Assembly (NCBI RefSeq): GCF_012979235.1
Contig: NZ_JAATWC010000001.1
Location: 186,001 to 250,000, forward strand
DNA from: Dissulfurirhabdus thermomarina
GTDB taxonomy: Bacteria > Desulfobacterota > Dissulfuribacteria > Dissulfuribacterales > Dissulfurirhabdaceae
Reading direction: 5' to 3'
Length of the DNA stretch: 64,000 nt
Below are positions 1 to 64,000 of this stretch, piece by piece. The notes under the pieces are model-generated. The model made no database searches, was not told the DNA's origin, and saw only the letters and a program-made list of their open reading frames with translations. Position 1 is the stretch's first letter. The number at the start of each line of letters is the position of its first letter. A program made the position numbers and the translations under genes.

Positions 1-71
1 TCCTCAGCCTCGGCCGCGACGGGGCGCCCGGGGGCGAGGGGGAAGACGCCGACATCGTGAGCTGGGAATGA
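1..71 (+). CDS. gspG: GspG, type II secretion major pseudopilin (3' end only)
   Basis: Only the last 22 codons lie in the window. The frame beginning at position 3 reads LSLGRDGAPGGEGEDADIVS followed by W-E and TGA at 69-71. The pattern 'SLGxDG..GGEGE.ADI..W' is the conserved calcium-binding C-terminus of GspG, the major pseudopilin of the type II secretion pseudopilus. The stop overlaps the ATG of gspE (ATGA), which fits the head of a gsp operon. The N-terminal prepilin motif lies outside the window, so the assignment rests on this tail and on the neighbours. Confidence 0.85.
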   Translation, partial: LSLGRDGAPGGEGEDADIVSWE

Positions 72-1693
72 GGCCGTTTCTCGGCGCGTTCAAGAAGGCG
101 GCGGCCCCCCGGCCCCGGGCCGGGGCCGGGGCCCCGCCGCCTCCCGCCGGGCCGGGCCCGGGCGAGGCCGCGGCCGCCGATCTCTTTCCGCGGGTGACGG
201 CGGCCGACTTCCCCGAAAAGCCGCCCCTGGTCAACGGCCTGCCGCCGCGTCTCATGCGCCGGTGGCAGGTGGTGCCCCTCGAGGTGAGCGAGGCCGAGGT
301 CCGCGTGGCCATGGCCCGGCCCGGGGACCTCTACCTCCGGGAGATCCTGGCCGCCGTCTACGGGCGGCGGGTTCGCCCTCTCCGCGCCGAGCCCGACGAC
401 GTCCTGGCCGCGGTCTATCGCTGGTACGAGGCCGAGGTGGACCTCGAGGGGGGCGGGGCCGAGGACGAGGCCGCCACCGACGACGCGCTCTGGGACGACC
501 CGGAACAGCTCCGGGACCTGGCCACCGAGGCCCCGGTGATCCGCCTGGTGAATCACTTCATCGGCCAGGCCCTCGAGGCCGCGGCCTCGGACATCCACTT
601 CGAGCCCTACCGGGACCACATGAAGGTCCGGTTCCGGATCGACGGGGTCTTGAACGACGTGGAGACCGTGGCCAAGAAGCTCCAGCCCGCCATCACCTCG
701 CGCCTCAAGCTCATGGCCAAGATGAACATCGCGGAGATGCGCCTGCCGCAGGACGGGCGCATCAAGGTGCGCGAGGGCCGGCGGGAGGTGGACATCCGGG
801 TCTCCACGCTCCCGACCCTCTTCGGCGAGAGCATCGTGCTCCGGCTCCTCAACCGCGAGGAAGTGCGCTTGGACCTCGAGACCCTCGGGCTCCCGGGGGA
901 CGTCCGGGCTTCCTTCGAGCGGGCCATCCTCCGGCCCCACGGCCTGGTGCTGGTCACCGGCCCCACCGGCAGCGGCAAGACCACCACCCTCTACGCGGTG
1001 ATCCACCGGATCAACCAGCCGGAGAAGAAGATCGTCACCGTGGAGGACCCGGTGGAATACCAACTCGACGGCGTCAACCAGATCCAGGTCCGGCCCCGGA
1101 TCGGGCTCACCTTCGCCTCGGCGCTCCGGACCATCCTCCGCCAGGACCCGGACGTGATCCTCGTGGGGGAGATCCGCGACGCAGAGACCGCGGAGATCGC
1201 CGTCCAGTCGGCCCTCACCGGCCACCTCGTCTTCTCCACCCTGCACACCAACGACGCGGCCAGCGCCGTGACCCGCCTCCAGGAGATGGGAGTGGAGCCC
1301 TACCTCCTGTCGTCGTCCCTGCTCGGCGTCCTGGCCCAGCGGCTCGTCCGTCGCGTCTGCCCCCGGTGCGGGGCACGGGAGCCGCTGGCGCCGGAACTGC
1401 GCGCGGAGATGGCCGAGGCCGTGGGTGCCGCCGGGGCGGAGATCCCGGGGGAGGTCGTCCGGGGGCGCGGGTGCCCGGAGTGCGCCCAGACGGGTTACCG
1501 GGGGCGGATGGGCATCTTCGAGTGGCTCGAGGTGGGCGACGGCGTCCGCCGACTCATCCTCCAGGAGGCCGACAGCGGGCGGATCGCCGAGGCGGCCCGG
1601 GCCGAGGGGATGCGTTCCCTCCGCCAGGACGGCCTCCGCAAGGTCCTGGCCGGGGAGACCACCCCCGAAGAGGTGATGCGGGTCACCCAGTGA
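68..1693 (+). CDS. gspE: GspE, type II secretion ATPase
   Basis: Cytoplasmic hexameric ATPase that powers pseudopilus assembly. The 541 residues hold an N-terminal GspE/MshE domain (about 40-130), the Walker A motif GPTGSGKTTT near residue 298, an Asp box (VTVEDPVEY), Walker B (ILVGEIRDAETA) and a His box (STLHTNDA). A four-cysteine zinc motif, CPRC near 431 and CPEC near 470, is the mark of GspE against other PilB-type ATPases. Length is normal for the family. The ATG at 68 overlaps the gspG stop, so translation is probably coupled. It would work with GspF and GspL encoded just downstream. Confidence 0.96.
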   Translation: MRPFLGAFKKAAAPRPRAGAGAPPPPAGPGPGEAAAADLFPRVTAADFPEKPPLVNGLPPRLMRRWQVVPLEVSEAEVRVAMARPGDLYLREILAAVYGRRVRPLRAEPDDVLAAVYRWYEAEVDLEGGGAEDEAATDDALWDDPEQLRDLATEAPVIRLVNHFIGQALEAAASDIHFEPYRDHMKVRFRIDGVLNDVETVAKKLQPAITSRLKLMAKMNIAEMRLPQDGRIKVREGRREVDIRVSTLPTLFGESIVLRLLNREEVRLDLETLGLPGDVRASFERAILRPHGLVLVTGPTGSGKTTTLYAVIHRINQPEKKIVTVEDPVEYQLDGVNQIQVRPRIGLTFASALRTILRQDPDVILVGEIRDAETAEIAVQSALTGHLVFSTLHTNDAASAVTRLQEMGVEPYLLSSSLLGVLAQRLVRRVCPRCGAREPLAPELRAEMAEAVGAAGAEIPGEVVRGRGCPECAQTGYRGRMGIFEWLEVGDGVRRLILQEADSGRIAEAARAEGMRSLRQDGLRKVLAGETTPEEVMRVTQ

Positions 1694-1767
1694 CGAGGGG
1701 GGCCGCCGCCGAGGTGCCGCCATGAAGCACACGCCATCCCTCCGCGGGCGGGAGTGAGCGTTCCGCC

Positions 1768-2973
1768 GTGCCGACCTTCTCCTACGAGGCCATCGACGGG
1801 CAGGGCCGCCGCGTCCAGGGGACCGCCGTGGCCGCCGATCGGGGCGCCGCGGCGGCGGAACTGGCGGAGCGGGGCCTCCAGCCCATCCGGCTCCGGCGCC
1901 TGCCCGCCGTCCTCGGGGTCCGGCGCCCGGCCCGGCCCGCTCTCTCCGCCGAGGAACTCTTCCGCATGACCAAGGAGCTGGCGGATCTCCTCGCGGCCGG
2001 CGTTCCCCTGGAGCGGGCCCTGGGCATCCTGGCCGAGGCCGCCGAGCGGCCGGCCACGGCGAACCTCCTGCGGGACGTCCGGGAGCGGGTCCAGGCCGGG
2101 CGGGGGTTCTCCGAGGCCTTGGCCGCGCACCCCGAGACCTTCTCCCCTCTCTACGTGAGCATGGTCCGGGTGGGCGAGACGGGCGGGGTGCTCCCTGAGG
2201 TGCTTTCCCGCCTGCACGGATTCCTGGCCCGGTCCCGGCAGGTGCGCCAGTTCGTCCTGGTCTCCTCCATCTACCCCGCCATCCTGCTCGCCGTGGGCCT
2301 GATCTCCGTGGTCGTCCTCGTGGTGGTGATCGTGCCCCGCTTCGCAGATATCTTCAGCGACCTCGGCCAGCCCGTGCCGACCGCCACGGCCGTGGTCTTC
2401 GGGGTGAGCCGCTTCCTTCGGGCCTGGGGCTGGCTGATCGTCCTGGGCGCGGCGGCGGCCGGCGCCGGGGCGTGGGCCTGGTTCCGGACGCCGGAGGGGC
2501 GGGCCTGGGCCGGCCGGGCGGTGCTCCGGGTTCCGGTGGCCGCGGGGGTGGTCCAGCGGATCGAGTTCGGCCGGTTCGCCCGGACCCTGGGGACGCTCCT
2601 CGACAGCGGCGTCCCCATCCTGAAGGGTATCTCCCTGGCCGGCGAGGTCCTCGCCAACCCCGTCTTCCGAGAGGCGGCGGCCGCCCTCTACAAGGGGGTC
2701 CGCCAGGGCAAGAGCCCGAGCCAGGTGATGCGGGCCACCGGGGTCTTTCCCCCTGTCATGGTGCACCTTGCGGCCATCGGGGAAGAGACGGGGGAACTCG
2801 GGGCCATGCTCCTCAGGATCGCCGACGACATGGACGAGAAGGCCCAGCAGGAGATCCGTGTGACCATGGCCGTGGCCGGGCCGGCGGCCATCGTCCTCAT
2901 CGGCCTCCTGGTGGGCGCGGTGGTGGTGGCCATGCTGCTGGCCGTCTTCGGGATCAACGATGTGGCCTTCTGA
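1768..2973 (+). CDS. gspF: GspF, type II secretion inner-membrane platform protein
   Basis: Polytopic inner-membrane platform protein of the type II secretion machine (401 aa, normal length). It starts with GTG at 1768 and the typical opening PTFSYEAIDGQGRRV. Two T2SSF repeats are visible (about 68-190 and 270-390), with the conserved LL.AGVPL and LLDSGVPILKG segments and hydrophobic stretches near 165-190, 215-240 and 370-395. It lies 74 nt after gspE, the largest gap in the operon, and overlaps gspH by 14 nt. Confidence 0.95.
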   Translation: MPTFSYEAIDGQGRRVQGTAVAADRGAAAAELAERGLQPIRLRRLPAVLGVRRPARPALSAEELFRMTKELADLLAAGVPLERALGILAEAAERPATANLLRDVRERVQAGRGFSEALAAHPETFSPLYVSMVRVGETGGVLPEVLSRLHGFLARSRQVRQFVLVSSIYPAILLAVGLISVVVLVVVIVPRFADIFSDLGQPVPTATAVVFGVSRFLRAWGWLIVLGAAAAGAGAWAWFRTPEGRAWAGRAVLRVPVAAGVVQRIEFGRFARTLGTLLDSGVPILKGISLAGEVLANPVFREAAAALYKGVRQGKSPSQVMRATGVFPPVMVHLAAIGEETGELGAMLLRIADDMDEKAQQEIRVTMAVAGPAAIVLIGLLVGAVVVAMLLAVFGINDVAF

Positions 2974-3412
2974 CCGCTCCGGGGGCTTCACCCTCCTGGA
3001 GATCCTCCTGGTGATGGTGCTGATAGGGGTCTCCGCCGGGCTGGTCTTCGTCGCCGTGGGTGGGGGCGCCTTCCAGTCGGAGCGCCGGCGCCTCCTCGAG
3101 GACTTCACCGGCGCCCTCCGGGATGCCCGCACCCGGGGCCTCCTCTCGGGCCGGCCGGTCTTCTTCGTCATCGACGGAGAGGGCCGGACCTACGGGGCCG
3201 GCCGCCGCCGGCCCTTCCCGGCCGAGGTCCAGGTGGAGGGAGATGGCGTGGTGGAGGCCGGAGGCGGGGTCTACGGGATCCTCTTCTACCCGGACGGGAG
3301 CAGCAGCGGGGGGCGGCTGGATCTCCGCTGGGCCGGGGGGAAGGTGGACCGGGTGGCGGTGGACCCGCTCCTGGGGCTCGTCACCCTCCGGGCGGCGGAG
3401 GAGGGGCCGTGA
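2960..3412 (+). CDS. gspH: GspH-like minor pseudopilin
   Basis: A 150-residue type IV-pilin-like protein. A short leader ends in glycine before F-T-L-L-E (prepilin peptidase site SGG/FTLLE), then a hydrophobic N-terminal helix (ILLVMVLIGVSAGLVFVAVGG). It is the first of three pseudopilins after gspF, the usual place of gspH. The beta-rich C-terminal half matches that role but is not diagnostic on its own. The ATG lies inside gspF and the stop overlaps the GTG of gspI, so the genes are tightly packed. Confidence 0.85.
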   Translation: MWPSDRSGGFTLLEILLVMVLIGVSAGLVFVAVGGGAFQSERRRLLEDFTGALRDARTRGLLSGRPVFFVIDGEGRTYGAGRRRPFPAEVQVEGDGVVEAGGGVYGILFYPDGSSSGGRLDLRWAGGKVDRVAVDPLLGLVTLRAAEEGP

Positions 3413-3843
3413 GCGGTCGTCCCGCACCGGCCGGGGCGGGGTTCACCCTGCTCGAGGTCCTGGTGGCCACGGCGGTCACGGGGATCGCCCTGGGTGTGCT
3501 CCTCTCCGGATTCGCCATGGGGCACCGGCAGGCGCTTCGCGGGGACCGGGCCCGGGTGGCGGCGGAGCTGGCCGAGGGCCTCTTCCAGGCCGCCCTGGAG
3601 GGGGCGGAGGGGCTCGATGCGGGCCCCGCCGAGGTGCCCGGGTGGCCCGGCTGGCGCTACGGCCTCGATCGGCGGGCGGCGGAGGTGGCGGTCCGGCCGG
3701 CGGGGGCGGAAGGGGCAGCGGCCCCGGAGGAGGCCACGGAGGTGGCGGGCCTCGAGCGACTCACCCTCACCTTGTATCCCCCCGGCGGGGCGCCGCCCTT
3801 CGTCCTGGAGGCCCTGGCGCCGGCCCCGGAGGCGTCGCCGTGA
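3409..3843 (+). CDS. gspI: GspI-like minor pseudopilin
   Basis: A 144-residue pseudopilin starting with GTG at 3409, which overlaps the gspH stop as GTGA. The prepilin site is GAG/FTLLEVLVA and is followed by a hydrophobic helix (about 12-32). Its size and its position between GspH- and GspJ-type proteins suggest GspI, a minor subunit of the pseudopilus tip complex with GspJ and GspK. Minor pseudopilins diverge fast, so the exact letter rests partly on gene order. Confidence 0.8.
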   Translation: MSGRPAPAGAGFTLLEVLVATAVTGIALGVLLSGFAMGHRQALRGDRARVAAELAEGLFQAALEGAEGLDAGPAEVPGWPGWRYGLDRRAAEVAVRPAGAEGAAAPEEATEVAGLERLTLTLYPPGGAPPFVLEALAPAPEASP

Positions 3844-4520
3844 GCGGGGGCCCCCGGCCCGCCGGGGCGGGGTTCACCCTGCTCGAGGTGGTGATCGCCG
3901 TGACGCTCCTGGCCCTCCTCGTCTCGGTGCTCGCCATGGCCGTCCGGACGGGGGTCTCGGCCTGGTCCCGGGTCCGGGCGGGCGGCGAGGCGGCCCGGGC
4001 CCGCCAGGCGGTGGAGAACCTCTTCGGGCGTCAGCTCCGGGGGGCGGTCCGCCCCGGGGTGCCGGCGCTGGCCGCCTTCCGGGATTTCCGCGGGCGCGGG
4101 GACGAATGCGCCTTCGTGACCACGGCCGTCCCGGCCGGGCCCGGGGGTGGGGGGCTCGCCAGGGCCGTCTACCGCTACGTGCCGGAACGCAAGGTCCTGG
4201 TGGTGGGGCTGCACCCGGTGACCCGTGCCGAGGACCTCCAGGCGGAGCTCCCGGCGGACGCCGACGCCGCCGATCCCGCAGACCTGGCCCGCGAGGGGTG
4301 GATCGTGGGGCGGGTCGCCGGGGTGGCGGGGTTCCGGTTCCGGTACCTCGAGCCGGGGGGCGGCTCGCGGTTCGACCCCTGGGCCTGGTCCCGGGATTGG
4401 GACCGGCGCCGCCGGCTCCCCGCCGCCGTGGGCCTGGGCTGGGGAGAGGCGGCATCCGACGACCCGGGCGCGTGGACCATCCTTTGGCCCATCGTCCCGG
4501 CGGCGGGGGATACCCCATGA
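3840..4520 (+). CDS. gspJ: GspJ-like minor pseudopilin
   Basis: Pseudopilin of 226 residues. The chosen start is GTG at 3840, overlapping the gspI stop (GTGA). It gives the peptide MSGGPRPAGAGFTLLEVVIA, with the prepilin cleavage site G/FTLLE and a hydrophobic helix after it. The frame stays open far upstream, but that part is a shadow of gspH and gspI. The longer, beta-rich C-terminal domain and the place just before gspK fit GspJ. Its stop overlaps the ATG of gspK (ATGA). Confidence 0.82.
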   Translation: MSGGPRPAGAGFTLLEVVIAVTLLALLVSVLAMAVRTGVSAWSRVRAGGEAARARQAVENLFGRQLRGAVRPGVPALAAFRDFRGRGDECAFVTTAVPAGPGGGGLARAVYRYVPERKVLVVGLHPVTRAEDLQAELPADADAADPADLAREGWIVGRVAGVAGFRFRYLEPGGGSRFDPWAWSRDWDRRRRLPAAVGLGWGEAASDDPGAWTILWPIVPAAGDTP

Positions 4521-5344
4521 GGCGGGACGGCGGGACGGCGCTGATCCTGGTCCTCTGGGTGTTGGCCCTTCTCACCACCCTGGGCGGCCTCTTCGCCCTG
4601 GAGACCCGGATCCGGCGGAACCTCGGCCAGGCGGCCTGGGATGGGCTCCGGGCCCGGGCGGCGGCCCATTCCATCCTGAATCTGGTGCTCGCCGCGCGGC
4701 GCGCGGGCGGCGAGGCGGCGATGCCCGCCGACGGGCTCCCCCGCGCGGTGGTCCTCGGGGGCCGGGAGGTGACATTCACCCTCGAGGACGAGCGGGGCAA
4801 GGTGGACCTCAACCAAGCCCCGGAGGCCCTCATCCGGGCCGTTGTGGAAGGGCTCTTCGGCATGGAGGGGCGCGAGCGGGCGGCGGCGGTCGCCGACGGG
4901 ATCCTCGACTGGCGCGACGCGGACGATCTCCCGCGCCTCGACGGGGCCGAGGCGCCGAACTACGAGGCGCGGGTGCCGCCCATCCGGCCGGCGGACGGCC
5001 CCTTCCATCTCGTGGAGGAGTTGCTCCTGGTCCACGGCGTGACGCGGACCGCCTTCGAGGGGACGTCGCTTGCGGGGCGTGCCGGAGAGGCGCCACCCGC
5101 CATTGGGTTGCGCCGGGTCTTTACCGTATATAATGGCACGGACCGGGTGGATACGCGGTTCGCGCCGGCGCCGCTCCGGGAGCTGGTGCCCGGGACCATG
5201 GCGGGGGAGATCACCGGGGCCGGGGTACTCCGGCTCCAGGTGGCGTGGGGCGGCCGCCGGGTCGAGATCTACTTCCGGCCGAGGGCCGGGGGCGGTGCGG
5301 AGACCCTCCAGTGGACGGAGGGTGGCTGGCCGGGAGGCGGATGA
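4517..5344 (+). CDS. gspK: GspK, pseudopilus tip protein
   Basis: A 275-residue GspK (PulK) pseudopilin. The ATG at 4517 overlaps the gspJ stop. The N-terminus MRRDGGTALILVLWVLALL is typical: GspK proteins have the 'G.ALI.VLWvLall' helix and lack the usual Glu5. Family signatures are KVDLNQA, ILDWRDADD and a helix-hairpin-helix-like HLVEELLLVHGV segment. It caps the pseudopilus with GspI and GspJ. It is somewhat shorter than the E. coli-type proteins (about 320 aa). Confidence 0.9.
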   Translation: MRRDGGTALILVLWVLALLTTLGGLFALETRIRRNLGQAAWDGLRARAAAHSILNLVLAARRAGGEAAMPADGLPRAVVLGGREVTFTLEDERGKVDLNQAPEALIRAVVEGLFGMEGRERAAAVADGILDWRDADDLPRLDGAEAPNYEARVPPIRPADGPFHLVEELLLVHGVTRTAFEGTSLAGRAGEAPPAIGLRRVFTVYNGTDRVDTRFAPAPLRELVPGTMAGEITGAGVLRLQVAWGGRRVEIYFRPRAGGGAETLQWTEGGWPGGG

Positions 5345-5347
5345 GGC

Positions 5348-6715
5348 ATGAGAGGCGAGCGCGAGATCCTCGGCATCCACCTGGGGCGAGAGCTCGAGGT
5401 CGTGCGGCTCCGGGGGCGGGGCCGGAGCTGGCGGCCGGCCCTGGGGCCGGCCGCCCGGCCGGAGGACGGCCGGCCCGCCCTGGAGCAGCTCCGGCGGCTG
5501 CTCGAGGGCCTGGCGCCGGCCCGGCGCCGCCGGATCGTCGTGACGCTGCCCCGGCCCGCCCTCTTCCTCCGGGAGATCCGGTTCCCGGACCTCGAGCCCG
5601 GCGAGGCCCTCTCGGCCGTGCGGCTGGGGATCGGGCTCCATGCCCACCTCGAGCCGGAGGCCCTGGTGCACGACGAGGTGGTGCTGCCCGGGGAGGGGGC
5701 GACGCGGGTGCTTCTGGCCTACGCCCCCCGCCACCTGGTGGACCCGGTCCTCCGGGTCCTCGGGCAGACCGGGCACGCCCGCTCCCTCCACGCCCTCGCC
5801 CCGGCGACCCTCGGGGTGGATGCCGTGCTCCGGCGGGCCGAAGGGGTTGCCTTCCCGTGCCTGGGGCTCCACCGGGAGGGCGCGGCCTGGATCCTCTCGC
5901 TTCACGGGCGCGAGGGGTGGGAGGGCTCCCACCCCCTAGACGTGCCGGAGGGGGCCTCGCCCTGGCCGGGGCTCGCGGAGGTCCGGCCCTTGTTGCCGAC
6001 GGCCTTCCAGGCCGCCACGGTTCCGGTCTTTCTCGGCCCCGGGGCGGGCGAGGTCTCGGGCGAGGCCCCGCCCGGGGCGCGCCACGTGCCGTCGGTCGCC
6101 TGGACGGCCCTCGGCGGGGAAGGGGCCTCCCCGTCCTGGGCCCTCGGGGCGGCGGCCCTGGCCCGCGATCCCTTCCCGGCGATCTCCCTCCACGGCGGGC
6201 CGCGCCGGCCGCCCCTGCGCCTCCGGCTCCGGCTTCGCCCCCGGCAGGCGGCCGCGGTGGGCGGCGCCCTGGCGCTGGGCCTGGCCACCCTCGGCCTCGG
6301 CCTCCAGGTGGAACGCCTGGCCGCCCGGGTGGCGGCCAAGGAGGCCGAGGTGGCCGCCGCGGAGGCCCGGATCGCCCCGCTGCGGAAGACGCACCAGGAG
6401 GCGGAGTCGCTCCGGGCCACCGCCGAGGCGCTGGCCGCCTTCCGCGCCGGCGGGATCCCCGCCCTGGAGACGCTGAAGGTGCTCGCCGAGGCCACGCCCC
6501 CGGAGACCTGGATCAAGAGCCTCCACATGAAGGAGGACCGGATCCGGTTGACCGCGGAGGGCGGCTCCGCGGTGGACGTCATGGGATTGTGGCGGGCGGC
6601 GGGCCGCTTCTCCGAGGTCCGGCTCGTCTCCCCGGTGACGAAGGATCGGCGGCAGCGGGAGCGGTTCTCGGTGGAACTGGTCCTGGCGGCCCCGGGGGGG
6701 CGGGATGGCGGCTGA
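5348..6715 (+). CDS. gspL: GspL-like type II secretion protein (PilM/PilN-type fold)
   Basis: A 455-residue bitopic protein. The N-terminal part (about 1-290) looks like the actin-like PilM/GspL cytoplasmic domain (ILGIHLGRE..VVRLRGRG). One transmembrane segment follows near 298-318, then a coiled coil (VAAKEAEVAAAEARIAPLRK) and a ferredoxin-like PilN/GspL periplasmic domain. In type II systems GspL holds GspE at the membrane and pairs with GspM, which is encoded next. Sequence conservation is low in this family, so the call rests on domain order and position. Confidence 0.78.
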   Translation: MRGEREILGIHLGRELEVVRLRGRGRSWRPALGPAARPEDGRPALEQLRRLLEGLAPARRRRIVVTLPRPALFLREIRFPDLEPGEALSAVRLGIGLHAHLEPEALVHDEVVLPGEGATRVLLAYAPRHLVDPVLRVLGQTGHARSLHALAPATLGVDAVLRRAEGVAFPCLGLHREGAAWILSLHGREGWEGSHPLDVPEGASPWPGLAEVRPLLPTAFQAATVPVFLGPGAGEVSGEAPPGARHVPSVAWTALGGEGASPSWALGAAALARDPFPAISLHGGPRRPPLRLRLRLRPRQAAAVGGALALGLATLGLGLQVERLAARVAAKEAEVAAAEARIAPLRKTHQEAESLRATAEALAAFRAGGIPALETLKVLAEATPPETWIKSLHMKEDRIRLTAEGGSAVDVMGLWRAAGRFSEVRLVSPVTKDRRQRERFSVELVLAAPGGRDGG

Positions 6716-7259
6716 GGCGACGCGTTCGGCCGGCTCCAGCCGGGTGATCCGGTACGGGGCCGTGGTGATCGGGCTGATCCTGTGGTATGCCCTGGTCTGG
6801 GATCCGCTGTGGGGAAAGATGGGCGAGCTGGAGACGGCCGACCTGGCGGCCGAGACGAAGATCGCCCGGCTCCAGCGGGAAGAGCGGCTCTACCGCAAGG
6901 ACGCCGCCCGGGTGGAGGTGCTCCGGCGGCGGGTGGAGGGCCTTCGGCGGGGGGCGGTGGCCGGGGGCGATCCCCAGGTGGTGGCCTCCAATTTGCAAAA
7001 CCTCCTCCTCAAGATGGCCTCCGAGATGGGGCTCGAGGTGGTGACCTACCGGACGGGTCCCGTCCGGAAGTGGCGGGACGAGCGCCTGGCGGTGACCACC
7101 TTCACCTTCAAGACCCAGACCTACGGCCTGGTCCGGTTCTTGAAGCGGCTCGAGGACGACGGCCGCCTGGTGCGGCTCGAGACCTTGAACGTTGCGAAGG
7201 TCCAGGGGCGCAGCCCCCACCTCCGGGTGACCCTGGAAGTGGCGGCCCTGTGCCTGTAG
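6705..7259 (+). CDS. gspM: GspM/PilO-like type II secretion protein
   Basis: A 184-residue single-pass inner-membrane protein. It has a transmembrane helix at about 17-33 (GAVVIGLILWYALVWDPLW), then a coiled coil rich in Leu, Glu and Arg (about 38-75), then a small alpha/beta domain. This is the architecture of GspM/PilO, the partner of GspL. The start overlaps gspL by 11 nt. No catalytic motifs are expected. The name comes from architecture and neighbours. Confidence 0.75.
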   Translation: MAAEATRSAGSSRVIRYGAVVIGLILWYALVWDPLWGKMGELETADLAAETKIARLQREERLYRKDAARVEVLRRRVEGLRRGAVAGGDPQVVASNLQNLLLKMASEMGLEVVTYRTGPVRKWRDERLAVTTFTFKTQTYGLVRFLKRLEDDGRLVRLETLNVAKVQGRSPHLRVTLEVAALCL

Positions 7260-7312
7260 GCCCGCGGGACCGGACGGGACGACTGGGCGCGAAACGAGAC
7301 GAGGGGACGGCG

Positions 7313-9394
7313 ATGACGAGACTCGGAAAGATCCTCGCGGCCGCGGGCCTTCTTCTGGCCCTCGCGGCCCCGGCCGCTGCACCGGCGGCGGAGGGCGCCC
7401 GCCCCGCCACCGGAGCGGCGGCCGCCGCGCCGGAGCCCGAGCGGCCCGCCTCGCCCTTCGAGGGGGCCGCGCCCGGGGAGCGGCGCCCGGTGGACATCGC
7501 CCTCGACAACATGGACCTGGCCCCGGTCCTCGACCACCTCCTCGGCGGCGTCCTCGGCCTCAACTATGTGGTGGACCCCGCCATCAAGGGGACGCTGTCG
7601 GTCTCGATAAAGGGGGATTTCACCCGTTCCGAACTCCTGGACGTCCTGGACTCCATCCTCCAGATGCACGGGCTCGCCTTGGCGCCGGGGGCAAAGGGCC
7701 TCTACAAGGTGGTCCGCAAGGCGGACGCCGCCCGGGCCGGGTCCGCGGTGGCCCTGGGCGCGGCGGGCGCCCGACCGGGGAACGTGATCCGGGTCTTCCG
7801 GCTCCGCTATCTCTCGGCGGGCCAGGCGGCGGCCAACCTCAAGAACTTCGTCTCCGCCGGGGCCGTCGTCGCCGCCGTTCCGTCGGTGAACGCCCTCATC
7901 GTGGCCGACACCCGGGAAAACGCCGGAAAGGTCGCCCAGATCCTCGAACTCATGGACGAGGACCTCTTCCAGGGCGTCTACTGGCGACTCTTCATCCCCG
8001 AGCATGCCGACGTGGAGGATCTCGCCCACGACCTCGAGCAGATCTTCAAGGCCAACGGCGTGGTCCTTCGGCCCGGGGTGGACCAGGCCGGGGTCCAGGT
8101 GCTGCCCATGAAGAGCATCAACGCCATCCTCGTGCTCACGAGGTGGCAGAGCGTCCTCGGGGCCGTGGGCCGCTGGATCCGGGAGCTCGACCAGGGGCAG
8201 GGCGCCAAGGGGACCCGGGTCTACGTCTACTTCGTCCAGAACGGGAAGGCCAAGGAGATCGGCGACCTCCTGAAGCAGCTCTACGGCACGGAGGAGGCCT
8301 CCCGGGAGCCGCGGAAGAAGACCCTGGTCAAGGGGACGAAGGCCGGGCAGCCGAAGCCGGAGGCCCCCGGGACCACCGGGGAGCTCTCCGGCGACGTGGA
8401 CATCATCCCCGACGAGGTGAACAACGCCCTCCTCATTCGCGCCCGCCCCCGCGACTACGCCCTCCTCGAGGACGTCCTCCGGAAGATCGACGTCCTGCCG
8501 CGCCAGGTGCTCATCGATGTCCTCATCGTGGACGTCTCCCTCAGCGACGACATCGAGTACGGGGTGGAGTGGTTCATCAAGGACAAGGGCATCCGGATCG
8601 ACGGCACCCGGTACCCGGCCAACATCGCCCTCACCACCGGCAACCCCACCAACGTGAACCTCGCCCGGAACACCGCCCTGGGGACGGGGGTCTCCGGGTT
8701 CGCCTACAGCCTCTACGACTCGGTGGGGGGGCTGAGGGCCCTCCTGACCCTACTGGCCGAGAAGACCGACGTGAACATCCTCTCCGCGCCGAACATCCTC
8801 GCCGTGGACAACCAGGAATCCTCCATCGAGGTGGGGGACGAGGTGCCGGTGCTCACCTCCACCACCACCACCGACGGCGGCACCGTGACCCAGTCCGTCC
8901 AGTACCGGAACGCCGGGATCATCCTCAAGGTGAAGCCCTCCATCAACGAGAACGGCCTGGTCCGCATGGAGGTGACCCAGGAGGTGAGCTCCGTCACGGA
9001 CGTCACCACGGGCGGCATCAACTCGCCCCAGTTCCGCACTCGCAAGGCCAGCACCTACCTCGTCGCCCACGACGGCCAGCCCATCGTCATCGGCGGCCTC
9101 ATGCAGACCCAGAAGACCCGGACCACCGTGGGCATCCCCATCCTGAAGGACATCCCCTTGCTGGGCTACCTCTTCGGGCGAAAGGGCTACGTCACCGAGA
9201 AGACGGAGCTCCTCATCGCCATCACGCCCCACGTGATCCGCAGCCGCGAGGAGGCCGACAGTCTCACGCGGGAGTTCGCCCGCCGCGTCCGGTCCTTGAA
9301 ACGGCTCCTTCAGCGGAAGGACGGCCGGCCGTCCCTGCTGCCCCTGGACGACGCGCCCCGGCCGGGTAAGGGCGAGGGCGGGGAACGGAAGTGA
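7313..9394 (+). CDS. gspD: GspD, type II secretion outer-membrane secretin
   Basis: Outer-membrane secretin pore of the type II system, 693 residues. The ATG at 7313 opens a Sec signal peptide (about 1-26, ending APAAAPAAEG). Then come the N0 domain (about 60-130), N1-N3 domains with SxxNALIV / NNALLIRARPRDY motifs, and the secretin core with VGDEVPVLTS, QYRNAGIILKVKP and the C-terminal VPILKDIPLLGYLFG..KTELLIAITPHVI. It lies 53 nt downstream of gspM. The stop overlaps the GTG of the next gene. No outer-membrane pilotin gene is seen nearby. Confidence 0.96.
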   Translation: MTRLGKILAAAGLLLALAAPAAAPAAEGARPATGAAAAAPEPERPASPFEGAAPGERRPVDIALDNMDLAPVLDHLLGGVLGLNYVVDPAIKGTLSVSIKGDFTRSELLDVLDSILQMHGLALAPGAKGLYKVVRKADAARAGSAVALGAAGARPGNVIRVFRLRYLSAGQAAANLKNFVSAGAVVAAVPSVNALIVADTRENAGKVAQILELMDEDLFQGVYWRLFIPEHADVEDLAHDLEQIFKANGVVLRPGVDQAGVQVLPMKSINAILVLTRWQSVLGAVGRWIRELDQGQGAKGTRVYVYFVQNGKAKEIGDLLKQLYGTEEASREPRKKTLVKGTKAGQPKPEAPGTTGELSGDVDIIPDEVNNALLIRARPRDYALLEDVLRKIDVLPRQVLIDVLIVDVSLSDDIEYGVEWFIKDKGIRIDGTRYPANIALTTGNPTNVNLARNTALGTGVSGFAYSLYDSVGGLRALLTLLAEKTDVNILSAPNILAVDNQESSIEVGDEVPVLTSTTTTDGGTVTQSVQYRNAGIILKVKPSINENGLVRMEVTQEVSSVTDVTTGGINSPQFRTRKASTYLVAHDGQPIVIGGLMQTQKTRTTVGIPILKDIPLLGYLFGRKGYVTEKTELLIAITPHVIRSREEADSLTREFARRVRSLKRLLQRKDGRPSLLPLDDAPRPGKGEGGERK

Positions 9395-9945
9395 ACCGGG
9401 GGACCCTCTTGGCCGCCTTCTTCGCGGCGGTGGTCCTGGCGGCGGCAGCCGGGGCCGCGGCCGCCCCGCCGCCGCTAGGGCCCTACGCGGTGATCGTGAC
9501 CCGCGATCCCTTCGACCCGGAACGGGGAAAGGGGGCGCTGGCACCGGGGGCCGCGGAGTTGTCGGGCACGGAGCTCGCCTCTCGCTACCGCGTGGAGGGG
9601 ACGGTGATCGCGGGCGCCCGGCGCCAGGCCTTCCTCCGCGACACCCAGGGCGGGGACCTCGCCAAGGTCCGGGTGGTGGCCGTGGGGGACGTGCTGGAGG
9701 GCTACCGGGTGACGGCCATCACGGCGAAGACCGTGGAGCTCGTGGGCCCCGAGGGGCGGATGGTCCTCCGGGTCTTCGCCCGGGGCCGGGGCGAAGGCGG
9801 CGCCCGGCGGCCGGTGGGGATCGCCACGCCGAGGCCCGCGCCGCCGTCGCCGGGGGGCACCGTCAAAAAAGGCAGAGTGCCGCCTCCACCCACCGCTCCG
9901 GGGACCCGCCGCCGGGCACCCATCTACCGCCCGCCCGGCCGCTGA
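9391..9945 (+). CDS. GspC/PilP-like periplasmic protein of the type II operon
   Basis: A 184-residue exported protein with a GTG start overlapping the gspD stop. It has a hydrophobic N-terminal segment (about 5-25) and a DPFDPERGKG motif. A small beta domain follows (about 55-130, 'YRVEGTVIAGARRQAFLRD' onward), resembling the homology region of GspC, which binds the GspD N0 domain, or the PilP beta-sandwich. The tail is Pro/Arg-rich. The canonical PDZ domain of GspC is absent. A GspC substitute is the best reading from context, but this is inference. Confidence 0.6.
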   Translation: MNRGTLLAAFFAAVVLAAAAGAAAAPPPLGPYAVIVTRDPFDPERGKGALAPGAAELSGTELASRYRVEGTVIAGARRQAFLRDTQGGDLAKVRVVAVGDVLEGYRVTAITAKTVELVGPEGRMVLRVFARGRGEGGARRPVGIATPRPAPPSPGGTVKKGRVPPPPTAPGTRRRAPIYRPPGR

Positions 9946-9973
9946 CGCGGATTTGCCCTCGAACGTCCGCATC

Positions 9974-9988
9974 GGGGCCGAAGGCCCC
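9974..9988. terminator. Hairpin between converging operons
   Basis: GGGGCC (9974-9979) and GGCCCC (9983-9988) pair around a three-base loop. Read on the minus strand the apex is a cUUCGg-type tetraloop, a common stabiliser of terminators. It lies between the end of the gsp operon and the end of the fabD/selenoprotein operon. There is no T-tract, so intrinsic termination is uncertain; it may simply protect the transcript 3' ends. Confidence 0.45.
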
Positions 9989-10000
9989 CTTCGCGCCGCC

Positions 10001-10022
10001 GCGGGGGCGTGTCGGCCCCCGC
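10001..10022 (-). terminator. Perfect 8-bp stem-loop just after the selenoprotein stop
   Basis: GCGGGGGC (10001-10008) and GCCCCCGC (10015-10022) are perfect inverted repeats around a six-base loop. The stem begins three bases after the TAG of the minus-strand selenoprotein gene. No U-run follows on the minus strand. The placement suggests a terminator or transcript-end hairpin for the fabD operon. Confidence 0.45.
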
Positions 10023-10025
10023 ACG

Positions 10026-10232
10026 CTAGAGGCGGTCGCACCGGACGCCGGCCAGGCGCCGCTCGATGGCTTCGTCCAGCTCGTCGGCGTACTCGGCGAG
10101 GGAGAAGCTTCGGCCGCAGGCCCTGCACCGCAGGACCACCGACCTTCAGCGGATACAGAGTTCCAGCGGCTGGCCGCAGCCCCGGCATGCCAGGGCGGCG
10201 GCCGCCTCGGCCATGTGCCGGTAGGGGATCAT
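10026..10232 (-). CDS. Small dual-CxxC selenoprotein with in-frame UGA (Sec)
   Basis: A 68-codon frame from ATG (10232) to TAG (10026), interrupted only by TGA at 10148-10146, read here as selenocysteine (residue 29). The protein has CRGC (16-19), a redox-type CxxU motif (C26-I-R-U29), CRAC (36-39) and the tail VRCDRL. From memory, a family named 'dual CXXC motif small (seleno)protein' occurs in Desulfobacterota, and this order of motifs fits it. A bacterial-type SECIS hairpin follows the UGA. The ATG overlaps the fabD stop (ATGA), so it is co-translated with fabD. Function unknown; a metal-binding or thiol/selenol redox role is likely. An ordinary gene finder would miss it or stop at residue 28. 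Confidence 0.85.
10120..10148 (-). promoter_or_regulatory. UGA codon plus bacterial SECIS element
   Basis: Downstream of the UGA (10148-10146) the minus-strand RNA folds into a stem GUCCUGC/GCAGGGC (10136-10130 with 10126-10120; six Watson-Crick pairs and one U-G). The apical loop is GGU, starting 17 nt after the UGA. A GGU-containing loop about 16-20 nt behind the UGA is what SelB recognises in E. coli fdhF-type SECIS elements. The hairpin lies inside the coding sequence, as bacterial SECIS elements do. Confidence 0.82.
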
Positions 10233-11188
10233 GCCGGGCCTCCTTCTCCCTGGCCCAGGGCGCGGCGGATCTCGGCGAGGCCGTCGGGGTCTTCCGCCTG
10301 GAGCACCCGGACGGCTTCGCCGGGGAGGGACTTCCGGACGAGATTCGACAGGACCTGCTTCGGCCCCACCTCGAGGAACGTGTCGATGCCGTCGGCCCGC
10401 ATTCGGACCACGGTCTCGTACCAGCGGACCGGGGAGACCATCTGGGCCTTGGCGTGGCGGCGGATGGCCTCCGGGTCTTGCTCCGGTTCGGCGGTGACGT
10501 TGAGGTAGACGGGGACCTCCGGGGCCCGGAATTCCACCTGGTCCAGGAGGGCCGCAAAGGCCCCGGCGGCCTCCGCCATGAGGGGGCTGTGAAAGGCGCC
10601 GGAGACCTTGAGGGGGATGGCCCGCGCCCCGGCGGCCTTGACCGCCTCGCAGAGCTGCTTCACCAGGGGGGCCTCGCCGGTGGCCACGATCTGCTCGGGC
10701 GAGTTGTGATTGGCCAGGGTGAGGGCCCCTTCCCGGGCGATGGGGGCCATGAGGGCCTCGAGGGCACTCCGGTCCATGCCGAGCACCGCCGCCATGGCGC
10801 CCGGGTGCCGGGTGCCGGCCTCTTCCATGAGCCGGCCCCGGTGGTGGACGAGCCGGAACGTGTCCTCGGTGGAGAGCACCCCGGCGGCCCACAGGGCGGG
10901 GTACTCCCCGAGGCTGTGCCCGGCGGCCGCGGCGGGGACGAGGCCCGAGGCCCGGGCGGCGGCGGCGGCGGCCATCTCCACGGCGGTGAGGGCCGGCTGG
11001 AGGTGAGCGGTCCGGGTGAGTTCCTCCATGGGGCCCTCGAAACACAGCCGGGCCAGGGGCAGTCCGGTCACCGCCTCTCCGGTCTCGAAGATCCGCCGGG
11101 CCTCGTCCAATGCCTCGGCGAAGGCCCGCCCCATGCCCACCACCTGGGAACCCTGGCCGGGGAAGACGTAGGCGATCCTGGCCTTCAC
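10229..11188 (-). CDS. fabD: FabD, malonyl-CoA:ACP transacylase
   Basis: Loads malonyl groups onto acyl carrier protein for fatty acid synthesis. The protein is 319 aa. Motifs are the N-terminal FPGQGSQVVGMG, the nucleophile elbow GHSLGEYPAL with its active Ser, the catalytic His in the SGAFHSPLM segment, and the conserved NHNSPEQIV. The start taken is GTG at 11188, overlapping the stop of the upstream GcvH-like gene (GTGA); the longer open frame is only a shadow of that gene. It is unusual that fabD is separated from the fabH...fabG-acpP-fabF cluster at 27.8-34.3 kb, where it commonly resides. Confidence 0.95.
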   Translation of the reverse strand: MKARIAYVFPGQGSQVVGMGRAFAEALDEARRIFETGEAVTGLPLARLCFEGPMEELTRTAHLQPALTAVEMAAAAAARASGLVPAAAAGHSLGEYPALWAAGVLSTEDTFRLVHHRGRLMEEAGTRHPGAMAAVLGMDRSALEALMAPIAREGALTLANHNSPEQIVATGEAPLVKQLCEAVKAAGARAIPLKVSGAFHSPLMAEAAGAFAALLDQVEFRAPEVPVYLNVTAEPEQDPEAIRRHAKAQMVSPVRWYETVVRMRADGIDTFLEVGPKQVLSNLVRKSLPGEAVRVLQAEDPDGLAEIRRALGQGEGGPA

Positions 11189-11625
11189 TCGTCGAACTCC
11201 TCCTCGTCTTCCACCTCGTCGTCTTCTTCCTCGGCCATCCGGACCTCCTCCAGGTACTCGGCGTATTCCTCGGGGGAGAGGAGATCGTCCAGCTCCTCGG
11301 GGTTGGACGGTTCCAGCCGGACCAGCCACCCGTCCTCGTAGGGGTCGGTGTTGACCAGGGAGGGGTGGTTCAGCACCGCTTCGTTGACCGCCAGGAGGCG
11401 GCCGGAGAGCGGCGCCACGAGGTCTTCGAGGCCGCTTTCGCCCTCGATGGTGGCGAAGACCTCGTCCCGGATCAGCTCGTCGGTGCCCTCCGCCAGCTCG
11501 AAGGCCTCGATCTCCCCGAGCCGTTGCTGGCCGAACTCGGTGAGACCGACCACGGCCGTGCCGTCGTCCTCAGGCCGGGTCCACATGTGTCCCTCGGTGT
11601 AGAACAGGTCTTCGAGTATCAGCAT
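11185..11625 (-). CDS. GcvH-like protein lacking the lipoyl lysine
   Basis: A 146-residue protein that aligns along its length with glycine cleavage H protein: YTEGHMWTRP near the N-terminus, VVGLTEFGQQRLGEIEAFEL, APLSGRLLAVNEAVLNHPSL, then DPYEDGWLVRL and EELDDLLSPEEYAEYLEE. Where GcvH has the lipoylated Lys (ESVKAVSDLYAPVSG), this protein has GESGLEDLVAPLSG, with Ser64 at the lysine position. There is no lysine anywhere in the sequence. A very acidic tail (about 128-146) follows. It heads an operon with fabD and the selenoprotein. It cannot act as a classical lipoyl carrier; a structural, regulatory or protein-binding role is possible. Confidence 0.8.
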   Translation of the reverse strand: MLILEDLFYTEGHMWTRPEDDGTAVVGLTEFGQQRLGEIEAFELAEGTDELIRDEVFATIEGESGLEDLVAPLSGRLLAVNEAVLNHPSLVNTDPYEDGWLVRLEPSNPEELDDLLSPEEYAEYLEEVRMAEEEDDEVEDEEEFDE

Positions 11626-11763
11626 GGCCGGGACTCCTTCGGGGAAGCTTCCCTCTCCTGGATCGGCCCAATGGCCCGTGGACTCAAAAGCCGGGGCCCG
11701 GACCCTTACTAACGGGAAAAGGCCGGGTCCGCAACCGCTTTTGGGCGGCGGGGGAGAGACCTC

Positions 11764-12795
11764 TCAGCCGCCGATGGCCGACATGGCCCGGCGGCAGGAG
11801 GGGGCCTGCCCGGGATCGGCCTGTTCGGCGTAGCCGGAGGGCTTGCGGAGGACGGCCTCGCGGAAGAAATCGGCCAGCGCCGCGTCGGAGTCCATCCCGC
11901 GGAGGGCCTCCCGGACGTCGATCTCCTCGTCGGAGAAGAGACAGAGCCGGAGGCGGCCGTCGGCGGTGATCCGGACGCGGTTGCAGTCGGCGCAGAAGTG
12001 ACGGCTCATGGCGCTGATGAAGCCGATCTCCCCGGGGGCCCCGGGGGCGCGGAACACCGCCGCCGGGCCCGCGTCCCGCCCCCGGGGGACCGGGGCGAGG
12101 GGCCCGGTGAGCCGTTCCACCTCGCGCCGGATCTCTTCCCCGGAAAGGAGCTGGTCCGGGCTCCAGCCCGTGTCCTGGCCCACGGGCATGAACTCGATGA
12201 AGCGGACCTGGACCGGGAGTTCCAGGCTGAGGGCGGCCAGGTCGCGGATCTCGTCGTCGTTGGTGCCCCGGATGACCACGGCGTTCACCTTGACCGGGTG
12301 GTAGCCGGCCCGGACGGCCGCCCGGATGCCCCGGACGACCCGGCGGTGGGCGTCGCGGCCCGTAAGCGCCTGGAAGCGCTCGGGCCTCAGGGTGTCGAGG
12401 CTGATGTTGATGTGCCGGAGGCCGGCCTCGTAGAGGGGTGCGGCCTTGTCCTCGAGGAGGACGGCGTTGGTGGTGAGGCTGACGCGCTCGATGTCCGGGA
12501 TGGACCGCAGGCCCTGGACCAGTTCCACCACGTCGCTCCGGACGAGGGGTTCCCCGCCCGTGAGCCGCACCTTGCGGATCCCGAGGCGGCCGAGCACCCG
12601 GCACATCCGGAGGATCTCCTCCCGGCGGAGGATGGCCTCGTGGGGGAGCCACTTGAAGGTGCCCCGAACGTTGCAGTAGCGGCAGCGGAGGTTGCACCGG
12701 TCGGTGATGGAGAGCCGGAGGTAGGTGATGCGGCGGCCGTGGGCGTCGGCGAGGGGCGTCGTCGGAGACATGGCGGGTGGTTCGGTCGGGTTCAT
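11764..12795 (-). CDS. moaA: MoaA, GTP 3',8-cyclase (molybdenum cofactor)
   Basis: Radical SAM enzyme that starts molybdopterin synthesis from GTP. The N-terminal cluster motif is CNLRCRYC, preceded by YLRLSITDR. A second [4Fe-4S] motif, CADCNRVRITADGRLRLC, is present, and the chain ends in the conserved double Gly (SAIGG). ATG at 12795 gives 343 aa; a second ATG at 12771 gives 335 aa and a leader length nearer the family norm. Neither has a strong ribosome binding site. No other moa gene is in the window. A molybdenum- or tungsten-enzyme (for example a formate dehydrogenase) would fit with selenoprotein use, but that is inference. Confidence 0.95.
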   Translation of the reverse strand: MNPTEPPAMSPTTPLADAHGRRITYLRLSITDRCNLRCRYCNVRGTFKWLPHEAILRREEILRMCRVLGRLGIRKVRLTGGEPLVRSDVVELVQGLRSIPDIERVSLTTNAVLLEDKAAPLYEAGLRHINISLDTLRPERFQALTGRDAHRRVVRGIRAAVRAGYHPVKVNAVVIRGTNDDEIRDLAALSLELPVQVRFIEFMPVGQDTGWSPDQLLSGEEIRREVERLTGPLAPVPRGRDAGPAAVFRAPGAPGEIGFISAMSRHFCADCNRVRITADGRLRLCLFSDEEIDVREALRGMDSDAALADFFREAVLRKPSGYAEQADPGQAPSCRRAMSAIGG

Positions 12796-12832
12796 CTCTG
12801 CGTGTGCGGCGCCCCTGGGTCCGGGGGCGTTC

Positions 12833-14119
12833 TCATTCCTTCTCCCGCCAGATCCGGGCCCCCACGGCGGCGAGCTTTTCCTCCATGCGCCAATAGCCGC
12901 GGTCGAGGTGGTAGATCCGCGAGACCGTGGTCCGCCCCCGGGCGGCCAGCCCGGCAAGCACCAGGGAGGCGCTGGCCCGGAGGTCCGTTGCCATGACCGG
13001 AGCGCCGAGGAGTTCCTTGACGCCCCGAACGATGGCGCTTCGCCCCTCGATCCGGATGTCCGCCCCCAGGCGGTTGAGCTCGGCCACGTGCATGAACCGG
13101 TTCTCGAAGATGGTCTCGGTCAAGACGCTCATCCCGTCGGCGAGGCTCACCACGGCCATGAGCTGGGCCTGGAGGTCGGTGGGGAAGCCCGGGTAGGGCA
13201 GGGTCTTCATGTCCACGCCCCTCAGGCGCCCGCTCCGGCGGACACGGATGCAACGGCCGTCGACCTCGATTTGTAACCCCGTGGCCCTGAGCTTGGCAAG
13301 GGCCGCCGGGAGGTGGTCGGGACGGGCGTTTTCGATCTCCACCTCGCCGCCCGCCGTTCCCACGGCCATGATGTAGGTTCCGGCCTCGATCCGGTCCGGG
13401 ATGATGGTCCACGTGACGGGGGAGAGGGCGGAGACGCCCTCGATGACCACCGTCTCGGTGCCGAGGCCGTGGATGCGGGCCCCCATGGCCTGGAGCATCT
13501 CGCCCAGGGAGACCACCTCGGGTTCCCGGGCGGCGTTCTTGATGACGGTGGTGCCGCGGGCGGTGGCCGCCGCCATCATGAGGTTTTCCGTGCCGGTGAC
13601 CGAGGGGGTGTCGAGGTAGATCTGGGCGCCGTTGAGGCGGCTGGCCCGGGCCTCCACGTAGCCGGCCCGGAGCTGGAGCTTCGCCCCCATGAGTTCGAGG
13701 CCCCGGAGGTGGAAGTCGATGGGACGGGCGCCGATGGCGCAGCCGCCGGGGAGCGAGACGCGGGCCTTGCCGTCCCGTGCCAGGAGCGGCCCGAGGACCA
13801 GGACCGAGGCCCGCATGGTCTTGACGAGCTCGTAGGGGGCCTCGTGGCCGGTGAGCGTGGTGGCGTCGAGCACCAGGTCGGGGACCTCGAACTCGTCCCC
13901 GGCCCCGGGCGGGGCGGCCTCCCGCCGGCAGCGGACGCCGAGGTTTTCCAAAAGACGCGAGAAGGTCCGGATATCGCGGAGGTCGGGGACGTTTCGGAGG
14001 CGGAACTCCCCCCCGGCCAGCAGGGCGGCGGCCATTGCCGGAAGGGCGGCGTTCTTCGCGCCGCTGATGCGGATGCGGCCCTTGAGCGGGCGGCCTCCCT
14101 CTATGACGAGGCGGTCCAT
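12833..14119 (-). CDS. murA: MurA, UDP-GlcNAc 1-carboxyvinyltransferase
   Basis: First committed step of peptidoglycan synthesis: transfers enolpyruvyl from PEP to UDP-GlcNAc in the cytoplasm. The 428 residues are normal. The N-terminal [27 protein letters not shown] contains the conserved substrate loop (NAALP), and the PEP-binding loop has the catalytic Cys in [10 protein letters not shown] (fosfomycin target). The C-terminal half carries [11 protein letters not shown]. It sits between secDF and moaA on the same strand; the mixed functions suggest chance co-transcription. Confidence 0.97.
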
Positions 14120-14128
14120 GGCGGTTCG

Positions 14129-14163
14129 GGGGCGGCCCCGGCGCTTGCCGGCGGGGCCGCCCC
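14129..14163. repeat. Perfect 12-bp inverted repeat between secDF and murA
   Basis: GGGGCGGCCCCG (14129-14140) and CGGGGCCGCCCC (14152-14163) form a perfect inverted repeat. It starts ten bases upstream of the murA ATG (minus strand) and lies just past the secDF stop. It could fold into a strong hairpin in RNA that affects termination after secDF or murA translation. No T-tract is present. Confidence 0.5.
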
Positions 14164-14180
14164 ATGGGTCTCCCTTCCGG

Positions 14181-16751
14181 TCACGTCCGCGGGGCCTTGC
14201 CCTTGTGCCAGGCGTGGACGATGGGGCTCGCCACGAAGACCGAAGAATAGGTCCCCACGATGACGCCGAGGAGGAGCGCCAGGGCGAAGTCGAAGATCAC
14301 CACCCCGCCGAAGAGCACGAGGCACAGGATGACCATGAGGGTCGTCAGCGAGGTGATGATGGTCCGGCCCAGCATCTCGTTCACGCTCAGGTTGATGATC
14401 TCGGCGAAGGCCCCCCGGCCGTGGCGCCGGAGGTTCTCGCGGATCCGGTCGAAGATCACCACCGTGTCGGTGAGGGAGTAGCCGGCCAGGGTGAGCAGCG
14501 CCGTCACCAGGATGAGGGTGATCTCCCGGCCGGTGAGGTAGAAGATCCCCAGGACGGCCAGGACGTCGTGGAAGGTGGCCGCCGCCGCCGCGACCCCGAA
14601 GCTCACGTTGAACCGGAAGGCGAGGTAGCCGATGATGCCCGCCAGGGAGATGGCGATGGCGATGAGGGCCTTGTGCCGGAGATCCCGGCTGACCGCGGAG
14701 CCGATCTCGGTCTTGCTCTCCATCACGAAGCCCGCGTCCGGGAGTCCCTTCCGGAGGGCCCCGGTGAGCCGGCTCTCGGTGTCGCCCACCGTGGCCATGG
14801 CCTTCTTGAGCCGCACGATGAGGACGTGTTCCTTCTGGACGTCCTGGAGGGTGATGCCCTCGAGACCGGTGGCCGCAAGGGCGCGGCGGACGTCGGCGAG
14901 GGCAAAGGGTTTCTCGGCCCGGTACTGGATCATGGTCCCCCCGGCGAAGTCGACCCCCAGGTTGGCGGCGCCGCGCCAGATCTGCACGAAGGCCACGAGG
15001 CCCAGGGCCACCAGGAGGCCCGAGATCACGTATGCGATCCGCCGCCGGCCGATGAAGTCGATCCGGGTCTTGCGGATGACCTGGAGGAAGGAGAGGTCCT
15101 TCAGAGCGCGCTTGGCCAGCATCCAGTCGTAGACGATCCGGGTGCCGAAGATGGCGGTGAAGAGGTTGATGAGGATACCGGCGGAGAGGGTGACCGCGAA
15201 GCCCTTGATGGGTCCCGTCCCGAAGAGAAAGAGGGCCAGGGCCGTGATGAGGGTGGTGACGTGGGCGTCCACGATGGTCCAGAAGGCCTTGTCGTAGCCG
15301 CCGTCGATGAAGGCCTTGAGGGGCTTGCCGAGGGCCTTTTCCTCCCGCATGCGCTCGAAGATGAGGACGTTGGAGTCCACCCCCATGCCCACGGTGAGAA
15401 TGATGCCCGCGATGCCGGGCAGGGTCAGCGTGGCCTGAAAGAGGGCGAGCACCGCGAAGAGGAACAGGATGTTGAGGGCCATGGCGACGTCGGCCACCAG
15501 GCCGGAGAACCGGTAGTAGAAGACCATGAAGACCACGACGAGGGCCGCCCCCACGAGGCCGGAGAAGAGGCCGCGGCGGACGGAGTCGCGGCCGAGGGAG
15601 GGTCCCACGGTGACGTTCTGGATGATCTTCACCGGGGCGGGCAGGGCGCCGGCCCGGAGCACGATGGCGAGGTCCGAGGCCTCCTCGTAGGAGAAGGTGC
15701 CGGTGATCTGGGCGTGGCCGCCGGCGATCCGCTCCTGGATCACCGGGGCCGAGCGCACCACGTCGTCCAGGACGATGGCGAGCCGGCGCTTGACGTTCTC
15801 GGCGGTGATCCGCTCGAAGCGCCGCGCGCCCTGGTCGGTGAACTCCATGGCCACGTAGGGGCCGCGGTAGGTGTCCACCCGGACGTAGGCGTCCTTGACG
15901 AGGTCGCCCGTCATGAGCGTCCGGTCCTTCAAGAGGATGGGCACCTTCCGGACCCGCCCGGTCCGGCGGTCCACGATCTTCTGGAGGTAGACGGCGTCGC
16001 CCTCGGGGATGAAACCCCGGAGGGCGGCGTTGAGCGTCTTGACGTCGTAGTCCGCCGGGAGGCGGCCGTCGGCGATGGCGTCGGAGATGAGGCGGTCGAG
16101 GTCCACTCCCGCCGCCTCGTCCACCAGCTTGAACTTGAGCTGCGCCGTCTGGCCGATGAGCTTGAGGGCCCGCTTCGGGTCCTTCACGCCGGGCAGCTGG
16201 ACGACGATCTCGTCCTGTCCCTGGCGGACGATGACGGGTTCGGTCACCCCGAACTGGTCGATGCGGTTGCGGATGATCTCCAGAGATTGTTCCACGGCGT
16301 GGTCCCGGAGGAACTTCTCGGCCTTGGGGGCCAGCGTGAGGCGGAGCCGGGGGAAGGCCCCCTCGGTGGGCACTTCCTGGGCCTCGAGGTCGAACTCCTC
16401 CTGGACGAGGTGCTTGGCCGTCTCGAGGGCCCGCTTGTTGGGCAGCGAGATCACGATGTGCCCGGGCTCGGCGTTCCGGAGGCGGCGGGCCGTGATGCCC
16501 CTGCTCTTCAGGGCGTCGAGGAGGTCGCGGACCTTGTTCTCGGTGGCGTTGATCACGGCCTGGTCCACGTCCACCTTGAGGATGAGGTGCATGCCGCCCT
16601 GGAGGTCGAGGCCCAGCTTGAGCCGCTGGTTGTAGACGTGGCGGGTGAACCAGTCAGGGAGGCCGGAGGTGAAGGAGGGGAGGACGAGGACCGCGGAAAC
16701 CGCCACGAGGGCGGCCATGAGCAGGACCTTCCAGCGAAGCGCCTTTGGCAT
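14181..16751 (-). CDS. secDF: SecDF, fused protein-translocase subunit
   Basis: Inner-membrane, proton-driven accessory of the SecYEG translocon. In one 856-residue frame there is a complete SecD ([11 protein letters not shown] near 40, six C-terminal membrane helices to about 530) followed by a complete SecF ([14 protein letters not shown] near 595 and helices to the end), so about twelve transmembrane segments. In most proteobacteria secD and secF are separate genes; fusions are known in Bacillus and some other lineages. The ATG at 16751 has a good ribosome binding site (AAGGAG, nine bases ahead). No yajC lies next to it. Confidence 0.95.
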
Positions 16752-16883
16752 GACCTGAGACTCCTTGTGCCGGGCCGCCGGCGGCGCGGGCGCCCGGCGG
16801 CGGGGAAAGGAAGAGGCGGCGGATCTCCACCGCACGGCGTCTGGAAAGACAGGGACTTTTTAGCGGGAAGCGGCCAGTTTTGC

Positions 16884-16921
16884 AAGGAAGAAGGGCCGGG
16901 ACGCCCTCGGCGCCCCGGCCC
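16884..16921 (-). terminator. Intrinsic terminator after flgE
   Basis: A 13-pair stem (16909-16921 with 16893-16905 on the minus strand, one G-U pair, three-base loop GAG) of GGGCCGGGGCGCC type is followed by UUCUUCCUU. It lies 22 nt past the flgE stop and would end the fliK-flgD-flgE transcript before secDF. Confidence 0.75.
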
Positions 16922-16942
16922 CCGGTGTCGTCCCGGGCCCGG

Positions 16943-18433
16943 TTACCGCTTCATGTTGATGAGCTCGTTCAACATGTCGTCGGTGGTGGTGATGATGCGG
17001 GAGTTGGCCTGGAAGGCTCGCTGGGTGGTGATGAGCCGGACGAACTCGGTCCCGATGTCCACGGTGGACTGCTCCAGGGCGTTGGAGGCGATGGAGCCCA
17101 GGCCGTTGGTGAGGGGCTGTCCCGTGATGGGGGAGCCGGAGGCCGTGGTCTGGGTGAAGAGGTTGGCGCCGTTCTTGGCCAGATCCGTCGGGCTGTTGAA
17201 GCGGGCCAGCGCCGTCTGCGCCAGGGCGATGATGCGGCCGTTGGAGTAGCGGCCGGAGATCACGCCCTCGTTGTCCACGCTCACCGACTCCAGGAACCCG
17301 GGGGCGAAGCCGTTCTGGTCGTAGAAGAGGGTGGAGGAGCGGTTCGCGTACTGGGTGGTGGTGAGCGCCTCGGTGGCCCAGGTGGGCGGCGAGACGGTGG
17401 GGTCGAGGACGTGGGCGCCGAGGTTGATCTCCACGAGCTGGGCCGAGGGGTCGGCGGTGCTCCAGCCGGCGCCCGGCGGCTGGAAGAAGACCACCGCCTG
17501 GGGGTAGTTGTGGTTGCCGTAGGTGGCGGCCTGCCAGGTGTCGGTGGCGGTGTTGTAGACCTGGACCGGCTGGGCCGGGTCCGGGTTGTCGGCGGCGTCG
17601 TAGCCGTAGATGTTCTCGATCTGCCCCTGGGGGGAGAACTGGATCACCCCCCGCATGAGCATGCCGGCGTTGGCCGGGACGACGCCCCCGCTCCGGTCGT
17701 CGGTGGGGTCGATGGTGACCAGGAACTCCCACTCCCGGTCGGCGGCGACGCTGGTCCGGTCGAAGTAGACCGTGAGGGCGTGGGTGGTGCCGAGGCTGTC
17801 GAAGATGTTGAAGGTGGTCTGGTACTCGAAGTGGACGTCGGGCTGGAGGCTGCCGGCGGTGGAATTCCAGTCCTGGTAGAGGGTCGCCGTGCTCACCGGG
17901 GCGGTGAGGCGGCTGTCGAGGTTCACGTTCAGCGTGGCCTGGTCCGTGGCCACGGGGGGCGAGGAGTTGGAGATCTGGATGTCCTTGATGGCCCCCACGA
18001 TCTCGGCGCTTCCGTCCGGCTGGGTCTCCATGTCCCAGCCCTGCACCCGGAGGCCGGCCGGGTTGACGAGGTACCCGTACTGGTCGACGTGGAACTGCCC
18101 CGCCCGGGTGTAGTAGAGGCTGTTTTCCACCTTGGGGTTCGAGAGGATGAAGAAGCCCTGGCCCCCGATGGCGAGGTCGGTGGGGGATGTGGTGCTCTCG
18201 AAGGAGCCTTGCTCGAACACGGAGGAGACGTCGGCCAGCTGCGTGCCGCGCCCCACCTGGGAGCCGCCCCGGGCGGTGTTGATGGACTGGGCCAGGATGT
18301 CCTGGAAGGTGGCCCGGGAACCCTTGAAGCCCATGGTGTTGACGTTGGCGATGTTGTCGCCGATGACCTGCATGCTGGTCCCGAGGGTCACGAGACCGCT
18401 GACGCCGGAGTAGAGTGAGCTGGAGAGTCCCAT
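16943..18433 (-). CDS. flgE: FlgE, flagellar hook protein
   Basis: Structural subunit of the flagellar hook, exported by the flagellar type III system. The 496 residues begin MGLSSSLYSGVSGLVTLG with the rod/hook N-terminal motif (GDNIANVNTMGFKGSRATFQDIL) and end with the matching C-terminal helix (STVDIGTEFVRLITTQRAFQ..SRIITTTDDMLNELINMKR). The middle is hook-specific (TDLAIGGQGFFIL). It is longer than E. coli FlgE (402 aa), with an enlarged outer domain. It lies last in the fliK-flgD-flgE operon, ahead of a strong terminator. Confidence 0.95.
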   Translation of the reverse strand: MGLSSSLYSGVSGLVTLGTSMQVIGDNIANVNTMGFKGSRATFQDILAQSINTARGGSQVGRGTQLADVSSVFEQGSFESTTSPTDLAIGGQGFFILSNPKVENSLYYTRAGQFHVDQYGYLVNPAGLRVQGWDMETQPDGSAEIVGAIKDIQISNSSPPVATDQATLNVNLDSRLTAPVSTATLYQDWNSTAGSLQPDVHFEYQTTFNIFDSLGTTHALTVYFDRTSVAADREWEFLVTIDPTDDRSGGVVPANAGMLMRGVIQFSPQGQIENIYGYDAADNPDPAQPVQVYNTATDTWQAATYGNHNYPQAVVFFQPPGAGWSTADPSAQLVEINLGAHVLDPTVSPPTWATEALTTTQYANRSSTLFYDQNGFAPGFLESVSVDNEGVISGRYSNGRIIALAQTALARFNSPTDLAKNGANLFTQTTASGSPITGQPLTNGLGSIASNALEQSTVDIGTEFVRLITTQRAFQANSRIITTTDDMLNELINMKR

Positions 18434-18463
18434 GTTGTCCTCCTTGCCGTTCGAGTCCGGGGG

Positions 18464-19141
18464 CTAGCCGCCCACCATCCAGATTTCGTCGAGGCCGATC
18501 TCCTCGCCGCCGGCGAGGGTGAGCCGGGGGAGGCCGGATTCGGGATAATTGACCTTGTCCACGGTCCCCGTGGTCCAAGTGGCCACGGAGAGCTCGTTGC
18601 CGTTTTCGTCCAGGGCCTGGACGCTCACCCGGTAGTCGCCCTCCGGGACACGGGCCCCAGAGGCGTCGGCGCCGTCCCAGGCCAGGGGGTGTTTCCCCGG
18701 GGCCAGCGCCCCGAGGTCCAGGGTCCGGACCACCCGGCCCTCGCCGTCGCGGATGACGGCGGTGCAGGCGGCGGCCGGGTCGGCCAGCTCGATGTCGAAG
18801 GCCTTGGGGCCGTCCGGGCCCACGGGGAGCCGGTCGCCGGCGTAACGGACGTCGAGGCCGAGGTAGTTCACCGCGCCGAGGCGGGTCCGCATCTCGTCGG
18901 ACTTGACGAGGTTCTCCATGGCCGCGTTGTTGTCGTAGAGGAGATCCACCATGTTGAACTGGGCCATCTGGGAGGACATCTCGGCGCTGTCCAGTGGGTT
19001 CATGGGGTCCTGGTACTGGAGCTGGGCGAGAAAGAGCTTCATGAAGTCCTCCCGGTCGAGGGTCGACCGCTCCTCCGGGGCTGCGTAGAGGTTGGTCGCT
19101 TCCGTGGCGGAGGTGGGGGTGCCGGTCGTCGGGGTCACCAT
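18464..19141 (-). CDS. flgD: FlgD, hook-capping protein
   Basis: Cap on which FlgE assembles into the hook; 225 aa. The conserved N-terminal signature is DREDFMKLFLAQLQYQDPMNPLDSAEMSSQMAQF. The FlgD Tudor/fibronectin-like region follows (FDIELADPAAACTAVIRDGEGRVVRTLDLG, then GKHPLAWDGADASGARVPEGDYRVSVQALD). Start is ATG at 19141. It is 34 nt downstream of fliK and 30 nt upstream of flgE. Confidence 0.95.
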   Translation of the reverse strand: MVTPTTGTPTSATEATNLYAAPEERSTLDREDFMKLFLAQLQYQDPMNPLDSAEMSSQMAQFNMVDLLYDNNAAMENLVKSDEMRTRLGAVNYLGLDVRYAGDRLPVGPDGPKAFDIELADPAAACTAVIRDGEGRVVRTLDLGALAPGKHPLAWDGADASGARVPEGDYRVSVQALDENGNELSVATWTTGTVDKVNYPESGLPRLTLAGGEEIGLDEIWMVGG

Positions 19142-19175
19142 GGCTCGGATGCCTCCTGTGCCGTTCGCGTCGGTG

Positions 19176-20714
19176 TCAGACCACCAGGTTCAGCCGCGTG
19201 CCGCCGGGCCGCCACGAGGGCGGGGCCACGGGGGCGGGCTCCTCCCCGGCCGCCCGGGTCGTTCCGGCCGAGGGGCGGGGGGCGGCGCCGCTTCGCCCCC
19301 CGCGGAAGGCGAAGCGGCCGTCCCCGCTGTCCACGCCCACGTGGCACTGGGCGAGGTCGAAACCGCCTTGGGCCAGCTGCGTCCGGAGGTGGGCCAGGTT
19401 GTGCTCCACCAGGTGCCGGACCTCCGGGTGCTCGGCGAGGAAGGTGGCCTGGACCTCGTGGTTGTGCCGGACCACGATCTCCACCCGGACCCTTCCCAGC
19501 TCCGGGGGGTCGAGGTGGAGGACAGCCCGGTGCTGGTTGAGGCGGATGGCCCGGGTGACGCCGTCGCCGATCTGCTGGAGGACGGCGGCGAAGGCGGCGG
19601 GCCGGGCCGTTGCCCCATTCGCCCGGCCGCCCTGGACCTGGTCGCTGCGCGTTCCCCCGTCGGCGAGCAGGGCGCCGCCGTCCGGCCGGGGTTCCCCGCC
19701 GTGCCGGGCATGGGGGACGGCCTGGAGGTCGGTCCCGGCCGCCGCCGGCCCGTCCGTGGCGGGGCGGTGGACGGGGGCCTGGCGGGTCTCCGGGGCCGGG
19801 GTGGACGCCACGGCCCCGGGGCGCGCCTGGCCCTCGGCGGTCTCCGCCGTCCACCAGTTCGGGGTGGTCGCGGAGCCGCCGTCCGCGTTCCGCGCGGCGG
19901 TCCGGCCCGGGGCCGGAGTCTCGGCAGGGGCGGGCGGCCGGTGCTGCCCGGAGGCCGCGGGGCGGGGCCCGGCGGCGGCCGGCCGTTCCTCCGGGCCCGG
20001 CTGCCGCTTCGTCGCCGCGGATTCGGCGGTGACGGGCCCGCCGTGGGCGTGCAACGTCTTTTTCCCGCCGTCTCCGGGGCGGTCTCCGGCCGCGGGCGCC
20101 TTTTCCGGGTCGCCGTCCGGCGCCGCGGGCGGGGGCTCCGGGGCGGCGGTCGAAGGCGGTGCGCCGTCCGGCGCTACCGGCTGTGCCGGCGCCGCCGTCG
20201 GGGCCGGGCCTGCGGCCCGGACCGGGACGCCGGTGTCCGCCCGGGCGGGCCCGGGCGCCGCGTCCTCCTGCGCCGGTTCCCCGGCGGGCGGGGCGGACTG
20301 GAGGGCGGCCGCGGCCGCCCCGGCGCCCGGAAGGGGCGGGGCCGGCGCCGGCACGGGCCCGCCGCCGTCCGCCGGGGTCTCCGGGATGACGGGCGGCGGA
20401 TCGGCGGGGAGGGACACGACGATCATGGCGGGCACGCCGGCCGGGACGGCCGCGGCCGCCGGGGCGTCCCCCGGCGGGGTGTCGAGGGGCACGGCCTGGC
20501 GTACCCGCCCGCCAGGGCCGACCTTTGGCGCCGCCCCGGCGCCGGTTGCCCCGTCCAGGGCCGCCCGGAAGTCCCCGTTTCCGGGCGCGGCGGCGGGCGC
20601 CTTCCCCGCTTCGGGGCCCGTTCCGGCGCGGGACCCGTTGCCGGCGGGTGCGGCCGGGCAGGCCCCCGCAGGGGGGAGCTCGGGCTGGGGACTGACGGGC
20701 ATGGCCGTCGCCAT
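19176..20714 (-). CDS. fliK: FliK-like hook-length control protein
   Basis: A 512-residue protein with a long Pro/Ala/Gly-rich, low-complexity N-terminal region (about 1-390), the expected flexible 'ruler'. A compact C-terminal Flg_hook domain follows (about 410-480) with the family pattern L.L.PPELGRVRVEIVV....VQATFLAEHPEVRHLVEHNLAHLRTQLAQGGF. The domain switches the export gate from hook to filament substrates. The ATG at 20714 has AAGGAGG upstream; the frame extends further but only as an antisense shadow. It lies first in the hook operon, about 47 nt below a likely transcription start from a sigma-54 promoter. Confidence 0.85.
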   Translation of the reverse strand: MATAMPVSPQPELPPAGACPAAPAGNGSRAGTGPEAGKAPAAAPGNGDFRAALDGATGAGAAPKVGPGGRVRQAVPLDTPPGDAPAAAAVPAGVPAMIVVSLPADPPPVIPETPADGGGPVPAPAPPLPGAGAAAAALQSAPPAGEPAQEDAAPGPARADTGVPVRAAGPAPTAAPAQPVAPDGAPPSTAAPEPPPAAPDGDPEKAPAAGDRPGDGGKKTLHAHGGPVTAESAATKRQPGPEERPAAAGPRPAASGQHRPPAPAETPAPGRTAARNADGGSATTPNWWTAETAEGQARPGAVASTPAPETRQAPVHRPATDGPAAAGTDLQAVPHARHGGEPRPDGGALLADGGTRSDQVQGGRANGATARPAAFAAVLQQIGDGVTRAIRLNQHRAVLHLDPPELGRVRVEIVVRHNHEVQATFLAEHPEVRHLVEHNLAHLRTQLAQGGFDLAQCHVGVDSGDGRFAFRGGRSGAAPRPSAGTTRAAGEEPAPVAPPSWRPGGTRLNLVV

Positions 20715-20771
20715 TGAGGTGCCTCCTTGTGACGTCGGTGGGCCGCCGGCTGCGGCCTCGCCCGACAGTTC

Positions 20772-20787
20772 AGCAAGGGTCGTGCCG
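20772..20787 (-). promoter_or_regulatory. Sigma-54 (RpoN) promoter of the fliK-flgD-flgE operon
   Basis: The minus strand reads CGGCACGACCCTTGCT: GG at 20786-20785 and GC at 20774-20773, exactly ten bases apart. Against the -24/-12 consensus TGGCAC-N5-TTGCW only the first base differs. It is 58 nt upstream of the fliK ATG. RpoN control of hook genes is well known in several bacteria. The remaining part of the 300-bp gap 20715-21014 shows no gene and no other clear signal. Confidence 0.8.
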
Positions 20788-21014
20788 ATAAGGGGACCAT
20801 GGGGCGGCCGCCGGCCCGAAAACCCCGACGGGCTGGGCCGGGACGGCCGCCGCGGCATCTGGACCCCGCGGCCTTCCGGGGACGGACGCGAGGCAAGGAT
20901 TGCCCAGGGGCGGCAGGAGATGCCGCGGCGGACCCCGGCCGGGATTGTCCCCCCCGGGGGTTCCGTGGTAGGGAGTGGAGAACGGTTCCGGTCACGCGAC
21001 CGGCGGGAGGCGGC

Positions 21015-23261
21015 ATGACGGCACGAAAGGCGAAGCGGCGGGTGAGAGCGGAGGCGACCCCGGCGGCCCCGGTGGGCGGGGGAGGCGGCGCCGGTGGATT
21101 GGGGCTGGCGCGCCTGGCGGAGGCCCTCGTCGGCCTGGCCGGCCGGCACCGGCGCTGGTGCGAGGCCTTGGCCCTGGTCTTCGCCCTGGCGGTGGGCTTC
21201 GCCGTCCGCATCGAGGACTACTGGGACTGGCAGGCCCAGCCCGAGAGGGCCCTCTACAAGGGGGAGGCGCTGCTCACCACCTTCGACGGCTACTACTACC
21301 TCAGCCTCACCCGGGATCTCCTCGAGGGGACCTACGCCCCCATGAACGAGAAGCGGGCGGTGCCGGACCTCGTGCCCAGGCCCATGCCGCCGCCCATGCT
21401 CCCGGTGGTGGCCGCCGGGGTGGTGAAGCTCACCGGGGCCTCCCTCAACTGGACGGGGGCGGTGCTCCCGGCGGTCTTGGGGCTCTTCCTGGCCTTCCCC
21501 CTCTACGGGCTCGGCCGGTACTACGGCGGCCCGGTGATGGGCTGGACGGCCGCCCTGGTGGGCCTCCTCTCCAACTACTACGTCTACCGGAGCAGCCTCG
21601 GCTGGTTCGACACCGACTGTCTGAACGTCACCTGGGCCACGGCAGTGGTCTATTTCTTCCTCCGGTTCGGGGTGGAGCGGGGACGCCGCCGCTACGGGTA
21701 CTTCGCGGGGGGGCTCGCGGTCTTCGCCGCCTTCCTCTGGTGGTGGGACGGGACGCCCCAGGTGGTGGCCGCCATCTGCCTCGTCCCCCTGGTCACGGCC
21801 CTCGCCTTCTTCTACCGGCCCGAGCGCCGCGAGGGGCTGGTCTTCGCGGGGTGCCTGGCGGCCCTGGCGGCCCTGGCCCTCGCCGTCTTCGGTATCGATC
21901 TCCCGGCGCGCATCTATCACGCCGTCTCCGCCCAGTACCACTACATCGCCAAGGACACCGGCGGGGCCTTCCCCAACATCGGCGTCACCATCTCGGAGCA
22001 GGCCCGGCCCACCTTCATGGAGGTGGTCTTCAAGACCACCGGGTCGCTGCCGGCCTTCCTCCTCTCCCTCGCGGGGCTCGGGTGGCTCTTCTGGCGGCGG
22101 CCGGAGGAGAGCCTCTTCCTCTCCGTGCCGGTGCTGCTGGGGGGGCTCTCCTTCCTCTTCGCCAAGCGGTTCCTGATCTTCCTCGCCCCGGTCAACGCCC
22201 TCGGCCTCGGCTACCTGGTCTACGCCATCTGGTGGCTCCGGCGCCGGTGGCCGCTCACGGCCCTGGCGGCGCCCGTGCTGGTCCTCTTCCTCTCCTATCC
22301 CGCCTTCATGAAGGGCTGGGAGAAGGACTTCTGGCCCAAGGAGCCCCCGCACCTCATCGCCGGCATGGAGGCCGCCGGGGAGAAGACCCCGCCGCGCGCG
22401 CTCATCTGGGCCTGGTGGGATCACGGCTATCCCATGATCTACTGGTCGCGGCGCGGGACCATGAACGACGGCATGGTCCACAGCGGCGAGCGGAGCGTCT
22501 ACAACGGGCTTCCCATGGCGACGGACGACCCGCGGCTGTCGGCCAACTTCATGCGTTTTTACGCCGCTCGGGGCCTCCGGGGTATCCAGCGCTTCTACGA
22601 GGCCGCCGGCGGCCCGGCCAAGGGCTTCCCCCTCTTGAAGCGGGTGCTCGCCGCCGGCCCGGAGGAGGCGGGGAAGATCCTGGCCGACGCCGCGCTCCGA
22701 CCGGTGCAAGGCCTCCAGGGCGTTCCGGACTGGCTCGCCTTCTTCTTTCCCGCAGAGGCGCCGCCGGTCTACCTCTTCCTGGACTGGCGCCTCATGAAGA
22801 CCTATTACTGGTGGTATTGGCTCGGGTCGTGGGACCCGGCGCGCCGGGACGGCTACCATCCCAAGTTCCGGGAGTTCTACGGGATCCGGCTGGACGGGGA
22901 CGTCCTGACCGGCGGCGGGGGCCTTCGGGCCGACCTCCGCAAGGGCGAGGCCGCCTGGTCCGGGGGATGGCGGGTCCGGCTCAGCCAGGCGGTGGTCTGC
23001 GACACCCGGCAGGCCCGGGGCCTCCGGTACAAGGATCACCCGAAGGGCTTCAGCCTGGAGGCCTTCCTGCCGGGAGGGTTCGGGGCGGTGATGGATCTCC
23101 CCATCTCGGTCTCGGTCTTCAACCGGCTCTTCGTCCGGCACACGTACCAGAGCCGGTACTTCCGGCCGGTCATCCTCAATGCGCCTTCCCACCAGCTCTG
23201 GGAGGTGATCGGGGAGGTGTACCGGCCCGAAGCCGGGAAGGCGGCGCCCGCCGGCCGCTGA
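21015..23261 (+). CDS. STT3/PglB-family oligosaccharyltransferase
   Basis: Integral membrane glycosyltransferase (GT66 type) that moves a lipid-linked glycan onto asparagine in the periplasm. The 748 residues start at ATG 21015 (GGAGG ahead); a longer open frame upstream lacks a hydrophobic start. There are about 11-13 membrane helices over residues 50-440. An acidic TTFDGYYYLSL loop lies near 90, a DTD motif (GWFDTDCLN, 199-201) and the hallmark WWDxG motif as WWDHG (467-471) at the start of the soluble C-terminal domain. PglB is about 710 aa. The next gene encodes a dolichol-phosphate-mannose-synthase-like enzyme, supporting a glycan pathway. Acceptor and glycan are unknown. Confidence 0.88.
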   Translation: MTARKAKRRVRAEATPAAPVGGGGGAGGLGLARLAEALVGLAGRHRRWCEALALVFALAVGFAVRIEDYWDWQAQPERALYKGEALLTTFDGYYYLSLTRDLLEGTYAPMNEKRAVPDLVPRPMPPPMLPVVAAGVVKLTGASLNWTGAVLPAVLGLFLAFPLYGLGRYYGGPVMGWTAALVGLLSNYYVYRSSLGWFDTDCLNVTWATAVVYFFLRFGVERGRRRYGYFAGGLAVFAAFLWWWDGTPQVVAAICLVPLVTALAFFYRPERREGLVFAGCLAALAALALAVFGIDLPARIYHAVSAQYHYIAKDTGGAFPNIGVTISEQARPTFMEVVFKTTGSLPAFLLSLAGLGWLFWRRPEESLFLSVPVLLGGLSFLFAKRFLIFLAPVNALGLGYLVYAIWWLRRRWPLTALAAPVLVLFLSYPAFMKGWEKDFWPKEPPHLIAGMEAAGEKTPPRALIWAWWDHGYPMIYWSRRGTMNDGMVHSGERSVYNGLPMATDDPRLSANFMRFYAARGLRGIQRFYEAAGGPAKGFPLLKRVLAAGPEEAGKILADAALRPVQGLQGVPDWLAFFFPAEAPPVYLFLDWRLMKTYYWWYWLGSWDPARRDGYHPKFREFYGIRLDGDVLTGGGGLRADLRKGEAAWSGGWRVRLSQAVVCDTRQARGLRYKDHPKGFSLEAFLPGGFGAVMDLPISVSVFNRLFVRHTYQSRYFRPVILNAPSHQLWEVIGEVYRPEAGKAAPAGR

Positions 23262-23281
23262 GCCCGGCGGGAGAGGCGGAC

Positions 23282-24133
23282 GTGAAGATCTCGGTCATCA
23301 TCCCGGCCTTCAACGAGGCGGAGGCGGTGGCGGACGTGGTCCGGCGGATCCTCGAGCTCCACCCGGACTTCGAGGTGATCGTGGTGGACGACGGGAGCAC
23401 CGACGGCACGGGAGAGGCGGCCCGGGGGGCCGGGGCGCTCGTCTGGCGGCACCCGTACAACATCGGCAACGGGGCCGCCGTCAAGACGGGCATCCGCATG
23501 GCCTCCGGCGACTACGTGGTGCTCATGGACGGGGACGGGCAGCACGACCCGGCGGACATCTCGCGGCTGCTGGCCGAAGCGGACCGCTACGACCTGGTGG
23601 TGGGGGCCCGGAGCGCCCGAAGCCAGGCCTCCCTCGGCCGACGCCTGGCCAACTGGGTCTACAACCGGCTCGCCTCCTACGTGGCCCGGTTCCCCGTGCG
23701 GGACCTCACCTCCGGTTTCCGGGTCTTCCACCGGCGGACGGTGCTCCCCTACCTCCCGCTCTTTCCCAACACCTTCTCCTATCCCACCACCAGCACCCTG
23801 GCCTACCTGCGGAGCGGCCGCACCGTGGGCTACGTCCCCATCGAGGCGGCCCGGCGCCGGGGCAAGAGCAAGATCAGCGTGGTGCGGGACGGGGCCCGAT
23901 TCCTGCTCATCATCCTTCGGATCGCGACCCTCTTCTCCCCGCTCCGGGTCTTCCTCCCGGTGAGCGCCTTCTTCTTCTGCACCGGCCTGGGCTATTACCT
24001 CTACACCTTCTGGACGACGCACCACTTCACCAACATGTCGGCCCTCCTGCTCAGCACCTCGGTGATGGTCTTCCTCCTCGGTCTGGTCTCGGAGCAGATC
24101 ACCCAGCTGCGCTACGACCGCCTCGCGGAGTGA
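23282..24133 (+). CDS. Family 2 glycosyltransferase with membrane tail (DPM1/GtrB-like)
   Basis: A 283-residue GT2 enzyme with GTG start at 23282, 20 nt after the oligosaccharyltransferase gene. The GT-A domain (1-215) has VIIPAFNE, VVDDGSTDGT, the DxD site as LMDGDGQHD, and the DLTSGFRVF acceptor segment. Two C-terminal transmembrane helices follow (about 228-250 and 258-276). This is the form of polyprenyl-phosphate mannosyl- or glucosyl-transferases that load a sugar on a lipid carrier. With the upstream STT3 it suggests a small glycosylation module; the sugar cannot be told from sequence. Confidence 0.88.
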   Translation: MKISVIIPAFNEAEAVADVVRRILELHPDFEVIVVDDGSTDGTGEAARGAGALVWRHPYNIGNGAAVKTGIRMASGDYVVLMDGDGQHDPADISRLLAEADRYDLVVGARSARSQASLGRRLANWVYNRLASYVARFPVRDLTSGFRVFHRRTVLPYLPLFPNTFSYPTTSTLAYLRSGRTVGYVPIEAARRRGKSKISVVRDGARFLLIILRIATLFSPLRVFLPVSAFFFCTGLGYYLYTFWTTHHFTNMSALLLSTSVMVFLLGLVSEQITQLRYDRLAE

Positions 24134-24140
24134 GGGCGGT

Positions 24141-24156
24141 CGGCCGGCGCCGGCCG
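24141..24156. repeat. 16-bp perfect palindrome before purQ
   Basis: CGGCCGGCGCCGGCCG is self-complementary and sits 8 nt after the glycosyltransferase stop, in the 99-nt gap before purQ. It may act as a transcript-end hairpin, but a T-tract is absent. A weak promoter-like pair (TTGCGC, 17 nt, TATTGA) follows and could serve purQ; this is too poor to call. Confidence 0.4.
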
Positions 24157-24232
24157 TCCCGGCCGATTGCGCCCTCCCGGCATTCGGTGTATTGAGGAGG
24201 CCGGTTCCAGACGACACAGGGGAAGGATCACC

Positions 24233-25057
24233 ATGGCCAAACAGGTCCGAGCCATCGTCCTCACGGGCTACGGCACCAACTGCGAGCGGGAGATGGCCCA
24301 CGCCTGCCGGGCGGCGGGGGCCGACCGGGTGGACGTCGTCCACCTGAGCGACCTCCTCGACGGGAGCGTCCGCCTGGACGACTACCACTTCCTCAACCTC
24401 CCCGGCGGGTTCCTCGACGGGGACAACCTCGGGGCCGCCCAGGCGGGGGCCCACCGGTTGCGTTACGCCCGGGTGGCCGGCAGCGGCGAGCGGCTCATGG
24501 ACCAGGTGCTGCGCTTCGTGAAGCAGGGCGGGCTGGTCCTGGGCGTCTGCAACGGCTTCCAGCTCATGGTGAAGACGGGGCTCCTGCCGGGCTTCGGCGG
24601 GCGGTACGAGGAGCGCCGTGTCAGCCTCACCTACAACGACTCCGGGCGCTTCGAGGACCGGTGGGTCACCTGCCGCGTCGAACCGGCCTCTGCCTGCGTC
24701 TTCACCCGCGGGCTCGATCTCCTGGAGCTTCCCGTCCGCCACGGGGAGGGGAAGTTCGTGGCCGCGGACGACGAGACCCTCCGCCGGCTCGAGGCCGAGG
24801 GCCTCGTGGTGCTTCGCTACGCGGACCCCGGCACCGGGGTCCCCACCATGGACTATCCCGCCAATCCCAACGGCTCCCTCCGGTCCGTGGCCGGGATCTG
24901 CGATCCCACCGGCCGTCTCTTCGGGCTCATGCCGCACCCGGAGGCCTTCCACCACCGGACGAACCACCCGAGGTGGACCCGCGAGGACCTCCCCGAGGAG
25001 GGGGCGGGGCTGGCCATCTTCCGAAATGCCGTGCAGTACGTGCGCGACAACTGCTAG
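24233..25057 (+). CDS. purQ: PurQ-type glutaminase subunit of FGAM synthase
   Basis: Class I glutamine amidotransferase that supplies ammonia for phosphoribosylformylglycinamidine synthesis in purine biosynthesis. The 274 residues start at ATG 24233 (AAGG box ahead). Signatures are GYGTNCEREMAHA, LPGGFLDGDNLGA, the nucleophile in GVCNGFQLM and the His-Glu pair in GLMPHPEAFHH. It is longer than the 220-230 aa PurQ of Bacillus and resembles the amidotransferase end of the large PurL. No purL or purS lies nearby. It is followed by tatC. Confidence 0.92.
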   Translation: MAKQVRAIVLTGYGTNCEREMAHACRAAGADRVDVVHLSDLLDGSVRLDDYHFLNLPGGFLDGDNLGAAQAGAHRLRYARVAGSGERLMDQVLRFVKQGGLVLGVCNGFQLMVKTGLLPGFGGRYEERRVSLTYNDSGRFEDRWVTCRVEPASACVFTRGLDLLELPVRHGEGKFVAADDETLRRLEAEGLVVLRYADPGTGVPTMDYPANPNGSLRSVAGICDPTGRLFGLMPHPEAFHHRTNHPRWTREDLPEEGAGLAIFRNAVQYVRDNC

Positions 25058-25102
25058 CCGCCGCCCGGCGCGCCGCGGCGGCCGGGTCGAAGGGGGCCGG
25101 CG

Positions 25103-25822
25103 GTGACGGCGGCGGGCGAGGCCACCCTGCTCCAGCGGGTCTGGCTGCTGCTCGTGCATCTGCGCCGGTTCCTCCTGGAGGGGGCCGTGGCCACGGGGCT
25201 GGCCACGGCCGCCGTCTACTTCTACTCGCCGGAGCTCCTGCGGTTTCTCCAGGGGCACCTCGACCAGCGGCTCGCCTTCTTCGGGGTGCTGGAGCCGGTG
25301 GTGGCCCTCCTCAAGCTGTCGCTGGTCACGGCCCTGGCGTTGCTGGCTCCCTGGTTCCTCTGGCGCCTCGCCGGGGCCCTGCGGGCGGTCTTCGGGCTCT
25401 CGCGCCGCTTCGCCTTCTTCTTCCTCCCGGCGGCCCTGGTGCTTTTCTACGGCGGGGCGGCCTTCTGCTTCTTCGTGACCCTGCCCTTCGGCGTCGATTT
25501 CCTCCTCGGCTACCAGTCGCCCCACCTCCGGCCGGTGATCTCCGTGGGGAAGTTCGTCAACTTCGTGGGGCTCTTCCTCCTCGCCTTCGGGATCGTCTTC
25601 GAGCTGCCGCTGGTGATGACGCTGCTGTGCCGGCTGCGGATCTGCGGGGTGGAGACCTTCCGGCGCTACCGGCGTTTCGCCGTCCTGGCCATCGCCGTCC
25701 TCGCGGCCGTCCTCACCCCCACCCCGGACGTCTTCAACATGGCGCTCATGGGGGTGCCGCTCTACCTGCTCTACGAGGTGGGCGTGTTGGTGGCCCGGCT
25801 GACGGGGCCCCGATCGGCTTGA
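25103..25822 (+). CDS. tatC: TatC, twin-arginine translocase subunit
   Basis: Multi-spanning receptor of the Tat pathway, which exports folded, often cofactor-bearing proteins. It has 239 residues with about six membrane helices. Family marks are the N-terminal HLRRFL loop, the conserved Glu in FGIVFELPLVMTLL, RRYRRFAVLAIAVLAAVLTPTPDVF and the terminal MALMGVPLYLLYEVGVL. GTG start at 25103. tatA and tatB are not in the window. The stop codon overlaps the -35 box of the next operon's promoter. Confidence 0.93.
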   Translation: MTAAGEATLLQRVWLLLVHLRRFLLEGAVATGLATAAVYFYSPELLRFLQGHLDQRLAFFGVLEPVVALLKLSLVTALALLAPWFLWRLAGALRAVFGLSRRFAFFFLPAALVLFYGGAAFCFFVTLPFGVDFLLGYQSPHLRPVISVGKFVNFVGLFLLAFGIVFELPLVMTLLCRLRICGVETFRRYRRFAVLAIAVLAAVLTPTPDVFNMALMGVPLYLLYEVGVLVARLTGPRSA

Positions 25823-25846
25823 CAAGGGGCGCTTCTTCTATATAGT
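25819..25846 (+). promoter_or_regulatory. Sigma-70 promoter for the yceD-rpmF-plsX-fab operon
   Basis: TTGACA (25819-25824) and TATAGT (25841-25846) are separated by 16 nt. The -35 box is perfect and overlaps the tatC stop. Transcription would begin near 25853, about 58 nt before the yceD ATG at 25911. This is the clearest sigma-70 promoter on the plus strand and probably serves the long collinear gene run that follows. Confidence 0.8.
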
Positions 25847-25910
25847 ACGTCCCCTTGTGCCGGGTCGGTTCGCGGCACGGACAGGCAGGGCCTTGCCCGG
25901 GAGAGCCTCC

Positions 25911-26474
25911 ATGGCCGACGTTCCCAGATTTCACGCCCTGGTGGCGGTGGACGACATCCCGGAAGAGGGTCTCCATCTCGCCTGGGACGACATGCCGGGC
26001 CTTCTCCACGGGGAGGAGCGGGTCGCGGTACGCGGGCCCATCGCCGGCGAGATGGACCTCGACCTCGTGGACGGGGACGTGGCGGTGACGGGCCGGGTTC
26101 GGGCGGTGCTCGAGCTGGTCTGCGGCCGGTGCCTGGCGCCTTATCCCTTCCAGGTGGAGGCGGCCTTTTCCTGCCTGCTCGCCCCGGCGGGCGGGCCGGT
26201 CGCCGGCGGGCGGGCCCGGGACGTGGAGCTGGTGAGCGACGACATGGAATTTTCCGAGTTCGACGGGGTAAGCGTGGACGCGGCCGGGCTCTTCCGGGAG
26301 CAGGTCCTGCTCCAGTTGCCCATGCGGCGGCTCTGCCGGGAGGACTGCCGGGGGCTGTGCGCCGGTTGCGGCGCCGACCTCAACCGGGAGCCGTGCCGGT
26401 GTGCCCCGCGCGAGCCGGAATCCCCCTTCGCGGTGCTCAAGGGGTTGCGCTCCGAGTCCGAAGAAGGGAACTAG
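25911..26474 (+). CDS. yceD: YceD/DUF177 family protein
   Basis: A 187-residue DUF177 protein, a family encoded just before rpmF in most bacteria and tied to 23S rRNA/L32 maturation. The central segment LELVCGRCLAPYPFQVEA and the C-terminal CREDCRGLCAGCGADLN with a further C.C pair are conserved. The cysteines suggest a metal site. ATG at 25911 was chosen over the longer open frame because it gives the usual N-terminus. First gene after the promoter at 25819. Confidence 0.9.
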   Translation: MADVPRFHALVAVDDIPEEGLHLAWDDMPGLLHGEERVAVRGPIAGEMDLDLVDGDVAVTGRVRAVLELVCGRCLAPYPFQVEAAFSCLLAPAGGPVAGGRARDVELVSDDMEFSEFDGVSVDAAGLFREQVLLQLPMRRLCREDCRGLCAGCGADLNREPCRCAPREPESPFAVLKGLRSESEEGN

Positions 26475-26528
26475 CCGCGCCGGGCGGAATGGAGCCGCCG
26501 CCGGCGCCGGAACCCATGGAGGAAGATC

Positions 26529-26714
26529 ATGGCCGTACCCAAGCGGAAGATATCCCGGTCGCGGCGGGGCAACCGCCGTTCCCACGACAGGCTGCGCGTC
26601 CGTAGCCTCTCCCCGTGTCCCCAGTGCACCGAGCCGAGGCCCCCGCACCGGGTGTGCCCGCATTGCGGTGCGTACCGGGGCAAGATCTTCACCGAGCAGG
26701 AGTCCGTTTCCTGA
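26529..26714 (+). CDS. rpmF: RpmF, 50S ribosomal protein L32
   Basis: A 61-residue L32. The opening MAVPKRKISRSRRGNRRSHDR is typical. It is the zinc-binding (C+) form with CPQC and CPHC, unlike the cysteine-free E. coli type. It sits in the conserved order yceD-rpmF-plsX. Confidence 0.97.
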   Translation: MAVPKRKISRSRRGNRRSHDRLRVRSLSPCPQCTEPRPPHRVCPHCGAYRGKIFTEQESVS

Positions 26715-26715
26715 C

Positions 26716-27726
26716 GTGGCGGTTGCCGTCGACGCCATGGGGGGGGACCGGGGACCCTCCGTCCTCGTCGAGGGCGCCGTCGCGGCGGCCCGGGAATTCG
26801 GCATCCCCGTGGTCCTGGTGGGCGCGGAGGACGTGCTGGCGGCCGAGGTCCGGCGCCACGGCGCCGGGGGGCTGCCGGTCCGGATCCACAATGCCACCCA
26901 GGTGGTGGGGATGGACGAGTCCCCCGCCGATTCTCTGCGGCGCAAGAAGGATTCGTCCATCCGGGTCGCCTTCGACCTGGTCCGCGCCGGCGAGGCCGAT
27001 GCCGTGGTGAGCGCCGGCAACAGCGGGGCGACCCTGGCCACCGCCATGGTGGCCCTCGGGCGGATCAGCGGGGTGCGCCCGGCCATCGCGACCCTCATCC
27101 CCACACTGAAGACTCCCTCCGTCCTGATCGACGTCGGGGCCAACGTGGACTGCAAGCCCCCGCACCTCTTCCAGTTCGGGGTGATGGGCGCGGTCTTCTC
27201 CCGCGAGATCCTGAAGAAGCCCGATCCGCGGGTGGGCCTCCTGAGCATCGGGGAGGAGGACACCAAGGGCAACCAGCAGGTCAAGAAAGCCTACGACCTC
27301 CTTGCCGCGAGTTCCTTGAATTTCGTCGGCAACGTGGAGGGGCGCGACGTCTTCGGCGGTGACGTGGACGTGGTGGTCTGCGACGGCTTCGTCGGCAACA
27401 TCTGCCTCAAGCTCAGCGAGGGACTGGCCGAGTCCATCCTTCAGATGCTCCGGACCGAGATCGGGAGCAGCGTCCTCGGCCGCCTGGGGTACCTGATGGC
27501 CCGGTCCGCCTTCCGCCGTTTCCGCCGCCGGGTGGATTACGCCGAGTACGGGGGGGCGCCGCTGCTCGGCATCAACGGCGTGGGGCTCATCTGCCACGGC
27601 CGTTCCGGGGCCAAGGCCATCAAGAACGCCGTCCGGGCGGCCCACAATCTGGTAGAGGTCCGTCTGGCCCAGAAGCTGGCCGCCTCCCTGGATGCCGGCG
27701 GGGAGGGCCTCCGGGCGGCGCCCTAG
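26716..27726 (+). CDS. plsX: PlsX, phosphate acyltransferase
   Basis: Peripheral membrane enzyme that makes acyl-phosphate from acyl-ACP for phospholipid synthesis. GTG at 26716, one base after the rpmF stop, gives a 336-residue protein starting VAVAVDAMGGDRGPSVLVEG, the family N-terminus. Other marks are VSAGNSGATLATAM, IDVGANVDCKP, LLSIGEEDTKGNQ and the C-terminal GGAPLLGINGVGLICHGRS. Length is normal. Confidence 0.97.
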   Translation: MAVAVDAMGGDRGPSVLVEGAVAAAREFGIPVVLVGAEDVLAAEVRRHGAGGLPVRIHNATQVVGMDESPADSLRRKKDSSIRVAFDLVRAGEADAVVSAGNSGATLATAMVALGRISGVRPAIATLIPTLKTPSVLIDVGANVDCKPPHLFQFGVMGAVFSREILKKPDPRVGLLSIGEEDTKGNQQVKKAYDLLAASSLNFVGNVEGRDVFGGDVDVVVCDGFVGNICLKLSEGLAESILQMLRTEIGSSVLGRLGYLMARSAFRRFRRRVDYAEYGGAPLLGINGVGLICHGRSGAKAIKNAVRAAHNLVEVRLAQKLAASLDAGGEGLRAAP

Positions 27727-27765
27727 GCCCGGTCCGGGGGCGAGGCGACGCGGGTTACATCCACC

Positions 27766-28749
27766 ATGCCGACACGATCCATCATCCTCGGGACGGGCGC
27801 CTGCCTGCCCCGGAAGGTCCTCACCAACTTCGATCTCGAAAAGATGGTGGACACCTCCGACGAGTGGATCACCACCCGGACGGGGATCCGTCAGCGCCGC
27901 ATCGCCGGGGACGACGAGCCCAACTCCCGCCTCGCCACCGAGGCCGCCCGCCGGGCGCTGGACATGGCGGGGGTCCACCCCCGGGAACTCGACCTCGTCA
28001 TCGTGGGCACCATGACCCCGGACACCCCGATGCCCACCACGGCCTGCCTGGTCCAGCACGCCCTCGGCGCCAAGAACGCCGGGGCCTTCGACCTCGGGGC
28101 CGCCTGTTCCGGCTTCCTCTACGGCCTCAGCGTGGCGGACAAGTTCATCCGCGACAACCGGCGCCTGAAGGTCCTGGTGATCGGCAGCGAAGTGCTGTCC
28201 CGGCGGACCAACTGGCAAGACCGGAACACCTGCGTCCTCTTCGGCGACGGTGCCGGCGCCGCCGTGCTCACGGGAACCCGGGAGGACCGGGGCATCCTCT
28301 CCACCCACCTCCACGCCGACGGGTCCCTCGGCGACCTCCTCACCATCCGGGGCCTTGGAACCGCCCATCCCGTGACGCCCGAGCTCCTCGAAAAGGGCTG
28401 GCAATACATCGAGATGCAGGGAAGCGAGGTCTTCAAGCACGCCGTGCGCTCCCTGGAGGGCGTGGCCTGGGAGGCCCTCGAGGCCAACGGCTGGAGAGGG
28501 GACGACGTGGACCTCCTCGTCGCCCACCAGGCCAACGTCCGGATCCTCGATTTCCTGCGGGATCGGCTCGGGCTCTCGAGGGACCAGGTCTTTATCAACA
28601 TTGACAAGTATGGTAATACCTCCGCGGCGAGTATTCCCATCGCACTGGACGAGGCGAACCGGGCGGGCCGATTGGCGCCCGGGACGAGGGTCCTCATACT
28701 GGCCTTCGGCGGCGGGTTCACCTGGGGCGCGGCCGCCCTGAAGTGGTGA
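27766..28749 (+). CDS. fabH: FabH, beta-ketoacyl-ACP synthase III
   Basis: Starts fatty acid chains by condensing acetyl-CoA with malonyl-ACP. The 327 residues carry the Cys-His-Asn triad: Cys in FDLGAACSGFLYGL, His in LVAHQANVRILDF and Asn in IDKYGNTSAASIPIALDE. ATG at 27766. It follows plsX as in most fab operons. The downstream gene is an acyl-CoA dehydrogenase, not the fabD commonly found there. Confidence 0.97.
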   Translation: MPTRSIILGTGACLPRKVLTNFDLEKMVDTSDEWITTRTGIRQRRIAGDDEPNSRLATEAARRALDMAGVHPRELDLVIVGTMTPDTPMPTTACLVQHALGAKNAGAFDLGAACSGFLYGLSVADKFIRDNRRLKVLVIGSEVLSRRTNWQDRNTCVLFGDGAGAAVLTGTREDRGILSTHLHADGSLGDLLTIRGLGTAHPVTPELLEKGWQYIEMQGSEVFKHAVRSLEGVAWEALEANGWRGDDVDLLVAHQANVRILDFLRDRLGLSRDQVFINIDKYGNTSAASIPIALDEANRAGRLAPGTRVLILAFGGGFTWGAAALKW

Positions 28750-28763
28750 CGAAAGGACACCGG

Positions 28764-29927
28764 ATGGCGCGGGTCAACTATTTTCTCACGGAAGAGCAGC
28801 AGATGATCGTGGACCTGGCCCGGCAGATCGCCGAGGAGAAGATCGTGCCGGTCCGCGCGGAACTCGACGAGAAAGAGGCCTTTCCCTGGGACCTCATGAA
28901 GGATCTCGCCCAGGCGGATCTCTTCGGCATCTGCATCCCCGAGGCCTACGGCGGGCTCGGGGGCGGGTGCTTCGAGCAGTGCCTGGCCGTGGAACAGCTG
29001 GCCTGGGGGTGCATCGCGGTGACCACCACCTACGCGGCCAGCTTCCTGGGCATCACGCCGGTCATCCTCTTCGGGACCGAGGAGCAGAAACGGCGGTATC
29101 TCCCGGACATCGCCGGCGGCAAGCGCCTGGCGGCCTTCGGGCTCACCGAGACCACGGCCGGCAGCGACGCGGCCGGCATCCAGACCACCGCCGAGGACCG
29201 CGGCGACCACTGGGTCCTCAACGGGACCAAGCAGTGGATCACCAACGCCGGCGAGGCGGAGATCTACACGGTCATCGCCATGACCGATCCCCAGAAGGGG
29301 GCCCGGGGGGCCTCGGCCTTCATCGTGGAGAAGGGCGACCCCGGGTTCGCCGTGGGCGAGAAGGAACACAAGATGGGGCTTCGCGCCTCCTCCACCCGTT
29401 CCCTCGTCCTCACCGACTGCCGCATCCCCAAGGACCGGCTCGTCGGGCGCCGCGGGCAAGGCTACATCGTGGCGCTGCGGACGCTGGATCTCGCCCGCCC
29501 GGGCATCGGCGCCATCGCCGTGGGGCTGGCCCAGGCGGCGCTCGACGCCGCCGTGCGCCACGCCCAGACCCGCATCCAGTTCGGCCAACCCATCATGTCG
29601 TTCCAGGCCGTCCAGCACATGCTGGCCGACATGGCCACCGAGATCGAGGCCGCCCGGGCCCTGGTCTACGCCGTGGCCCGCACCATCGACGCCGGCGCCA
29701 AGGACTTCGCCAAGCTCTCGGCCATGGCCAAGGTCTTTCCCACCGACATGGCCATGCGCGTCACCACCGACGCGGTCCAGGTGCTCGGCGGCTACGGGTA
29801 CATGAAGGACTACCCGGTGGAGAAGATGATGCGGGACGCCAAGGTCCTCCAGATCTACGAGGGGACCAACCAGATCCAGCGCAACGTCATCGCCCAGGCC
29901 CTCAACAAGGAATACAAGGCGGTCTGA
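28764..29927 (+). CDS. Acyl-CoA dehydrogenase (short-chain/Bcd-like)
   Basis: FAD enzyme of 387 residues that oxidises acyl-CoA to, or in Bcd-type complexes reduces, trans-2-enoyl-CoA. Visible marks are LTEEQQMIVDLARQIA, FGLTETTAGSDAA (FAD contact), WITNAGEA, and the catalytic Glu in QIYEGTNQIQRNVIA. ATG at 28764 follows AAAGGA. It is followed at once by etfB, a ferredoxin gene and etfA, so it should exchange electrons with that flavoprotein. The position inside the fab operon, between fabH and fabG, is odd and hints at acyl-ACP or acyl-CoA reduction linked to lipid synthesis. Substrate length cannot be told. Confidence 0.93.
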   Translation: MARVNYFLTEEQQMIVDLARQIAEEKIVPVRAELDEKEAFPWDLMKDLAQADLFGICIPEAYGGLGGGCFEQCLAVEQLAWGCIAVTTTYAASFLGITPVILFGTEEQKRRYLPDIAGGKRLAAFGLTETTAGSDAAGIQTTAEDRGDHWVLNGTKQWITNAGEAEIYTVIAMTDPQKGARGASAFIVEKGDPGFAVGEKEHKMGLRASSTRSLVLTDCRIPKDRLVGRRGQGYIVALRTLDLARPGIGAIAVGLAQAALDAAVRHAQTRIQFGQPIMSFQAVQHMLADMATEIEAARALVYAVARTIDAGAKDFAKLSAMAKVFPTDMAMRVTTDAVQVLGGYGYMKDYPVEKMMRDAKVLQIYEGTNQIQRNVIAQALNKEYKAV

Positions 29928-29974
29928 GGCCGGCGGCGGACCGGCGCCCGGCCGCAGAGAAAGGGCCTCCACCC

Positions 29975-30769
29975 ATGAAGATCGTCGTCTGCATCAAACA
30001 GGTCCCCGACGAGAAGACCGTCCGCTTCGACCCCGAAAAGGGCACCCTGATCCGGGAGGGCACGGCGGCGGTGATCAACCCCCTGGACCTTCACGCCCTG
30101 GAGGCCGGGGTCCAGCTCCGCGAGGCCGTGGGGGGGGAGGTGATCGCCGTATCCATGGGCCCACCCCAGGCGGAGGAGGCCCTCCGGGAGGCCATCTCCC
30201 GCGGCGCCGACCGGGGGGTCCTCCTCTCCGACCGGGCCTTCGCCGGGGCGGACACCCTGGCCACCACCTACGCCCTTCACCTCGCCGTCGGCCGCCTGGG
30301 GCCGGTGGACGTGGTCCTCTGCGGGCGCCAGACCAGCGACGGGGACACGGCCCAGGTGGGGCCGGGCCTGGCCGCTCGGATGGACGTCCCCTGCGTGGCC
30401 GGTGTCACCCGGGTGGAGCCGGTGGACGGGGGCGCGGCCCTGCGGGTGCATCGCCCCCGCGAGGGGGGCTACGACGTGGTGCAGGTCCGGCTGCCGTGCG
30501 TGCTCACGGTGGCCGCCGAGCTCAACTCGCCGAGGGTGCCCTCGCTCAAGGGCAAGATGGCGGCCAAGAAGGCGGAGATCCCCGTCTGGACAGGCGCCGA
30601 CCTCGGCGCCGATCCGGGCCGGTTGGGGATGGCGGGGTCGCCCACCCGCGTGGTGGAGACCTTCGTCCCCTCCTTCGACGCCCGGCGGGAGATGCTCGAG
30701 GGGTCGCCGGAGGCCCAGGTGGAGGCCCTCTTGGAGCGCCTCCGGGCGGCCGGGGTCCTGGCGCGGTGA
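29975..30769 (+). CDS. etfB: EtfB, electron transfer flavoprotein beta subunit
   Basis: A 264-residue EtfB. The sequence MKIVVCIKQVPDEKTVRFDP, VINPLDLHALEAG, SMGPPQAEEALREAISRGAD and AGADTLATTYALH is of the anaerobic, Bcd-associated type. The loop CGRQTSDGDTAQVGPGLA matches the form I associate with FAD-binding, electron-bifurcating EtfB; AMP-binding mitochondrial EtfB has AIDDDCNQTG there. ATG at 29975. The stop overlaps the GTG of the ferredoxin gene (GTGA), so the two are translationally coupled. Confidence 0.94.
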   Translation: MKIVVCIKQVPDEKTVRFDPEKGTLIREGTAAVINPLDLHALEAGVQLREAVGGEVIAVSMGPPQAEEALREAISRGADRGVLLSDRAFAGADTLATTYALHLAVGRLGPVDVVLCGRQTSDGDTAQVGPGLAARMDVPCVAGVTRVEPVDGGAALRVHRPREGGYDVVQVRLPCVLTVAAELNSPRVPSLKGKMAAKKAEIPVWTGADLGADPGRLGMAGSPTRVVETFVPSFDARREMLEGSPEAQVEALLERLRAAGVLAR

Positions 30770-30936
30770 GGGCTCCCCGGGTGGACGCCGCCCGGTGCGA
30801 TGGCTGCGGCGAGTGCGCCGAGGTCTGCGGCGCCGGGGCCATCGAGATCCGGGGTGGAGTGGTGACAATCCGGCGGGAAGTGTGCTACCTTTGCGGCGCC
30901 TGCGCGGCCACGTGCCCGCGGGGTCTCATCGGGTGA
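30766..30936 (+). CDS. Small 2[4Fe-4S] ferredoxin between etfB and etfA
   Basis: A 56-residue ferredoxin with GTG start overlapping the etfB stop. Two CxxCxxCxxxC motifs are complete: Cys11-14-17-21 (CDGCGECAEVCG, with Gly instead of the usual Pro after the last Cys) and Cys40-43-46-50 (CYLCGACAATCP). It ends 10 nt before the etfA ATG. In the caffeyl-CoA reductase CarCDE of Acetobacterium a ferredoxin-like domain is fused to the N-terminus of EtfA; here it looks like the same domain as a separate polypeptide. Likely role: electron wire between ETF and soluble ferredoxin. It is easily missed because it is so short. Confidence 0.9.
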   Translation: MRAPRVDAARCDGCGECAEVCGAGAIEIRGGVVTIRREVCYLCGACAATCPRGLIG

Positions 30937-30946
30937 GGACGGGTTG

Positions 30947-31948
30947 ATGGAACAGTGGCAGGGAATCTGGGTGGTCGGCGAGACGGCCCCGGGCGGCGTG
31001 GCGCCGGTGACCCTGGAGCTCATGTCCAAGGGGCGGCTGCTCGCCGACAAGCTGGGGACAGACCTCTCCGTGGTCCTCATCGGGCACGGGGTGGGGGCGC
31101 TTGCCGAGGGGCTCGGCGCCCACGGGGCCGACCGTGTCTACGTGGCCGACCACCCGGAACTCGCCGATTTCGCCGACGAGCCCTACGCCCGGATCCTGGC
31201 CGATCTCGCCGCCCGCGAGCGGCCCGAGGTCATCCTGGCGGGCGCCACCGCCACGGGGCGCGGGTTCATCCCCCGGGTCGCCACCCTCCTCGAGACCGGG
31301 CTCACCGCCGACTGCGTGGACCTCGACGTCGACCCCGCGGACCGGATACTCCGCCAGACCCGGCCCGCCTGGGGCGGCAACCTCATGGCCACCATCGTCT
31401 GCCCCGACCGCCGGCCGCAGATGGCCACGGTCCGGCCCAACGTCTTCCGGGCGGCGAAGCCGGAGCCCGGCCGGCGGGCCGAGGTGGTCCCGGTGGCGGT
31501 GGACGAGGCCCAGCTCCGGCGGGGGATCGAGGTCCTGGAGCACGTCGAGACGGAGGCGTCCGGCGGCCTCCGCGAGGCGGAGATCGTCGTCACGGCGGGG
31601 CGGGGGGTCGGCCCGGGCGAGGGGCTCGAGCTCCTTCGTCGGCTCTGTGAGCTCGTGGGCGGGGAGCTCGCCGCCACCCGGGCGGTCACCGACGCCGGCT
31701 GGCTCCCCCACCGGTGCATGATCGGGCAGACCGGCGAGACGGTGGCCCCGCGCCTCTACATGGGGTTCGGGGTCTCCGGGGCCATGCCCCACGTGGTGGG
31801 CATGCAGGGCGCCGAGATCGTGGTGGCCGTCAACAAGGATCCCAAGGCCCCCATCTTCGATCTCGCCACCTACGGCATCGTGGGGGACGTGCACGAGATC
31901 CTGCCCGTGCTCGTCGAGCGGCTGCGCGGGCGCAAGGATTCGGCCTGA
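30947..31948 (+). CDS. etfA: EtfA, electron transfer flavoprotein alpha subunit
   Basis: A 333-residue EtfA starting at ATG 30947 (a TTG three bases upstream is less likely). The N-terminal domain begins WQGIWVVGETAPGGVAPVTLELMSKGRLLADKLG. The C-terminal FAD domain has VTAGRGVGPGEGLELLRRL, AVTDAGWLPHRCMIGQTGETVAPRLY and the conserved GAMPHVVGMQGAEIVVAVNKDPKAPIFDLATYGIVGD. No ferredoxin domain is fused to it; that is provided by the preceding gene. The partner dehydrogenase is encoded upstream. Confidence 0.95.
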   Translation: MEQWQGIWVVGETAPGGVAPVTLELMSKGRLLADKLGTDLSVVLIGHGVGALAEGLGAHGADRVYVADHPELADFADEPYARILADLAARERPEVILAGATATGRGFIPRVATLLETGLTADCVDLDVDPADRILRQTRPAWGGNLMATIVCPDRRPQMATVRPNVFRAAKPEPGRRAEVVPVAVDEAQLRRGIEVLEHVETEASGGLREAEIVVTAGRGVGPGEGLELLRRLCELVGGELAATRAVTDAGWLPHRCMIGQTGETVAPRLYMGFGVSGAMPHVVGMQGAEIVVAVNKDPKAPIFDLATYGIVGDVHEILPVLVERLRGRKDSA

Positions 31949-31983
31949 GGCCGTTTCAAGGAACGGAAGGAGCCGACCGAAGA

Positions 31984-32736
31984 ATGGGCCAAGGACTCGA
32001 TGGCAAGGTCGCGGTGGTCACCGGCGCCTCCAGGGGCATCGGGCGGGCCGTCGCCCTCCGGCTGGCCGCCGAGGGGGCGGCCGTGTACGTGAACTACGCC
32101 GGCAACGCCCGGGCCGCCGAGGAGGTCCGCGAGGCGGTGGCCGCCGCCGGCGGCACGGCGTGGACGGCGCAGTTCGACGTGGCCGACACCTCCGCGGTGG
32201 ACGCCTTCTTCGCCGAGGTGGTGGAGCGCCACGGGGGGGTCCACGTCCTGGTGAACAACGCCGGCATCACCCGCGATTCCCTCCTCGCCCGCATGAAGGA
32301 GGCGGACTGGGACCGGGTGCTGGCGGTCAACCTGAAGGGGGTCTTCAACTGTTGCCGGGCGGCCGCCATGGCCATGCTGAAGCAGCGCTGGGGGCGGGTG
32401 GTCAATATCGGTTCGGTGGTGGGCGCCATGGGCAACCCCGGCCAGACCAACTACGCCGCGGCCAAGGCCGGGCTCGAGGGCTTCACCAAGTCCTTCGCCC
32501 GGGAGGTGGCCTCCCGGGGGGTCACGGCCAACGTGGTGGCCCCGGGGTTCATCGAGACGGACATGACCGCCGCCCTGCCGGAGAAGGCCAGGGACCGGAT
32601 CCTCACCCAGATCCCCCTCGGCCGCATGGGCCGGCCGGAGGACGTGGCGGCGGCGGTGGCCTTCCTGGCGGGAGAGGAAGCGGGTTACATCACCGGGCAC
32701 GTGCTGCACGTGAACGGCGGGCTGTGGATGCCCTGA
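31984..32736 (+). CDS. fabG: FabG, 3-oxoacyl-ACP reductase
   Basis: NADPH-dependent short-chain dehydrogenase of the fatty acid cycle, 250 aa. The Rossmann motif is TGASRGIG, then [11 protein letters not shown], catalytic Ser in IGSVVG, and Tyr/Lys in [12 protein letters not shown]; the C-terminus has [13 protein letters not shown] at 31984 is preceded by GGAAGGAG. It resumes the fab operon after the ETF module. Confidence 0.95.
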
Positions 32737-32824
32737 CGGCCGGTCAAGGGGCCGTACCAATACACGCAGAGGCCGCGGCGGGCCCCGCCGGGGCCGCTCG
32801 GCGAAGCAACGGGAGGATTCCAAG

Positions 32825-33061
32825 ATGAGCACGCAGGAGAAGATGATCGAGATCATTGCCAGCCAGCTGAGCGTGGACAAGGAGAAGGTGGTCCCCTCGG
32901 CGTCCTTCGTGGACGACCTCGGGGCGGATTCCCTCGACCTGGTGGAGTTGGTGATGGCCATGGAGGAGGAGTTCGGCGTCGAGATCGCCGACGAGGACGC
33001 CGAGAAGATGCAGACCGTCCAGGACGCCATCAACTTCATCAACGAGCGACAGGGATCCTGA
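32825..33061 (+). CDS. acpP: AcpP, acyl carrier protein
   Basis: A 78-residue carrier protein. The phosphopantetheine Ser lies in [21 protein letters not shown]. Acidic overall, as usual. A good GGGAGG box precedes ATG 32825. The 88-nt gap upstream holds a hairpin-forming repeat, GGCCCCG (32781-32787) and CGGGGCC (32789-32795), which might tune the high expression that AcpP needs. Confidence 0.97.
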
Positions 33062-33074
33062 CGACGGAGGACCG

Positions 33075-34337
33075 ATGACGTTGGAACGACCGCCTCGGAG
33101 GCGGGTGGTGGTCACCGGGCTGGGGGTGCTCTGCCCGGTGGGCATCGGCGTCGAGGAAAGCTGGGCCGCCGTCACCGCCGGCCGGTCCGGGATCGGGCCC
33201 GTCACGCGCTTCGACACGGAAGGCTACGCCTGCCGGATCGCCGGCGAGGTGAAGGGGTTCGACCCCACCGACTTCATGCCGGAGAAGCTGGCCAAGCGGG
33301 TGGACCTCTTCGTCCGTTACGGGGTGGCCGCCGCGGCCATGGCCCTCGAGGACGCCGGCCTCCGCATCACGGCCGAGGAGGCGCCGCGGGTCGGGGTCAT
33401 CACCGGCTGCGGGCTCGGGGGGCTCGGCACCATCGAGCACTACCGGGACGTCCTCGTCCAGAAGGGCCCGTCCCGGGTCAGCCCCTTCTTCATCCCCATG
33501 GCCATCCCCAACATGGCCTCCGGTCAGATCTCCATCCTCTTCGGGGCCAAGGGGCCCAACACCGTGGTCTGCACCGCCTGCGCGGCGGGGACCCACGCCA
33601 TCGGCGACGCCTGCCGCGCCATCCAGTGCGGGGCGGCCGACGTGATGATCTCCGGGGGCACCGAGTCGGTGATCGTCCCGCTGGCGCTTTCGGGCTTTGC
33701 CTCCCTGAAGGCGCTTTCCCTCAGAAACGATGAACCCGAGAGGGCCTCGCGCCCCTTCGAGAAGGACCGCGACGGGTTCGTCATCGGGGAGGGGGCCGGC
33801 ATCCTCGTCCTCGAGGAACTCGGCCACGCCCTGGAGCGGGGGGCCCGGATCTACGCCGAGGTGGCGGGCTACGGGCTCACGGGGGACGCCTACCACATGA
33901 CCGCCCCGCCCGACGACGGGGAGGGCGGGGCCAGGTGCATGCAGATGGCCCTGGACGATGCCGGCCTCGCCCCCGAGGACGTGGACTACATCAACGCCCA
34001 CGGGACGAGCACCGCCCTCAACGACCTCTGCGAGACCCGGGCCATCAAGACCGTCTTCGGGGAATATGCCGACAAGGTCCCCGTCAGTTCCACCAAGTCC
34101 ATGACGGGGCACCTGCTCGGGGGCGCCGGCGGCGTGGAGGCGGTCTTCACCGTGAAGGCCATCGAGACCGGCGTCATCCCGCCCACCATCAACTACGAGA
34201 CCCCGGACCCCGAGTGCGACCTGGACTACGTCCCCAACACGGCCCGGAAGGCCGACGTCGAGGTGGCCATGTCCAATTCCTTCGGGTTCGGGGGGACCAA
34301 CGCCGTGCTGGTCTTCCGCCGGTACCGGGAGGCCTAG
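33075..34337 (+). CDS. fabF: FabF, beta-ketoacyl-ACP synthase II
   Basis: Chain-elongating condensing enzyme, 420 aa. The Cys-His-His triad is seen: Cys in [18 protein letters not shown], His in [12 protein letters not shown] and His in [13 protein letters not shown]. The C-terminal [15 protein letters not shown] loop is conserved. It follows acpP by 13 nt. The window has no fabZ/fabA dehydratase and no fabI/K/V enoyl reductase, so those must be elsewhere or replaced. Confidence 0.97.
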
Positions 34338-34355
34338 CGGCCGGAGGGGCGCACC

Positions 34356-34787
34356 ATGAAGGTTGCCATCGGCTCCGACCACGGCGGCTTCGACTACAAG
34401 GAACGGCTGAAGGCCGTGGTGGCCGATCTGGGCCACGAGGTGGTGGACGTCGGGTGCCATTCCTGCGATTCCACCGACTATCCCCTCCAGGGCCGCGAGG
34501 TGGCCCGCCTCGTGGCCGGCGGCGAGTGCGAGCGCGGGATCCTCATCTGCGGCACCGGCATCGGGATGTCCATGACGGCCAACCGCGTTCCCGGGGTCCG
34601 GGCCGCCCTCTGCCACGAACTCTTCACCGCGCGGATGAGCCGGGAGCACAACGACGCCAACGTCCTCTGCCTGGGCCAGCGGGTCATCGGCCTGGGGCTG
34701 GCCGAGGAGATGGTCCGCCTCTGGCTGGAGACGCCCTTCAGCGGGGGGCGCCACGCCCGCCGCGTGGCGCTCATCGAGGCCGGCTAG
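34356..34787 (+). CDS. rpiB: RpiB, ribose-5-phosphate isomerase B
   Basis: Interconverts ribose-5-P and ribulose-5-P in the pentose phosphate pathway. The 143 residues include [16 protein letters not shown], the active-site Cys in [14 protein letters not shown], and [12 protein letters not shown]. It lies 18 nt after fabF, in the common order fabF-rpiB-glyA. Ribose-5-P and ribulose-5-P feed the riboflavin genes downstream. Confidence 0.96.
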
Positions 34788-34818
34788 CCGCGGCCCGCCG
34801 TCCCCTCTCCCGGGCGGT

Positions 34819-34846
34819 TTGCATTATTTCCCATATGGGATAAAAA
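34819..34846 (+). promoter_or_regulatory. Candidate glyA promoter with palindromic operator
   Basis: In the 127-nt gap before glyA an AT-rich patch holds TTGCAT (34819-34824), a 16-nt spacer and TAAAAA (34841-34846). A perfect 12-bp palindrome TCCCATATGGGA (34829-34840) fills the spacer, a typical place for a repressor site. The -10 box is a weak match. The patch stands out in a GC-rich setting. Confidence 0.5.
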
Positions 34847-34914
34847 GGGTGGCGTGCCCCGCCCGAGGGGCGCGAATCCGCCGCCGTTCGTGCGGCCCCA
34901 CGCGGGTATCGAAC

Positions 34915-36183
34915 ATGGACCACCTCTACCAGACCGACCTGGAGGTCTTCCGGGCTCTCAAGGCCGAGATCCTCCGCCAGACCGGGCAGCTCGAGATGAT
35001 CGCCTCGGAGAACTTCGCCAGCGAGGCGGTCATGGAGGCCGAGGGCAGCGTCTTCATGAACAAGTACGCCGAGGGGTACCCCGGCGGCCGTTACTACGGG
35101 GGCTGCCAGAACATGGACGTGGTGGAGCGGCTCGCCGTGGAGCGGCTGAACACGCTCTTCGGCTCCGAGTACGCCAACGTCCAGCCCCACTCGGGCAGCC
35201 AGGCCAACATGGCCGTCTACTTCGCCGTCCTCCGGCCCGGCGACACCATCCTCTCCATGGACCTCGCCCACGGGGGACACCTCACCCACGGGGCCCCGGT
35301 GAGCTTCTCCGGCCGGCTCTTCAATCCCGTCTTCTACGGGGTGAGCCGCGAGACCGAGACCATCGACTACGACCAGGTGGCGGAGCTGGCCCGCCGACAC
35401 CGGCCCCGGATGATCGTGGCCGGGGCCAGCGCCTACCCGCGCGTCATCGACTTCGCGGCCTTCCGGGCCATCGCCGACGAGGTGGGGGCCTACCTCATGG
35501 TGGACATGGCCCACATCGCCGGCCTGGTGGCGGCGGGGATCCACCCCTCCCCGGTGCCCTTCGCCCACTTCGTGACCTCCACCACCCACAAGACCCTCCG
35601 CGGGCCCCGGGGCGGGTTCATCCTCACCTCCGAGGCCCACGGCCGGCTGGTGGACAGCCAGATCTTCCCCGGGATCCAGGGCGGGCCCCTCATGCAGGTG
35701 ATCGCCGCCAAGGCGGTGGCCTTCAAGGAGGCCTTGGCTCCCGGCTTCAAGGCCTACCAGCAGCAGGTGGTCCGCAACGCCGCCAAGCTGGCGGAGGTCC
35801 TCCAGGCGGGCGGCTTCCGCCTGGTCTCCGGCGGCACCGACAACCATCTCCTCCTGGTGGACCTCGGCAACCGCGGCCTCACCGGCCGCGAGGCCGAGGC
35901 CGTCCTGGAGCGCGCCGGCATCACGGTGAACAAGAACGCCATCCCCTTCGACCCCCAGCCGCCCAGGGTCACCAGCGGCATCCGCATCGGGACCCCGGCG
36001 GTGACCACCCGGGGCATGAAGGAGGCGGAGATGGAGGAGATCGGCGGCTACATCGTGGATCTCCTCACCCGACCGGAGGCGGCCCTGGCGGACGAGATAC
36101 GGCCGCGGGTCCAGGCCCTCTGCGGGCGCTTCCCCCTCTACCGCGACCGGCTGGCGGCCTACGAGGCCTCGGAGGCCGCGTGA
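34915..36183 (+). CDS. glyA: GlyA, serine hydroxymethyltransferase
   Basis: PLP enzyme that makes glycine and methylene-THF from serine, 422 aa. The N-terminus has [20 protein letters not shown] and [16 protein letters not shown], then [23 protein letters not shown] and the PLP lysine in [15 protein letters not shown]. The start at ATG 34915 gives the family N-terminus; an in-frame start at 34819 would lie inside the promoter. The stop overlaps the GTG of the deaminase gene. Confidence 0.96.
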
Positions 36184-36668
36184 GCCGGAAGCGGGGCGGC
36201 CACCCGGAAGCGAACGCGCGGCCCTCGTGGGACGCCTACTTCATGGACATCGTCCACCTCGTGGCGCAGCGCAGCACGTGTCTCCGGCGGAAGGTGGGGG
36301 CGCTCCTGGTCAAGGACCACCGGATCCTCGCCACCGGCTACAACGGGGCCCCCAGCGGACTCCGGCACTGCCTCGAGGTGGGCTGCCTCCGGGAACAGAT
36401 GGGGATCCCCTCCGGGGAGCGCCACGAGTTGTGCCGCGGCCTCCACGCCGAGCAGAACGTTCTCATCCAGGCCGCCTGCCACGGGGTCTCCGTGGCCGGC
36501 GCCACCCTCTACTGCACCAATCTCCCCTGCCTCATCTGCACGAAGATGCTGATCAACGCCGGGGTCCGCGCCGTGGTCTACGCCGACGGCTACGCGGACG
36601 CCCTCTCCCGTGATATGTTGAAAGAGGCCGGCATCCCGGTGACCCGGGCCGGTCCCGGGGCGGGCTGA
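36180..36668 (+). CDS. dCMP deaminase family protein (ComEB-like)
   Basis: A 162-residue zinc cytidine/deoxycytidylate deaminase. Zinc ligands and catalytic Glu are in GLHAEQNVL (HAE) and [11 protein letters not shown] (PCxxC); an extra Cys/His cluster at HCLEVGC is usual in dCMP deaminases. GTG start overlaps the glyA stop (GTGA). The family makes dUMP for thymidylate synthesis, using the methylene-THF that GlyA supplies. Position before nrdR and ribD is common in Desulfobacterota and Firmicutes. Confidence 0.92.
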
Positions 36669-36781
36669 GCCCCTGCCGGGGGGCCGCCCGCCCCGGCCGA
36701 CGGCAACAAGATGACGACGGCGTTGGAGAGAGTTCCGCGCTGCGGCGGCCGTTCCTGCCGCGGGCCCCTGGCGGGTGTCCC

Positions 36782-37279
36782 ATGAGATGTCCCTTCTGTA
36801 ATGCACCGGAGAGCCGGGTCGTGGATTCCCGGACGAGCCGTGACGGGCGGGCCATCCGTCGCCGCCGGGAGTGCCTCGCCTGCCGCGAGCGTTTCACCAC
36901 CTACGAGCGGGTGGAGGAGTTCCGTCCCATGGTGGTGAAGAAGGATGGGCGCCGGGAGGAACTGGACCGGCGGAAGATGGTGGAGGGCATCCTCAAGGCC
37001 TGCGAGAAGCGGCCCATCAGCGTGGACCAGGTGGAGGCCTTCGTCAGCGAGCTGGAGAAGGAGATCCAGGACCGGGGGGACCGGGAGGTCCCGAGCCGGT
37101 TCCTGGGCGAACGCATCATGGCCCGGCTCCGGGAGTGGGACGACGTGGCCTACGTCCGGTTTGCCTCGGTCTACAAGCAATTCAAGGACCTCGGGGAGTT
37201 CATGGACCAGCTGCAGGAACTCCTCCGGCGGGACGAGGAGCGGGGGGAGCCGGTGGAGGGGGAGGCCCATGGGGAGTGA
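36782..37279 (+). CDS. nrdR: NrdR, ribonucleotide reductase repressor
   Basis: A 165-residue zinc-ribbon/ATP-cone repressor of nrd genes. The zinc finger is [34 protein letters not shown]. The ATP-cone follows ([28 protein letters not shown]). It senses dATP/ATP. No nrd genes or obvious NrdR boxes are in the window; the 113-nt gap upstream (36669-36781) is GC-rich without a clear promoter. Confidence 0.96.
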
Positions 37280-38405
37280 GGACCGCGACGCCCGCTTCAT
37301 GCGGCGGGCGTTGCGGCTGGCCCGGAAGGGCCTCGGGCGGACCGCGCCGAATCCGCCCGTGGGGGCCGTGGTGGTCCGGGGCGGTGAGATCGTCGGCGAG
37401 GGCTGGCACCGCCGGGCGGGGACCCCCCATGCCGAGGTCCATGCCCTGCGGGCGGCGGGGGAGCGGGCCCGGGGGGCCGAACTCTACGTGACCCTCGAAC
37501 CCTGCCACCACGAGGGCCGGACCCCGCCCTGCACCCGGGCGGTCCTCGCGGCCGGCGTGCGCCGCGTGGTGGCCGGGACGCGGGATCCGAACCCCCGGGT
37601 CCCGGGCGGCGGGGCGGCCTTTCTCGCCTCCCGGGGGGTGGAGGTCCGGGTGGGCTGCCTCGAGGCGGAGTGCCGCCGCCTGGTGGCGCCCTTCGCCAAG
37701 CAGCTCCACACGGGGCTGCCCTGGGTGCTGGCCAAGGCGGCCTGCAGCCTCGACGGCCGGATCGCCACCCGAACGGGTGATGCCCGCTGGATCACCAACG
37801 AACGGGCCCGCCGCTACGGCCACGGCCTCCGGAACGCGGCCGACGCCATCCTGGTGGGCCGGGGGACCGTGGCGGCCGACGACCCGCAGCTCACCTGCCG
37901 CCTCGCCCGCGGCGGGCGCGACCCGGTTCGGGTCGTCCTGGACAGCACGTTGGCCCTGTCCCCCGATCGGCGGATCTTCCATGTGGCCTCGCCCGCGCCC
38001 ACCCTGGTGTTCGGGGCGGCGGGGCGGGCGCCGGACCACCGGCGCGAGGCCCTCGAGGCGGCGGGGGTCGAGGTCCACCTGGTGCCCGCCGGGCGGGACG
38101 GGCGGGTGGAGCTTGCCGCCGTCCTGGCCGAGCTGACCGGGCGGGGGGTCCAAGTGCTCCTGGTGGAGGGCGGCGGCGGGGTCCACGGGGCCTTCTGGGA
38201 CGCGGGCCTGGTGGACGAGGCCTGTTTCTTCTACGCCCCGGTGGTGATCGGCGGCGAGGGGGCGCGGTCCGCCGTGGCCGGCCGGGGGGCCGAGAGCGTC
38301 TCGGCGGCGGCCCGGCTCCACGATGTGGAGCTCCGCCGCCTCGGCGACAACTGGATGGTCCGCGGCCTGGTCCGGGATGTCGACCGGTTCTGGCCGGCGG
38401 GCTGA
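37269..38405 (+). CDS. ribD: RibD, riboflavin biosynthesis deaminase/reductase
   Basis: Bifunctional enzyme of flavin synthesis, 378 aa. The deaminase domain (1-145) has [11 protein letters not shown] and the zinc site [12 protein letters not shown]; the reductase domain (150-378) has [21 protein letters not shown] and [17 protein letters not shown] at 37269 overlaps nrdR by 11 nt. It is first of the rib genes in the row ribD-ribE-ribBA-ribH. No FMN riboswitch was recognised upstream. Confidence 0.95.
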
Positions 38406-38420
38406 AGGGGAGGTCCCGGG

Positions 38421-39074
38421 ATGTTCACGGGGATCGTGGCAGGTCTGGGAACGGTACGGGAGATCCGCCCCTCCGGCGGCGGCGTGGCCATGGCCGTCGA
38501 GGCCGACTTCGACCTGGAGGCCCCGGCGGAGGGGGAAAGCATCGCCGTGAACGGGGTCTGTCTCACGGCCACCACCATCTCGCTGCGGCGGTTCACCGTG
38601 GACGTCTCGCCGGAGACCCTGGAGCGGACCACCCTCGGGTCCCTGTCGCCGGGCGCCCGTGTCAATCTCGAGCGGGCGGTCCGGCTCTCGGACCGGCTGG
38701 GCGGGCACCTCGTCAGCGGCCACGTGGACGCCGTGGGCACCATCCGGGAGCGGCGGCCCCTGGACCGCTTCACCCTCTTCGAGATCGAGATCCCCGGCCG
38801 GCTCGCCCGCTACGTCATCGAGAAGGGATCCGTGGCCGTGGACGGGATCAGCCTCACCGTGAACGAGTGCCGGGGCGAGCGGTTCTCCGTGGCCGTCATC
38901 CCCCACACGGCCCGGCTCACCACCATGGGGCTTCGCCGGGTGGGGGACAAGGTGAATATTGAGGTGGACATCATAGGGAAGTATATTGAAAAGCTCATGT
39001 TCACGCCCCGGGAGGCGGCGGCGCCCCCCCCGGGGCTCACCAAAGAGATGCTCGCGCGGTACGGATTCGCGTGA
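38421..39074 (+). CDS. ribE: RibE, riboflavin synthase alpha subunit
   Basis: Last step of riboflavin synthesis: dismutation of two lumazines. The 217 residues contain two barrel repeats, each with its lumazine-binding motif: [15 protein letters not shown] ... [12 protein letters not shown], then [10 protein letters not shown] ... [14 protein letters not shown]. Length is normal. It follows ribD by 15 nt. Confidence 0.95.
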
Positions 39075-39090
39075 GGAAAGAGGCAAGCCA

Positions 39091-40302
39091 ATGGCCAAGG
39101 CGACCATCGAAGAGGCCATCGAGGACATCCGGGCCGGCAAGATGATCATCCTCGTGGACGACGAGGACCGGGAAAACGAGGGTGATCTCACCATGGCGGC
39201 CGAGAAGGTGACGCCCGAGGCCATCAACTTCATGGCGAAGTACGGGCGGGGGCTCATCTGCCTCACCCTCACGGAGGAGCGGGTGGAGCGGCTCCAACTC
39301 CCCATGATGGTGAGCCGGAACACGTCGCGCTACGGCACCGCCTTCACCGTGTCCATCGAGGCCCGCCGGGGCGTCACCACCGGGATCTCCGCCCACGACC
39401 GGGCCACCACCATCCTCACGGCCATCGCCGACGACGCGGGGCCCGAGGACCTGGCCATGCCCGGGCACGTCTTCCCGCTCCGGGCCCGCAGCGGCGGGGT
39501 CCTGGTCCGGGCCGGCCAGACGGAGGGATCGGTGGACCTGGCGCGGCTGGCGGGGCTCCGGCCGGCCGGCGTGATCTGCGAGATCATGAAGGACGACGGC
39601 ACCATGGCCCGCATGCCGGACCTCGAGGTCTTCGCCCGGGAACACGGTCTCAAGATCGTCACCATCGCGGATCTCATCGCCTACCGACTCCAGACAGAGA
39701 GCTTCGTGCGCCGGGAGGTGGAGACCCGTCTCCCCACGGCCACGGGCGAGTGGCGGCTCATCGGCTACTCCAGCCAGCTCGACGAGAAGAACCACCTGGC
39801 CCTCATCTACGGGGCCGGGGAGGTGCGCGAGGACGAGGAGATCCTGGTTCGGGTCCACTCCGAGTGTCTCACCGGGGACGTCTTCGGCTCCCTCCGTTGC
39901 GACTGCGGGCCGCAGCTCCACCACGCCATGGCCCAGATCGCCCAGGAGGGCCGCGGTATCCTGCTCTACATGCGCCAGGAGGGCCGCGGCATCGGCCTCA
40001 TCAACAAGCTCAAGGCCTACTGCCTCCAGGATGAGGGCAAGGACACCGTGGAGGCCAACATCGAGCTCGGGTTCCAGCCCGACCTCCGCGACTACGGCAT
40101 CGGCGCCCAGATCCTCCGCGATCTCGGCGTCCGGCGCATGCGGCTCATGACCAACAACCCGAAGAAGATCGTCGGTCTCGAGGGCTACGGTCTCGAGGTG
40201 GTGGAGCGGGTCCCCATCGAGATCCCGCCGCACCGGGAGAACGAGCGCTACCTCCGGTGCAAGATGGAGAAGATGGGGCACATGCTGCACATCAAGAACT
40301 GA
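39091..40302 (+). CDS. ribBA: RibBA, DHBP synthase/GTP cyclohydrolase II
   Basis: Bifunctional protein of 403 residues feeding both branches of riboflavin synthesis. RibB domain (1-205): [46 protein letters not shown]. RibA domain (206-403): [21 protein letters not shown] with zinc cysteines, [11 protein letters not shown] and [19 protein letters not shown] at 39091 is preceded by AAAGAGG. The 141-nt gap after it (40303-40443) is GC-rich with several short inverted repeats and no gene. Confidence 0.96.
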
Positions 40303-40443
40303 TGGCTGAGCAAAGATCGCCAAATGCCGGGCGCGGCCGGCGGCCGGCCCGCCGGGGCGCACCTCCGGCATGCCGCCACCGGCGGCGCGGGGCGACGCCG
40401 GCATGACGGGGCCGCCCCGCCGGCACGGGAGAGGGGACAAGAG

Positions 40444-40914
<471 letters not shown>

Positions 40915-40920
40915 CCGTCC

Positions 40921-41373
40921 ATGACCCTCCGTTCCCGCGGGCGGGCCATTGCGCTGCAGCTGCTCTACCAGCTGGAATGGGACGGGACGGAGGACCTGGA
41001 GGCGGCACTGCGGGAATACGCCTCCGGCCTCGCCGCCCAGGTCCTCCCCGACGACGATCCGTCGCTCAACTTCGCCAGGCAGCTGGTGACGGGGGTCCGC
41101 ACCCACCGCGAGGCCATCGACGGGCTTCTCAAGCGGTGCGCCAAGCGCTGGCGGCTCGAGCGCATGGCCCGGGTGGACCGGAACATCCTGCGGATCGGCG
41201 CCTACGAGATCTGCTTCAGCGAGGACGTCCCCCCGAAGGTGGCCATCAACGAGGCGGTGGAGCTGGCCAAGCGGTTCGGCACCGAGGCCTCGGGCGCCTT
41301 CGTGAACGGGATCCTCGACGCCGTCCTCCGGGAGCGGGGGCGGCCGGGAAGGGACGAGCACGAACATGAGTGA
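40921..41373 (+). CDS. nusB: NusB, transcription antitermination factor
   Basis: Small helical RNA-binding protein (150 aa) of the rRNA antitermination complex. Marks are [17 protein letters not shown], the central helices and [43 protein letters not shown]. It lies 6 nt after ribH, the widespread ribH-nusB pairing, and overlaps leuS by 8 nt. Confidence 0.95.
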
Positions 41374-43864
41374 GACCTACGACTTCGCCGCCATAGAGGC
41401 CAGGCACCAGGCGGCCTGGGAGGCCTCGGGCGCCTTCGTCACCGCGGACGACGATCCCAGGCCCCGCTACTACGTCCTCGAGATGTTCCCCTATCCCTCG
41501 GGGCGGATCCACATGGGCCACGTCCGCAACTACACCATCGGGGACGTGGTGGCCCGGTACAAGCGGATGCGGGGCTACAACGTCCTCCATCCCATGGGCT
41601 GGGACGCCTTCGGGCTGCCGGCGGAGAACGCCGCCCTCAAGCACGGGACCCACCCGGCGCGCTGGACCTACGAGAACATCGACTACATGCGCCGCCAGCT
41701 CAAGCGGCTCGGCCTTTCCTACGACTGGTCCCGGGAGCTGGCCACCTGCGACCCCGCCTACTACGGCAAGGAACAGCTCTTCTTCCTCCAGATGTACGAG
41801 CGGGGGCTGGTCTACCGGAAGAAGGCCAAGGTGAACTGGTGCGAGGGGTGCGGGACGGTCCTCGCCAACGAGCAGGTGGAGGACGGCCGCTGCTGGCGCT
41901 GCGACGGGGAAGTCCGCCTCCGCGACCTCGACGGCTGGTTCTTCCGGATCACCGACTACGCCGAGGAACTCCTCGAGGGCTGCGACCGGCTCGAGGGCTG
42001 GCCCGAGAAGGTGCTCACCATGCAGCGGAACTGGATCGGGCGGAGCACCGGGGCCGAGATCGACTTCCCCCTGGAGGGCGGCGGGGCCATCCGAGTCTTC
42101 ACCACCCGGCCGGACACCCTCTTCGGCGTGACCTTCATGAGCCTCGCCCCCGACCACCCCCTGGCCGAGACCCTGGCGGCGGGGACGGACCGGGAGGCCG
42201 AGGTCCGCGCCTTCGCGGAACGCTGGGCGGGGGCCCCGGGGACCCCGGAGGAGCGGGAGAAGGAGGGCGTCTTCACCGGCCGCTACGCCCTCCACCCGCT
42301 CACCGGCGAGCGGATCCCCGTCTATCTCGCCAACTTCGTCCTCATGGGCTACGGGACCGGGGCGGTCATGGCGGTTCCGGCCCACGACCAGCGGGATTTC
42401 GAGTTCGCCCGCCGCTACGGGCTGCCCGTCCGGGTGGTCATCCAGCCGCCGGGCGCCCCCCTCGATCCGGGTACCATGGAGGCCGCCTGGGAGGGGCCCG
42501 GCGTCCTGGCCGGCTCCGGCCCCTTCGACGGGCTCGAGAGCGAGGCCGCCAAGGCCGCCATCGTCCGCCACCTCGAGGAGAAGGGCTGCGGGCGGGCCCG
42601 GACCACCTACCGCCTGCGGGACTGGGGGATCTCCCGGCAGCGCTACTGGGGGGCACCCATCCCCGTGGTCCACTGCGACCGGTGCGGGGTGGTGCCGCTG
42701 CGGCCCGAGGACCTCCCCGTGGTCCTGCCCCTGGAGGCCCGGCTGGGCCCCGGCGGTCGTTCCCCGCTGCCGGAACTCGAGGCGTTCCTGCGGACCGCCT
42801 GCCCCCGGTGCGGCGGCCCGGCCCGGCGGGAGACCGACACCATGGACACCTTCGTGGAGTCCTCCTGGTACTTCGCCCGCTACACCTGCCCCGACGAGGC
42901 CGACCGCCCCCTCGACCCGGAGCGCGCCGACGCCTGGCTGCCCGTGGACCAGTACATCGGGGGCATCGAGCACGCTATCCTGCACCTCCTCTACGCCCGG
43001 TTCTTCACCAAGGTCCTCCGCGACCTCGGCTGGCTCCACGTGGACGAGCCCTTCCGCAACCTCCTCACCCAGGGGATGGTTCTCAAGGACGGGGCCAAGA
43101 TGTCTAAGTCAAAGGGCAACGTGGTGGACCCCGACGAGATGCTCCGGGCCTACGGGGCCGACACGGTTCGGCTCTTCATCCTCTTCGCCGCGCCGCCGGA
43201 GCGGGACCTCGAGTGGAGCGACCAGGGGGTGGAGGGGGCGCACCGGTTCCTCCAGCGGGTCTGGCGCCTGGTGACGGAGCGGGCGGAGGCCCTCCGCGGG
43301 GCGCCGGCGCCCGGCCCGGAGCTGGCCCGGGCGGTCGCCGGCGACGAGGCCCTCCGGGCGCTTCGCCGCAAGACCCACCAGACCATCCGGAAGGTCACGG
43401 AGGACATCGAGGCCCGATTCCACTTCAACACCGCCATCAGCGCCGTCATGGAGCTGGTCAACGAGACGGCCGCCCTCCTCGGCGCCGGCCGGCCGGCCCC
43501 CGGCGACGCCACCGGATGGGCCGTGGTCCGGGAGGCGGTGGAGGCGGTCCTCCTCCTGCTCTCGCCCATGGTGCCGCACATCACCGCGGAGCTCTGGGAG
43601 CGGCTGGGACACGAGGGCGGGCTGGAGCGGGCACCCTGGCCGGAGGCGGACGAGGCGGCGCTGGCGGCCGACGAGGTGGCCATCGTGGTCCAGGTCAACG
43701 GCAAGGTCCGGGGGCGGATCCGGGCGGCGGCCGGTGCGGACCGGGCAGAGGTGGAGGCCGCGGCGCTGGCCGAGCCCAACGTCCGGCGTCACGTGGAGGG
43801 GAAGTCCGTCCGCAAGGTGGTCTACGTGCCCGGGCGCCTCGTGAACATCGTGGCGGCGGGCTGA
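41366..43864 (+). CDS. leuS: LeuS, leucyl-tRNA synthetase
   Basis: Class I aminoacyl-tRNA synthetase of 832 residues. The HIGH motif is seen as HMGHVRN ([21 protein letters not shown]), the zinc-like [21 protein letters not shown] insert, the editing domain ([13 protein letters not shown]) and the KMSKS motif as [12 protein letters not shown]. The C-terminal anticodon domain ends [15 protein letters not shown] single-chain, bacterial-type enzyme of near-normal length. Confidence 0.97.
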
Positions 43865-43879
43865 GCCCGGGGCGCCGCC

Positions 43880-44410
43880 GTGTCGTTCCGCGCCGCCGGT
43901 CGGGTCCTTCCGGGTCTCCTGGCCTGCTGCCTGCTCTTTCTCCCAGGGTGCGGCTACCGCTTCGGGGACCGGGCCGGCATGCTGCCCGACCGGATCCGCA
44001 CCGTCTACGTGGCGCCCTGGGGCAACCGGACCAACGTGCTGGAACTCGGGGCCCGGATCACCGAGGCCCTCCGGCGGGAATTTCTCCTGGGCGGGGGGCT
44101 GGTCCTGGCCGACCGGGCGGAGGCGGACGTGATCCTCGAGGGGGAAGTGGTGGCCGTGGACACCACCGGGCTCTCCTACACCCGCTACGACGTGGCCGTC
44201 GAACGCAACGTCCGGGTGGAGGTCTCCGCCCGGCTGCGGGACCGGAGGACCGGGGAGGTGCTATGGGAGACGGTGAATCTCCGCCGGGACGAGCCCTTCC
44301 TGGTGGGGGCCAACGTCCAGGACACGGAGAGCCTCGAGGCCCTGGCCTTCGAAAAGATCGGCCACAACCTGGCCGAGCTGATCTACCACCGGGTGACGGG
44401 GATGTTCTAG
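43880..44410 (+). CDS. lptE: LptE, LPS-assembly lipoprotein
   Basis: A 176-residue outer-membrane lipoprotein that plugs LptD in lipopolysaccharide export. GTG start at 43880; signal peptide 1-23 with lipobox LPGC and mature start CGYRFGDR, the typical 'CGY.l' of LptE. The body contains TVYVAPWGNRTNVLELGARITEALRREF. It follows leuS as in many proteobacteria (leuS-lptE-holA), although holA is not here: rpsT follows on the other strand. Confidence 0.88.
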   Translation: MSFRAAGRVLPGLLACCLLFLPGCGYRFGDRAGMLPDRIRTVYVAPWGNRTNVLELGARITEALRREFLLGGGLVLADRAEADVILEGEVVAVDTTGLSYTRYDVAVERNVRVEVSARLRDRRTGEVLWETVNLRRDEPFLVGANVQDTESLEALAFEKIGHNLAELIYHRVTGMF

Positions 44411-44429
44411 CGGGCGGCGGGCCGCCCGC
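44410..44429. terminator. Hairpin between lptE and rpsT
   Basis: GCGGGCGGC (44410-44418) and GCCGCCCGC (44421-44429) form a perfect 9-bp inverted repeat with a two-base centre. It starts at the last base of the lptE stop and lies 16 nt below the rpsT stop, so it could end both converging transcripts. It lacks a T-tract. Confidence 0.5.
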
Positions 44430-44445
44430 GGACAGGGGCCGCGGC

Positions 44446-44718
44446 TCAGCCGGCGGAGACCAGGGCGTGGACTTTGCGGCTCAGGCGGGCGACCTTCCGG
44501 GCGGCGGCGCGCCAGTGGATGGTCCCCTTGGCGGCGGTCTTGTCGAGGGTCTTCTGGGCCAGGCGAAGGAGCTGCCGGGCCTCCTCGGGCTTGCGCTCGG
44601 CGATGGCGGCCTGGACGGATTTCACGAGGTTCTTGACGCGGGTCTTCCGGGCCTTGTTCCGGAGGCGGCGGGCCTTGGACTGCCGGTCCCGCTTGAGCGC
44701 GGACTTGTGATTGGCCAA
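44446..44718 (-). CDS. rpsT: RpsT, 30S ribosomal protein S20
   Basis: A 90-residue S20. The sequence ANHKSALKRDRQSKARRLRN and the basic helical body are typical. The start codon is TTG at 44718 with a strong AGGAGG six bases ahead; there is no ATG or GTG at this position. E. coli rpsT also starts with UUG, where the weak codon takes part in autoregulation. It has its own promoter. Confidence 0.96.
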   Translation of the reverse strand: MANHKSALKRDRQSKARRLRNKARKTRVKNLVKSVQAAIAERKPEEARQLLRLAQKTLDKTAAKGTIHWRAAARKVARLSRKVHALVSAG

Positions 44719-44771
44719 TCTGGGTTCCTCCTGGTTCTTTCAGCGGATACGATTGCCGACGGCAGAGCCGT

Positions 44772-44800
44772 TTTATAATATCCGCCACCGGCGCTGTCAA
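44772..44800 (-). promoter_or_regulatory. Sigma-70 promoter of rpsT
   Basis: On the minus strand TTGACA (44800-44795), a 17-nt spacer and TATAAA (44777-44772) form a near-consensus promoter. Transcription would start near 44765, leaving a leader of about 45 nt before the TTG start codon. Confidence 0.85.
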
Positions 44801-44825
44801 TTTTTTTCGGGAGGGGGCGGTCACA

Positions 44826-45947
44826 GTGGGCACGGCATGGATCTTGGAAGCCTGGGAGACGATCCGGGCGGCCCTGGCACGGCACCCGGCGGCCGGCGCC
44901 CTGGTGCTGCTCGCCGCCTACCTGGCCGCGGCGAAACTGGCGGACCTCTTCCTGGACCGGGTCTTGCGCCGCCTGGCCGGGCTCACCCCCTTCCGCTTCG
45001 ACGACCGGCTCCTCGCCTTCGCCCACCGGCCCCTGGTCTGGACCGTCGCGCTCCTCGGCGGCCTCCACGTCGCCGCCCGTTACGCCCCCGGGCCGCCGTG
45101 GGGGGCGGTCCTCTTGCCGCTCTTGAAGAGCGCCATCCTGGTGGTCTGGTGGGCGGCCCTCGTCCGGGCGGTGACCTGGGCCTCGGACCGGCGGCTCCCG
45201 GCGGCGGCCGCCGGCGGGAAGGTGGGGGTGGACTTCCTCTACCTGGTGAAGAACGTGGTCCGGGTGGCCCTCGTCGTCTTGGGCCTCCTCTGGCTGCTCG
45301 CCATCTGGCGCGTGAATCTCACGCCGCTCTTCGCCTCGGCCGGGATCGTGGGCATCGCGGTGGCGCTCGCCGCCAAGGAGACCCTGGCCAACTTCTTCGG
45401 CGGGCTCAGTATCTTCACGGACCGGATCTTCCAGGTGGGCGACTACATCATCCTCGAGAGCGGGGAACGGGGCGAGGTCATGGACATCGGCGTCCGCTCC
45501 ACCCGCATCAAGACCCGCGACGACGTCCAGGTCACCATTCCCAACGCCATCCTGGCCGGGTCGAAGATCATCAACGAGAGCGCCCCGGTGCCCCGGTTCC
45601 GCATCCGGGTGCCGGTGGGGGTGGCCTATGGGAGCGACATCGAGGAGGTGGAGCGGCTGCTGCTCCAGGTCGCCGCGGCCAACGAGGCGGTGGTGGCGGA
45701 GCCGGCGCCCCGGGTGCGGCTCCGCGCCTTCGGCGACTCGTCGCTCGACTTCGAGCTCCTCTGCTGGGTCCGGGAGCCGGCCCTGCGGGGCCTCGTGGTG
45801 CACCAGCTCTTGACCGCCGTCTACCGGACCTTCGCGGCGCACGGCGTGGTCATCCCCTTCCCCCAGCGGGACGTCCACCTCGTCCACGAGACATCACCAC
45901 CGGGAGGTCCGTCACGGACGAGCGGGAAGACATCGAGCGGGAGCTGA
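44826..45947 (+). CDS. MscS-family mechanosensitive ion channel
   Basis: A 373-residue membrane protein with about five transmembrane helices (roughly 18-40, 65-85, 95-118, 140-160, 165-190). The pore-lining helix and beta domain are typical: AGIVGIAVALAAKETLANFFGGLSIFTDRIFQVGDYI, then GEVMDIGVRSTRIKTRDD and VTIPNAILAGSKIINES. It gates on membrane tension and sheds solutes after osmotic down-shock. GTG start at 44826; the divergent rpsT promoter abuts it. Confidence 0.92.
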   Translation: MGTAWILEAWETIRAALARHPAAGALVLLAAYLAAAKLADLFLDRVLRRLAGLTPFRFDDRLLAFAHRPLVWTVALLGGLHVAARYAPGPPWGAVLLPLLKSAILVVWWAALVRAVTWASDRRLPAAAAGGKVGVDFLYLVKNVVRVALVVLGLLWLLAIWRVNLTPLFASAGIVGIAVALAAKETLANFFGGLSIFTDRIFQVGDYIILESGERGEVMDIGVRSTRIKTRDDVQVTIPNAILAGSKIINESAPVPRFRIRVPVGVAYGSDIEEVERLLLQVAAANEAVVAEPAPRVRLRAFGDSSLDFELLCWVREPALRGLVVHQLLTAVYRTFAAHGVVIPFPQRDVHLVHETSPPGGPSRTSGKTSSGS

Positions 45948-45967
45948 TCCGGCTGCGCGGCGAGGGG

Positions 45968-47002
45968 GTGGCCCCGGGCGGAGTCCTCACGGCGGCGGTC
46001 GGCGGGGAGACGGTCCTGGAGGCCCCCTTCGGGCGCTTCGCCTATGCCCCGTGGTCGCCCAGGGTGCGGGCCGAGACCTGGTGGGACCTCGCCTCCCTCA
46101 CGAAGCCCCTGGCCACGGCGCTCGCCGTCCTGGTCCTGGTGGGCCGGGGCCGCCTCACCCTGGAGGCGGAGCTGGGGGCGGTCCTCGACGGGGTCTCCGC
46201 GGACAAGGCGGCCATCACCCTGCGCCAGCTCCTCGCCCACTGCGGGGGGCTGGCGGCGCATCGCCCCTACGCCGAGGCCGTGGCCCGTCTGGCCCCGGCC
46301 GAGCGGGCCGCGGAGGTGCGCCGGCTTCTCCTGGCCGAGCCCCTGGCCGCCGCCCCGGGGAGCGTGGAGATCTACAGCGACCTCGGGTTCATCCTCCTGG
46401 GCTGGGTGGTGGAGGCCGTCACCGGGCGCGCGTTCCCGGAGGCGGTGGCGGACCTGGTCTTGGCTCCCCTCGGGGCCAGCGGGCTGGGATTCGCCGCGGA
46501 TGTACCCCCGGGCGGCGCGGCCCCCACCGGCTGGTGCCCGCTCCGGGGCCGCCTCCTCCAGGGCGAGGTCCACGACGCCAACGCCTGGGCCCTGGGCGGG
46601 GCCGCCGGGCACGCCGGGCTCTTCGGGACCGCGGCGGGGGTCCGGCGCCTGCTGCTTCGCCTGCTGGAGCTCGCCGCCGGCCGCCGGGTGCACCCGGATC
46701 TCCCCGCAGACCTCGTCCGGGAGGCCTTCCGGCGCCAGGACCTCGTGCCGGGCGGGACCCGCGCCCTGGGCTTCGACACGCCGTCCGCCGAGGGCTCCAG
46801 CGCGGGGACCCGCCTTTCCCGGGAAAGCGCCGGCCATCTCGGCTTCACGGGGACCTCCTTCTGGATGGACCTCGACCGGGAGGTGGTGGTGGTCCTCCTC
46901 ACCAACCGCACCTTCCCCGACGCCTCGCCGGCCAGCCAGGAGGGGCTCCGCCGGTGGCGGCCCCGCCTCCACGACCTCGTCCTGGAGGTCTTCCAGCCGT
47001 GA
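45968..47002 (+). CDS. Serine hydrolase of the beta-lactamase (class C-like) family
   Basis: About 344 residues with the penicillin-binding fold. SxxK is SLTK (in WWDLASLTKPLATALAV), the second motif is YSD (VEIYSDLGFILLG), and a late HLGFTGTSFWMD stands in for the KTG-type triad. No signal peptide is visible, so it may be cytoplasmic. The start is uncertain: GTG at 45968 is the first standard start, but the coding pattern (EDIERELIRLRGEG) extends upstream, where the only options are CTG at 45944, overlapping the mscS stop as CTGA, or GTC at 45911. Substrate unknown. Confidence 0.82.
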   Translation: MAPGGVLTAAVGGETVLEAPFGRFAYAPWSPRVRAETWWDLASLTKPLATALAVLVLVGRGRLTLEAELGAVLDGVSADKAAITLRQLLAHCGGLAAHRPYAEAVARLAPAERAAEVRRLLLAEPLAAAPGSVEIYSDLGFILLGWVVEAVTGRAFPEAVADLVLAPLGASGLGFAADVPPGGAAPTGWCPLRGRLLQGEVHDANAWALGGAAGHAGLFGTAAGVRRLLLRLLELAAGRRVHPDLPADLVREAFRRQDLVPGGTRALGFDTPSAEGSSAGTRLSRESAGHLGFTGTSFWMDLDREVVVVLLTNRTFPDASPASQEGLRRWRPRLHDLVLEVFQP

Positions 47003-48459
47003 CGCCCGCCGCCCGGTCCGAACTCGAGGCGCTGGCCCGGTCCGGGGCGGCCTGGGCGGCGGGCGGCCCCGTGCGGGACTGGTTCCTCGGGCGCCCGGCG
47101 GCGGACCTGGACGTGGTGGTGCCGGAGGGCGGGGTGGCCGCCGCCCGGGGGCTGGCGGCGCGGGCGGGGGGACGCCTCGTGCTGCTGGACGAGGGGGAGG
47201 GGGTGGCCCGGGTGGTCTTCCCGGACCTGGTGGTGGACTTCAGCCAGTTTCGAGGCGGAGCCCGGGACCTGGCGGGGGATCTCGCGGCACGGGACTTCAC
47301 CCTGAACGCCATGGCCGTTCCCCTCGGTGCGGCGCTGCCTCTCCTGGACGCGCCGCCGGAGGACCCCGGCGCGGTTCGGGGCCGGCTCCTCCCGGCCCTG
47401 GTGGATCCCCACGGCGGGCGCCGGGACCTCGAGGCGGGGGTGATCCGGGCCCTCGGGCGGCGCAACCTCGCCGACGACCCCCTCCGGCTCCTCCGGGCCT
47501 TCCGCTTCCGCGCCCAGCTGGATTTTGCCATCGAGCCCGGGACCCGGGGGTGGATCCCGGAGCTCGCCCCGGCCCTGGGGGGGGTGGCGGCGGAGCGGGT
47601 CTCCCACGAGCTCGGCCTCGTCCTCGCCACCGGCCGGGCGGGGCGGACCTTCGCAGAGATGGCGGAGGCCGGGATCCTCTTCGTCCTCTTCCCGGAGCTG
47701 GCCCCGGGGGTCGGCCTGGAGCAGCCGGGGTTCCACCACCTGGACGTCTTCCGCCACTGCCTGGCGGCCCTCGAGGCCCTCGAGGAGCTGGTCCGGGACC
47801 CCGGCACGGCCTTCACCGAGGCGGCACCCCTCCGGTCCTGGGTGGCCGGCGCCGGGGACCGGCTCCCCTGGCTGGCGTGGGCGGCGCTCTTCCACGACCT
47901 CGGCAAGCCCGCCTGCCGGGGCGAGAAGGCCGGCCGCCCCACCTTCTATTACCACGACCACGCCGGGGCGGAGATGGTGGCGGCCATCGGGCGCCGGCTC
48001 CGCTGGCCCCGGAGGGGCACGGCCTTCGCGGCCCGGATGGTGCGGCTCCACATGCGGCCCTTCTTCCTCCTCGCCCAGGTCCGGCGGGGGGGGCCGAGCC
48101 GCCGGGCCATGCGCCGCCTCCTCACGGAGGCGGGGGCCGACTACCCGGCCCTGTTCCTCCTCGCCATGGCCGACAGCCGGGCCGGCCGGGGGCCGCTCAA
48201 GCCGCCGGACCTCGACCGGAACCTGGACCTCCTCTGGAGCCGGGTCCACGCCTTCCACGAGGAACGGATGCGGCCCGTGGCGGCGCTGCCGCGGCTGCTG
48301 ACCGGGCACGACCTCCAGGAGATCTTCGGCCTCGCCCCCGGGCCGCGGATCGGCCGGCTCCTGGAGGCCCTGGAGGAGGCCCGGGTGGAGGGCCGGGTGG
48401 CCGACCGGGAGGAGGCCGTCCGCTGGCTCCGGCGGCTCGTGGAGCAGGAGGAGGCGTGA
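46999..48459 (+). CDS. CCA tRNA nucleotidyltransferase/poly(A) polymerase family with HD domain
   Basis: A 486-residue class II nucleotidyltransferase. GTG overlaps the previous stop (GTGA). The active site is GGPVRDWFLGRPAADLDVVV (G-G-x-V-R-D and D-x-D), followed by ARDFTLNAMAVPL, DPLRLLRAFRFRAQL and an HD-type phosphohydrolase region (ALFHDLGKPA..YYHDHAGAEM). This order is that of bacterial CCA-adding enzymes or A-adding enzymes that mature tRNA 3' ends. The two activities cannot be separated by eye. Confidence 0.9.
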   Translation: MTPAARSELEALARSGAAWAAGGPVRDWFLGRPAADLDVVVPEGGVAAARGLAARAGGRLVLLDEGEGVARVVFPDLVVDFSQFRGGARDLAGDLAARDFTLNAMAVPLGAALPLLDAPPEDPGAVRGRLLPALVDPHGGRRDLEAGVIRALGRRNLADDPLRLLRAFRFRAQLDFAIEPGTRGWIPELAPALGGVAAERVSHELGLVLATGRAGRTFAEMAEAGILFVLFPELAPGVGLEQPGFHHLDVFRHCLAALEALEELVRDPGTAFTEAAPLRSWVAGAGDRLPWLAWAALFHDLGKPACRGEKAGRPTFYYHDHAGAEMVAAIGRRLRWPRRGTAFAARMVRLHMRPFFLLAQVRRGGPSRRAMRRLLTEAGADYPALFLLAMADSRAGRGPLKPPDLDRNLDLLWSRVHAFHEERMRPVAALPRLLTGHDLQEIFGLAPGPRIGRLLEALEEARVEGRVADREEAVRWLRRLVEQEEA

Positions 48460-49334
48460 GCCCGGGCTGCGTGAGTCTCAACACCTACCTGCGCCGGCGC
48501 TTCGGGGAGCGGGTGCAGAAGGTCCCCCTCGACGCCGGTCTCACCTGCCCCAACCGGGACGGGACCAAGGGGCGCGCGGGCTGTATCTACTGCGATGCCC
48601 GCGGATCCGGCACCGGCGCCGCCCGGGAGGGGCTGGGGGTCGCCGCCCAGATGCGGCGGGGGATGGAGCGGGCCCGGCGTCGCTACGGGGCCCGGCGTTT
48701 CATCGCCTACTTCCAGTCCTTCTCCAACACCTACGCACCGCCCGCGCGGCTCGAGGCCCTCTACCGCGAGGCCCTCGTCGGCCCGGAGGTGGTGGGGCTC
48801 TCCATCGGGACCCGGCCGGACTGCGTGGACGCGGAGCGGCTCTCCCTCGTCCGCCGCGTGGCGGCGGGGCGGATGGCCTGGATGGAATACGGGCTCCAGA
48901 GCGCCAGCGACGCCACCCTGGCCCGGATCGGCCGGGGCCACACCGTGGCGGACTTCGTGCGCGCCGTGGAGCTTTCCCGGCGCTTCGGCCTGCCGGTCTG
49001 CACCCATGTCATCTTCGGGTTGCCGGGGGAGGGGCCGGCGGAGATGGAGGCCACGGTGCGGCTCCTGGCGGAGCTTCGCGTCGAGGGGGTCAAGTTCCAC
49101 CAGCTCTACGTCCTGGAGGGCACGGCCCTGGCCCGGGACCTCGCCGCCGGCGCGTATCGGCCCATCTCCCGGGAGGCCTACGTGGCCGCGGTGCGCCGGG
49201 CGCTGGAGCTGCTGCCTCCGGCGACGGTGGTCCAGCGCCTCTGGGCGGATCCGCCCCGGGCCGGGCTCCTGGCCCCGGCATGGTCGCTGGACCGGGCGGG
49301 GCTCCGGGCCGAGCTGGCCGCGGGCCTGGCGTGA
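48456..49334 (+). CDS. YhcC-type radical SAM protein (TIGR01212 family)
   Basis: A 292-residue radical SAM protein with GTG start overlapping the preceding stop. The cluster-binding cysteines follow the YhcC spacing: C-PNRDGTKGRAG-C-IY-C after KVPLDAGLT. FIAYFQSFSNTYAP, VGLSIGTRPDCV and WMEYGLQSASDATL are family marks. The family is of poorly known function; a tRNA-modification role has been suspected. Being coupled to a tRNA nucleotidyltransferase gene agrees with that, but it is inference. Confidence 0.9.
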   Translation: MSPGCVSLNTYLRRRFGERVQKVPLDAGLTCPNRDGTKGRAGCIYCDARGSGTGAAREGLGVAAQMRRGMERARRRYGARRFIAYFQSFSNTYAPPARLEALYREALVGPEVVGLSIGTRPDCVDAERLSLVRRVAAGRMAWMEYGLQSASDATLARIGRGHTVADFVRAVELSRRFGLPVCTHVIFGLPGEGPAEMEATVRLLAELRVEGVKFHQLYVLEGTALARDLAAGAYRPISREAYVAAVRRALELLPPATVVQRLWADPPRAGLLAPAWSLDRAGLRAELAAGLA

Positions 49335-49350
49335 GCGGGGAGGTCCGGCC

Positions 49351-50485
49351 TCAGTTGCCGGCCTGGAGCTGGAGGTAGCGTTCGATGAAGGGGTCGATTT
49401 CCCCGTCCAGGACGGCGCCGACGTTTCCGGTCTCGTAGTCGGTCCGGTGGTCCTTGATGAGCTGGTAGGGGTGGAGGACGTAGGAGCGGATCTGGCTCCC
49501 CCAGGCGATATCCTTCTTGCCGCCGTGGAGCTTCTGCTTCTCTTGCTCCCGCTTGGCCATCTCGGCCTCGTAGAGCCGGCTCTTCAGGATTTTCATGGCG
49601 ATGGCCTTGTTCTTGTGCTGGGAGCGTTCGTTCTGGCACTGGACCACGATCCCGGTGGGCAGGTGCGTGATCCGGACCGCGGAGTCGGTCTTGTTCACAT
49701 GCTGGCCGCCGGCCCCGCTGGAGCGGTAGGTGTCGATGCGGAGGTCCTTCTCGTCGATCTCCACGTGGATGGTGTCGTCGAGTTCCGGCACCACGAAGAC
49801 CGAGGCGAAGGAGGTGTGCCGCCGGCCCGAGGCATCGAAGGGGGAGATCCGCACCAGGCGGTGGACCCCGGCCTCGGCCTTGAGGTAGCCGTAGGCGTAG
49901 GGGCCGTCGGCCAGGAAGGTGGCGCTCTTGGTGCCCGCCTCTTCCCCGGGCATGTGGTCGAGCATGCGGACCTTGTAGCCCCGGTTCTCGCACCAGCGCA
50001 GGTACATCCGGAGCAGCATCTCGGCCCAGTCCTGGGCCTCGGTGCCGCCTGCGCCCGCGTGGATGGTGACGATGGCGCTGCTGCGGTCGTGGGGCCCGGC
50101 CAGCAGCCGCGCCAGTTCCGTCCGGCCGACCTCCTTCTCGAGGGCGGCGGCCCGCTGGCGGACCTCGGCCACCACGTCGGCGTCGGCCTCTTCCTCGGCG
50201 AGTTCGAGGAGGACCTCGAGGTCCTCCAACTCGGCGTCGAGGCGGGCCACCTCGTCACGCCGGGCGAGGAGGTCGGCGCGTTCCTTCAGGAGATCGGCGG
50301 AGTCGGGCGACTCCCAGAAATCCGGGGCCAGCATCCGCTGGTCGATGGCGGAGAGGCGTGCGTCGATCTGCTCCCCATCAAAGGTAACCTCGCAGGAGTT
50401 CCAGCCGCCGGTGGATGTCCCGCAGCCGGTCCTTGAGTTCGAGGACGCCGAGTTCCGGGGTGACGATCTTGCCGTTGTCGCTCAT
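49351..50485 (-). CDS. prfB: PrfB, peptide chain release factor 2 (programmed +1 frameshift)
   Basis: Release factor for UGA and UAA. Reading starts at ATG 50485 and runs 35 codons to CTT (50381), where an in-frame TGA (50380-50378) follows; a +1 shift lets reading go on from GAT (50379) to the stop at 49351, giving 377 aa. The joined sequence ...LELLRGYL-DGEQIDARLS... matches RF2 at this point. Specificity motif SPF (RISPFDASGR) and the catalytic GGQ (SSGAGGQHVNKTDS) are present. UGA-sensing feedback is the known logic of this site. The ATG overlaps the lnt stop (ATGA). Confidence 0.96.
50377..50392 (-). promoter_or_regulatory. RF2 programmed frameshift site
   Basis: The minus strand reads CGA GGT TAC CTT TGA T. 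A Shine-Dalgarno-like GAGGT ends three bases before the slippery CTT, and TGA follows, as in E. coli prfB (AGGGGG, three bases, CTTTGA). Peptidyl-tRNA on CUU re-pairs with UUU, and GAU (Asp) is read next. Confidence 0.95.
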
Positions 50486-52110
50486 GGTGCCTGTCCTCCG
50501 GGGCGGCGCGTCCCGGGGCGCCGCGTTGCAAGGAAATACTCCAGAAATATAGCCGCTGCCGGGAGAAATATCACCCCCGCGAGGACCGGGAAGTCCCCGG
50601 CCCGGAGGTAGGGGGTCCGGCCGTCTCGGAGCCGGACGTCCTCGGCGATCCATGTCCGGCGGAAGAGCCGGGTCGGGCGCCGGCACGCGCCCCACGGGGT
50701 GAAGAAGGCGCTGACCCCGGTGTTGGCGGCCCGGATGACCCACCGGCGGGTCTCCACGGCCCGGAGGGCCGCCATGGCGGCGTGCTGGAACGGGGCCCCG
50801 GTCCGGCCGAACCAGGCGTCGTTGGTGAGGACGGCGAGCACGTTGGCCCCGGCCGCCGCGCTCCGGCGGGCGAGCGCCGGGAAGATGCTCTCGAAGCAGA
50901 TGAGGGGACCCACCCGGATGTCCCCGGCCGCAAGGGGCGCGGCGGCGGCGCCGGGCGTGAACTCGCCCACCGAGGGGATGAGGCCGCGGGCCCAGGCGGT
51001 GAGCGGCCCCCACGGGAGGTACTCCCCGAAGGGCACCAGGTGGCGCTTGTCGTAGCGGCCCCGGACTCTGCCGAGGCGGTCCAGGAGGTAGGCGCTGTTC
51101 AGGTAGGCCACGCCTCCGCCGGGGCCGGGGCGGTGGGCGGGGCTCCCGAAGAGGAGGGCGGCCCGGGCCAGGACCGGGATCTCCCGCACCGCCCGCGACA
51201 GCGGGCCCGGGTCCTGGAAGTAGAAGGGGGTCGCCGTCTCGGGCCAGACGACGAGGGCGGGCCGGTCCGGGTGCCAGCCGGCGGCCGCGGCGAGGCTGAG
51301 CCGGCGGTAGATCTCCACCGTGGCCGCCTGGAAGGCGGGGTCCCACTTCCGGTCCTGGGGGACGGCGCCCTGGACCACCGCCGCCCGGAGCACGGGGCGG
51401 CGGGCGTCGTCGGCCCGAACGGCCCGGATACGGGCGGCGCCCCAGCCCCAGCCGGCGAGCGCCAGGGCGGCGAAGGCGGCCAGGGCGGCGGCCCGGGCCC
51501 GGCGCCTCCCCGGCACCCGCCGGCACCCCAGCCACAGGAGCCCCGCACCCAGGGCCGTCCAGAAGGAAAGACCGTAGGGGCCCCAGATCTCCGCCGTCTG
51601 GATGAGCTCGGGCCGGGGGGCCAGGGCGTAGGCGAGCGCCCCCCAGGGAAAGCCGCTCAGGAGGTGGCCCCGGAGCCATTCGAGGAGGGTCCATGCCGCG
51701 GCCGCCACGAGGGGCACGAGGCGGCCGTGGGAGCGCCCCCGCCGCCACAGGGCCAGCCCGGCCGTCCAAGCCCCCGGGTAGAGGGCGAGGTAGGCGGCGA
51801 GCAGCAGCGGGACCGGGAGGGCCCCCCAGGAGGGAAGGCCCCCGTAGCGGGCCACGGTGGGGGCGATCCACCAGAGGAGCGAGGTGAAGTGGACCAGGCC
51901 GAAGACGTAGCCCAGCCGGAAGGCGGCGGCCGGGGGGCGGCCGTCCGCGGCGGCCAGGAGCATCGCCGGGCCGGCCAGGACCAGGGGCCAGGCGGCCACG
52001 GGCGGGAAGGCGGCCGTGAGGGCGAGGCCGCCGGCGGCGGCCAGGGCCGGCCGGGCGGCGGCATCCAAAGGGCCGCCGCGCCGGGGGAGGTGGCGATGGG
52101 GCGCGGCCAT
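50482..52110 (-). CDS. lnt: Lnt, apolipoprotein N-acyltransferase
   Basis: Inner-membrane enzyme adding the third acyl chain to lipoproteins. The 542 residues have about six N-terminal membrane helices, a periplasmic nitrilase-like domain and a C-terminal helix. The Glu-Lys-Cys triad is visible: Glu in LVVWPETATPF, Lys in RYDKRHLVPFGEYLP, Cys in VGPLICFESIFP. The presence of Lnt agrees with the lipoproteins LptE and the cytochrome in this window. Confidence 0.94.
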   Translation of the reverse strand: MAAPHRHLPRRGGPLDAAARPALAAAGGLALTAAFPPVAAWPLVLAGPAMLLAAADGRPPAAAFRLGYVFGLVHFTSLLWWIAPTVARYGGLPSWGALPVPLLLAAYLALYPGAWTAGLALWRRGRSHGRLVPLVAAAAWTLLEWLRGHLLSGFPWGALAYALAPRPELIQTAEIWGPYGLSFWTALGAGLLWLGCRRVPGRRRARAAALAAFAALALAGWGWGAARIRAVRADDARRPVLRAAVVQGAVPQDRKWDPAFQAATVEIYRRLSLAAAAGWHPDRPALVVWPETATPFYFQDPGPLSRAVREIPVLARAALLFGSPAHRPGPGGGVAYLNSAYLLDRLGRVRGRYDKRHLVPFGEYLPWGPLTAWARGLIPSVGEFTPGAAAAPLAAGDIRVGPLICFESIFPALARRSAAAGANVLAVLTNDAWFGRTGAPFQHAAMAALRAVETRRWVIRAANTGVSAFFTPWGACRRPTRLFRRTWIAEDVRLRDGRTPYLRAGDFPVLAGVIFLPAAAIFLEYFLATRRPGTRRPGGQAP

Positions 52111-52123
52111 CCGGTCCCGTGAC

Positions 52124-52702
52124 TCAGCGGTAGACCAGGGTCCCGTCCACCACCTCGGGCGGCCGCATCCGCCAGTGGGTCTCGTAGGAGAAGAGGATCT
52201 GGCGCTCCAGGGCCACCCGCTCGGGGGGCAGGGCGGGGGGCGGCCACTGCCGGGTCATCTCGACCAGCCGGGCCCGGGTGGGGATGGCGTCCCATCCGTA
52301 GGCCACGGCCTTCTTGCGCCGGACGTCCAGGAGCGCCGCCTCGTCGAGGTTGGCCTGGACGGCCCAGGGGACGACGTAGTCCGGTTCCAGGAGGCGCGCC
52401 GCGGCGATGGTGCCGGCCTCGCGGGTGACCACCGACCCGGGGTTCCCCCGGAGGATCATGAGGGTCCGGCCCGCCACCCGGACCGCGATGTCCACGAGGA
52501 CGAGGATCCGCCGGCCCTCCCGCTCGAGGGTGATGCCGCGGTCCAGCTCCAGCTCGTCGAGGCGGTGGCCCTTCTCGTCCACCAGGTGGCGGGCGAGGGC
52601 CTGGCGGATCCGTTCCCGGTCGGTATCCGGGACGAGGCGCCCCGTCACGAGACAGGGCACCCGGGGGAAGAGGTCGGCTGGTTCCTGTGCGCGGTTCGCC
52701 AT
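52124..52702 (-). CDS. HsdR N-terminal-like (HSDR_N) domain protein
   Basis: A 192-residue orphan protein, ATG at 52702. The central part (RIRQALARHLVDEKGHRLDELELDRGI..EGRRILVLVDIAVRVAGRTLMILRGNPG..TREAGTIAAARLLEPDYVVPWAVQANLDEAALLDV) resembles the N-terminal nuclease-like domain of type I restriction HsdR. The E-x-K half of the PD-(D/E)xK active site is not apparent (LRG is found there), so it is probably not an active nuclease. No hsdM or hsdS is nearby. It is upstream of lnt on the same strand. Confidence 0.65.
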   Translation of the reverse strand: MANRAQEPADLFPRVPCLVTGRLVPDTDRERIRQALARHLVDEKGHRLDELELDRGITLEREGRRILVLVDIAVRVAGRTLMILRGNPGSVVTREAGTIAAARLLEPDYVVPWAVQANLDEAALLDVRRKKAVAYGWDAIPTRARLVEMTRQWPPPALPPERVALERQILFSYETHWRMRPPEVVDGTLVYR

Positions 52703-53354
52703 GGAGGGATGGGCTCCGTCGGTCGGGGGATCGCCCCGCGCCGAGACACCGGCCGGGGCCGCCTTGGAATCTATCCCACCCGGGGCGGGATGTCCAATGG
52801 TGGAGCGGGAGAGGCCGGGGAACCGCCCCCGGTCCCCGGTCCCTCCATGTGCCCCGGTCGCTCGAAAAGCATGGCCCGGGGTCGATCCTGGGCGGCGGAT
52901 GCCATGGGAAGGCTGTCTTCTGCTTGAGATCTTTGCGCAAAAAGACAAAAAGAAACGATCGCTCCCCCAGTAATAAATTTGCAAGGATGGCATTTTGTAT
53001 GTTGGTGTTGCGCTTCTTTGAAGATACTGAATAGAAAATGGTCAGAAAGGTCGATATACAATATTTGGAGTGGGTTAGGTCTCGCATATTTTAAAAATAG
53101 ATGATCATGAATTTAGTTTCACAAGACATTGAATTTCTTGGAGCATGCATCGTCAATGATGACTTCTCTGCAAAAGGCAAAAGTCGCAAACGATCCGATG
53201 GTGCCACCAAAGAGCGGCAATTCGCCGACGGGGGCCTCCCTCGCCGGGATAAGCCGACGGGGAGGCGGGCCGGGCTTGGCTTCGGGCCGCCGATGGGCTA
53301 TGAAGAGGCGGTGACCCGCCCCGGGTCCCGGGGCGCCAGGAGGCCGGCCGCCGC
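52703..53354. other. 652-bp gap with an AT-rich island
   Basis: No supported gene. Positions about 52921-53215 are strikingly AT-rich with A- and T-runs, unlike everything else in the window, while the flanks return to GC-rich sequence. Short frames on both strands (for example from 53101 plus, or 53087 minus) run from the AT-rich part into GC-rich shadow sequence and match nothing I know. It may be a promoter/regulatory region for trmJ, a silenced remnant of foreign DNA, or an RNA gene; none can be shown by eye. No tRNA fold or transposase was recognised. Confidence 0.6.
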
Positions 53355-54101
53355 ATGCGACTCGACAACGTCACCGTGGTGCTCCACGAGCCCCGCTACC
53401 CCGAGAACATCGGGGCCGCCGCCCGGGCCTGCCGCAACATGGGCGCCCGGGGCCTGGTGGCCGTCCGCCCGCGGAACCCGGACCGGGAGAAGATGCTGAA
53501 GATGGCCACCCACGAGGCGGCCGACCTCGTGGAGGCCATGCCCATCCTGGATTCCCTGGACGAGGCCCTGGCCCCGTTCCAGCACGTGGTGGGGACCACG
53601 GCGCGGACCGGGCGCCACCGGCGGCCCACGGACACGCCCCGGGGCCTGGCCCGGGGCCTGGCCCCGGTGCTTGCCCGCAACCGGGTGGCCCTCCTCTTCG
53701 GCTCCGAGAAGTGGGGGCTCTCCAACGCGGCGCTGGCCCGGTGCCAGTCCCTGGTCACCATCCCCACGGCGGGTTTTTCGTCCGTCAACCTGGCCCAGAG
53801 CGTGATGATCCTCCTCTACGAGCTTCGGCTGGCCGACGGGGACGCCGCCCCCCCGCTCCCGCGACTGGCCGACCAGCGGGAGCTCGAAGGCCTCTTCGCC
53901 CACCTGGCCGAGCTCTTCGAGGCCGTTGGCTTCATCCATCCCGAAAGCCCCGAGCATTGGATGGCCAACGTGCGCCGCTTCGTGGGGCGGCTGCAGCTCC
54001 AGGCCCGGGAGGTCCGGCTGGCCCGGGGCTTCTGCCGGCAGGTCCTCTGGGCCCTCGGGCGGTCCGGCGAGGGGCGGCGGGAGGCGGCCGGTGGGCGCTG
54101 A
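53355..54101 (+). CDS. TrmJ/TrmH-family RNA 2'-O-methyltransferase
   Basis: A 248-residue SPOUT (SpoU) methyltransferase. Motif 1 is PRYPENIGAAARACRNMGARGLV, motif 2 LLFGSEKWGLSNAAL and motif 3 TAGFSSVNLAQSVMILLYEL, which form the trefoil-knot SAM site. A C-terminal helical extension (about 170-248), like that of TrmJ, suggests methylation of tRNA position 32. ATG at 53355. It overlaps the cytochrome gene by 11 nt. Confidence 0.9.
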   Translation: MRLDNVTVVLHEPRYPENIGAAARACRNMGARGLVAVRPRNPDREKMLKMATHEAADLVEAMPILDSLDEALAPFQHVVGTTARTGRHRRPTDTPRGLARGLAPVLARNRVALLFGSEKWGLSNAALARCQSLVTIPTAGFSSVNLAQSVMILLYELRLADGDAAPPLPRLADQRELEGLFAHLAELFEAVGFIHPESPEHWMANVRRFVGRLQLQAREVRLARGFCRQVLWALGRSGEGRREAAGGR

Positions 54102-55533
54102 GCGCATCCGGCGCCGGGTGGCGGTCCTCGCCGGCCTGGCCGCGGCCTGTGCGCTGCTGGCCGGCTGCGACGTCCCGGTGCTGGACTCTCCACTCGCCGC
54201 CCGCGGCTGCCGCCGGTGCCACCCCGTCCGGATCGACCCGGCCCACGACCTGGCCTGCACCCGCTGCCACGGGGGGGACCCCTCCGGGCGCACCCGGGCG
54301 GCCGCCCACCGGGGCCTGGTGGCCGAGCCGGCCCACCCCGACCGCATGGCCGCCACCTGCGGGGGCTGCCACCCGGCCGAGACGGCCGCCGCCGCCCGGG
54401 ACCGCCACTTCACCCTGGCCGGCGAGATCGGCGCCGTCTGGGGGGCCTTCTTCCCCGGGGACCGGCCGCCGGCCCTCTCGGCCCTCCCGGTGGAAGAGCC
54501 GCCGGAGACCGCCCGGGGGCTCGTGGCGGACCTCCTCCGCCGCCGGTGCCTCCGCTGCCACGTCTACGACCGGGGTGACGACTACGCGGGCGTCCGGCAC
54601 GGAACGGGGTGCGCCGCCTGCCACCTGGCCCGGGGCGGGGGCGGGCTCGCCTCGCACCGGTTCACCCGCCGGGTGCCGGACGAACGGTGCCTTGCCTGCC
54701 ACTACGCCAACTTCGTCGGCTGGGACTACTACGGCCGGTTCGAGAAGGACTACGAGGAGGACTACCGGGCCCCGCTTTCCCGGGGCGAGCCCCTGCCCCG
54801 CCCCTACGGGGTGGAATGGCACGAGATGACGCCGGACGTCCACCGCCGGGCGGGCCTGGCCTGCACGGACTGCCACCCCGCCGGGCCGTGCTCGGACCGG
54901 CGCCGGGCCCGGGGGTGCCTCGACTGCCACCTCGGCGGGGGGCAGCGGGGCGGGGCCCCGGGCCTGGATGCCGCCCGGGTCGGCCACCGGCCGGCCGACC
55001 GGGCCCGCGTCGACTGCGCGGTCTGCCACGCGGTCTGGAGCGTCCGGGACCGGGGGCGGGCCCTCACCCGGCAGGACGCGCCGGACTACGACTTCTGGTG
55101 GTACCTCCGCGTCCAGGGGTCCAGCGAGGTGGAACGGATCGTCACCGGCAACGTGGAGTTCCGCCCCCCGTACCGGCCGCCGTCGCTCATGCGCGACAAG
55201 GTCTCGGGGCGGTCCCGGCCCGGGGTCTGGTTCGAGGGCTTCTTCGACCGTCGCTGGACTCCGGTCCCCGTGGGGCCGGACGGGAGGGGCCGGCTCCGGG
55301 TGCTCCGGCCCGTCTTGGACCTCTCGGTGAGCTACCTCGACGCCGACGGCCTCGTGCCCTTCGACAACCTCCGGCCGGCGGGGCTGGAGACCCCGGCCCC
55401 CGTCGAGTGCCGCGAGGTCTCACCGGCCTGCCGCCCCTACACCCCCCACACCATCGGCCGGGCGGACGCCCTCCGGACCCTTCGGGTGGAACGCTGGCTG
55501 CGGCGGGAAGGGGCGGGCGCCCGGGGCCGCTGA
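54091..55533 (+). CDS. Nine-heme c-type cytochrome lipoprotein
   Basis: A 480-residue exported multiheme cytochrome. GTG at 54091 opens a lipoprotein signal (hydrophobic 9-25, lipobox LLAGC with Cys26). Nine CxxCH motifs start at Cys40, 56, 90, 153, 174, 200, 258, 276 and 309; many further His residues could be distal ligands. The last 165 residues have no heme motif and contain a region rich in Trp, Tyr and Arg (DYDFWWYLRVQGSSEVERI). The heme spacing does not match NapC/NrfH, octaheme or tetraheme c3 families that I know. Probable role: periplasmic or outer-membrane electron transfer. No partner redox gene is adjacent. Confidence 0.88.
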   Translation: MGAERIRRRVAVLAGLAAACALLAGCDVPVLDSPLAARGCRRCHPVRIDPAHDLACTRCHGGDPSGRTRAAAHRGLVAEPAHPDRMAATCGGCHPAETAAAARDRHFTLAGEIGAVWGAFFPGDRPPALSALPVEEPPETARGLVADLLRRRCLRCHVYDRGDDYAGVRHGTGCAACHLARGGGGLASHRFTRRVPDERCLACHYANFVGWDYYGRFEKDYEEDYRAPLSRGEPLPRPYGVEWHEMTPDVHRRAGLACTDCHPAGPCSDRRRARGCLDCHLGGGQRGGAPGLDAARVGHRPADRARVDCAVCHAVWSVRDRGRALTRQDAPDYDFWWYLRVQGSSEVERIVTGNVEFRPPYRPPSLMRDKVSGRSRPGVWFEGFFDRRWTPVPVGPDGRGRLRVLRPVLDLSVSYLDADGLVPFDNLRPAGLETPAPVECREVSPACRPYTPHTIGRADALRTLRVERWLRREGAGARGR

Positions 55534-55554
55534 ACCCCGCCGGGCGTCCGGGTG

Positions 55555-56013
55555 TCAGCGGTCGGCCCGGCGGCGCCTCCAGAGGTCCGGGACGATCACC
55601 GGCTCGAAGGCCGTCACCCGCCAGCGGCCGTCGAGCCGCCGCAGGGTCACGGGGATCCGGTAGTCGCGTCCCCGGTAGGAAACCCCGAAGGTCAGGCGCG
55701 TCGCGTTGCCGGCGGCGGGGGCGCGTGCCAGGAGGCGCAGATCCCGGTACCGGATGGGGGCCGGGTCGGGGAGGACCCGGTCGGCGGGCAGTCCCGGGGC
55801 CATGGCGTCGATGGCCCCGGCCAGTTCCGCCGCCGCCAGGCGCTTCATGTAGCCCTTCTGGAGGAAGATTTCCCCGTAGGCGAAGCTCTGGCCGATGTGC
55901 TCGGCCGTCGGCCCGTGCCCCCCGCGGACGAAGACCACGTAGACCACCGCGAGCAACGCCAACCCCGCCAGGCAGACCTTGGTCCGCCGGCAGAGCACCA
56001 GCCGGATCCGCAT
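55555..56013 (-). CDS. Small membrane-anchored protein of unknown function
   Basis: A 152-residue protein with a basic start (MRIRLVLCRRTK), one N-terminal transmembrane helix (about 12-29) and a periplasmic domain of about 120 residues. The domain (IGQSFAYGEIFLQKGYMKRLAAA..., then RLTFGVSYRGRDYRIPVTLRRLDGRWRVTAFEPVIV) has the helix-then-curved-sheet pattern of NTF2/DUF4878-like domains. No catalytic residues are obvious. It lies 5 nt downstream of yjbQ. Function unknown. Confidence 0.75.
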   Translation of the reverse strand: MRIRLVLCRRTKVCLAGLALLAVVYVVFVRGGHGPTAEHIGQSFAYGEIFLQKGYMKRLAAAELAGAIDAMAPGLPADRVLPDPAPIRYRDLRLLARAPAAGNATRLTFGVSYRGRDYRIPVTLRRLDGRWRVTAFEPVIVPDLWRRRRADR

Positions 56014-56018
56014 GCCCG

Positions 56019-56438
56019 TTACTCCCCGATGATCTTGACGAGAACGCGCTTTCGGCGGCCGCCGTCGAACTCCCCGTAGAAGATCTGCTCCCAGGGACCG
56101 AAGTCCAGCCGTCCCTCGGTCACGGCCACCACCACCTCGCGCCCCATGACCTGGCGCTTGAGGTGGGCGTCGCCGTTGTCTTCGCCGGTTCGGTTGTGGC
56201 GGTAGCGATCCACGGGGGCGTGGGGCGCCAGGTGCTCGAGCCAGGCCTCGTAGTCGTGGTGGAGGCCGGGCTCGTCGTCGTTGATGAAGACGGAGGCGGT
56301 GATGTGCATGGCGTTGACCAGGCAGAGGCCCTCCCGGATGCCGCTGGCGGCAAGGGCCGCCTCCACCTGGGGGGTGATGTTGATGAAGGCCCGGCGGCCG
56401 GGCACGTGGAACCAGAGTTCTTCGCGGTGGCTCTTCAT
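56019..56438 (-). CDS. YjbQ family protein (secondary thiamine-phosphate synthase type)
   Basis: A 139-residue UPF0047/YjbQ protein. Signatures are [49 protein letters not shown] and [26 protein letters not shown]. Family members have shown weak thiamine-phosphate synthase activity in vitro; the true role is unclear. ATG at 56438. Confidence 0.93.
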
Positions 56439-56500
56439 GATAGCGGGGTCACCTCCAGTATGGGCCTGCCGGGGCAGTGAACCGGGCCCCGCGGCCCCTG

Positions 56501-57013
56501 TCAAGCCGGGTCGTCCGGGGCGAGGGCCATGTTCTTCGGCAGGCGGGAGAGGAGGCGCCCGGGTTCGAGGTAGAGCCCGCAGCCCCAGGTCTGCCCGGCG
56601 GCCGCCAGGAAGACGTAGCCGGGCTCCCAGGGGCCGCGCCACGGGATCTCTCCCTCCCGGCGGAGCCGCTCCAGCTCCGCCGGGGCCAGTTCCGCCACCC
56701 GGCGGCGGGCGTGGCGGCCGAGGAGCTGGGCGGCGGGCGTGGTGGGCTTGAGGTACCCGGCCACCTGGCGGACCAGGGGCAGCCCCACGTTCTGGATGCG
56801 GAGGGCCGCCAGTTCCTCCATGCGCGGGCACCGGCGCACCAGGTAGGTGGTCCGGCTCGAGGCGGCGAGGTCGAAGGGGTCGAAGACCCCCGCAGGGATG
56901 CCGAAGAAGGCCTCCAGCCAGCCGAGCAGCCGTGCCCGCTCAGCCGGGTCGAGCCACCTTGGCCACGAAGAATCCCACGGAATCGACCTGGTGGGGGTAG
57001 AACCGCCGGGCAT
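56501..57013 (-). CDS. PUA-like domain of an RsmF-type rRNA methylase, detached in another frame
   Basis: The coding-like stretch begins near 56965 ([21 protein letters not shown]) and runs to the stop at 56501. It resembles the C-terminal half of RsmF/NSUN-type m5C methylases: [28 protein letters not shown] and [33 protein letters not shown], a PUA-type RNA-binding fold. It overlaps the end of the methylase gene in the +1 frame and has no start codon of its own at the domain edge; ATG at 57013 (or 57031) lies well inside the upstream gene. It may be a coupled separate gene, a +1 frameshift product, or the sign of a one-base indel in the sequence. Confidence 0.6.
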
Positions 57014-57857
57014 ACCGGCACCTGGGGTCATAGCTCGCTCCCTTGAATCGTTCCAGGCCCGGCCCCGAGGGCAGGGGCGGCTGCCACGGGACGGGCTCGG
57101 CCTTGCGTCGCTTGTAGAGGTACTGGAGGACGGCCTCGTTCTCGTCGGGGTTCAAGGTGCAGGTGGCGTAGACCAGGACACCGCCGGGCCGGACCAGGTC
57201 GAAGGCCTTCACGATGAGCCCCTTCTGGATGGCGGGGAGGTCGGTACGGCCCCGGCGGGCGGCGAGCAGCGCCCCCTCGCGTCCGACCCGGTACTTCCCC
57301 TCCCCGGAGCAGGGGGCGTCGAGGAGCACCCGGTCGAACCGGGCCCCGGGCGGGAAGGCGTCCCCCCGGTAGCAGGTCACCGCCGCGCACGTCACCCCCA
57401 TCCGTTTGAGATTCGCCGTGAGGGCCGAAAGGCGCCCCATCTTGCGGTCGTTGGCCACGATGGCGCCCGTGTCCGCCATGAGCTGGGCCGCGTGGGTGGT
57501 CTTTCCCCCCGGCGCCGCGCAGAGGTCGAGCACCAGCTCCCCCGGCCTCGGGTCCAGGGCCAGGACGGGCATGGCCGAGGTGAGGGCCTGGACGTAGACG
57601 AGGCCCAGCTGGTGGGCGTCCGTGGCACCCAGGGGGCCCGGGTAGGCCGCCCGGTGGAAGCCCGGGACCCCCGGCACGGGGGCGAGCTTCACCCCGGCCG
57701 CCTCGAGGAGCCCGAGGGTGGCCCCGGGGTCTCCCTTGAGGGGGTTCAGCCGGAGGTAGGGGGGCAGCGGCCGTTCCAGGTGGGCCGCGTAGGCCTCCGG
57801 GTCGGGGATGAAGTCCAGGTAGTCCCGGAGGGGGCTGGGGAGGGCGTCGGGGTGCAC
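56940..57857 (-). CDS. RsmB/RsmF (NOL1/NOP2/Sun) family rRNA m5C methyltransferase
   Basis: SAM-dependent RNA cytosine-5 methylase, 305 aa. The SAM site is VLDLCAAPGGKTTHAAQL, motif IV FDRVLLDAPCSGEGKYR and the catalytic Cys motif VYATCTLNPDENEAVL. The core ends at [14 protein letters not shown], and the RNA-binding C-terminal part, usually in the same chain in RsmF, is encoded in the overlapping next frame. It is divergent from the MBL hydrolase gene across a 168-nt gap that contains only a weak -35-like TTGACG. Confidence 0.93.
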   Translation of the reverse strand: MHPDALPSPLRDYLDFIPDPEAYAAHLERPLPPYLRLNPLKGDPGATLGLLEAAGVKLAPVPGVPGFHRAAYPGPLGATDAHQLGLVYVQALTSAMPVLALDPRPGELVLDLCAAPGGKTTHAAQLMADTGAIVANDRKMGRLSALTANLKRMGVTCAAVTCYRGDAFPPGARFDRVLLDAPCSGEGKYRVGREGALLAARRGRTDLPAIQKGLIVKAFDLVRPGGVLVYATCTLNPDENEAVLQYLYKRRKAEPVPWQPPLPSGPGLERFKGASYDPRCRYARRFYPHQVDSVGFFVAKVARPG

Positions 57858-58025
57858 GGCAGGCGACTTTAGCCCGGGCCGGCGGGCCTGGCAAGGCGGC
57901 GGTTTGACGGGGTGGCGGGAATTTGTTACCCCCGATTAGGAAGGAGGGGCGAGGCGGGGATTTGAGCGGGGCGCCCGATGTGCCGAAGGGGAGGAAAAGG
58001 CGCCGGGCACCCGGCGGGACGCTCG

Positions 58026-58817
58026 ATGGACAAGCCATTTTCCCTGGAGATCCTGGGCTGCGACGGGGGGATCGACGCGGCCCACTTCACCACCTGTTTC
58101 CGCCTCGCGGACGACCTCCTCATCGACGCGGGGACGGGGCTCGGCCGGCTCCCGGCCGACGACATCCTCCGCGTCGACCACGTGGTGGTGACCCACAGCC
58201 ACCAGGACCACATCGCCCTCCTGCCCCTCCTGGTGGACCGCGTGCTGCGGTCCCGCCGGCGCCCGGTGACGGTCTACGGGATGGGGGAGAGCCTGGCCGC
58301 CCTCCGGAAGCACGTCTTCAACTGGTCCATATTCCCGGATTTCTCGCGCCTTTCCCTGGCGGAGGGGGGCGCCCCCGTCCTGCGCTTCGAGGAGCTGGCG
58401 CCCGGGCGGCCCCGCGACGTGGCGGGCTGGCGGATCACGGGCACCCCCACCGACCACACGGTGGCGGGCTTCGCCTACCGGTTCGAGCGCGGCGGGTTCC
58501 GGTTCGGATTCACGGGCGACACCCGGTCCCTGGCGCCGGCGGCGGCGCTGGCGCCCGTCGACCTCCTCATCGCGGAGGTCTCGTTCCCCAACGCCCTCGA
58601 GGACCTGGCCGATCTTACGGGCCACCTCTGCCCGGCGGCCCTGGAGCGGGAGCTCGAGCGGCACTTCGACCCCGCCCCCGTCCTCTGGCTCACCCACCTC
58701 AAGCAGGAATACCGCGCCCGGATCGAGGCCGAGCTCGCCCCGGTGCTCGCCCGCACCGGCGGCGCCGTCCTCCGGTCCGGGGAGGTCTTCACCCTGGAGC
58801 GGCCGGGCCGGGGCTAG
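58026..58817 (+). CDS. MBL-fold metallo-hydrolase (cyclic-nucleotide phosphodiesterase-like)
   Basis: A 263-residue metallo-beta-lactamase fold enzyme. ATG at 58026. The metal motif is VVVTHSHQDHIALLPLL (HxHxDH), with later ligands in TPTDHTVAGFAYRF and FGFTGDTRSLAP, and the C-terminal LWLTHLK. This pattern is close to class II cAMP phosphodiesterases and RNase Z-like hydrolases. Its 3' end overlaps the converging HD-GYP gene by 29 nt. Because an HD-GYP and a cyclic-nucleotide-binding protein are next door, a nucleotide-signal role is tempting but unproven. Confidence 0.85.
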   Translation: MDKPFSLEILGCDGGIDAAHFTTCFRLADDLLIDAGTGLGRLPADDILRVDHVVVTHSHQDHIALLPLLVDRVLRSRRRPVTVYGMGESLAALRKHVFNWSIFPDFSRLSLAEGGAPVLRFEELAPGRPRDVAGWRITGTPTDHTVAGFAYRFERGGFRFGFTGDTRSLAPAAALAPVDLLIAEVSFPNALEDLADLTGHLCPAALERELERHFDPAPVLWLTHLKQEYRARIEAELAPVLARTGGAVLRSGEVFTLERPGRG

Positions 58818-60396
58818 ACGGGCCGCCGTCGCCCGCGGCGAGGTGCCGCTCCGCGTAGCGGCGGTGGACGCCCGAGCGGACGAAGACCTCGAAGATCTCC
58901 GGGTCGATGTGTCCCTCGTCCTTCATGGCGGCCAGGATCCCAAGGGCCTCCTCGAGGCTCTTCCCCTTCTTGTAGGGCCGGTCCCGGGCGGTGAGGGCCT
59001 CGAAGATGTCGGCCACCGCCATGATCCGCGCCTGGACGGACATCTCCTCGCCCTTGAGGCCCCGGGGGTAGCCCTTGCCGTCCACCCGCTCGTGGTGGCC
59101 CCCGGCGATCTCGGGGATCCGCCGGAGGTGGCGCGGGTAGGGCAGGGTCTCGAGGATCTTGAGCGTGGCGGTGACGTGGTTGTTGATGAGCCGGCGTTCC
59201 CGCTCGTTCAGGGTGCCCCGGCGGATGGAGAGGTTTTCGACCTCGTCGTCGGCAAGGAGGGGCTGCGGCACTCCGCCGGGGCCCGTCCAGCACCGCCGGG
59301 CCACCCGGCGCAGGCGGTCCCGGTCGGCGTCGGGCAGGAACTCCCGCCCGTCGTTGCAGGCGTGGAGGAAGCGGCGGTCGTCTTCGAGCTCCCGGAGTTC
59401 CGCCGCCAGGCGGCGCTCGTCCCCGTCGTCTCCCGGGGCCCGGCCCTTCTCGAGGGCCGCGATCCGGCGGCGGAGGAAGCGGATCTCCGCCTCGCGCTTC
59501 AGGATCTCGATCCGGGCGTCCACCAGGTGGATGCGGTCGAAGACGCCCTGGAGCTTCGTGGCCTTGTCGATGACGTGTTCCGGGACGGTGACCTTGCCGC
59601 AGTCGTGGAGCCAGGCCGCCATCTCCAGCTCGACGCGTTCCTCCTCGGTGAGGCGGAAGTCCCGGAGGCTTCCCGAGTCCGCCTCGCACGCGGCGTCGGC
59701 CAGCATGAGGGCCAGCTCCGCCACGCGGCGGCAGTGGCCGGCGGTGTAGGGGGACTTCTCGTCGATGGCCACGGCCATGGCCCGGACGAAGGACTCGAAG
59801 AGCTCCTTGAGCCCCGTGATGAGCCGCTGCTTGGTCACGGCGGCCGCGGCCTGGGAGGCCAGGGACTCGGTGAGGTGCTGGTCCTCGCGGGAGAAGGGGA
59901 CCACGGCGCCGCCGGCGGCGCGGGCGTTGATGAGCTGGAGGGCACCGATGATCTCGCCCTCGTGGTCCTTGAGCGGGACGGTCAGGAAGGATCGCGATCG
60001 GTAGCCCGTCCGCCGGTCGAACTCCCGGGTGCCCGAGAAGTCGAAGCCCTTTTCCGCGTAGGCGTCCGGGATGTTCACCGTGGCGTCCCGGAGCACGGCG
60101 TAGGCCGCCACCATCCGGGTGTTGGGGGCGCCCTCCGGGGTGTGGAGCGGGATGGGGGGCAGCGCCACCGGGGTGCCGGAGGTGCCCCCCTGGGCGATCC
60201 CCAGGGAGTCGTTGTGGAGGATCTCGAAGTGGAGCCGGTCGTCGGGCCCCACGCTGTAGAGGGTCCCCCCGTCGGCCCCCGTCAGCTCCTTGGCCCCCAC
60301 GAGGATCCGTTCCAGGAGCCGCGGGGTGTCCTTCTCGGCGGAGAGGGCGACGCCGATCTCGTTGAGACGGCGGATCTTGGCGAGCAACGGGTCCAT
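58789..60396 (-). CDS. GAF domain plus HD-GYP phosphodiesterase with large insert
   Basis: A 535-residue putative cyclic-di-GMP phosphodiesterase. GAF sensor at about 18-190; HD-GYP at about 200-535 with the metal HD in AAWLHDCGKVTVPEHVIDKATKL (264-265) and the HHE..DGKGYPRGL motif (434-446). Between these lies an insert of about 115 residues (285-400) with coiled-coil character, where ordinary HD-GYP domains have about ten residues. ATG at 60396 has CGGAGG six bases ahead and a perfect TATAAT on the minus strand at 60423-60418; a longer start at 60429 would run over that box. No transmembrane segment. Confidence 0.9.
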   Translation of the reverse strand: MDPLLAKIRRLNEIGVALSAEKDTPRLLERILVGAKELTGADGGTLYSVGPDDRLHFEILHNDSLGIAQGGTSGTPVALPPIPLHTPEGAPNTRMVAAYAVLRDATVNIPDAYAEKGFDFSGTREFDRRTGYRSRSFLTVPLKDHEGEIIGALQLINARAAGGAVVPFSREDQHLTESLASQAAAAVTKQRLITGLKELFESFVRAMAVAIDEKSPYTAGHCRRVAELALMLADAACEADSGSLRDFRLTEEERVELEMAAWLHDCGKVTVPEHVIDKATKLQGVFDRIHLVDARIEILKREAEIRFLRRRIAALEKGRAPGDDGDERRLAAELRELEDDRRFLHACNDGREFLPDADRDRLRRVARRCWTGPGGVPQPLLADDEVENLSIRRGTLNERERRLINNHVTATLKILETLPYPRHLRRIPEIAGGHHERVDGKGYPRGLKGEEMSVQARIMAVADIFEALTARDRPYKKGKSLEEALGILAAMKDEGHIDPEIFEVFVRSGVHRRYAERHLAAGDGGPSSPGPAAPG

Positions 60397-60456
60397 GGAC
60401 GGCCTCCGGGCGGGGCCATTATACTCCAATCCCGCCGGCCGCGGACCGGGGATGCC

Positions 60457-60485
60457 TTGTCAACGGGCTCCGGGCGGGGTACACA
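60457..60485 (+). promoter_or_regulatory. Weak promoter candidate for the cNMP-binding gene
   Basis: TTGTCA (60457-60462, five of six matches) and TACACA (60480-60485) stand 17 nt apart in the divergent gap between the HD-GYP and the cNMP-binding genes. The -10 match is poor. Confidence 0.35.
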
Positions 60486-60559
60486 AGGAGACGAACCGCC
60501 GCCGTGCGCCGGCGGCCTCCGCCCCGGCCGGGGCGGGGCGACGGACCAAGGAGCGGACC

Positions 60560-60946
60560 ATGGCAGCACAGGCCGACGCCAAGCGGTACCGGACGGTCTC
60601 CCCCGGGGAGATCATCTTCCGGGAGGGGGAGCCCGGCCGGGAGATGTTCTACGTCATGGAGGGCGAGGTGGTGATCTTCCGCGAGATGGAAGGTCGGGAG
60701 GTGATCATCACCACCCTCACCTCGGGCGACATCTTCGGGGAGATGGCCCTGGTGAGCGCCGAGAACCGGACGGCCTCGGCCAAGGCCCAGAAGCTCACCC
60801 GGCTTCTCGTCCTCGACAAGGCGGCCTTCCTTCGGAAGATCCAGGAGTCGCCCGAGTTCTCCCTGCGGCTCATCCGGACCTTCTCCGAGCGGCTCGAGAA
60901 GGTCACCGACGAGCTGGCGGTCCTCAAGTTCGTGATTTCCGGGTGA
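60560..60946 (+). CDS. Stand-alone cyclic-nucleotide-binding domain protein
   Basis: A 128-residue Crp-type sensor domain (CAP_ED) without a DNA-binding helix-turn-helix. Visible are IIFREGEPGREMFYVMEGEVVI, the phosphate-binding-cassette-like GDIFGEMALVSAENRTASA and the C-terminal helix. The Arg-Thr pair in NRTASA is compatible with cNMP binding. ATG at 60560 follows AAGGAG. With no output domain it must act through a partner. It precedes the NifX-like and YkgJ genes. Confidence 0.9.
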   Translation: MAAQADAKRYRTVSPGEIIFREGEPGREMFYVMEGEVVIFREMEGREVIITTLTSGDIFGEMALVSAENRTASAKAQKLTRLLVLDKAAFLRKIQESPEFSLRLIRTFSERLEKVTDELAVLKFVISG

Positions 60947-60964
60947 TCGGTGATGGAGGCGACC

Positions 60965-61333
60965 ATGCAGAAGATCGCGGTTCCCGTTCGTGACGGTCTC
61001 GTGGACGACCACTTCGGTCACTGCGAGGCCTTTGCGATCTACGCGGTGGATGAAGGCGGCGCGCCCCGCCTGGAGGAGACCCTTCCCGCGCCCTCGGGGT
61101 GCGGCTGCAAGTCGGGCCTCGCCCAGGTCCTGGCGGCCAAGGGAGTGGCCGTGCTCCTGGCCGGGCACATGGGCGAGGGGGCGGCGGCCAAGCTCCGGGC
61201 GGCCGGCGTGGAGGTCTGCCGCGGTTGCACCGGCGCAGCCGATGCCGCGGTGGCCGCGTGGGTCGCGGGGCGCCTCGTGGACAGCGGCGCCGCCTGCGCC
61301 GCCCACGGCGGCTGTGACCACAGGCGCCGATAA
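60965..61333 (+). CDS. NifX/NafY-like (dinitrogenase iron-molybdenum cofactor) domain protein
   Basis: A 122-residue protein of the MTH1175/NifX-NifB_C class: QKIAVPVRDGLVDDHFGHCEAFAIY at the start and GVAVLLAGHMGEGAAAKLRAAGVEV later. It adds cysteine clusters, GCGC (about 45-48), CRGC near 86-89 and a CAAHGGCDH tail, suggesting Fe-S or metal binding. ATG at 60965 has GGAGG five bases ahead; ATG 60953 and GTG 60950 are alternatives. No nif genes are near, so cofactor assembly for nitrogenase is unlikely; related proteins occur with MRP/ParA Fe-S carriers. Confidence 0.85.
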   Translation: MQKIAVPVRDGLVDDHFGHCEAFAIYAVDEGGAPRLEETLPAPSGCGCKSGLAQVLAAKGVAVLLAGHMGEGAAAKLRAAGVEVCRGCTGAADAAVAAWVAGRLVDSGAACAAHGGCDHRRR

Positions 61334-62012
61334 CGCCGCGGCCCTCCGCGCCGTCTACGCGTTCCACCAAGAGTTCCTCGAGGGCTGGGGGTTTGCCTGC
61401 GAGGCGGGTTGCGCCGCCTGCTGCACGGTGAACGTGACCCTCACCTCCCTGGAGGCGCGTCACCTGCTTGCCGAGGCCGGGGCGGCCGCCGCGGACCTGG
61501 CCGCGCGCGTGGCCGCGGCCCCGGGCGCGGGGTACCGGCCAGCCGCCACCCTGAACGAGGTGGCGGCCTTCTGCCTCCGGGGCGAGGCGCCCCCCGCCGA
61601 CGAGGCGGAGCATGCCGCCGGCGCCTGCCCCCTCCTCGACCCCGGCGGCCGCTGCGCCTGCTACCCGGGGCGTCCCTTCGCCTGCCGGGCCATGGTTTCC
61701 CGCGCCCGGTGCCGCCCCGGCGGCGCCGCCGAGATGGACCCCTTCCTGGTCACGGTGAACCTCGTCCTCTGCCAGGTCATCGAACACCTCGACCGCGGTG
61801 GGGTCTCCGGGAACCTCGGCGACGTCGTCCCCTACTGCCACGGGGCGGCGACCGAGCCGCCCCCCGGCCTCCTCCGCAACCGGCCCCTGCCGGGCCTCCT
61901 CGTGCCCCCGGAGGAGCGCGGGCGTTTCACCGCCTTCTGGCGGCGGCTCCGGCGCCGGCCCGTGGGCCGTGGGGCCTTGGGCGACTTCCTGCCGGAGACC
62001 GCGGCAGCCTAG
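61314..62012 (+). CDS. YkgJ-type cysteine-cluster protein
   Basis: A 232-residue protein; GTG at 61314 overlaps the NifX-like gene by 20 nt. Cysteines cluster as CEAGCAACCTVNV near 32-40, ACPLLDPGGRCACYPGRPFACR and SRARC, the zinc- or Fe-S-cluster pattern of the YkgJ/CxxCxxCC family. Function of the family is not settled. The tight link to a NifX-like protein, itself rich in Cys, suggests joint work on a metal cluster, but that is inference. Confidence 0.85.
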   Translation: MTTGADNAAALRAVYAFHQEFLEGWGFACEAGCAACCTVNVTLTSLEARHLLAEAGAAAADLAARVAAAPGAGYRPAATLNEVAAFCLRGEAPPADEAEHAAGACPLLDPGGRCACYPGRPFACRAMVSRARCRPGGAAEMDPFLVTVNLVLCQVIEHLDRGGVSGNLGDVVPYCHGAATEPPPGLLRNRPLPGLLVPPEERGRFTAFWRRLRRRPVGRGALGDFLPETAAA

Positions 62013-62040
62013 GCCGTGCGCGAGACGGCGCGGGTTTTTT
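62013..62040 (+). terminator. Terminator after the YkgJ gene
   Basis: GCCGT (62013-62017) and ACGGC (62025-62029) can pair around a seven-base loop, and six T residues end at 62040. The stem is short, but the T-run in such GC-rich DNA marks it as a likely intrinsic terminator for the cNMP/NifX/YkgJ genes. Confidence 0.55.
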
Positions 62041-62091
62041 GAACCAAACGCGGCCCGCCCGCCACTCAAGGGAAAAAAGAGGAGGTGTCCC

Positions 62092-63003
62092 ATGCGGTAT
62101 CTTACCCCTTCATCTCGTCCGGGCGGCGCGGCCCTGGCGGCCCTGCTGTTCCTCGTGTCCCTGGCCGGGCCGTCCTTGGCCGACCCCCTCCCCGACATCA
62201 CCCTCGCCAACGTCTACCTCGACCAGTACTGCAACATCCACGTCTCCGCTGCCAACATCGGCCAGGCGGGGGTCCCCCTGGGCAAGTACCCCATGTCCGA
62301 AAACGTCCGGGTGGCCGTCTACCTCGACGGCCAGACGGGGAGCAACTGGTGCAGCACCTACCTTTCGACCTTCGACCCGAACCGGTCCCTGAGCCATCCC
62401 GCCGGCTCCGTCACCGGGCAGATGGGCCGGCGGCTCGACCCGGGCCAGCCCCACGAGGTCCGGGTAGTCTTCGACCCCGCCGCCAGCCTGGACGAGGTGA
62501 CCAAGGCCAACAACAGCATCACGCGGACGCTCACCTGCCAGCGCCCGCTGCCGGACCTCGCGGTCACCTCGGTCACCCTCACGCCCCCCACGGCGGCCGG
62601 TTTCTGCGAGATCAAGGTCACCGTGCGGAACATCGGCCAGGGCGAGATCCCGCCCGACGAGTTCTCCCATGGGTATCTCGATTTCAGCGCCGGCGGGGTG
62701 CGGAACGGGTATTCCTTTCCGTACATCGACAAGGCGGGCGCCCTGCGTCACCCGGGCGGCGAGATCCAGGTCTCCCCGCCGGGGGCCCTCGGGCGGGTCG
62801 CCCGGAACCAGGCCGTGACCCTGACCGTGGACGCGGACAGCGACGGGCCGGGCAACCACCAGAGCACCATCGTGGAGTCCAACGAGGCCAACAACCGCGT
62901 CACCCGCGTCCTTCGCTGCCTTCCCACCTTCCAGACGAAGCCGCTTCCGGGGCCCCTGGCACCGAAGCCGCGGACGATCCCCAGGATCCCCAGGTCGCGC
63001 TGA
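62092..63003 (+). CDS. Secreted protein with two CARDB-type repeats
   Basis: A 303-residue exported protein. ATG at 62092 with AGGAGG ahead; Sec signal peptide about 1-29 ending SLADPLPD. Two Ig-like CARDB units follow: PDITLANVYLDQYCNIHVSAANIGQAGVPLG...TKANNSITRTLTC (about 31-155) and PDLAVTSVTLTPPTAAGFCEIKVTVRNIGQGEIPP...NEANNRVTRVLRC (about 158-282). Each has one pair of cysteines. The tail is Pro/Arg-rich. CARDB modules are adhesive or structural domains of extracellular proteins. It could be a substrate of the type II system; no evidence links them. Confidence 0.85.
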   Translation: MRYLTPSSRPGGAALAALLFLVSLAGPSLADPLPDITLANVYLDQYCNIHVSAANIGQAGVPLGKYPMSENVRVAVYLDGQTGSNWCSTYLSTFDPNRSLSHPAGSVTGQMGRRLDPGQPHEVRVVFDPAASLDEVTKANNSITRTLTCQRPLPDLAVTSVTLTPPTAAGFCEIKVTVRNIGQGEIPPDEFSHGYLDFSAGGVRNGYSFPYIDKAGALRHPGGEIQVSPPGALGRVARNQAVTLTVDADSDGPGNHQSTIVESNEANNRVTRVLRCLPTFQTKPLPGPLAPKPRTIPRIPRSR

Positions 63004-63026
63004 GGGCGGCCCGACTCCGGCCGGGT

Positions 63027-63059
63027 GCCGCCGCGGTCAGGCCGCGGCGGCGTCTTTTT
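63027..63059 (+). terminator. Intrinsic terminator after the CARDB gene
   Basis: A perfect 10-bp stem (63027-63036 with 63042-63051), loop TCAGG, then GTCTTTTT. It lies 23 nt after the CARDB stop and overlaps the end of the converging rlmN gene, whose stop codon falls in the loop. Confidence 0.85.
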
Positions 63060-64000
63060 CCCGGCCGTCGGCCGTCCGTTGATCCTCGGCGTAGAGCTGG
63101 CCGCAGGCGGCGGCGATGTCCGTTCCGCGGCTCCGGCGGACCGTGGCGTTCAGGCCCGCCTCCAGCAGGACCTGCCGGAAGGCCTCCACGCGGTGGTCGG
63201 ACGGCCGGCGGAAGGGGATGCCGGGGCACTCGTTGAAGGGGATGAGGTTCACCTTGGCGCGGAGGCCTCGGAGGAGGTCCGCCAGGCGCCGGGCGTGGGC
63301 GGGCGCGTCGTTCACCCCGGCCAGGAGGAGATACTCGAAGGTGATCCGGCGCCGGCGGGGGAGGGGGTAGCGTCGGCAGGCCTCGAGGAGTTCGGCCAGG
63401 GGGTGGCGGCGGTTGACGGGCATGAGGCGGCTGCGGAGCTCGTCGTCCGGTGCATGGAGCGAGACGGCGAGGCCTACGTCCAGGCTCCGGCCGAGTTCCA
63501 GCATCTGGCGCGGGAGCCCGCAGGTGGAGACGGTGATCCGCCGCGTGGAGAAGTTGAGGCCGAGGTCGTCCGCCAGGATACGGATGGCCCGGGCCAGGGC
63601 GGGCAGGTTGGCGAGGGGCTCCCCCATGCCCATGAAGACGAGGTTGCGGACGGGCCCGGGCGCGTCCCCGAGCCGCTCCACGGCCGCGAGCACCTGGCCG
63701 GCGATCTCGCCCGGGGTGAGCTGGCGGACGAGGCCCATGCGGGCGGTGCGGCAGAAGCGGCAGCCCATGGCGCATCCGACCTGGCTCGAGACGCAGAGGG
63801 TGCGCCGGCGCTCCTCGGGGATGTAGACGCTCTCCACCCGGGCCCCGTCGGGGAGACGCCAGAGGAACTTCCGCGTCCCGTCCGCGGATCTCTGCTCCCC
63901 GGCGGCTGTGAAGCCCCGGATCTCGCCCGCTTCCGCCAGGGCCGCCCGGAGGTCCTTGCCGAGGTCCGTCATCTGCTGGAAGGAGACGGTCCCGGGCCGC
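63037..64000 (-). CDS. rlmN: RlmN, 23S rRNA/tRNA adenine-C2 methyltransferase (5' end outside window)
   Basis: Radical SAM enzyme methylating A2503 of 23S rRNA and A37 of some tRNAs. The frame stays open to the window edge: RPGTVSFQQ precedes MTDLGKDLR, and RlmN proteins have such sequence before 'MT.L.K.LR', so the true start is beyond 64000. Seen are CAMGCRFC (cluster), NLVFMGMGEPLAN, ITVSTCGLP, AVSLHAPDDELR, NLIPFNECPG and the C-terminal RGTDIAAACGQL with the methyl-accepting Cys. About 320 residues are inside the window. Confidence 0.96.
   Translation of the reverse strand, partial: RPGTVSFQQMTDLGKDLRAALAEAGEIRGFTAAGEQRSADGTRKFLWRLPDGARVESVYIPEERRRTLCVSSQVGCAMGCRFCRTARMGLVRQLTPGEIAGQVLAAVERLGDAPGPVRNLVFMGMGEPLANLPALARAIRILADDLGLNFSTRRITVSTCGLPRQMLELGRSLDVGLAVSLHAPDDELRSRLMPVNRRHPLAELLEACRRYPLPRRRRITFEYLLLAGVNDAPAHARRLADLLRGLRAKVNLIPFNECPGIPFRRPSDHRVEAFRQVLLEAGLNATVRRSRGTDIAAACGQLYAEDQRTADGREKDAAAA

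Follow-up and report, generated by a model that had tools for sequence, protein, structure and literature searches.

A free-standing ferredoxin gene between etfB and etfA in a fatty-acid operon: origin from a fused EtfA and a proposed Etf-coupled enoyl-ACP reductase

The window analyzed here, a stretch of 64,000 nucleotides from Dissulfurirhabdus thermomarina, encodes a small ferredoxin as a gene of its own between etfB and etfA, amongst genes for fatty-acid synthesis. This arrangement raises the question of whether the gene is an unfused ancestor of the ferredoxin domain found on CarE-type EtfA proteins or a piece split off from one, and of what the complex encoded around it does in such an operon.

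The ferredoxin gene and its operon

The ferredoxin gene (30766..30936, +) has 56 codons beginning with GTG and translates to VRAPRVDAARCDGCGECAEVCGAGAIEIRGGVVTIRREVCYLCGACAATCPRGLIG. Eight cysteines form two CxxCxxCxxxC motifs, and the Pfam Fer4 families Fer4_6 (1.4e-11) and Fer4_7 (5e-9) score above their own cut-offs. The GTG at 30766 shares bases with the etfB stop (GTGA), and the TGA at 30934-30936 is followed 10 nt on by the etfA ATG at 30947, so that the coupling and the short gap described in the initial annotation are borne out by the window sequence. A GAGGA Shine-Dalgarno-like site (30935..30939, +) overlaps the ferredoxin stop, with a 7-nt spacing to the etfA ATG downstream. Because GC3 is highest in the ferredoxin frame (0.86, versus 0.71 and 0.67 in the two other frames) and most relatives have the same 2[4Fe-4S] domain in this location, the ORF is a real coding gene and a chance ORF is excluded.

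The gene belongs to an operon with the order plsX-fabH-ACAD-etfB-ferredoxin-etfA-fabG-acpP-fabF. Upstream lie yceD/DUF177 (25857-26474) and rpmF (26529-26714), followed on the positive strand by plsX (26692..27726, start approximate) and fabH (27766..28749). The next gene (28764..29927, +) encodes an acyl-CoA dehydrogenase (ACAD) family protein, proposed below to be an enoyl-ACP reductase, in which the N, middle and C domains of the family are present (Pfam) and the catalytic Glu lies in IYEGTNQIQ; the [YF]EG motif contained therein is common to nearly all ACADs checked. Bifurcation-type etfB (29975..30769, +) precedes the ferredoxin gene, and etfA, here without a ferredoxin domain (30947..31948, +), follows it. 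The operon continues with fabG (31984..32736, +), encoding a 3-oxoacyl-ACP reductase above the NCBIfam cut-off, acpP (32825..33061, +) and fabF (33075..34337, +). It holds the single ACAD and the single EtfA of the genome.

The order fabH-ACAD-etfB-(ferredoxin)-etfA-fabG-acpP-fabF is kept across the class wherever contigs extend, and in 58 of the 60 phylum loci checked outside the class the ACAD ortholog lies among fatty-acid operon genes. In 23 phylum loci (e.g., L111, L118 and L131) the fatty-acid-operon ACAD has no adjoining etfBA in the stretch read, so that its Etf partner must either come from a gene elsewhere or have a substitute. Two loci of one family (L145 and L148; f39) carry ACAD-etfB-etfA orthologs that are not in a fatty-acid operon, with a strongly diverged EtfA (29-32 percent identity).

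Fission from a CarE-type EtfA

The class sample comprised 46 genomes from one order, 43 of which have an EtfA match, located in one place per genome except for one genome (G036) with two matches on separate small contigs. In 32/43 of these genomes the EtfA core is preceded, after etfB, by a fused in-frame 2[4Fe-4S] domain; a separate ferredoxin gene is found in two (the window and locus L075 of genome G001), and in nine the ferredoxin domain is missing at the locus while the operon is kept. Outside the class, etfBA adjoins the ACAD gene in 37/60 loci, and EtfA is fused with a ferredoxin domain in 34 of these 37. The two CxxCxxCxxxC motifs and the EtfA core that a CarE-type protein combines in one polypeptide are encoded in the window by separate cistrons.

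A fused class ortholog aligns with CarE (6fah_A) from end to end, residues 2-394 against 3-393 with the ferredoxin domain included, and scores 406 bits to CarE versus 326 bits to the best Etf without a ferredoxin domain. An HMM of fused domains gives the window ferredoxin 57 bits, compared with 39-74 bits for fused domains from outside the class, 36 bits for clostridial ferredoxin, and 33 and 19 bits for other ferredoxins. The suggestion of the initial annotation that the free-standing gene is the counterpart of the CarE ferredoxin domain is thus supported by both the alignment and the HMM score. The same score also places the window copy as diverged among ferredoxin domains, as might be expected if an unrelated small ferredoxin gene had been inserted between etfB and etfA once the original domain was lost; however, the domain retains its exact position and spacing, the best pairwise scores favour class fused domains (about 150) over clostridial ferredoxin (93), and insertion needs more steps than fission, making such an event very improbable. 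Scarcely more credence is given to a sequencing or assembly error, whereby a normal fused gene would have been broken by an indel of one base within GGGG (30920-30923). One G fewer would join the two frames as ...CPRVSSGEDGLMEQWQGIW, and the assembly is a draft in 34 contigs; however, the linker so created would span 15 residues, where 33 fused class members have 21-25 and 34 others have 20-23, and being too short it renders a simple frameshift artefact unlikely. The GAGGA site is also at the correct distance before etfA, and the second genome with a split gene is broken at a different junction. The sequence evidence indicates that the split between ferredoxin and etfA is most likely genuine.

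The direction of the change is given by a tree of concatenated ACAD, EtfB, EtfA core, FabG and FabF sequences rooted on 14 phylum relatives. All split and ferredoxin-less class members fall within one derived clade of 13 rows with 98 percent SH-aLRT in this quick tree, built without bootstrap and weakly supporting some branches inside the clade; the fused state is found on the deep branches of the class and in most rows of the outgroup. Since the split and ferredoxin-less cases share one derived clade, the window ferredoxin is identified by its place on the tree as a fission product of a fused EtfA and not as the unfused state from which fusion arose. The gene order matches the domain order of CarE, as the ancestral reading would have it, however fused outgroups, fused proteins in all deep class branches and the position of the window in a derived clade with other losses leave it with next to no probability, and it was ruled out on the tree and the outgroup states. 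The distribution of states on the tree points to fission in what are probably two lineages, along with several losses. The split junctions differ: the ferredoxin at L075 retains the old linker, and that of the window has none. The L075 gene, also located between etfB and etfA, represents a second split ferredoxin gene that is probably independent.

Of the two origins put forward in the initial annotation, the split form stands, fusion being the rule phylum-wide and among deep lineages of the class, and the unfused ancestor falls, as the split and lost states are derived and the fused state lies at the base. Overall, the reading of that annotation holds in part; it had overlooked both the fatty-acid-synthesis context and the missing FabI. 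The ferredoxin itself is a novel variation on a known module; the fatty-acid context and the absence of FabI outweigh it in importance.

Etf type and known bifurcating systems

The window EtfB, which carries the motif DGDTAQVGP, scores 200-225 bits to EtfB subunits of bifurcating complexes (6fah, 7koe, 7qh2, 4kpu and 5ol2) versus 82-94 bits to canonical Etfs, with 225 bits to CarD (6fah) versus 94 bits to human ETF; the window EtfA shows the same preference. An Arg equivalent to CarE R203, a residue reported to be crucial for bifurcation (PMC5861303), is present in 80/80 aligned EtfA proteins, including that of the window, and is retained in EtfA with or without the ferredoxin domain. The window EtfAB is assigned on this basis to the bifurcation type, and bifurcation itself is predicted from the Etf subfamily and the conserved Arg; some non-bifurcating Etfs are closely related to bifurcating ones (PMC9232219).

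By analogy with the literature on CarE and LctC, it is plausible that the ferredoxin functions as a low-potential electron relay. In Ldh-EtfAB the EtfA ferredoxin domain is needed as a redox relay and its deletion abolished confurcation (PMC9232219), and in CarCDE without the ferredoxin domain artificial acceptors could bypass it (PMC5861303). The domain is not indispensable, because it is absent at the locus in nine class genomes, and its loss in these operon-keeping relatives suggests that it is helpful instead. The split ferredoxin could accordingly be seen as a relic en route to loss, still translated though the cell can now do without it, as the nine relatives do. The grouping of split and absent states in one derived clade, the retention of the bifurcation Arg irrespective of ferredoxin presence and the bypass observed in CarCDE all fit such a relic, however all eight cysteines are preserved along with the domain spacing, GC3 resembles that of coding sequence, the start is coupled, etfA has a proper ribosome site, and confurcation by Ldh-EtfAB did not survive removal of the domain; we regard a relic as unlikely, yet as the strongest competitor to a ferredoxin that still docks on EtfAB as a relay. 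The split gene in the window, its fused relatives and the relatives lacking the domain constitute a natural series for probing the function of the EtfA ferredoxin domain.

Among known systems, the caffeyl-CoA reductase-Etf complex CarCDE of Acetobacterium woodii (PDB 6fah) shares with the locus its ACAD, EtfB and EtfA components and the 2[4Fe-4S] domain ahead of EtfA, in matching domain order; alignments of fused class orthologs with CarE are full-length, and the bifurcation Arg is kept. It differs in that the window ferredoxin has its own gene and in that the window complex is encoded within a fatty-acid synthesis operon, for which reason its substrate is probably enoyl-ACP, as opposed to caffeyl-CoA. 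The bifurcating butyryl-CoA dehydrogenase Bcd-EtfAB (PDB 5ol2, 4kpu) has a homologous ACAD and Etf and is among the best-scoring solved structures for all three window subunits, however it is catabolic, acts on a CoA-ester substrate and has no ferredoxin domain or gene. Ldh-EtfAB, or LctBCD (PDB 7qh2), bears an N-terminal Fe-S domain on EtfA as the relay required for confurcation, although this domain holds one cluster and the partner is lactate dehydrogenase. FixABCX/EtfABCX resembles the locus in combining a bifurcation-type Etf with a small 2[4Fe-4S] protein from a separate gene; FixX, however, partners the quinone oxidoreductase FixC, whereas the window partner is encoded by an ACAD gene of a fatty-acid operon. 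No FixC quinone oxidoreductase gene is found in the window cluster, where the neighbours are ACAD and fab genes.

A candidate enoyl-ACP reductase in place of FabI

A role of ACAD-EtfAB in beta-oxidation was rejected, as the window genome has one ACAD and one EtfA, and no enoyl-CoA hydratase scores above the Pfam cut-off in the 46 class genomes (present in 11/14 control genomes), which makes beta-oxidation unlikely in the class. FabI was not found in the 46 class genomes using E. coli FabI as query, the best match (6e-13) being the operon fabG; nor is it among the SDR proteins, the PF13561 matches turning out to be FabG, two further SDRs and an aldolase-SDR fusion. FabV was not found in the class genomes sampled, and PF00107 (zinc-type enoyl reductase) has two matches, one of which is above the cut-off.

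A survey of 158 phylum genomes, with FabI called at E below 1e-60 and the ACAD ortholog at E below 1e-150, identified the ACAD ortholog in 83 and FabI in 20, with no overlap: FabI occurs in 0/83 ACAD-bearing genomes versus 20/75 others (Fisher P 7e-8). Counted by family code, the figures are 0/30 versus 13/37 (Fisher P 3e-4), with kinship above the family level uncorrected. Strong FabK-family matches occur in 30 of the 83 ACAD-bearing genomes, and none in 33; FabV is clear in one phylum genome, an ACAD bearer. The ACAD is therefore not always the sole candidate, however in 25 genomes from 12 families it is the only enoyl reductase candidate detected, a count from which seven genomes bearing a distant FabI-like SDR, and one bearing FabV, are omitted. 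Distant FabI-like SDR matches (29-30 percent identity) in five genomes of one genus (G062, G099, G134, G162 and G189) all contain an in-frame TGA; it may encode selenocysteine or may be a stop close to where the match ends.

Some enoyl reductase is required for fatty-acid synthesis; ACAD-EtfAB is the best candidate, and both location in a fatty-acid operon and replacement of FabI in gene content hold for the window ACAD. Taken together, the operon, the gene content and the mutual exclusion with FabI indicate that ACAD-EtfAB is most likely an enoyl-ACP reductase. The fuller reading, held at slightly better than even confidence, is that ACAD-EtfAB serves as the enoyl-ACP reductase of the class in place of FabI, and that the split CarE-type ferredoxin still docks on EtfAB as a relay. 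Under the proposed scheme, NADH would reduce b-FAD; one electron would pass from b-FAD through a-FAD to the ACAD flavin for the reduction of trans-2-enoyl-ACP to acyl-ACP, and the other would travel via the split ferredoxin to a low-potential soluble ferredoxin, the docked ferredoxin product relaying electrons between the bifurcating b-FAD and the soluble ferredoxin. Energy would perhaps be saved in this way as reduced ferredoxin. The enoyl-ACP substrate, the reaction direction, bifurcation and the docking of the split ferredoxin are all predicted; gene content, synteny, homology, conserved residues and the polarity of the split are shown.

The ACAD may conversely work oxidatively, converting acyl-ACP to enoyl-ACP for unsaturated fatty acids with electrons leaving via EtfAB and the ferredoxin, and another enzyme, such as a FabX/FabK-like protein, would then reduce the enoyl intermediate. 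The window genome does encode a member of that family, and the frequency of strong FabK-family matches among ACAD-bearing genomes is in keeping with such a division of labour. However, Helicobacter FabX already makes unsaturated acyl-ACP and has a [4Fe-4S] cluster in place of the NAD(P)H site of FabK, no FabK/FabX-family protein is found in 33 ACAD-bearing genomes, and the mutual exclusion with FabI fits its replacement; an oxidative ACAD is consequently judged improbable, though not negligibly so. The family member in question (L007:1459-2568, -, contig C1 of the FabI-less window genome, G000), a putative dehydrogenase/isomerase and the only NMO-family candidate of this genome, scores 275 bits to H. 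pylori FabX versus 77 bits to FabK with four [4Fe-4S] cysteines aligned, and by these measures is FabX-like and not FabK.

Extending the reductive reading to much of the phylum, type II fatty-acid synthesis may use an Etf-coupled, bifurcating ACAD-type enoyl-ACP reductase instead of FabI, with the ferredoxin relay released as a subunit in the window; this generalization is tentative and held at somewhat below even confidence. A bifurcating enzyme in place of FabI would return reduced ferredoxin in each round of elongation. FabI, FabK and FabV catalyze the reaction proposed for ACAD-EtfAB, however they are unrelated proteins that use NAD(P)H directly, with no Etf or ferredoxin. If true, the complex would add another type of enoyl-ACP reductase, with no kinship to these three, would tie the making of membrane lipids in anaerobes to energy conservation through ferredoxin, and would account for fatty-acid production in many genomes lacking FabI, with natural resistance to FabI inhibitors as a prediction. 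No paper describing an ACAD-Etf enoyl-ACP reductase, or a fatty-acid-operon ACAD-Etf replacing FabI, was found in the open-licence literature, coverage of which is incomplete.

Elsewhere in the window, an 820-aa ORF (20799-23261, +) contains a WWDHG motif, recognized by eye, like that of STT3/PglB oligosaccharyltransferases, which suggests bacterial N-glycosylation.
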